Positions 1-21,473 of a DNA stretch of 21,473 bases are shown here, in pieces. The notes below the pieces were generated by a model that saw nothing but the letters and a program-made list of their open reading frames with translations, had not been told where the DNA came from and ran no database searches. Every line of letters starts with the position of its first letter. Position 1 is the first letter of the stretch. A program made the position numbers and the translations under genes. Origin of the DNA: a virus; the IMG/VR virus record IMGVR_UViG_3300022743_000029, positions 1 to 21,473 of that record; one strand, written 5' to 3'.

Positions 1-148
1 TGGCCTGGTCATCACGGAGCGCCTGCGCGCCCTCTTCAACAACGCGCGACAGGTAGCCGTCGCGCTCCCGGGCGTCACCCCACATGTGCAAAGCAGTCAC
101 CAACGCAGCAACAGCCGCCAGCACAGCACCAATTCGCCACCACACCAT
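1..148 (-). CDS. Rz-like inner-membrane spanin, partial (3' end outside window)
   Basis: Starts at the ATG at 146-148, overlapping the endolysin stop as TGATG, and stays open for 49 codons to the window edge. The N-terminus begins MVWWRIGAVL, giving one hydrophobic segment at about residues 4-22. A charged stretch follows (GDARERDGYL, then RVVEEGAQALRDDQ) that looks like the start of a periplasmic coiled coil. This is the usual architecture of an i-spanin (Rz), which with an outer-membrane partner (Rz1) fuses the two membranes in the last step of lysis. Position directly after the endolysin fits. The C-terminus and any embedded Rz1 lipoprotein lie beyond the edge and cannot be judged. Sequence between Rz proteins varies a lot, so the call rests on topology and position. 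Confidence 0.7.
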   Translation of the reverse strand, partial: MVWWRIGAVLAAVAALVTALHMWGDARERDGYLSRVVEEGAQALRDDQA

Positions 149-780
149 CACCCCACCGCCTTTCCCAGTAGCACGGCCAATGCCGCATTGGTCTCCGCCC
201 GACGCCGATCCTTTTGATCCATCGCGGGCCCGTTGATCGCCTTGGTGACACCGTCCAGGTTGCGAGCGTCGGCCAGCTCGTTGCAGTGGTTCAGCTTCCA
301 GTACCACGCTGCCGTCAGGCAGGCGTCGTCAGGCTTCAAGAGCAAGTCCGGCTGCTCGACGTACGGACGCCCCAGCTCACGCGCCGCACGCTCGTACCAA
401 GCCCGCCCGGTAAGCTGGAAGATGCCCCGCCCATGGAACCTGAACCCGTCCCCACTGGCCTCGTTGCCGTTGCCGTTCTTGCCGGCGTAGCAGCAATTCG
501 CGAAGGCCTCCGGCTGACGCACCAGGCGGGCCGCAGCAGCCGCGTTAGGCACACGACTGGGGAACAGGTCGGCGATGCGCTGAGCACTGGAATAGACCAG
601 CACCTCATTCAGCGAGACGAAGCCAGACGTCTCCACGATGGCCTGACCGAGAAACGCGGCCAACCGGCCGGGCGTACTGACGTCATGGGCAGCCAGAGCG
701 CGCGACAGGGGGGAGATGATGCGTGCCGCCAACGTCGGCGGCACATCCATGCCCAACAGATGATCCAGCTTCAGTTCCAT
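148..780 (-). CDS. GH19 chitinase-like endolysin
   Basis: About 210 residues, close to the usual size of single-domain phage GH19 lysins. Enzymes of this family cleave the glycan strands of peptidoglycan after the holin opens the inner membrane. Visible family features are the segment GQAIVETSGF with the likely catalytic Glu near residue 50, a second acidic residue near 59 (LNEV), and the hallmark GRGIFQLTGR at about 117-126, followed by the WYERAA helix. No signal peptide is seen, so release should depend on the holin. Start: I chose ATG at 778-780; two in-frame GTG codons just upstream (to 789) are alternatives, and no strong Shine-Dalgarno decides between them. The gene overlaps the preceding membrane-protein gene by about 10 bases and the spanin start by one. 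Confidence 0.88.
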   Translation of the reverse strand: MELKLDHLLGMDVPPTLAARIISPLSRALAAHDVSTPGRLAAFLGQAIVETSGFVSLNEVLVYSSAQRIADLFPSRVPNAAAAARLVRQPEAFANCCYAGKNGNGNEASGDGFRFHGRGIFQLTGRAWYERAARELGRPYVEQPDLLLKPDDACLTAAWYWKLNHCNELADARNLDGVTKAINGPAMDQKDRRRAETNAALAVLLGKAVG

Positions 781-1055
781 GGCCACCACCCCGCGATCAG
801 GTCACGAAGGGGGCGCTGATGACGCAACAGCACCCACGCGACCAGACCACCCAAAGCGATAGCCGGCAGGCTGTCATGCGTCCGGGCCAGGCATGGCAGG
901 CAAGCCCACCAGCCACCCCAGATCACCAGCCCACCAAGCGACACCCGTTTCACCACGGGCGTGCGGGCATCGACGCCCGAAAGCGCCAGCGCCAAAGCGC
1001 CGGCCACGATCAGCACGCCAATCACGGCCTGCAGGTAACCTAGCATGTGGCTCAT
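771..1055 (-). CDS. Small membrane protein, holin or antiholin candidate
   Basis: 94 residues with three hydrophobic segments: about 6-26 (YLQAVIGVLIVAGALALALSG without its edges), 36-55 (SLGGLVIWGGWWACL) and 64-78 (PAIALGGLVAWVLL). The tail is short and basic (RHQRPLRDL) and ends WWPWN. Size and topology fit a phage holin, which forms lesions in the inner membrane that free the endolysin. ATG at 1053-1055 overlaps the stop of the upstream membrane-protein gene (ATGA) and has a GGAGG seven bases upstream. It sits immediately before the endolysin, the normal holin place. I cannot tell from sequence which of the two adjacent membrane proteins is holin and which, if either, is antiholin. Confidence 0.6.
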   Translation of the reverse strand: MSHMLGYLQAVIGVLIVAGALALALSGVDARTPVVKRVSLGGLVIWGGWWACLPCLARTHDSLPAIALGGLVAWVLLRHQRPLRDLIAGWWPWN

Positions 1056-1450
1056 TGGGATGCCTCCGCCTTCTTCTGCAACAGCGACAGCCCCAAAGGC
1101 AACAGCCGGCTTTGGCCGAGCATCGCCACCAGCACGGCCGCAGCCGGGTCGGCATAGTCGGCCGACATGCCGAGCTGCAGCGGCAAGCTGTTCAAGAAGC
1201 CGACAACGGCGTGACCAGCCACGCGGCCAACCCAGATGCCCAGCGACATGGCCACGACGAACGTCACCAGCAGCGTCACGACCACGCGCGGCGTGAGGTC
1301 GGCTCGCTCCGACTGGACGACGGCAGCGGTGGCGCCGACGATGGCCGCGATGACCACCGGAGCCGGCACGCCAAGCGCAGTTGCGGCCACAGCCAGGGTT
1401 GAAGTGGTGGCCCCGGCGACAGCCAAGACCGTGGTGGTGGGTTCTGCCAT
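1052..1450 (-). CDS. Small membrane protein, probable holin-type
   Basis: 132 residues. Hydrophobic segments are at about 7-27, 29-46 (PVVIAAIVGATAAVVQ) and 57-77 (VVVTLLVTFVVAMSLGIWVG), with a weaker one near 103-125; a basic KK lies near the C-terminus. I do not recognise a specific family. It is the first gene of the lysis cluster and has a near-perfect Shine-Dalgarno (AAGGAGG four bases before the ATG) just after the terminator at 1468-1491. The strong ribosome site suggests tight, high-level control of this cluster. A holin or lysis-timing role is inferred from size, membrane segments and position. Another inner-membrane function is possible. Confidence 0.55.
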   Translation of the reverse strand: MAEPTTTVLAVAGATTSTLAVAATALGVPAPVVIAAIVGATAAVVQSERADLTPRVVVTLLVTFVVAMSLGIWVGRVAGHAVVGFLNSLPLQLGMSADYADPAAAVLVAMLGQSRLLPLGLSLLQKKAEASQ

Positions 1451-1467
1451 TGATCCTCCTTCAGGCG

Positions 1468-1491
1468 AAAAAAAACCCGCCTGAGCGGGTT
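1468..1491 (-). terminator. Intrinsic terminator between tail-fibre and lysis genes
   Basis: Read on the minus strand: AACCCGC, loop TCAG, GCGGGTT, with the stem running into eight consecutive T. The stem is a perfect 7 bp. It ends the structural block, yet the lysis genes start only 18 bases later with no clear promoter in between. Late transcription must therefore read through it or reinitiate. Confidence 0.85.
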
Positions 1492-1509
1492 GTTCTGGAA
1501 ATGTTGGGC

Positions 1510-2457
1510 TTAAGCATTTGCGCCCTTATTAATGGTGAAGTTGATAACGATGGCCTGAGCGAGGGCTGATGCCGTGTCATTCTTCACATCGATGGCGAAA
1601 CTCCCATCTGAAACATACACAGCGAGCAAATACCCATAACTCGCCGACGTCGCCGTGATCGACAGAGAGACGGTGTCTTTTGCCGAGACCAGCGTGTTCG
1701 TGACGGTGAATTGCACCCGGGCGCCCGCCGCCAAAGAAGCAGCATTCATCGTGATTTGCCCAGAGGGCTTACTCAACGTCACTGGCGTGGATTTGCTGGT
1801 GGCCTGCACCACCGCACCTCCGCTACCAGCCCCGTACCCCATGCATCCAGGCCTGATCATCAGCAGGTTGTCAGATGTGTCCAACTGCACCGCGTTGTTC
1901 GAGTTTGTCCCCAAGCACACGGGGTCAGCGCCGATGGTTCTAAGCAGTAACTTCCCAGATCCATCATCCGCCATGCCGACCATTCCACGATTGACAGTAC
2001 TGTCGGCAAACATGACCTTCGCCCAAAAACCACCCGACTGGGTGGAGCGAATCTTTAAACCTTCAGATGCATAGCCCGTTTCAATTACCCGAGTAAGTCC
2101 ATACCCAGTCACTTTAAACGCACCATCAAACGTGATATTCGAAGGATTGCCCAAGTTGGTATTGCCAACGGTGAAGTTGGTTGTCCCCGCATTCGCAGGA
2201 TTGTTAAAAATGTTGACTGACCTCGTTTGTCCGCTAGCTACGGTCGCACCAGCAATCGCCAGCGCTGTCCCTGTCATGTCCATACCGGTGGTCTGCACAA
2301 CACCAGAGACACCCAGATTACCAACCACTGACGTGGCCGCCTGGCCGTTGATCTCGGAAACCATCGTCGCCAAGGCCGCGAAGAATGCCTCAGCACGAAC
2401 GGTGAAATTAGCGGGGTCATAACGGCTCGGGGCCGTGGGCAAAGGGGTGATAGGCAT
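1510..2457 (-). CDS. Tail-fibre-like structural protein
   Basis: 315 residues. The N-terminus (MPITPLPTAPSRYDPANFTV, then RAEAFFAAL) is the kind of short anchoring segment I associate with phage tail fibre and tail-needle proteins. The middle is rich in Gly, Asn, Thr and Ser, as in beta-structured fibres. The last 100 residues or so (about 216-315) carry the pattern GQITMNAASLAAGARVQFTV ... SLSITATS ... FAIDVKNDTA ... AIVINFTINKG, which I recognise as a common C-terminal domain of phage fibre or receptor-binding proteins. It probably binds the cell surface or decorates the tail tip. It starts with ATG overlapping the stop of the upstream tail gene (TGATG) and is the last gene before the strong terminator. 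Receptor specificity cannot be read from the sequence. Confidence 0.7.
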   Translation of the reverse strand: MPITPLPTAPSRYDPANFTVRAEAFFAALATMVSEINGQAATSVVGNLGVSGVVQTTGMDMTGTALAIAGATVASGQTRSVNIFNNPANAGTTNFTVGNTNLGNPSNITFDGAFKVTGYGLTRVIETGYASEGLKIRSTQSGGFWAKVMFADSTVNRGMVGMADDGSGKLLLRTIGADPVCLGTNSNNAVQLDTSDNLLMIRPGCMGYGAGSGGAVVQATSKSTPVTLSKPSGQITMNAASLAAGARVQFTVTNTLVSAKDTVSLSITATSASYGYLLAVYVSDGSFAIDVKNDTASALAQAIVINFTINKGANA

Positions 2458-3356
2458 CAGGTCAATCCTTCAATGGTCAGACTGCAATAGCTCTGAGTTG
2501 GATAGGCCAATTCAATGGACCAATCCTTCCAGAACCCATAGATAACGGTGGCGTCGTATCCATCAACACCCACCCACACCACTGGAGTGGCGCGAATCTT
2601 GGCGAGGCGCCGCGCCGCTTCGTTCACCAGGCCGGAGGGCATCACAACCTGCGTGTTCAGACGTTTGGAAAAGTTGCGCTGCACAACGGTGATCACGCCG
2701 TATGCGTCAGTGTTTTTCACCGAGTAATCGACGATGCCGATGGACGCACCAAACTTGGCACCGCCCAACTCCGTGCTCTTGCCGACAACACAGGTGCCGC
2801 AGGACACCGATGTGGTGCCACTGATCGTCACAGTGACGGTTGCGGTGGAGGAAGGCACCAAGTCGTTGACCACCACAGCAGTGGCGCGGATGATGTCTTG
2901 GTACACGTAGTCGTACCAAGACGTGACCGGATCAACTCCGGTCAACAAATCCACCGTCTTCGTGTAGATCGTGCTGCCGCCGTCCGTCTGCGTGATCGTG
3001 ACGCTGGATGCATCCACGTCCAGCAGCGCAAGGCTACTGATCACACCAGGCGCCAGCGTGAACGAAATCGACACGGCGCCGGCGCCCGTGACCGTGGTCA
3101 ACGTGCCCACGCTGGAGTCGAACATGGCCCAACGGCTGGTGGGCCCAACCCGAATCCAGTTCACCGTGTCCACGTCGGGGGACGTGGGCGTGGTGCCGGC
3201 CACCAGGCGCTGATAGATGCTGTGCGTTGAGACCAGGATGCACTTCTGCCCCACCGTGTAAGCGGTGGAGGCAGACCATGCAGCAAAGTCCGTCTCCGGC
3301 ACCGAATGCGACGACAGGATCGCATCGGTGATCTTTGTTGGCGTGATGAAGTTCAT
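2457..3356 (-). CDS. Phage tail protein of unknown role, downstream of tape measure
   Basis: 299 residues starting MNFITPTKITDAILSS, nine bases after the tape measure stop; an AGGTGG lies upstream of the ATG. The N-terminal part carries AWSASTAYTVGQKCI, resembling small carbohydrate-binding (ChtBD3-like) modules. This is followed by SRWAMFDSS, a beta-rich Thr/Val region, a conserved-looking SCGTCVVGKS, and a C-terminus with WKDWSIELAYP. I recall similar proteins right after the tape measure in betaproteobacterial phages, where they are mostly annotated as hypothetical. Its position fits a baseplate or distal-tail component linking the tube to the fibre, but no Dit or Tal domain is recognisable. 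The structural assignment is good; the exact function is unknown. Confidence 0.6.
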   Translation of the reverse strand: MNFITPTKITDAILSSHSVPETDFAAWSASTAYTVGQKCILVSTHSIYQRLVAGTTPTSPDVDTVNWIRVGPTSRWAMFDSSVGTLTTVTGAGAVSISFTLAPGVISSLALLDVDASSVTITQTDGGSTIYTKTVDLLTGVDPVTSWYDYVYQDIIRATAVVVNDLVPSSTATVTVTISGTTSVSCGTCVVGKSTELGGAKFGASIGIVDYSVKNTDAYGVITVVQRNFSKRLNTQVVMPSGLVNEAARRLAKIRATPVVWVGVDGYDATVIYGFWKDWSIELAYPTQSYCSLTIEGLT

Positions 3357-3364
3357 GCGCCACC

Positions 3365-6300
3365 TCAGGTTGCCGCGACCGTGGAGATCGCGTTGCCGTT
3401 CGGCATGGCCCGCTCCAGCAGCGCCGCCGTCTTGCCCGTGTTCCGTGCCAGCGTGACGGACTCAATGGTCTGCTGCTGCCGCAGGCCCACCAGCTCGTCC
3501 AGCACCGCTTGCATCAAGTCCTGCAGCCCATCGCCGCCGCCTGATCCATTCAGGATCTGCGACGTCTGGGCAGCGCTGAAGATGCGGGACGGCCCAGTGA
3601 CCTCCAGCTCAGGACCCGACTCACCCACCAGGCGCAAGCCGCCGCCGAAGTACCCGCCGTCAGCAAAGCCGGGCACCTTGCCAAGCAGCTTGGACGGGTC
3701 ATCGATCTGCGCCAATGTCGCCTTGAGGCTTGCCAGCGTCTGTGCCTGGATCAGGCTGTAGTCCAGCGATGACGACGCCGTGGCCTCCGCAGCCTTGAGC
3801 AGCGCGTCAGCGATCTGTGGCAAGGCGTCAATGGCCTTCTGGTCGCCCGAGCGGGCCTGCGCCATGCTCACCGCGAAGTTGGCCTGCAGCTCAGCCAGGC
3901 TTGCCGTGCTGGTGCCGGCTGCGCTTTCGATCTTCGCGATCTCGTCCGCGATGCCACTACCCAGACCCTTGACAGCATCCAGCAGGTCAGCGAAGCCGGA
4001 GCTGAGCCCCAGCACACTGCCCAGCAACTGGCGACCGGCGTCGGTGCTGGTGTCGATGCCCTTCACCAATGCCACGAAGCCATCGGCGGTCTTCGGCATC
4101 GTCAAGCCCAGCTTCACGAACTCCGCATTCATCGTGTTCGCCTTGAGCGAGGCACGCTGCGCATCGCTCAAGAAGCCCTGCTCAAACGCCGCCATCGAGT
4201 CCGACAACTGCTGCAAACCACCCGCGCCCTCGATCAGCGCATAGGACACCGCACGGCCATCCAAGCCCAGCAGATTCAGGCTGGTGCGCACATCGGTCAA
4301 CGCCTTGTACGTGGATGCCAGTTCATCAGCCGTGCCCGTGAGGCCTGACATGATGTTGGCGATGCCCAGCGCCGTCTGATCAACAATCGTCTCCGTCCAC
4401 TTCCCAATCTGGAAGCCGAACAACATGATCTTGTGCACCACCTTCGTGGTGGCCATGTCCGTCTCAGCCTGGATGAGCGACTGCCGAACCTGCTCAGCTG
4501 CAACATCGCCTTGCTTGTTCGTGATCTTCGCCAGGCTGATTGCCGTGATGCCCAGCTTCTTCAGCGCGGCCTGCGCCTGCTCAGTGCCAGACGCCACACG
4601 GATGACCGTCTGCAAGTAGCCTTCGCCAACGTGCTGGAAGCCCTCCAGGCCACCCAACACGCTGGACGCCATCTTGTCGCCCAACGCACTGAAGACCGCC
4701 GTCAGCTTGTCCTGAATCTGCGTGCCGCTCAGGCCCTGAAGGTCGATGCGACCAATGTCAACAACGAACGAATTGACCTTGTCGGTCACCGCCTTGAGGT
4801 TCAAGCCCAACGGACCTGCGGCAGCCTTCAGCGCGTCGGAATAGTTGCCGATCAGCGTGCCGACCTGGCGCTTGAATTCAGCATCCGCGTCGGTGTATTG
4901 CGTGCTGTACGTTGTGCTCTTGGACAGCCCCCAGAACGACGACGACGTCTCTTTGATGTCGTTGAAGTAAGACGCACTGAACCCCTTCGACACAATCGAC
5001 GCAACCTGCTGAGCAGCCGCCGTGATGCCCTGCCCGACGATCTCCGTTTTGCTGGAGCCGAACAGGTTGCCGATGATGCTGCCGATCTTGTCGTGCAGGC
5101 CATTGAACAGCCCGAACGTCAACACATCGAGCACGCCCGTCACCGTGCCCGCCGTGGTCGAGTTGAACCAAGACTTGGTGGTGCCGGTCTTGATGTTCGA
5201 TCCAGACGCCTGGAGCGTGCCCGACTGCACCAACAGCGTCGCCATGGAACCAATGTTGCCTTCGATGGCCGTCAAGCTGGCCGCCATCGAGGCGCTGTAA
5301 CGCATCGTCATCTTGTCCACTTCCTTGAGCGCCTCCAGGCCCTTGGTGATCGACTCGCTCTTTGCCGACTTGTCGCCAAGCACGGTGCCCGTGCCGTCGT
5401 TGTTGTTCTGCGGCAGCGACCCATGCGAGCCGCCACCGCCGAACACGCTGACGCCCAGCGCACCCAGCGCCGCCACCGTCGCACCCAGCGCCGCCAGGTT
5501 GAGCGGGAAGGGCAGACCCGCCATGGACGACACCGCCGCTTCCACGGCCTTGGCCGCAGTGCGCAGGCCAGATTGCGCGATGGAGAACAGCGAGTAGCCC
5601 GACTCGGACGTGGCCTTGACGCCATCGCCCGCGACCTTCTGCGCCACTTCCGCATCCACCAAGCTGGACTTGATCACCGCCGCCTCAATAGCGCCGGCCA
5701 GCTCAGCCGCACGCAGCACTTGCTCCGTGAGCGCCATGGCCTTGTAGCCGGCCGTCTTGGTACCGAAGAAGCCCTTTGCCGCCCCGGCCAGCGCGGCATA
5801 GCCGTTGAGCTGCGCAGCCTGGTGGTGCGCTTCGACCTTGGCGAGCTGGGCCGCATTACCTGCCGCGGCCTTCTTCTCTTCACCGTACCGGCGCTGTTCA
5901 TCCACGAGCTTGGAGAAGCCCTGAACGAACACACCCAGCGACTGGCTTGCTGCGTCGAAGCCGGCCGCCATGTCCTGACCGATGCCGGAGTTGATGTAGT
6001 CGTCTGCCGACTTGGAACCACCCTTGGCCTTTAGGTCCGCCAGCTCCGTGAGACGCTGGGCCTGTTCGCGATAGTCGCTGCTCAGCCGGCCAGAGAGATC
6101 CACGGACTCGGCGGCTACAGCCTGCGCCTCTTTGTCTGCGGCGGCCTTGCGAAGCTGAGCGATCTCAAGCACATGCAGGGCTGCCGCGCTTTGCCCAATC
6201 GCATCGTTCGCCACACGCTGAAGTGCGATCTGCTCATCCAGCTTCTGAATGTCGTCAGCACGCTTCTGTGCTGCCGCCTCGTTCTCCTTCGCGGACTCCG

Positions 6301-7795
6301 ACATCCACTTGACGTTGGATTCCAAAGACCTGTTCTCTTCCAGCAGCCCCTTCGCCCGCTTCAGATCGGCGTCAGACAAAGACATCTTGCCTTCGGCGAG
6401 CTGATGGGTCATCTCAAGGCCCATCTTCTCGCTTTCAGTCAGCTCGCGCCCAATGGCAGCCTGCTGCTGCAGGGACTCGTTGGCCAGCAGGATCTTGGAC
6501 ACAAACTCAGCACCACCCTTGATCTGGCGGTCGCGCAACTCTTGGGCCTTGCGGGCAGCTTCGGCTGCAGCCTTCTCCGCTTCAGCCTGACGCTTTGCAG
6601 CCTCTGCTGCCGCGTCAAGCTGGGCGCGGATATCCAAGTCTTTCTTGGCACCCTTGGCGGCGGCCTGCACGTCCTTCAGGTCAGCCATGCGGGCGCGCAG
6701 CTTCTCGCCCATGAGCTGCTGACCCCAAATGGCGCTGATGTCTGAGCCAGTTTCTGATGCAACCACAGCCACGCCAGAGAAGCCCTTCTTCAGGTCTTCC
6801 CAAGCACCAGCCATGTCGCCCGACTTGAGCTTCAACACCGCCTCATAGATGCCACCAAAGAGCACAGAGGTACCGGCAGCAATGCCTGCGATGAGCTTGC
6901 CCAGCATTGGCAGCAAGCTATACAGGCCCTGACCAACGTCAAGCAGATAGGTGAGTGCCGTGAACGCCCCTCGCGCCCATTCAGCAAAGGTTCCATCCTT
7001 GGCGAGCTTCTTGATCTCTTCCTTCAGCCCACCACTGCCGCCAGTCACGTCAAGCACGGCCTGGCTCATCTCAAACAGCGCGGGCGTCAAGCCCGTCGCC
7101 AAGTCCTTCTTCCAACCTTCAGAGTTCTTGCGCAACGCGGTCAGGTTGTCGCCGAAGGCATCGGCCTGAGCCGCCTGCAGATCGCGCGCCGCCTTCTGCT
7201 GATCGGTCAGGCCAGCAGTCACCTCGTCGGCCTGGTCGGCCAGATCAGCCAGGAAAGGCAGCAGCTTCGCGCCTTCCTTGCCGAACAGGGCCTGAGCTGC
7301 AGCGCTCTTCTCCGCACCATCCTTGAAGCCGCCCATGGATTTGGCGACCATCAGCATCTGGTCTTCAGGGCTCAGGCGCTTGAAGTCGTTGAAGTTGATG
7401 CCCAAGGCCTTCAGCGCCACGGCCGCACCCTTGCTGTCCTCGTCCGCCGTGCCCATGGACTTGGCCAGCTTGCCCATGGCGCCCACGATGGTGTCAATGC
7501 TGGTCTCGGTGTACGCACCAAGGCCCTTGAAGGCGCCCAGCGCGGCCACGCTTGCACCCGTCTGAATCGACAGGTCGTGCAGTGCCGCGCTGGCGTCCAG
7601 GGAGCTTTTGATCATCCCCGCGAAGGCGGCGACAGAGCCGACGCCCACCAGGCCAACAAAGGCGCGCTTGGCCAGATCCACCGCACGCTGAATTTCAGCC
7701 ATGGACGTGTTCACCAGCTTCTTGGCGTCGTCCATGTCCTTGCGCAGGCGCGCCAGGTCGGCCGCCATTTCGATGGTCAAACCGCCGATGTTCAT
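3365..7795 (-). CDS. Tail tape measure protein
   Basis: 1476 residues, the largest gene in the window. The N-terminus (MNIGGLTIEMAADLARLRKD) is typical of tape measure proteins: it contacts the tail tip and is helical. Hydrophobic stretches occur at about 45-62, 280-322 and 760-790. An Ala/Lys/Glu-rich coiled coil lies at about 380-420 (AAEAAKRQAEAEKAAAEAAR). The C-terminal part carries GGGLRLVGESGPELEVTGPS at about 1380-1400, a motif often seen near tape measure C-termini. The protein sets tail length during assembly and is later ejected into the cell. At the usual 0.15 nm per residue, 1476 residues predict a tail of roughly 220 nm (inference). The ATG at 7793-7795 overlaps the preceding stop (ATGA) and has AGGAG six bases upstream. 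Confidence 0.95.
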   Translation of the reverse strand: MNIGGLTIEMAADLARLRKDMDDAKKLVNTSMAEIQRAVDLAKRAFVGLVGVGSVAAFAGMIKSSLDASAALHDLSIQTGASVAALGAFKGLGAYTETSIDTIVGAMGKLAKSMGTADEDSKGAAVALKALGINFNDFKRLSPEDQMLMVAKSMGGFKDGAEKSAAAQALFGKEGAKLLPFLADLADQADEVTAGLTDQQKAARDLQAAQADAFGDNLTALRKNSEGWKKDLATGLTPALFEMSQAVLDVTGGSGGLKEEIKKLAKDGTFAEWARGAFTALTYLLDVGQGLYSLLPMLGKLIAGIAAGTSVLFGGIYEAVLKLKSGDMAGAWEDLKKGFSGVAVVASETGSDISAIWGQQLMGEKLRARMADLKDVQAAAKGAKKDLDIRAQLDAAAEAAKRQAEAEKAAAEAARKAQELRDRQIKGGAEFVSKILLANESLQQQAAIGRELTESEKMGLEMTHQLAEGKMSLSDADLKRAKGLLEENRSLESNVKWMSESAKENEAAAQKRADDIQKLDEQIALQRVANDAIGQSAAALHVLEIAQLRKAAADKEAQAVAAESVDLSGRLSSDYREQAQRLTELADLKAKGGSKSADDYINSGIGQDMAAGFDAASQSLGVFVQGFSKLVDEQRRYGEEKKAAAGNAAQLAKVEAHHQAAQLNGYAALAGAAKGFFGTKTAGYKAMALTEQVLRAAELAGAIEAAVIKSSLVDAEVAQKVAGDGVKATSESGYSLFSIAQSGLRTAAKAVEAAVSSMAGLPFPLNLAALGATVAALGALGVSVFGGGGSHGSLPQNNNDGTGTVLGDKSAKSESITKGLEALKEVDKMTMRYSASMAASLTAIEGNIGSMATLLVQSGTLQASGSNIKTGTTKSWFNSTTAGTVTGVLDVLTFGLFNGLHDKIGSIIGNLFGSSKTEIVGQGITAAAQQVASIVSKGFSASYFNDIKETSSSFWGLSKSTTYSTQYTDADAEFKRQVGTLIGNYSDALKAAAGPLGLNLKAVTDKVNSFVVDIGRIDLQGLSGTQIQDKLTAVFSALGDKMASSVLGGLEGFQHVGEGYLQTVIRVASGTEQAQAALKKLGITAISLAKITNKQGDVAAEQVRQSLIQAETDMATTKVVHKIMLFGFQIGKWTETIVDQTALGIANIMSGLTGTADELASTYKALTDVRTSLNLLGLDGRAVSYALIEGAGGLQQLSDSMAAFEQGFLSDAQRASLKANTMNAEFVKLGLTMPKTADGFVALVKGIDTSTDAGRQLLGSVLGLSSGFADLLDAVKGLGSGIADEIAKIESAAGTSTASLAELQANFAVSMAQARSGDQKAIDALPQIADALLKAAEATASSSLDYSLIQAQTLASLKATLAQIDDPSKLLGKVPGFADGGYFGGGLRLVGESGPELEVTGPSRIFSAAQTSQILNGSGGGDGLQDLMQAVLDELVGLRQQQTIESVTLARNTGKTAALLERAMPNGNAISTVAAT

Positions 7796-8169
7796 CGCTT
7801 CTCCTTTGGTGTCTCTTTGCGCATGCGCGCCACAGCCTCAGCCACAGAGGCGGCATCGACCTGGACGAGGGTGTCCAGCTCCCACGAGTTCAGCCGCAGC
7901 CCATGGAGCTGCGACCAAGCCGCGATATCGGTGTAGGTCAAGGGATGCGGCCCCATTGCCGTGCGGCGTCCGGCAGACAGCATCACGAACACATCCCACA
8001 GCGGCCTGACCGGCGCTGGCACCTCTGCCAAGAGGCGGGGATCTACCCGCCCCGTGGTGGTGGCCAGGCGCTGCAGGTGCGTACGCAGTGATGCGCCGTC
8101 CGGCTCGACCTGGCCCAGCTCAATTTCGCGCTTCGCCGCTTCGATCAGGTCGCGGCGGAGCGCTGAATA
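7792..8169 (-). CDS. Tail assembly chaperone C-terminal part, read only after a -1 frameshift (T-like)
   Basis: This frame encodes 125 residues beginning YSALRRDLIE and ending RMRKETPKEKR. It has no ATG or credible ribosome site near its beginning. The only early start-like codon is a TTG at 8029-8031, which would discard about 46 well-behaved residues. Protein-like sequence starts exactly where the upstream chaperone frame ends (the two frames overlap at 8145-8169). In many long-tailed phages such a pair is the G/GT system: ribosomes slip back one base on a few percent of passes to add the T domain, and GT bridges chaperone and tape measure. PLTYTDIAAWSQLHG and RLNSWELDTL match the general look of T-domain segments. 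The stop overlaps the tape measure ATG. Confidence 0.72.
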   Translation of the reverse strand, partial: YSALRRDLIEAAKREIELGQVEPDGASLRTHLQRLATTTGRVDPRLLAEVPAPVRPLWDVFVMLSAGRRTAMGPHPLTYTDIAAWSQLHGLRLNSWELDTLVQVDAASVAEAVARMRKETPKEKR

Positions 8170-8630
8170 AAAGCCTCGCGCTCATCCAGCGCGGCCTTGA
8201 CCTGGTCACGCAGCCAGCGACGCTTCGGGTCGGTGTAGATCTGGCGGGCCACGTCGGCGCTGAATGGCACCGGCTTGCCGCCGATCACCAGGTTCTCCCA
8301 ACCCAGCGTGAAGGCCACCAGTTGGTCGGTCTCTTCCAGCTCGTCTTCTTCCGGGTCGCCCAGTTGCACTTTGCCGGTCTTCATCAGGCCGGCGCGCATG
8401 CGGCGCGCACGGTCGAAAGCAGCGCGCTTGCGAATGGCGTGCTCAGGGCCAGCCAAGACGAACTTGACCGGCGTCGGGGCACCCGTTGCGGGGTTCTTGA
8501 TCGTGACCGTGCCCGAGGTCACGTCTTCATAGTCGTCGATGTTGAAGACGCCCATGTCGGAGGCTTGGGCCAGCATCAGGTTTGCCACGTCGGTGGCGGT
8601 GACGGAAGACGTATCGGTAGCGATGTTCAT
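8145..8630 (-). CDS. Tail assembly chaperone (G-like)
   Basis: 161 residues, between tail tube and tape measure genes, the canonical place for the G chaperone that coats the tape measure before tail-tube assembly. The N-terminal half holds FNIDDYEDVTSGTVTIKNPA and a beta-type segment. The C-terminal half is helical and strongly charged (KRAAFDRARRMRAGLM, DPEEDELEE, DERE). It ends in QRSAAT at a TGA at 8145-8147. Ribosomes slipping at the TTTT at 8169-8172 would instead continue into the T frame, giving a product of about 279 residues. The start is ATG at 8628-8630 (MNIATDTSSV). The ribosome site is weak (GCGAGC) and lies next to one arm of a 9-bp inverted repeat, which may limit its translation. 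Confidence 0.8.
   Translation of the reverse strand: MNIATDTSSVTATDVANLMLAQASDMGVFNIDDYEDVTSGTVTIKNPATGAPTPVKFVLAGPEHAIRKRAAFDRARRMRAGLMKTGKVQLGDPEEDELEETDQLVAFTLGWENLVIGGKPVPFSADVARQIYTDPKRRWLRDQVKAALDEREAFIQRSAAT
8148..8181 (-). promoter_or_regulatory. Probable programmed -1 ribosomal frameshift window
   Basis: The -1 frame is closed by a TGA at 8182-8184 and the zero frame by a TGA at 8145-8147, so any switch must occur between them. The only slippery-looking run inside is GAG GCT TTT ATT on the minus strand, where tRNA-Phe on TTT (8169-8171) can re-pair with TTT at 8170-8172 after slipping one base. The next codon is then TAT. It is not a canonical X XXY YYZ heptamer, so efficiency may be low. 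No clear downstream pseudoknot was worked out. Confidence 0.6.
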
Positions 8631-8636
8631 GGTTTG

Positions 8637-8689
8637 CTCGCAGGTAGTGAAGAAAAATGCCCGTGCCCACGCCAGCCGCCACCTGCGAG
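8637..8689 (-). repeat. 9-bp inverted repeat just upstream of the tail chaperone start
   Basis: CTCGCAGGT at 8637-8645 and ACCTGCGAG at 8681-8689 are perfect inverse complements, separated by 35 bases. The arm nearest the chaperone gene ends six bases before its ATG and covers the place where a ribosome site should be. A translational control role is inferred. Confidence 0.5.
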
Positions 8690-8723
8690 GGAGGCGAACT
8701 GGCGCGGGTCGGTGCGGGGTGAA

Positions 8724-8747
8724 GCGGCTCCAGACGCCCGGAGCCGC
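8724..8747 (-). terminator. GC-rich hairpin after the tail tube gene
   Basis: Minus-strand GCGGCTCC and GGAGCCGC form a perfect 8-bp stem with an 8-base loop, starting about 10 bases after the tail tube stop. Only TTC follows, with no T tract. It is therefore more likely an attenuator or mRNA 3'-end stabiliser than a full terminator. It would lower chaperone and tape measure levels relative to tube protein. Confidence 0.5.
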
Positions 8748-8756
8748 AAGGAACCA

Positions 8757-9992
8757 TCAGGCCTGTGCGTCCTGAATGGAGATCGTGGTCTTCTCGGTGG
8801 CGACGCCCGTGCCGCCGTTGACGTTCAGCAGCGCCTGGAAGGGGAAGGTCTGCACCAGCCCGTTTTCGCCGTCGTTCTTGGCGGCCCCGCCCAGCTTCAG
8901 GCGGGGCACCACGAAGGCGATGAAGTCGGCCGCCGCCGTGTTGTCGGCCGTGAAGGCTGCAACCAGGTCAATTTCCGACTCGTTGACGAAGGCGTCGCGC
9001 ATCGTCGGGCCATCGAAATAGGCTGTGAACTGGCCGGTGACCACAACGCGACCAGGGAACAGGTTGGGCACGGTGTTGCTGCCCACGACCGGGTCACCGC
9101 TGAAGGTGGGGTCGATCTCCAGGCTCATGCCGGTGATCGTGGCCACAGCCACGCCGCCGACACGCACCACACCGTTGACCGAGGCCAGGGTGCCCGTGGT
9201 GGTCACGGTGGTGGGCGTGGTGTAGTACTGCGCTGTGGTGGCAACGCCGCCGCGCTTGGTGGCCGTGTCTGCCAGGTCTTGCCCCATCAGGTCAAAGTCC
9301 ACGGTGGCCATGCCCGTGGGCGGCAAGGCCACCGACACCTTGTCGATCTTGTTGCCCAGGAACAGTTCGGACTGCACCAGATCGCTGTACCAGTGCTCCA
9401 CGGCCACGCTCTTGTCGGTGTGGCCGGAGGTCGGCACAAAGGTCTTCTTGCCGGCCACGGCCACGGTGGCACCGGTCACCGGGCCTTCTGCGACCATGGC
9501 AGAGGCATTGAGCACGATGACGGTGGCAACCGTCGCCGTCAGCCCGGTGATCAGCAAGTTCTTGTTGATGTTGGCCGCGTTGAACGTGCCCACCGACAGG
9601 CGGATCACATCGCCCACCTTGAAGCCGTCGGTCAGGTAGCTGCCCGCAGCGCGCGTGAGCGTGTAGGGGCCGGTGCCGGCAATCGTGATGCCGGCACCGG
9701 CCGTGGATGCGCCAGCGGTGAAGTCGCGCTTGAAGGCTGCAGCGAAGAAGTCCGCATAGGTCTTGCAGCTCAGCTCACCGCTGATCTTGCCGGCCACGCG
9801 ACGCACGCCGTGGCGGTAGTCCGCCACCTGCAGGTCAGGGCGCAGCTCGTTGGACTGATAGGTGTCCTTGTTCAGATCCAGGGTGGACTGAACGCGGCGC
9901 AGTTGCTGGCCGCTGGCCTGGCCGGGGGCCGTGCCAAAGGTGGTTTCGATCTTGTACGCTACCTGCTTGAACAGGCCTGATGCGATGGGCAT
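8757..9992 (-). CDS. Major tail tube protein
   Basis: 411 residues starting MPIASGLFKQVAYKIETTFG, with AAGGAG about seven bases before the ATG. N-terminal features typical of tail tube proteins are KQVAYKIETTFGTAPG, RPDLQVADYRHGVRRVAGKI and SGELSCKTYADFF. The rest is Thr/Val/Gly-rich beta structure with DFDLMGQDL and, near the C-terminus, DGENGLVQTFPFQALLN. This protein stacks in rings around the tape measure to form the flexible non-contractile tail tube. It is larger than minimal tube proteins of about 200-250 residues, so it probably carries an extra surface domain in the middle (about 90-200, GFKVGDVIRLSVGTFN and following). The hairpin after its stop and its good ribosome site fit a highly expressed structural gene. 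Confidence 0.85.
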   Translation of the reverse strand: MPIASGLFKQVAYKIETTFGTAPGQASGQQLRRVQSTLDLNKDTYQSNELRPDLQVADYRHGVRRVAGKISGELSCKTYADFFAAAFKRDFTAGASTAGAGITIAGTGPYTLTRAAGSYLTDGFKVGDVIRLSVGTFNAANINKNLLITGLTATVATVIVLNASAMVAEGPVTGATVAVAGKKTFVPTSGHTDKSVAVEHWYSDLVQSELFLGNKIDKVSVALPPTGMATVDFDLMGQDLADTATKRGGVATTAQYYTTPTTVTTTGTLASVNGVVRVGGVAVATITGMSLEIDPTFSGDPVVGSNTVPNLFPGRVVVTGQFTAYFDGPTMRDAFVNESEIDLVAAFTADNTAAADFIAFVVPRLKLGGAAKNDGENGLVQTFPFQALLNVNGGTGVATEKTTISIQDAQA

Positions 9993-10014
9993 GTGATTGC
10001 TCCTTCAAAGTTGA

Positions 10015-10416
10015 TCACGGTTCAAAGTGGGTGACTCGAAAGTCAACCGTTTGCAGGTACACCTGCATGTCGTCGTCACGCTGGTCAGGGCCGACCAGGT
10101 CACGCATCACGCTGACCACACGCACACCGGCCACAGTGCCGCGATAGTGGTTGCACGCCTTGCGAACCTCTTCCAGCAGGGCCTTCTGTGCGGGGTAGTC
10201 CTTCGCCAGGACAGCCACCTGAATGCGGGACTGCACCAGGCCGAATTCGGCGGCGGCATCAATCGTTGGCGTCTCGACGGTGGACACATGACTGACCACC
10301 AGCACCGGGAACGCCACGCCTTGCGGCGCCTGCCCCGGGTACACACGGTCAGCCACCAGCGCGACCACGCCGGGAGCGGCCAACAGCAGCGCCCGGATTG
10401 CTTTTTCAGCGCGCAT
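10015..10416 (-). CDS. Tail terminator / tail completion protein (DUF3168-like)
   Basis: 133 residues starting MRAEKAIRALLLAAPGVVAL. This N-terminal helix, followed by ADRVYPGQAPQGVAFPVLVV and later QSRIQVAVLAKDYPAQKALL, is the pattern of the gp17/DUF3168 tail-terminator family. These form a hexameric ring that stops tube polymerisation and joins the tail to the head. Length matches the family's usual 120-150 residues. GGAGG lies upstream of the ATG at a suitable distance. It sits between the gp10-like gene and the tube gene, the standard order in HK97-like siphoviruses. Confidence 0.82.
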   Translation of the reverse strand: MRAEKAIRALLLAAPGVVALVADRVYPGQAPQGVAFPVLVVSHVSTVETPTIDAAAEFGLVQSRIQVAVLAKDYPAQKALLEEVRKACNHYRGTVAGVRVVSVMRDLVGPDQRDDDMQVYLQTVDFRVTHFEP

Positions 10417-10419
10417 GGG

Positions 10420-10914
10420 TCAACCCTCCGCGTCGGCGTCGGGCACGTTGACCCCCGCCTTCGTCAGGCGCTTGCGGATCTGCTCTGCGAACGCCTTGAC
10501 GGCCTGAGCCGCAGCCGAATCCAACGCCGGCCGCATGAACGGCTTGGAGGTGGCGCCCGGGTGGTTCACACCATCACGCATCAAGCCCGCAATGAACAGG
10601 CTCTTGGCGGAGCTGGCCTTGATGAAGTGGGCTGATGTGCCGAACTCGACCATCTGCGCATAGAAGGCCCCGCCCTTGCCGCGACCGCCCGCCTTGATGG
10701 TGGCAACCGGCTTGCCCTTGATCAGACGCACGCTCACGCGGATGCTGTCGCGCAGCTCACCAGACTTCACCGGCACCAGGCGCTTGGCCTCCGCCTCGAT
10801 CTGCTTGGCTCCCATGCGCAGCGCGCTGCGAACCACGTTGCGCTCCAGCTTGTCGGGCAACTGGCTCAGCGCACGCTCCAGCTCAGCCAACCCTTTGACT
10901 TTGACGTCAGGCAC
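10420..10914 (-). CDS. HK97 gp10-like neck/tail-completion protein
   Basis: 164 residues starting PDVKVKGLAELERALSQLPD after the initiator. The family pattern is clear: a first helix with LAELERAL, then RSALRMGAKQIEAEAKRLVP, VKSGELRDSIRVSV, a beta hairpin, and YAQMVEFGTSAHF followed by KPFMRPALDS. Members act at the head-tail junction or as tail completion factors. The start codon is GTG at 10912-10914 with GGAGG six bases upstream, and the first eight bases overlap the end of the head-closure gene. The C-terminus is longer and more charged than usual (KAFAEQIRKRLTKAG). Confidence 0.85.
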   Translation of the reverse strand: MPDVKVKGLAELERALSQLPDKLERNVVRSALRMGAKQIEAEAKRLVPVKSGELRDSIRVSVRLIKGKPVATIKAGGRGKGGAFYAQMVEFGTSAHFIKASSAKSLFIAGLMRDGVNHPGATSKPFMRPALDSAAAQAVKAFAEQIRKRLTKAGVNVPDADAEG

Positions 10915-11239
10915 TGTATTCCTCCGCTTGAATGGTCATGCCGATGCGTTTGCGCATATCGGCGACAGAGGTGATCTGCAGAAGCGTGCCGGTGGCGACA
11001 ACACGAATGCGCATGTCGCTGAGCACGCCCGGCAACCAGCGCAGCTTGATGAGCGAGCGACCGCGCAAGGTGCGCACACCGTTGATCACCTGCTCTACCG
11101 CATCCAGTTCTTGGACATCGGCATAGGCGTCCGCATGGGTCACCCAGGTGACCACTTCAGAGCCGAAGGCCGGGTCACGAGTGACGGACTTCTTTTCGAA
11201 GGTGATGCGCTCATTGAATTGACCAGCTCGCACAACCAC
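10907..11239 (-). CDS. Head closure / head-tail joining protein
   Basis: 110 residues. RAGQFNERITFEKKSVTRDP followed by GSEVVTWVTHADAYADVQEL matches the phage head-tail joining family (gpFII/gp16-like beta-barrel). These proteins plug the connector after DNA packaging and offer the surface to which the tail binds. Length is typical. Start codons are ambiguous: GTG at 11237-11239 or GTG at 11231-11233, two codons further in, which has the better spacing to GAGG. The true N-terminus may therefore be VRAGQF. Confidence 0.82.
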   Translation of the reverse strand: MVVRAGQFNERITFEKKSVTRDPAFGSEVVTWVTHADAYADVQELDAVEQVINGVRTLRGRSLIKLRWLPGVLSDMRIRVVATGTLLQITSVADMRKRIGMTIQAEEYSA

Positions 11240-11240
11240 C

Positions 11241-11921
11241 TCACACGAATGCGCTGACGCGGTACGGCGTCAGCAGGGAGCCAACAAAGGGCAGGTCCAC
11301 CAGTTGGCCGCGCTCCACCAGCAGCGCTTCCTCCCGGTGTTCGTACAGCGCGCCAATGCGCAGCTTCATCCAGGCCTTGATGCCGTCAGGCACCGACGCC
11401 GCCGTGGTGCCGTAGCCCGCCGTGAACAGCACTTCAACCGCGTTGGGTTGCTGCCGCGTGGACGGCCACTGCGTGCCGTAGGCGGGCAGGATGCGAGGCG
11501 GCTCACTGTGCGAATCGACCAGGTACAGCGCCGGGCTCAGCGTCTGCTGCACGCCGGCCGTGTCGATGTACTTGATGCTGTCGACCTGAATCAGAGAAGA
11601 CACCGGCAGCACGATGCCGCGACCGGTCTTGTCCGTCTGAAAGAGCTGCGACACGCCACCCAACCCGGCCAGCGAGTTGGACTGCCCCTGCCACATCTCC
11701 ATCAGCTTGCCGGCCATGGGGCTGGGGAAGCGATCGGCGACCGTCTTCCACTGCTGCGAGATGAACGCGCGGCGCGTGATGAACTCAGCATCCATGCGCG
11801 CCGCGACGATCAGCGAGGTGATCAGCGCGTCGTCATCGGTGATGGCCACGCGCAAGTGCGTCTTGGCTTCGGCCAGCGTCAGCGGCTCAACCGACGGGCC
11901 CGTGACAACGCGACTGGGCAT
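11241..11921 (-). CDS. Head-tail connector (gp6-like adaptor)
   Basis: 226 residues. The N-terminal helices, PLTLAEAKTHLRVAITDDDA then ITSLIVAARMDAEFITRRAF, are the hallmark of the phage gp6-like connector family, which binds beneath the portal as a dodecamer ring. The C-terminal helix segment (VPDGIKAWMKLRIGALYEHR) is also typical. The centre holds a beta insert of about 90 residues around QTLSPALYLVDSHSEPP, so the protein is about twice the length of the shortest members; longer ones of about 200 residues are common. AGGAGG lies seven bases before the ATG, inside an unusual palindrome. Confidence 0.85.
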   Translation of the reverse strand: MPSRVVTGPSVEPLTLAEAKTHLRVAITDDDALITSLIVAARMDAEFITRRAFISQQWKTVADRFPSPMAGKLMEMWQGQSNSLAGLGGVSQLFQTDKTGRGIVLPVSSLIQVDSIKYIDTAGVQQTLSPALYLVDSHSEPPRILPAYGTQWPSTRQQPNAVEVLFTAGYGTTAASVPDGIKAWMKLRIGALYEHREEALLVERGQLVDLPFVGSLLTPYRVSAFV

Positions 11922-11939
11922 GATCAGGCCTCCTGATCA
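11921..11939 (-). promoter_or_regulatory. Palindrome overlapping the connector ribosome binding site
   Basis: TGATCAGG, 3-base centre, CCTGATCA: perfect 8-bp arms. On the mRNA the AGGAGG Shine-Dalgarno of the connector gene falls in the 3' part of the first arm plus the loop, and the stop of the upstream small gene also lies inside. Ribosomes finishing the small gene would melt it, so translational coupling is plausible (inference). Confidence 0.55.
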
Positions 11940-12157
11940 GCCTTGGGCTTGTGCACGATGGCCGGTCCGGTCTCCGACTCGGCATAGGCAACCGCCTCCG
12001 GCTGGTCATCAGCCTCGCCCGCGTTCACCAGGCCAACGCCCAGCGCAGGCGGGTAGACCACAGCCTGGTTGGCCTTGTAGTGGACACCTTCAATGGTCTT
12101 GTCCACCAACATGCGGACGGTGACGGGATCGGTCGGGATTTCTTTCTTTGCTGCCAT
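11924..12157 (-). CDS. Small conserved-type phage protein between capsid and connector
   Basis: 77 residues, MAAKKEIPTDPVTVRMLVDK at the start. The core VRMLVDKTIEGVHYKANQAV then YPPALGVGLVNAGEAD follows a pattern I have often seen in short phage proteins in this position (beta strand, G-x-x-Y, hydrophobic, P-P-A, L-V-x-A-G-x-A). The last 25 residues are acidic and Ala-rich. Its function is not known to me. It may be a minor head component or an assembly aid. GGAG sits six to seven bases before the ATG. It lies after the capsid hairpin and is the first gene of the connector cluster. Confidence 0.65.
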   Translation of the reverse strand: MAAKKEIPTDPVTVRMLVDKTIEGVHYKANQAVVYPPALGVGLVNAGEADDQPEAVAYAESETGPAIVHKPKADQEA

Positions 12158-12169
12158 GCTTCACTCCAA

Positions 12170-12196
12170 AGCAAAGCAGGCGCACACGGCGCCTGC
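12170..12196 (-). terminator. Hairpin after the major capsid gene, weak terminator or attenuator
   Basis: On the minus strand GCAGGCGC, loop CGTGT, GCGCCTGC, a perfect 8-bp stem, followed by TTTGCTTTGG. The T tract is interrupted. It starts about 20 bases after the capsid stop and probably gives partial termination, or protects the capsid message from 3' decay. Confidence 0.6.
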
Positions 12197-12215
12197 GGTT
12201 GACGAAGACGCCAGA

Positions 12216-13487
12216 TCAGGTCGCGCTGTTCTGGTAGTACTTGACGGGGTTGGTGCCGGCATCGAGCAGGCGGCCGTCGGCGCGGGCAAACAGGAGGAAG
12301 GCCACCTGCAGCGCATCCGCATAGCGCTCGGTCAGGCGCATCACGGTGATGTCCTTGACCATGCGAATCTTGTATTTGTCCAGACGTCCGAACGCGATGG
12401 ACTTGGCGTTGGCAGCCATCTGCGCCACATCCTGATTCACCACCACGGTGTAGCCCATGATCTGGTCACCCATCGGGCCACCCAGGCCGTCATAGGCGGG
12501 CAGGTAGATGGGACGGCCCTGGTTGTCCTTGATCTTGCGAACAGCCTTCAGCGACTGGTCATGCATCATCATCGAGCAGCCCGACTTGCGGTAAGCCGGG
12601 TCAATCGAGTGCACCAGGTCAATCAGGTCTTCAAACACGATGCTGGTGGTCTGGCCGGTGGCGCCAACCTTGCCTGCAGTCGCGTCCAGCATGATGCCGC
12701 GCGGCTGACCGGTGCCGGTGCCGACGGTGGCGTGGGCATTCAGTGCACGGGCAATCGAATCCGACAGGCCGTTGACGATGAAGTCTTCGCCGAAGGCGCT
12801 GTCCTGCAGGAATTCGTACGACACCGGCAGGATGGGCGAACGGTAGGTGAAGGCACCCAGGTTGGCCACACCGAACGGCGTGCTGGAGTCCAGGCTGCCG
12901 GCCGCGTTTTCACCCACGATGGTGGCCACCACCGCCGTGTAGTTGAAGGACGGCATGGGCAGCGTGGCACCCGTGTCCGTGTAGATGATCTCGGAGGCAT
13001 CCATCATGCCGCCGTAGGCCTTCAGCGCCACTTCCAGTTTGGCGCGGAAGTCTTGAGGCACCGTGAAGCCGCCAGCGTTGCCGGTGCCCTGACCGAACGC
13101 GCGCAGTTCCTTCGCGTTGTTGCGGCGCTCCTGCATCATCGTGCGCTCTTCGCTCGACAGCTCGCCCATGCCGACGCGCAAGAAGCGGTCAAACACGCGG
13201 GTCTCGGTCAGCTCTTCGTAGCCGCCGCCGTTGCCCGGGGTGTGCTCGCCAGTGAAGCGAGGCGCACCACGCAGCTCCGATGGCACCGGGGCGCCAAGCT
13301 TGTCCAGCTTCTCGGCGCGCTTGATGTTGGCATCGATCTCTTCGAGACGCGCGTCCATCTTGTTCCAAGTGGAATCCTCGTCCGAGCTGAAGGCGCGCTC
13401 TTCCTTCTCGGCCTTCTCGTGCATGGCACGCATCTGGGTAACGAGCTCGCCGCGCTCGTCCTTCAGCTTCTGCAGATCCTTCTTCAT
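12216..13487 (-). CDS. Major capsid protein, HK97 fold
   Basis: 423 residues from the ATG at 13485-13487, which has AGGAG six bases upstream; an in-frame GTG two codons earlier abuts the ribosome site and is unlikely. The first 60 or so residues (KKDLQKLKDERGELVTQMRA and following) are a charged coiled coil, the delta scaffolding domain that the prohead protease removes. The linker around 70-125 leads to RAFGQGTGNAGGFTVPQDF, a typical beginning of the mature N-arm and E-loop region. Core segments are GATLPMPSFNYTAVVATIVG, SYEFLQDSAF, GTGTGQPRGIM, KIKDNQGRPIYLP and the C-terminal ADGRLLDAGTNPVKY. It builds the icosahedral shell. Whether it forms HK97-type crosslinks cannot be decided here. Confidence 0.95.
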   Translation of the reverse strand: MKKDLQKLKDERGELVTQMRAMHEKAEKEERAFSSDEDSTWNKMDARLEEIDANIKRAEKLDKLGAPVPSELRGAPRFTGEHTPGNGGGYEELTETRVFDRFLRVGMGELSSEERTMMQERRNNAKELRAFGQGTGNAGGFTVPQDFRAKLEVALKAYGGMMDASEIIYTDTGATLPMPSFNYTAVVATIVGENAAGSLDSSTPFGVANLGAFTYRSPILPVSYEFLQDSAFGEDFIVNGLSDSIARALNAHATVGTGTGQPRGIMLDATAGKVGATGQTTSIVFEDLIDLVHSIDPAYRKSGCSMMMHDQSLKAVRKIKDNQGRPIYLPAYDGLGGPMGDQIMGYTVVVNQDVAQMAANAKSIAFGRLDKYKIRMVKDITVMRLTERYADALQVAFLLFARADGRLLDAGTNPVKYYQNSAT

Positions 13488-13506
13488 GATCACTCCTGTT
13501 GATGGT

Positions 13507-13542
13507 GGCGGGGCGTGGTGGACCGGGCCGCACCGCCCCGCC
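13507..13542 (-). promoter_or_regulatory. GC-rich hairpin in the capsid mRNA leader
   Basis: GGCGGGGCG (13507-13515) and CGCCCCGCC (13534-13542) are perfect inverse complements with an 18-base loop. The structure lies about 10 bases upstream of the capsid AGGAG and downstream of the strong terminator. It may stabilise the 5' end of the capsid message. No -10/-35 promoter is visible between terminator and capsid gene. Confidence 0.45.
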
Positions 13543-13559
13543 GTGGGCGCGTTCCCGCG

Positions 13560-13587
13560 AAAAAAAAGCCCGCTGGGTTGCGGGCTT
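13560..13587 (-). terminator. Strong intrinsic terminator between protease and capsid
   Basis: Minus strand: AAGCCCGC, loop AACCCA, GCGGGCTT, immediately followed by T, giving a run of eight T overlapping the stem base. It is a classic rho-independent terminator placed inside the head operon, about 24 bases after the protease stop. Confidence 0.88.
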
Positions 13588-13610
13588 GGTGTTGGAATCG
13601 AAGGGGTGGC

Positions 13611-14219
13611 TCAGCCAATGAGCCTCAGGCGTCGGGAACGTGCCTCTGCCTGGCGGGCACGGGACATGGCCCCGCGTGCCTCATCGGCGCGGCCGGCCTT
13701 GTAGGCTTCCAGGCCGCGCATGCCCACCGTTGCGTCGGGATAGGCCGGATAGGTCACAGGTGAGACGTCGTACAGGCGGCACATCTTGGTGATCGTGCGG
13801 ATCACGATGCCGTCTTCGTTCTCGTCCCAGGTGTCGCCGTTGGGGGCCACACGAAACGCGAACGACGACTGCGTGACGTCACCACGCTCCACGCTCACCA
13901 CCAGGTCGCGGGCAGCTTGCGTGTCCGGCAGATCCACTTCGTAGTACAGGCCCGTGTCGTCCTGGCTGACGCGCAAGGTGCCTGAGGTGGTGCGCCCCAA
14001 CACGTGGTTGGCATCGTGGTTGAACAGGGCGCGCACGTCATCTTCCAGGCAGTCTGCGAAGGCGCCAGGGGCGATCTGCTCACGGAAGCCGTACATGGGC
14101 TCCGACAGGGTGTTGAACTTGGCGGCATAGCCGCGCAAGGTCACCGCCTTGGCCTCACCGTCAGCCTTGCGCAGCTCCACACGCCCGGCGCTTTGAATCC
14201 GGCGTTCGATGTCGTTCAT
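13611..14219 (-). CDS. Prohead protease, HK97 family (peptidase U35/S78)
   Basis: 202 residues from the ATG at 14217-14219 (MNDIERRIQS), placed one base after the portal stop (TGACATG) with GGAAGA upstream. It cleaves the scaffolding part of the capsid protein inside the procapsid, then degrades itself. Visible family motifs: TLRGYAAKFNTLSEPMYGF, GAFADCL, then ALFNHDANHVLGRT with the likely catalytic His at 68, and the nucleophile Ser in DVTQSSFAFRV at 118 or 119. Downstream, RLYDVSPVTYPAYPDATVG is also typical. The C-terminal tail is Arg-rich (RARQAEARSRRLRL), which may target it to the capsid interior. The reading frame is open further upstream inside the portal gene, but the motifs and the ribosome site support this start. 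Confidence 0.93.
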   Translation of the reverse strand: MNDIERRIQSAGRVELRKADGEAKAVTLRGYAAKFNTLSEPMYGFREQIAPGAFADCLEDDVRALFNHDANHVLGRTTSGTLRVSQDDTGLYYEVDLPDTQAARDLVVSVERGDVTQSSFAFRVAPNGDTWDENEDGIVIRTITKMCRLYDVSPVTYPAYPDATVGMRGLEAYKAGRADEARGAMSRARQAEARSRRLRLIG

Positions 14220-14220
14220 G

Positions 14221-15561
14221 TCAATCTTCCTTGCTGGTTGGCGGGTCGCCGCCGTCGTTGCCACCAGTGTCTCCAGGCGACTGGACACCATCGTCATCAC
14301 CGTCCAGATCTTTGGCCGGCACCATGTTGAGCGGCGACAGGTACACATCGCCGCCAGGGATCGGATTCAGGTCTTCCAGCTCGCGCACGTCGTTGGCTGA
14401 CAGCCAACCCCACTGCCGCCCCACCGCGTAGGCAGCAAACCGGCTCTTGAGGTCACCCCGCAGCAGGCCGGCCACGTTGAAGCGCACGAAATAGCGGCCC
14501 TTCAGCACCGTGCTGTGAGAGAACAACTTGCGGTTCAGCTCCTGCTCCCACCGCGACACCCAGGGCAACATGGTGTGCTGCACGAACTCCAGGCCCTGGT
14601 GCTCAATGTTGCTGAACGAGGCCTTGTCCAGGTCGCCCACCATGTGAGGCGGGATGCGGTAGATGCGCGCGATGTCGGCCACTTGGAACTTGCGGGTCTC
14701 CAGGTACTGGGCGTCCGCCAGCGGCATGGACAGCGGATTGAACTTCATCCCCTCTTCCAGCACGGCCACCTTGCCCGCGTTGGCCTTGCCCGCGTACACC
14801 TGCTGCCAGGAATCGCGCAGCCGGGCCGCCGCCTCGGCGCTGACCTTGTTGGGGTGCTCCAGCACACCAGACAACCGCGTGCCGTTCTTGAAGAAGTTGG
14901 CCCCGAACTCTTCCGCGTTCAGGCTCATGGTGAGCGACGCCCGATGTAACGCAATAGGCGACAGGCCAGCGACGCCCGTCCAACCTGGCGCAGGGATGTG
15001 CAGGATCTGGTGATCTTCGAACGTCTGGCCACCGCACACGAACACCTTGCGGATTCGCCCGCCCTCGGTCACCAGCTTGGGCGTCACCTCTGCGGCCGGC
15101 AGCGGGTAGAAGCCCAACACACGGCCCGTCATCACGTCGCGCTGGATCTCCGAATAGCCGTTGCCCCACAGCGCCGCCTGCATCTGCTTCTGCTCGCGCC
15201 AGACGAACGACGTCTGGTAGCTGTTGGGCTCGTCGTGCAACAGGCCGTACTCCGGCAGGTTGTCCGCCTTCACCACGGTGCCATCCGGGCCCAGCTTGTA
15301 GATGTGCAGCGGGAGCTGCGCCATCGTCTCAGCCAGGATGCGCACGCATGCATAGACCGCGCTGGTCTGCATGGCCCGCTGCGGCCGGACTGGAGGCACC
15401 GAAGCACCATCCATCCAGAGCGCGTCCATGACGCTCGGGTCATCCAGCGAGAATTGCGGGTTCTCGGGGCCCATGCGCTGCTCTGGTTGCGGCGCGGGGC
15501 TCTGCGAACCCATGCGCGGCTCTGGCTCAGAGCGCGTGATCTCGTAGCCGAAGAGCTTCAT
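14221..15561 (-). CDS. Portal protein, HK97 family
   Basis: 446 residues starting MKLFGYEITRSEPEPRMGSQ, slightly above the usual 380-430 because of a Pro/Gln/Glu-rich N-terminal extension. Family signatures: TSAVYACVRILAETMAQLPL at about 75-95, LLHDEPNSYQTSFVWREQ, QAALWGNGYSEIQRD, GFYPLPAAEV, and near the C-terminus FSNIEHQGLEFVQHTMLPWV then RWEQELNRKL. The protein forms the dodecameric ring at one capsid vertex through which TerL pumps DNA and to which the connector binds. Its ATG overlaps the TerL stop (ATGA), pointing to coupled translation. The tail is acidic and Gly-rich (DDDGVQSPGDTGGNDGGD). Confidence 0.95.
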   Translation of the reverse strand: MKLFGYEITRSEPEPRMGSQSPAPQPEQRMGPENPQFSLDDPSVMDALWMDGASVPPVRPQRAMQTSAVYACVRILAETMAQLPLHIYKLGPDGTVVKADNLPEYGLLHDEPNSYQTSFVWREQKQMQAALWGNGYSEIQRDVMTGRVLGFYPLPAAEVTPKLVTEGGRIRKVFVCGGQTFEDHQILHIPAPGWTGVAGLSPIALHRASLTMSLNAEEFGANFFKNGTRLSGVLEHPNKVSAEAAARLRDSWQQVYAGKANAGKVAVLEEGMKFNPLSMPLADAQYLETRKFQVADIARIYRIPPHMVGDLDKASFSNIEHQGLEFVQHTMLPWVSRWEQELNRKLFSHSTVLKGRYFVRFNVAGLLRGDLKSRFAAYAVGRQWGWLSANDVRELEDLNPIPGGDVYLSPLNMVPAKDLDGDDDGVQSPGDTGGNDGGDPPTSKED

Positions 15562-17285
15562 AGCACCAACATTTCCCGGTTCTCGTAAACACTCGGACCT
15601 TCGTCCTGACGCGCCGAGCTGCAGCCCGTGGCCATGATTGCCGCCACGATCCCGTCAACCCGACCCGTCGCCTTTTGCTTGGCAACCTTCCGATTGCCAG
15701 CGGGGTCAGATGCCACCACCGCGTTTGCTGCACACCAGGTCATGACCGGGTTGCCGCAGTGCTTGACTTGAGCGTCCAGCAGGCGACGCTCGTACTCGTC
15801 CAACGCGGGCGACATCTCTTTGAAGCCCTGCCCGAACGGAACCAGAGGCAAGGTCACGCCCTCCTGTTCCATCATTTGCTGCATGTCTTCCATGCGCCAG
15901 CGGTCATAGCCAATGGCCTGAAGGTCGTACAGCGACGTCGTCGCCACCGCCTGCTTGATCACCGCCAGCTTGTTGACTGCCCTGCCCGCCGTCACGTTCA
16001 AGTGGCCCGCGTCGCGCCACAGCTCGTACGGCACGCGGTCCTGCTCAGCCTTTGCATGAAGCCCATCACCGGGCAGCCAGAACCACTCCAACTGACGCCA
16101 GACCGGGTCATCCTTCGTCGGCTCAAAGAGCAACACCAGCGCCGTCAAGTCCTGCGTGCTAGACAGGTCCAGGCCACCCCAGCAACGTCGGCCCAACAGC
16201 TTCGACTTGTCAAACCCTTCGTCCTGGCAGCCAAACCACGTTTCGCCGCTGATCCAGGGTGACTCAGCCTCCACCCATTGGCAGAAGTTCAGACGCCGCA
16301 CAATCGAAGCCTTGCCCGGCATGCCACGGGCCTGTGTCACCTGCTCGCGCAGGTAGCGCAAGCCAGGCAGACCAAAGCGCAGGCTTGGGTTTGCCTTCGG
16401 CCAGCACGCCTCGTCTTCAAACGGGTCGTCGCCTTCATCCAGCGCACAGATGTACGCAAACATCGTGTCGTCCAGGATCTGCCTGGCCGCGACCTTGGCG
16501 CCGTAGTCGTGGTAGTCCCAGCACACCGTGCGCTTGTCCGTGCCACTGTTCGTGATGGCGAACGTCAGCGGCTGTCGGCGGCTCTTCTGGCCCGCCTTCA
16601 GCATCTCGATCACATAGGCGTCCTTGTGCTCGTGCAGCTCGTCCAGCAGCGACACGTGCGGGCGCGGCCCAGACTGCCCGTCGTCATTGGCAATCGGGCG
16701 GAAGAAGCTGCGCTTCTCAATCCACGCCAAGTTCCAGACGTTCAGACCCGTACCGGACTTGGTGATCTTCTGCCGCAGGTGCGGCGACTGGTCAACCATC
16801 GCCACCGCGTCGCGGAAGAGGATCATCGCTTGATCCTTCTTCGTCGCTGCCGCATAGATCTCCGCGCCGGGCTCGTTGTCCGACGTCATGCAGTACAGGC
16901 CAACGCCTGCAGCAAGCGGAGACTTTCCCGACCCCTTGCCCGTCTCAACGTACACGACGCGGAAGCGCCGGTAACCGTCCGCGCCGATCCAACCGAAGAT
17001 GCTGCCGACGATGAACGCTTGCCAGTCCAGCAGCTCGTAAGGCGTGTTCTCGAACTCGCCGCCGTTCAGCCGCAGGACATGCCGGTAATACCCAATCGCC
17101 CGCTCAGCCAAGGCCACATCAAAGTGCAGGCCGCGCTCCGCGCCGTGCTGCAGGTCATGCAGGTGGCGGGCGCAGGCATCTCGCACATGCGGGCCAGCGA
17201 CGATCTTGCCGGCAACAACCTCCTTCGCGTAGCGCGTGACGGGGTCAGAAGTAGCGGTCCGCCGGGTCTTTTTCGCTGTTGCCAC
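15558..17285 (-). CDS. Terminase large subunit (phage DNA-packaging ATPase/nuclease)
   Basis: 575 residues, the usual size for the Terminase_1 family. The N-terminal ATPase has a Walker-A-like ETGKGSGKS at 114-122, a Walker B LLDELHEH at 213-220 with catalytic Glu, and a coupling-type TNSGTD at 245-250. The C-terminal RNase-H-like nuclease starts at GGLDLSSTQDLTAL with Asp near 373; later acidic positions include GYDRWRMED and GRVDGIVAAIMA near the end. It cuts concatemeric DNA and drives it through the portal. It starts at GTG (17283-17285), overlapping TerS by 41 bases, with AGGGGG about nine bases upstream. With the neighbouring HNH nuclease and P27-type TerS it suggests cohesive-end (cos) packaging. 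Confidence 0.95.
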   Translation of the reverse strand: MATAKKTRRTATSDPVTRYAKEVVAGKIVAGPHVRDACARHLHDLQHGAERGLHFDVALAERAIGYYRHVLRLNGGEFENTPYELLDWQAFIVGSIFGWIGADGYRRFRVVYVETGKGSGKSPLAAGVGLYCMTSDNEPGAEIYAAATKKDQAMILFRDAVAMVDQSPHLRQKITKSGTGLNVWNLAWIEKRSFFRPIANDDGQSGPRPHVSLLDELHEHKDAYVIEMLKAGQKSRRQPLTFAITNSGTDKRTVCWDYHDYGAKVAARQILDDTMFAYICALDEGDDPFEDEACWPKANPSLRFGLPGLRYLREQVTQARGMPGKASIVRRLNFCQWVEAESPWISGETWFGCQDEGFDKSKLLGRRCWGGLDLSSTQDLTALVLLFEPTKDDPVWRQLEWFWLPGDGLHAKAEQDRVPYELWRDAGHLNVTAGRAVNKLAVIKQAVATTSLYDLQAIGYDRWRMEDMQQMMEQEGVTLPLVPFGQGFKEMSPALDEYERRLLDAQVKHCGNPVMTWCAANAVVASDPAGNRKVAKQKATGRVDGIVAAIMATGCSSARQDEGPSVYENREMLVL

Positions 17286-17742
17286 CGAACAGATCCCCCT
17301 GAGGCTGAATCACCACGCGCGACCGGTCGGATGGCGTCATGCCGAACTTGGCAAACACCGCCGTGGCCTGCTTGAAGCTCATGGACTGCACAAGGGTCCA
17401 CGGGTTGATGTGCTCGCCGGCCTCGACTGGGTTGCCCTCCTGGTCCAGCACGGTCTTGGTCTTCACGAGCTGGTCGCCCGCGCGCGCCGATGAATAACGG
17501 AAGTTGGCGATGGCTTCGCAGCCATGCGCCAGCGCTTCCACGTCAACCTCCGTCAGCAGCTTCGCCCGCGACAGGCGCGGCGCGATGTCATCCCACACGG
17601 CCTTCGCCCGAGCAGACAGCCAGGCCGGCGCCGTCAGGTCAACCAAGTAATCGGGGTCAGGCTCTTGCTTGTTCAGCGAACGCTTCCCCGGGTTGCCCGT
17701 CACCAGCTTCAGCGCCGAGGGCTTGGGGGTTCGTCCGGCCAT
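17245..17742 (-). CDS. Terminase small subunit, P27 family
   Basis: 165 residues. MAGRTPKPSALKLVTGNPGK is a near-diagnostic N-terminus of the P27/Terminase_4 family. PAWLSARAKAVWDDIAPRLS, LLTEVDVEALAHGCEA and NPWTLVQSMSFKQATAVFAK follow in order. It recognises the phage packaging site and brings it to TerL. The C-terminus (GDLFGGNSEKDPADRYF) is encoded in the region that overlaps TerL. AAGGA lies about eight bases before the ATG. The non-coding stretch just upstream is a natural place for the site it binds. Confidence 0.93.
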   Translation of the reverse strand: MAGRTPKPSALKLVTGNPGKRSLNKQEPDPDYLVDLTAPAWLSARAKAVWDDIAPRLSRAKLLTEVDVEALAHGCEAIANFRYSSARAGDQLVKTKTVLDQEGNPVEAGEHINPWTLVQSMSFKQATAVFAKFGMTPSDRSRVVIQPQGDLFGGNSEKDPADRYF

Positions 17743-17840
17743 GATCCTTGTCCTTGTTGAGGGGGGGTACCCCTATGCCATTTCGCGGTTGTGCACAGAA
17801 TGGGAGCCATGCGGTCTAGGGCTGAAGACCCCCAGAGATT
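17743..17840. other. Intergenic region between HNH and TerS, cos-site candidate
   Basis: 98 bases without a gene. It holds a run of seven G (17761-17767) leading into the palindrome GGGGTACCCC (17764-17773). A run of seven C lies close to its other end (17844-17850, inside the end of the HNH gene). In cos-packaging phages with HNH, TerS and TerL in this order, the cohesive-end site often lies here. This is inference from gene order and symmetry, with no known cos sequence recognised. Confidence 0.3.
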
Positions 17841-18173
17841 TCACCCCCCCTTCCCCTTGCGTTGCCAGTGGTGGCGGGGGTCAATGGGGATGCCGCTCGC
17901 GTCGCAGCCCAGCACCACACCAGACCGCTCAAGCCGTTGCTTGTGCCTGTCGTGACAGGTCTTGCACAACGACTGGTGGTTGCCCTTGTCCCAGAACAGG
18001 GCCTGGTCACCACGGTGCGGCACGATGTGGTCAACCACTGAGGCCGCGACAACCTGACCCATGCGCATGTGATCAGCACAGAGGGGGCGCGACCTCAGGA
18101 AGCCTTCGCGGTATCGCTGCCACCTGCTGCCGTAACCTCGTGCCGCCGAACTCTTGCGGTCGTCAGCCTTCAC
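17841..18173 (-). CDS. HNH endonuclease, packaging-associated
   Basis: 110 residues from a GTG start at 18171-18173 with GAGGGG upstream. Core motif: VVDHIVPHRGD with D48-H49, then FWDKGNHQSLCKTCHDRHK with N65 and H74. Zinc ligands appear to be C32, H35, C70 and C73; many relatives have CxxC where this one has CADH. N-terminal SAARGYGSRWQRYREGFLRS is typical of HNH proteins beside phage terminases. Such proteins are needed, in HK97 and others, for TerL-dependent cutting at cos. It lies between the Q-controlled terminator and TerS. The C-terminus is basic (HWQRKGKGG). Confidence 0.92.
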   Translation of the reverse strand: MKADDRKSSAARGYGSRWQRYREGFLRSRPLCADHMRMGQVVAASVVDHIVPHRGDQALFWDKGNHQSLCKTCHDRHKQRLERSGVVLGCDASGIPIDPRHHWQRKGKGG

Positions 18174-18184
18174 GCGTACCCCTC

Positions 18185-18219
18185 AAAAGCAAAGGCCCCG
18201 CCGTTTCCAGCGGGGCCTT
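18185..18219 (-). terminator. Intrinsic terminator downstream of the Q-like gene
   Basis: Minus strand: AAGGCCCCGC, loop TGGAAACG, GCGGGGCCTT, a perfect 10-bp stem followed by TGCTTTTGAG. It lies about 100 bases after the Q-like stop and just before the HNH start. That is the position of lambda tR', the early stop that Q protein overrides at the late promoter. Confidence 0.8.
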
Positions 18220-18322
18220 GCCACCCGATGACACCCTAGAGACCACTTGGCTTTAGCCGTGTCGTACATCTGACGCGGCTATCGCTAAGCTTGCCTGAAA
18301 TGTACCGATCCAACCTAATGCC
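18220..18322 (-). promoter_or_regulatory. Possible late-promoter/Q-utilisation segment
   Basis: Gene-free 103 bases between the Q-like stop and the terminator. It contains an imperfect dyad, AGCCGTGTC at 18255-18263 and GACGCGGCT at 18272-18280 (one mismatch). No convincing -35/-10 pair could be picked by eye. The best -35-like hexamer, TTGGAT, has no good partner. A late promoter with antiterminator binding site is expected here from the lambda layout, so this is inference. Confidence 0.3.
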
Positions 18323-18727
18323 TCAAACCCCCCGGGCCCGGTTAACAGCACGTTGGATAGCCTCTCTCTCTGTTCTTCGTTGCACTTCCACAGCCATGAA
18401 CGCATCAGCCAGCATGCGATGTGCCCTGGTGATGCGGGTGTCCACCGTGGCTACAGCACAGGCCAGCTTGGCAGCCAACGCAGCACGGTTCTCCGTCTCC
18501 AGGTAACGCAGCTCCATGGTGCGCCGCAGCTCTGGCGGCAGACGCATCACCTCGTCGTGCGTCTCGCTGGCCTCCACCGCATCGGTGGGGATGTGGGCAC
18601 CCGGATTGCCACCAGACCCCACAGAGCCCCACTGCATGGCGGCATAGCCCAAGCCCGTGGCACCACCACCAACCACCCACCGCGCCCAGTTGTTCAGACG
18701 CCGGTCAACCCAATCGATCATTGCCAT
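18323..18727 (-). CDS. Q-like phage antitermination protein
   Basis: 134 residues from the ATG at 18725-18727 (MAMIDWVDRR), one base after the dnaB stop (TGACATG). The frame is open further upstream inside the helicase gene, but the ribosome site GTGGAG and the family start support this position. Pattern: IDWVDRRLNNWARWVVGGGA then LGY near the N-terminus, HIPTDAVEASETHDEVMRLP, PELRRTMELRYL, and a C-terminal sigma-region-4-like helix-turn-helix (NRAALAAKLACAVATVDTRI then RAHRMLADAF, about 80-110). This is the layout of the antiterminator Q family common in proteobacterial prophages. It would load onto RNA polymerase at the late promoter and suppress downstream terminators. Position directly before the late genes agrees. 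Confidence 0.75.
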   Translation of the reverse strand: MAMIDWVDRRLNNWARWVVGGGATGLGYAAMQWGSVGSGGNPGAHIPTDAVEASETHDEVMRLPPELRRTMELRYLETENRAALAAKLACAVATVDTRITRAHRMLADAFMAVEVQRRTEREAIQRAVNRARGV

Positions 18728-18728
18728 G

Positions 18729-20069
18729 TCACTCCACCCCACTGCTGCGCGCCCTTGCGCCACGGTTGACTGTTTTGGAGGGTGGTGGCCCACCCCAATT
18801 GCGCACCTGCTGGTGCTCACCTGAGAACCACAGGCTTACCGAGCCTGGCGCCGCATTGCGTTGCACCAACTCCAATTGCGCGTGGTGCTTCCACCCTTCC
18901 GACTTCTCACCAAGCGGGTGGGCAAACTCCCGGTACAGCAAGGCGATGATGTCGGCCGCCGCTTCAATGGCGCCCGAGTCACGCAGGTCCGTCATGACCG
19001 GTGGCCCGTGGCGCTCGTCGGCCTTGCGGCTCATCTGCGACAGCAGGATCACGGCCACATCCAGCTCACCAGCCATGGCCTTGAGGCCGTTGCTGATCCG
19101 GTCCAGCTCCTGGTTGCGCCCATCACCATCACCCTGCATGAGCTGCAGGAAGTCCACGATGACGACGTCACACCCGTGGTTGCGCTTGCACTCCATCACC
19201 TTGCGCCGAACATCCAGCAGCGTGAGGCTACGTTGCTCGTCCATGATGAGCCGACGCGACCGCAGCAACTCGGTTGCCTCAGAGACGCGGGACCAGTCGT
19301 CACCCGTAAGCAGGTCAGGCCGGCGCAGCTTGGCGATGTTGATGCCACCCTCTGCGGCCACGTTGCGCGCAGTGAGCTGGCTCACCGGCATCTCTTGGGA
19401 CAAGAACAGCACCGCGTGATTGATGGACATGTGGCGGGCAACACTCAGCACCAACGCGGTCTTGCCCATCTTTGGCCGGGCACCCAGCACCATCAGCTCA
19501 CCCTTGCGCAAGCCACCGTCCATCAGGTCATCCAGGTCGGTCAAGCCGGTGCTGATGGCATCCGACTTGCCCGACGCCTCTGCATCCAGGCGAGCAAGGA
19601 ATTCGATCAACGCTTCGTCAATGCGAACCGACGCCTGATCAGCCTTGACGATGGACAGCGCAGCGAGGCGGGCTTGCGCACGGTCCAGCTTGGACTTCGC
19701 ATCGCCCATGCCGACGGCGTCGTCAATCGCCTCACCCGATGCCCGGATCAGCTCACGCTCCAACCACCGCTCACGCACGATGCCAGCGTACTGGGCCACG
19801 TTGCGAGCGCTGGGCACGGACTGAGCCATCTCATGCAAGTAGGCAATGGCACCGGCCCCAGCGTCTGAAGCCGTGAGCACGTCAGCGACCTTCGCATCCA
19901 TGCACATGGACCGGATGACACGAAACGCTTGCTGGTGCTCTGAGCGATAGAAGTGCTTTGCCTCCAGATCCGGGATGTCAAGCAAGGCCGCGTTGTCCAG
20001 CAACAGGCCACCGATGACCGATTGCTCCGCCTCGACCGAGTAAGGCGGCACGATGGCGCGTTCGCTCAC
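18729..20069 (-). CDS. dnaB: Replicative DNA helicase, DnaB family
   Basis: 446 residues, normal for DnaB. The N-terminal domain (VPPYSVEAEQSVIGGLLLDN) is followed by a linker helix. The RecA-like ATPase has Walker A GARPKMGKT at 196-204, Walker B DVVIVDFLQLM at 301-311, and the hallmark LLSQMSRKADERHGPPVMTD followed by LRDSGAIEAAADII at about 342-375. It unwinds DNA at the phage fork as a hexamer. A phage-coded DnaB can replace the host helicase, so no lambda P-type loader would be needed; none is seen. GTG start at 20067-20069 overlaps the initiator stop (GTGA). The C-terminal 40 residues are less conserved and end GARARSSGVE. Confidence 0.95.
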   Translation of the reverse strand: MSERAIVPPYSVEAEQSVIGGLLLDNAALLDIPDLEAKHFYRSEHQQAFRVIRSMCMDAKVADVLTASDAGAGAIAYLHEMAQSVPSARNVAQYAGIVRERWLERELIRASGEAIDDAVGMGDAKSKLDRAQARLAALSIVKADQASVRIDEALIEFLARLDAEASGKSDAISTGLTDLDDLMDGGLRKGELMVLGARPKMGKTALVLSVARHMSINHAVLFLSQEMPVSQLTARNVAAEGGINIAKLRRPDLLTGDDWSRVSEATELLRSRRLIMDEQRSLTLLDVRRKVMECKRNHGCDVVIVDFLQLMQGDGDGRNQELDRISNGLKAMAGELDVAVILLSQMSRKADERHGPPVMTDLRDSGAIEAAADIIALLYREFAHPLGEKSEGWKHHAQLELVQRNAAPGSVSLWFSGEHQQVRNWGGPPPSKTVNRGARARSSGVE

Positions 20070-20875
20070 AGCTCAACACCCCATTCCAGCGCAGCTTGGG
20101 TGCCCACGGTGGACACCACCATGCGGCCCTGGCCGTTGTGGTACCAGAGCCGATACCAGTTGCCACGCACCGAGTTGAGCAACTTCAGGCGCCAATCCTT
20201 CTGCGTCTTGTTGCTGTCGATGAATCGGGACTTGAACACTCGCCAGTGCAGCGTGAGCAGGCCTTCACTCAGACCGACCGTCTCGGCATAGTCAAAGATC
20301 GAATGGTCTGGAGGGATCGGCTTTTCTCCACGGGCCCGCAGCTCATCCAGCCACTGAGCCAAGGTCAAGCCTTCCGGCACCCTGCGTTTTCGTCCAGACG
20401 TTTGGACTTCAGGTTGAGCAGGTGCAGAGGATGGCTGTTCCCCCTTGGGGGATACAGGGGGTGTATTACTTACGGTTCTCTTACGGTTAGGGTGCACCTC
20501 CTGCGGGGGTGGGGTGCACGTGGTGCGGGGGTGCACGTCCTGCATGGGTGCACCTGGTGCGGGGTCGGGCGGCACTTCCTCCGCATCAAGAGGGTCGGGG
20601 GCAGGCGCCGCTGGCGGCTTGTAGCGGTCTGTTCGCAACGTGTAGCGGTTCGCCTTCATGGCGCCGATCTCCACGTCCAACAACCCCTGTTCCTTCAGCC
20701 ACTTGATGGCGTTCTGCACAGCACGGATGGAATAGCCCGTGCGCCGCGCCAGCGTGTCGATGCTGGGCCAGCACACGGCCTGGTCGTTGGCCTGGTCTGC
20801 CAGCGACACATAGACGAACTTGGGCACTGGCGGCAACTGCATGCGCCAGACCCTGGATGAAATGATGGTGCTCAT
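20066..20875 (-). CDS. Lambda-O-like replication initiator carrying the origin in its gene
   Basis: 269 residues from the ATG at 20873-20875 (MSTIISSRVW), overlapping the previous stop as ATGA. Residues 20-82 form a winged helix-turn-helix of replication-initiator type: KFVYVSLADQANDQAVCWPS, IDTLARRTGYSIRAVQNAIK, WLKEQGLL. Residues 85-165 are a Pro-rich, low-complexity linker (PPAAPAPDPLDAEEVPPDPA and on). The C-terminal domain holds LTLAQWLDELRARGEK and KTQKDWRLKLLNSVRGNWYR, like DnaT/phage-initiator C-termini that contact the helicase. The linker DNA contains four iterons. The protein likely binds these through the N-terminal domain and recruits DnaB encoded by the next gene. Confidence 0.85.
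   Translation of the reverse strand: MSTIISSRVWRMQLPPVPKFVYVSLADQANDQAVCWPSIDTLARRTGYSIRAVQNAIKWLKEQGLLDVEIGAMKANRYTLRTDRYKPPAAPAPDPLDAEEVPPDPAPGAPMQDVHPRTTCTPPPQEVHPNRKRTVSNTPPVSPKGEQPSSAPAQPEVQTSGRKRRVPEGLTLAQWLDELRARGEKPIPPDHSIFDYAETVGLSEGLLTLHWRVFKSRFIDSNKTQKDWRLKLLNSVRGNWYRLWYHNGQGRMVVSTVGTQAALEWGVEL
20469..20488. repeat. CTTACGGTT direct repeats, AT-richer segment beside the iterons
   Basis: Two perfect copies at 20469-20477 and 20480-20488, 11 bases apart, in a stretch (20461-20490) of about 60 percent A+T in otherwise GC-rich DNA. It lies directly beside the iterons, on the downstream side in the gene's direction. This is where the lambda origin has its unwinding region. Confidence 0.5.
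20490..20560. repeat. Four 15-bp iterons, candidate replication origin
   Basis: Copies at 20490-20504, 20512-20526, 20529-20543 and 20546-20560, consensus GGGTGCACSTSSTGC on the plus strand. Each has the palindromic core GTGCAC. Spacing is 22, 17 and 17 bases. They fall in three different codon phases of the initiator gene, so the repeat is kept at the DNA level, not as a protein repeat. The order (iterons, then AT-richer DNA, inside the O-type gene) matches the lambda origin. Confidence 0.75.
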
Positions 20876-21180
20876 GCCTGCCCTGCTGGCGCCCCCCATT
20901 GGCCCATCACTTGGGCAAGAGGAATCACCGCTTCAGGCGCGGCAGGATCAGGCAACGTGAACACGCGCAGCGGCCGGTACACACCAGGCTCCCGATGCAC
21001 ACCGTCTCGACGCAACCAACCGCGACAGGCGAGGTTATCCATTGCCTTGCGCACGATGTGCGCCGACGCCTGCACGCCGCGCTCCACCAGCAGGGCGTGC
21101 ACCTGGCGCCAGGTTGATCGGCGCAGCTCCGTCATGAGCTGCAGCACCACATTGATGAGATCTCCACGGGGGCGCGCCAT
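20872..21180 (-). CDS. Small winged-helix DNA-binding protein
   Basis: 102 residues from the ATG at 21178-21180, which overlaps the CII-like stop as TGATG (a GTG codon directly before is the less likely start). Residues about 8-75 read as a winged helix: LINVVLQLMTELRRSTWRQV, HALLVERGVQASAHIVRKAM, DNLACRGWLRRDG, and a wing VHREPGVYRP. The remainder (TLPDPAAPEAVIPLAQVMGQ) is probably a flexible tail. I do not recognise a named family. It lies between a CII-like regulator and the initiator, so it could be an early regulator or an accessory replication protein. Its stop overlaps the initiator ATG, indicating coupled translation. Confidence 0.7.
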   Translation of the reverse strand: MARPRGDLINVVLQLMTELRRSTWRQVHALLVERGVQASAHIVRKAMDNLACRGWLRRDGVHREPGVYRPLRVFTLPDPAAPEAVIPLAQVMGQWGAPAGQA

Positions 21181-21473
21181 CACAAAGCCCTCATGACCAT
21201 AGCCATCGCCGACATGGCTTCTGCCACCTGCTGCGCAACCTGGCGCCGCTCGTTGGGCGTCACCTTGCCGTCGGTCAAGGCCTTGCGCACGGCGCCGAAC
21301 ACGTCGCCAACCTCCTCACCAAGGCGGGCCAGCACCTGCACCGCGTCAGCAGGCTCAACCACCGCAGGGGCAGGCAGCGCCACATGGTCAAGTGCCGATG
21401 CCATCGCGTACAGAACGCGGTAATCACCCGCCACAGCCTGCATCTGCACCGATTCACGCAAGCTGAGCTTGTG
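21180..21473 (-). CDS. CII-like phage regulatory protein (CP76 family), partial
   Basis: The frame is open to the window edge, so the 5' part is missing. Visible residues begin HKLSLRESVQMQAVAGDYRV then LYAMASAL. In the CP76-type CII family this stretch, with L-x-L-x-x-A/S-V and the T/A-G-D-x-R/Y-x-L/V-x-A-x-A pattern, follows the DNA-binding N-terminus. The C-terminal part, LARLGEEVGDVFGAVRKALT then DGKVTPNERRQVAQQVAEAM, is a helical segment also typical of the family. It likely controls early or lysogenic transcription. A TTG at 21459-21461 could be read as a start, but the homologous sequence continues upstream, so I treat it as internal. Confidence 0.7.
   Translation of the reverse strand, partial: HKLSLRESVQMQAVAGDYRVLYAMASALDHVALPAPAVVEPADAVQVLARLGEEVGDVFGAVRKALTDGKVTPNERRQVAQQVAEAMSAMAMVMRAL

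Follow-up and report, generated by a model that had tools for sequence, protein, structure and literature searches.

Overlapping chaperone frames in a tail gene module

The window analysed here, that is, the whole 21,473-base stretch of a metagenome-derived IMG/VR virus record, carries on its minus strand a tailed-phage module of small and large terminase, portal, capsid, tail tube, two chaperone frames and tape measure. The small terminase gene is directly preceded by a 110-residue ORF (17841-18173, minus strand) that looks by eye like an HNH endonuclease (DHIVPHRGD...CKTCHDRHK); an HNH endonuclease ORF adjoining the small terminase gene is a frequent arrangement in phages. Both chaperone-family frames are placed between the upstream gene for the tail tube protein (8757-9992, minus strand; PF18906 Phage_tube_2, E 2.4e-32) and that for the tape measure protein (3365-7795, minus strand; phrog_7740 tail length tape measure protein, E 2.3e-39). 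The zero frame (8145-8630, minus strand) encodes a G-like tail assembly chaperone of 161 amino acids (phrog_313, E 6.6e-10). The second, T-like frame lies in -1 relative to it and, counted from the predicted slip (YSALRRDLIE...), occupies 7792-8169 on the minus strand, with 125 sense codons and a stop. Residues 40-111 of this frame match Pfam PF23812 Phage_TAC_18 (E 1e-14; 54.9 bits against a gathering cut-off of 27), and its terminal TGA at 7794-7792 overlaps the ATG of the tape measure gene (ATGA).

The coordinates given for this overlap in the earlier note, which did not mention the strand, are all correct on the minus strand. A TGA at 8145-8147 ends the zero frame and another at 8182-8184 closes the -1 frame upstream; the part open in both frames is confined to 8181-8148 (34 nt, 11 codons), in keeping with the shared span of about 11 codons that had been described. 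From the upstream TGA to the TGA at 7794-7792 the -1 frame spans 129 codons, and the claim that it has no start of its own holds, the first ATG, GTG or TTG being the TTG at 8031, at codon 51 and inside the PF23812 match; later candidates are GTG 8022 and ATG 7983. Similarity among relatives begins at the first codon after the predicted slip, from which the frame had been described as protein-like. A start-less frame with a curated chaperone domain, recurring in more than 20 distinct relatives, is far beyond chance.

That T is a separate protein, translated by coupling from one of these three codons with no frameshift, is a very improbable explanation. Such codons do exist in the frame, and public records often begin T well inside the homologous region, as in the loci L003 and L004. 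However, all three starts lie inside or beyond the start of the PF23812 match, while the similarity among relatives begins just after the slip, and independent initiation would leave without reason both the T-ending codon before the Phe codon and the hairpin described below. As the window record is derived from a metagenome, the break between the frames might also be ascribed to faulty assembly or gene decay, but more than 20 distinct loci, some of them in isolate phages and one in a bacterial genome, show the same break, and the chance of such an origin is negligible.

The TTTT run and its conservation

The sole plausible slip run within the overlap is, as had been proposed, the TTTT of GGC-TTTT-ATT (8169-8172, minus strand), which is read in the zero frame as GCT TTT ATT near the end of the G ORF (...GAG GCT TTT ATT CAG CGC TCC GCC GCG ACC TGA). 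By reading of the sequence, this is the only point in the overlap where a tRNA moving back one base could re-pair fully. The run is preceded by GGC, not three identical bases, and does not form a canonical X_XXZ_ZZN heptamer; it does contain a Z_ZZN tetramer, U_UUU at 8172-8169. All Z_ZZN tetramers have been measured in E. coli, where U_UUU is among six that are shift-prone, ranking third with a stimulator, behind A_AAG and U_UUC in that order; without a stimulator these tetramers, U_UUU included, are barely shifty (Sharma et al., PMC4066793). IS1 and IS3 elements use U_UUU among their tetramers, and the spacing of stimulators at -1 tetramer sites is 5-8 nt downstream (PMC4066793). PRFect lists a motif called 'twoonefour', derived mostly from annotated tail-chaperone frameshifts, which going by its name fits GG-C-TTTT (PMC10885494). 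The earlier description of the site as a less usual signal is thus right as to the lack of a canonical heptamer, but the site is less exotic than implied, given that U_UUU was already known to be shift-prone in E. coli and the site is compatible with the name of the PRFect motif. Since U_UUU has been measured in E. coli and is used by IS elements, and the name 'twoonefour' fits, the site in the window belongs to a known, minor class.

Relatives were recovered by alignment-based and pattern searches. A T-profile search returned 25 viral loci and one locus in a Mitsuaria genome, and a DNA pattern search returned 24 stretches; the window, three isolate phages and the loci from the T-profile search make up 23 distinct sequences. 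No match came from the phage collection, either at the DNA level or with the G protein, from viral contigs queried with the T frame alone, or from genome contigs queried with the G protein, and an alignment of seven G sequences was too diverged to serve as a query. In the public records of L003, L004, L009 and L012, T is either a separate hypothetical protein with an internal start or is omitted, and the joined G-T product is absent; the record of L004 labels its G gene a branched-chain amino acid ABC transporter.

The closest relative, the IMG/VR contig L001, has a G protein 68% identical to that of the window, yet the overlap is identical letter for letter. Where the two share a residue, they use the same codon at 14 of 15 positions over the final 15 codons of G, as against 52 of 93 upstream. 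Failure of TTTT to be conserved where both frames are had been set beforehand as a refutation of the proposed slip; within the subfamily this check favours the slip, all 23 distinct sequences having T-TTT or, in one, T-TTC, a count to be read with the caveat that one of the two search peptides includes the Phe of the -1 frame and so favours the discovery of T-TT loci. Nine loci found independently of that peptide (L001, L003, L004, L009, L044, L045, L052, L063 and L066) agree. Across the window and its 22 distinct relatives the codon before Phe is GCT, CGT, CAT, AAT, AGT, TCT or GAT, although T-ending codons make up only 3-28% of those in G. As this codon specifies Ala, Arg, His, Asn, Ser or Asp, the T in its third position is not required by the G protein. 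The stop of G follows seven residues past the Phe in nearly all loci.

At the shift codon, thirteen of the 23 distinct sequences have A_AAU_UUU or A_AAU_UUC. The window and nine others have no canonical heptamer, their TTTT being preceded by GGC, CCG, GCA, GAA, AAG, CTC or GGA. Among distant relatives, those from Pseudomonas, Vibrio, Variovorax and Caulobacter have U_UUU_UUC or U_UUU_UUG, and Pasteurella has G_GGA_AAC; where TTTT is lost at such a distance, another recognised shift site is found at or beside the Phe codon. An explanation centred on GG-C-TTTT as a whole, of the 'twoonefour' type, would draw on the fit of the motif name in PRFect (PMC10885494) and on the occurrence of GGCTTTT also in L001 and L052. 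Nevertheless, because the three bases before TTTT vary both in the close group and beyond it, the first triplet is not part of the conserved signal, which makes this explanation unlikely. Slippage of RNA polymerase on the T run, giving an mRNA one base longer from which the fusion would be made by ordinary translation, is a further alternative, as bacterial RNA polymerase can slip on T runs; however, four Ts are very few compared with the nine of the bacterial case, and even T5C5 requires special context (PMC5009743), so that this origin of the fusion is extremely unlikely.

A downstream hairpin and the predicted frameshift

Beginning 5 nt after TTTT, and hence within the 5-8 nt expected of a stimulator, which it is predicted to be, the 5' arm of a hairpin (GCGCTCCGCCGC; 8152-8163, minus strand) can pair with a 3' arm (GCGGCGAAGCGC; 8128-8139, minus strand) with one A.C mismatch. 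The stem of 12 bp, including this mismatch, has a free energy of -23.1 kcal/mol; the earlier note makes no mention of it. It is stabler than expected from dinucleotide shuffles (z -2.97) and, when the T frame is recoded synonymously, stabler than 99.6% of the variants (z -2.52, p 0.004). The synonymous z averages -1.39 across 23 loci, with -3.64 in L063, -3.13 in L044 and -2.88 in L066, but it is near -0.7 in L043 and L045, and L003 has no structure there. The idea that hairpins are stronger at tetramer than at heptamer sites was rejected: the means are -19.0 and -16.8 kcal/mol, but with a Mann-Whitney p of 0.25 and kinship as a confounder.

In the group to which the window belongs, the outer stem is nearly invariant, with double changes at some inner pairs; because the outer stem hardly varies, support from covariation is weak. 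The Bradyrhizobium-type group has a shorter stem with about the same start and another 3' partner, and the stem of L052 has a third, so that three lineages (represented by the window, L004 and L052) would pair with three different downstream segments. A stem kept at a fixed distance while its partners change is better evidence for the hairpin than covariation. A pseudoknot between the loop CGACCTG and the downstream CAGGTCG was considered, but a pairing as good is found in 7% of shuffles; it is not claimed, because no relative keeps it. A Shine-Dalgarno-like GAGG directly before GCTTTT was dropped as a candidate stimulator, being too close, where the spacing of such -1 stimulators is roughly 10 nt.

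The comparative evidence supports, as a prediction, the earlier proposal that a -1 shift at TTTT joins the G and T tail chaperones; the probability that a programmed -1 ribosomal frameshift of the lambda type makes G and a minority G-T fusion is put at about 0.9. With the Phe codon UUU (8171-8169) occupying its A site, a ribosome would pause on meeting the hairpin that begins 5 nt further on. Its tRNA-Phe would move back one base on U_UUU onto another UUU, and UAU UCA GCG CUC (YSALR...) would then be read into the T domain. This would be a tetramer slip of a single tRNA, that for Phe, rather than a tandem heptamer slip, since the Ala tRNA that reads GCU would pair poorly with GGC. The predicted products are mostly G, with some G-T fusion of about 279 amino acids. 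In lambda, G and G-T bind the tape measure protein and recruit the tail tube protein (PMC5009743); by analogy, binding of the tape measure may fall to G of the window, and recruitment of the tail tube protein to the T part. These chaperone roles, like the slippage itself, its rate and the order in which the tRNAs would move, are what we infer from the arrangement.

Known systems and a probable change of shift direction

As in lambda gpG and gpGT and their counterparts in dsDNA tailed phages, there would be a short chaperone and a minority fusion, here predicted. The predicted -1 shift late in G, the start-less T frame overlapping another chaperone frame and the tape measure gene directly after it also resemble the lambda case, and a conserved slip site lies in the overlap. 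By contrast, lambda uses the heptamer G_GGA_AAG, where the window has a U_UUU tetramer and a downstream hairpin, and the protein families here are phrog_313 and PF23812, the likeness drawn here to lambda G and T being one of arrangement. The phage G/G-T frameshift device, already well known, appears here with a minimal slip signal. The Z_ZZN sites of IS1 and IS3 share the U_UUU motif, and their structures stand 5-8 nt downstream, compared with 5 nt for the hairpin; they differ in lying in transposase genes and in that the measured IS3 stimulator is a pseudoknot (PMC4066793), whereas the window has a phage tail gene and a simple hairpin. The annotation-derived 'twoonefour' of PRFect fits GG-C-TTTT by its name (PMC10885494), but the first three bases are unconserved in this chaperone family, and the site is better described as a tetramer. 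Bradyrhizobium phage ppBdUSDA122-1 (L004) has homologous G and T frames, a -1 arrangement, the same Phe codon and a similar stem start, but differs in its canonical A_AAU_UUU heptamer, shorter stem and different 3' partner.

As a clean natural case, the family has a slippery heptamer whose P-site half comes and goes among relatives, with the A-site half, the fusion and the position of the hairpin retained, and homologous phage genes would allow slippage by a single tRNA to be compared directly with tandem slippage. It also carries a warning for annotation: predictors limited to heptamers miss such fusions, and T genes are given false late starts.

Another direction is seen at AAC/AAT TTT CGA in Curvibacter phage P26059A and Limnohabitans phage DC31, where T lies in +1 relative to G, as it does in twelve IMG/VR loci. 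These homologous G/T pairs of freshwater phages have UUU_C with CGA as the next codon (L005 at 4294, L006 at 4252, L068 and L070-L080, at about 2500 in most), and in some of them both frames are open together for less than 20 nt. UUU_Y is a +1-prone tetranucleotide in bacteria (PMC5009743). One locus, L069 (about 2480-2520), reads ACA AAT TTT CAG, with A_AAU_UUU and T in -1, and is the sister of the Curvibacter phage in the T tree (support 100/99). As this -1 locus is nested within the +1 group, the direction of the shift has been reversed at the same Phe codon. The T tree requires at least two changes of direction and eight of site class. Tail chaperones with both -1 and +1 shifts are known from haloarchaeal viruses, so the mixture is unusual but not unparalleled, and the +1 relatives could make it possible to see how a recoding signal changes direction in evolution. 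On balance, the Phe codon seems to have acted as a fixed pivot around which direction and helpers vary (U_UUU, A_AAU_UUU and U_UUU_UUN for -1; UUU_C-CGA for +1), with at least one return to -1, in L069; preservation would then have applied to the G-T fusion and a shifty tRNA-Phe codon rather than to the shift direction.
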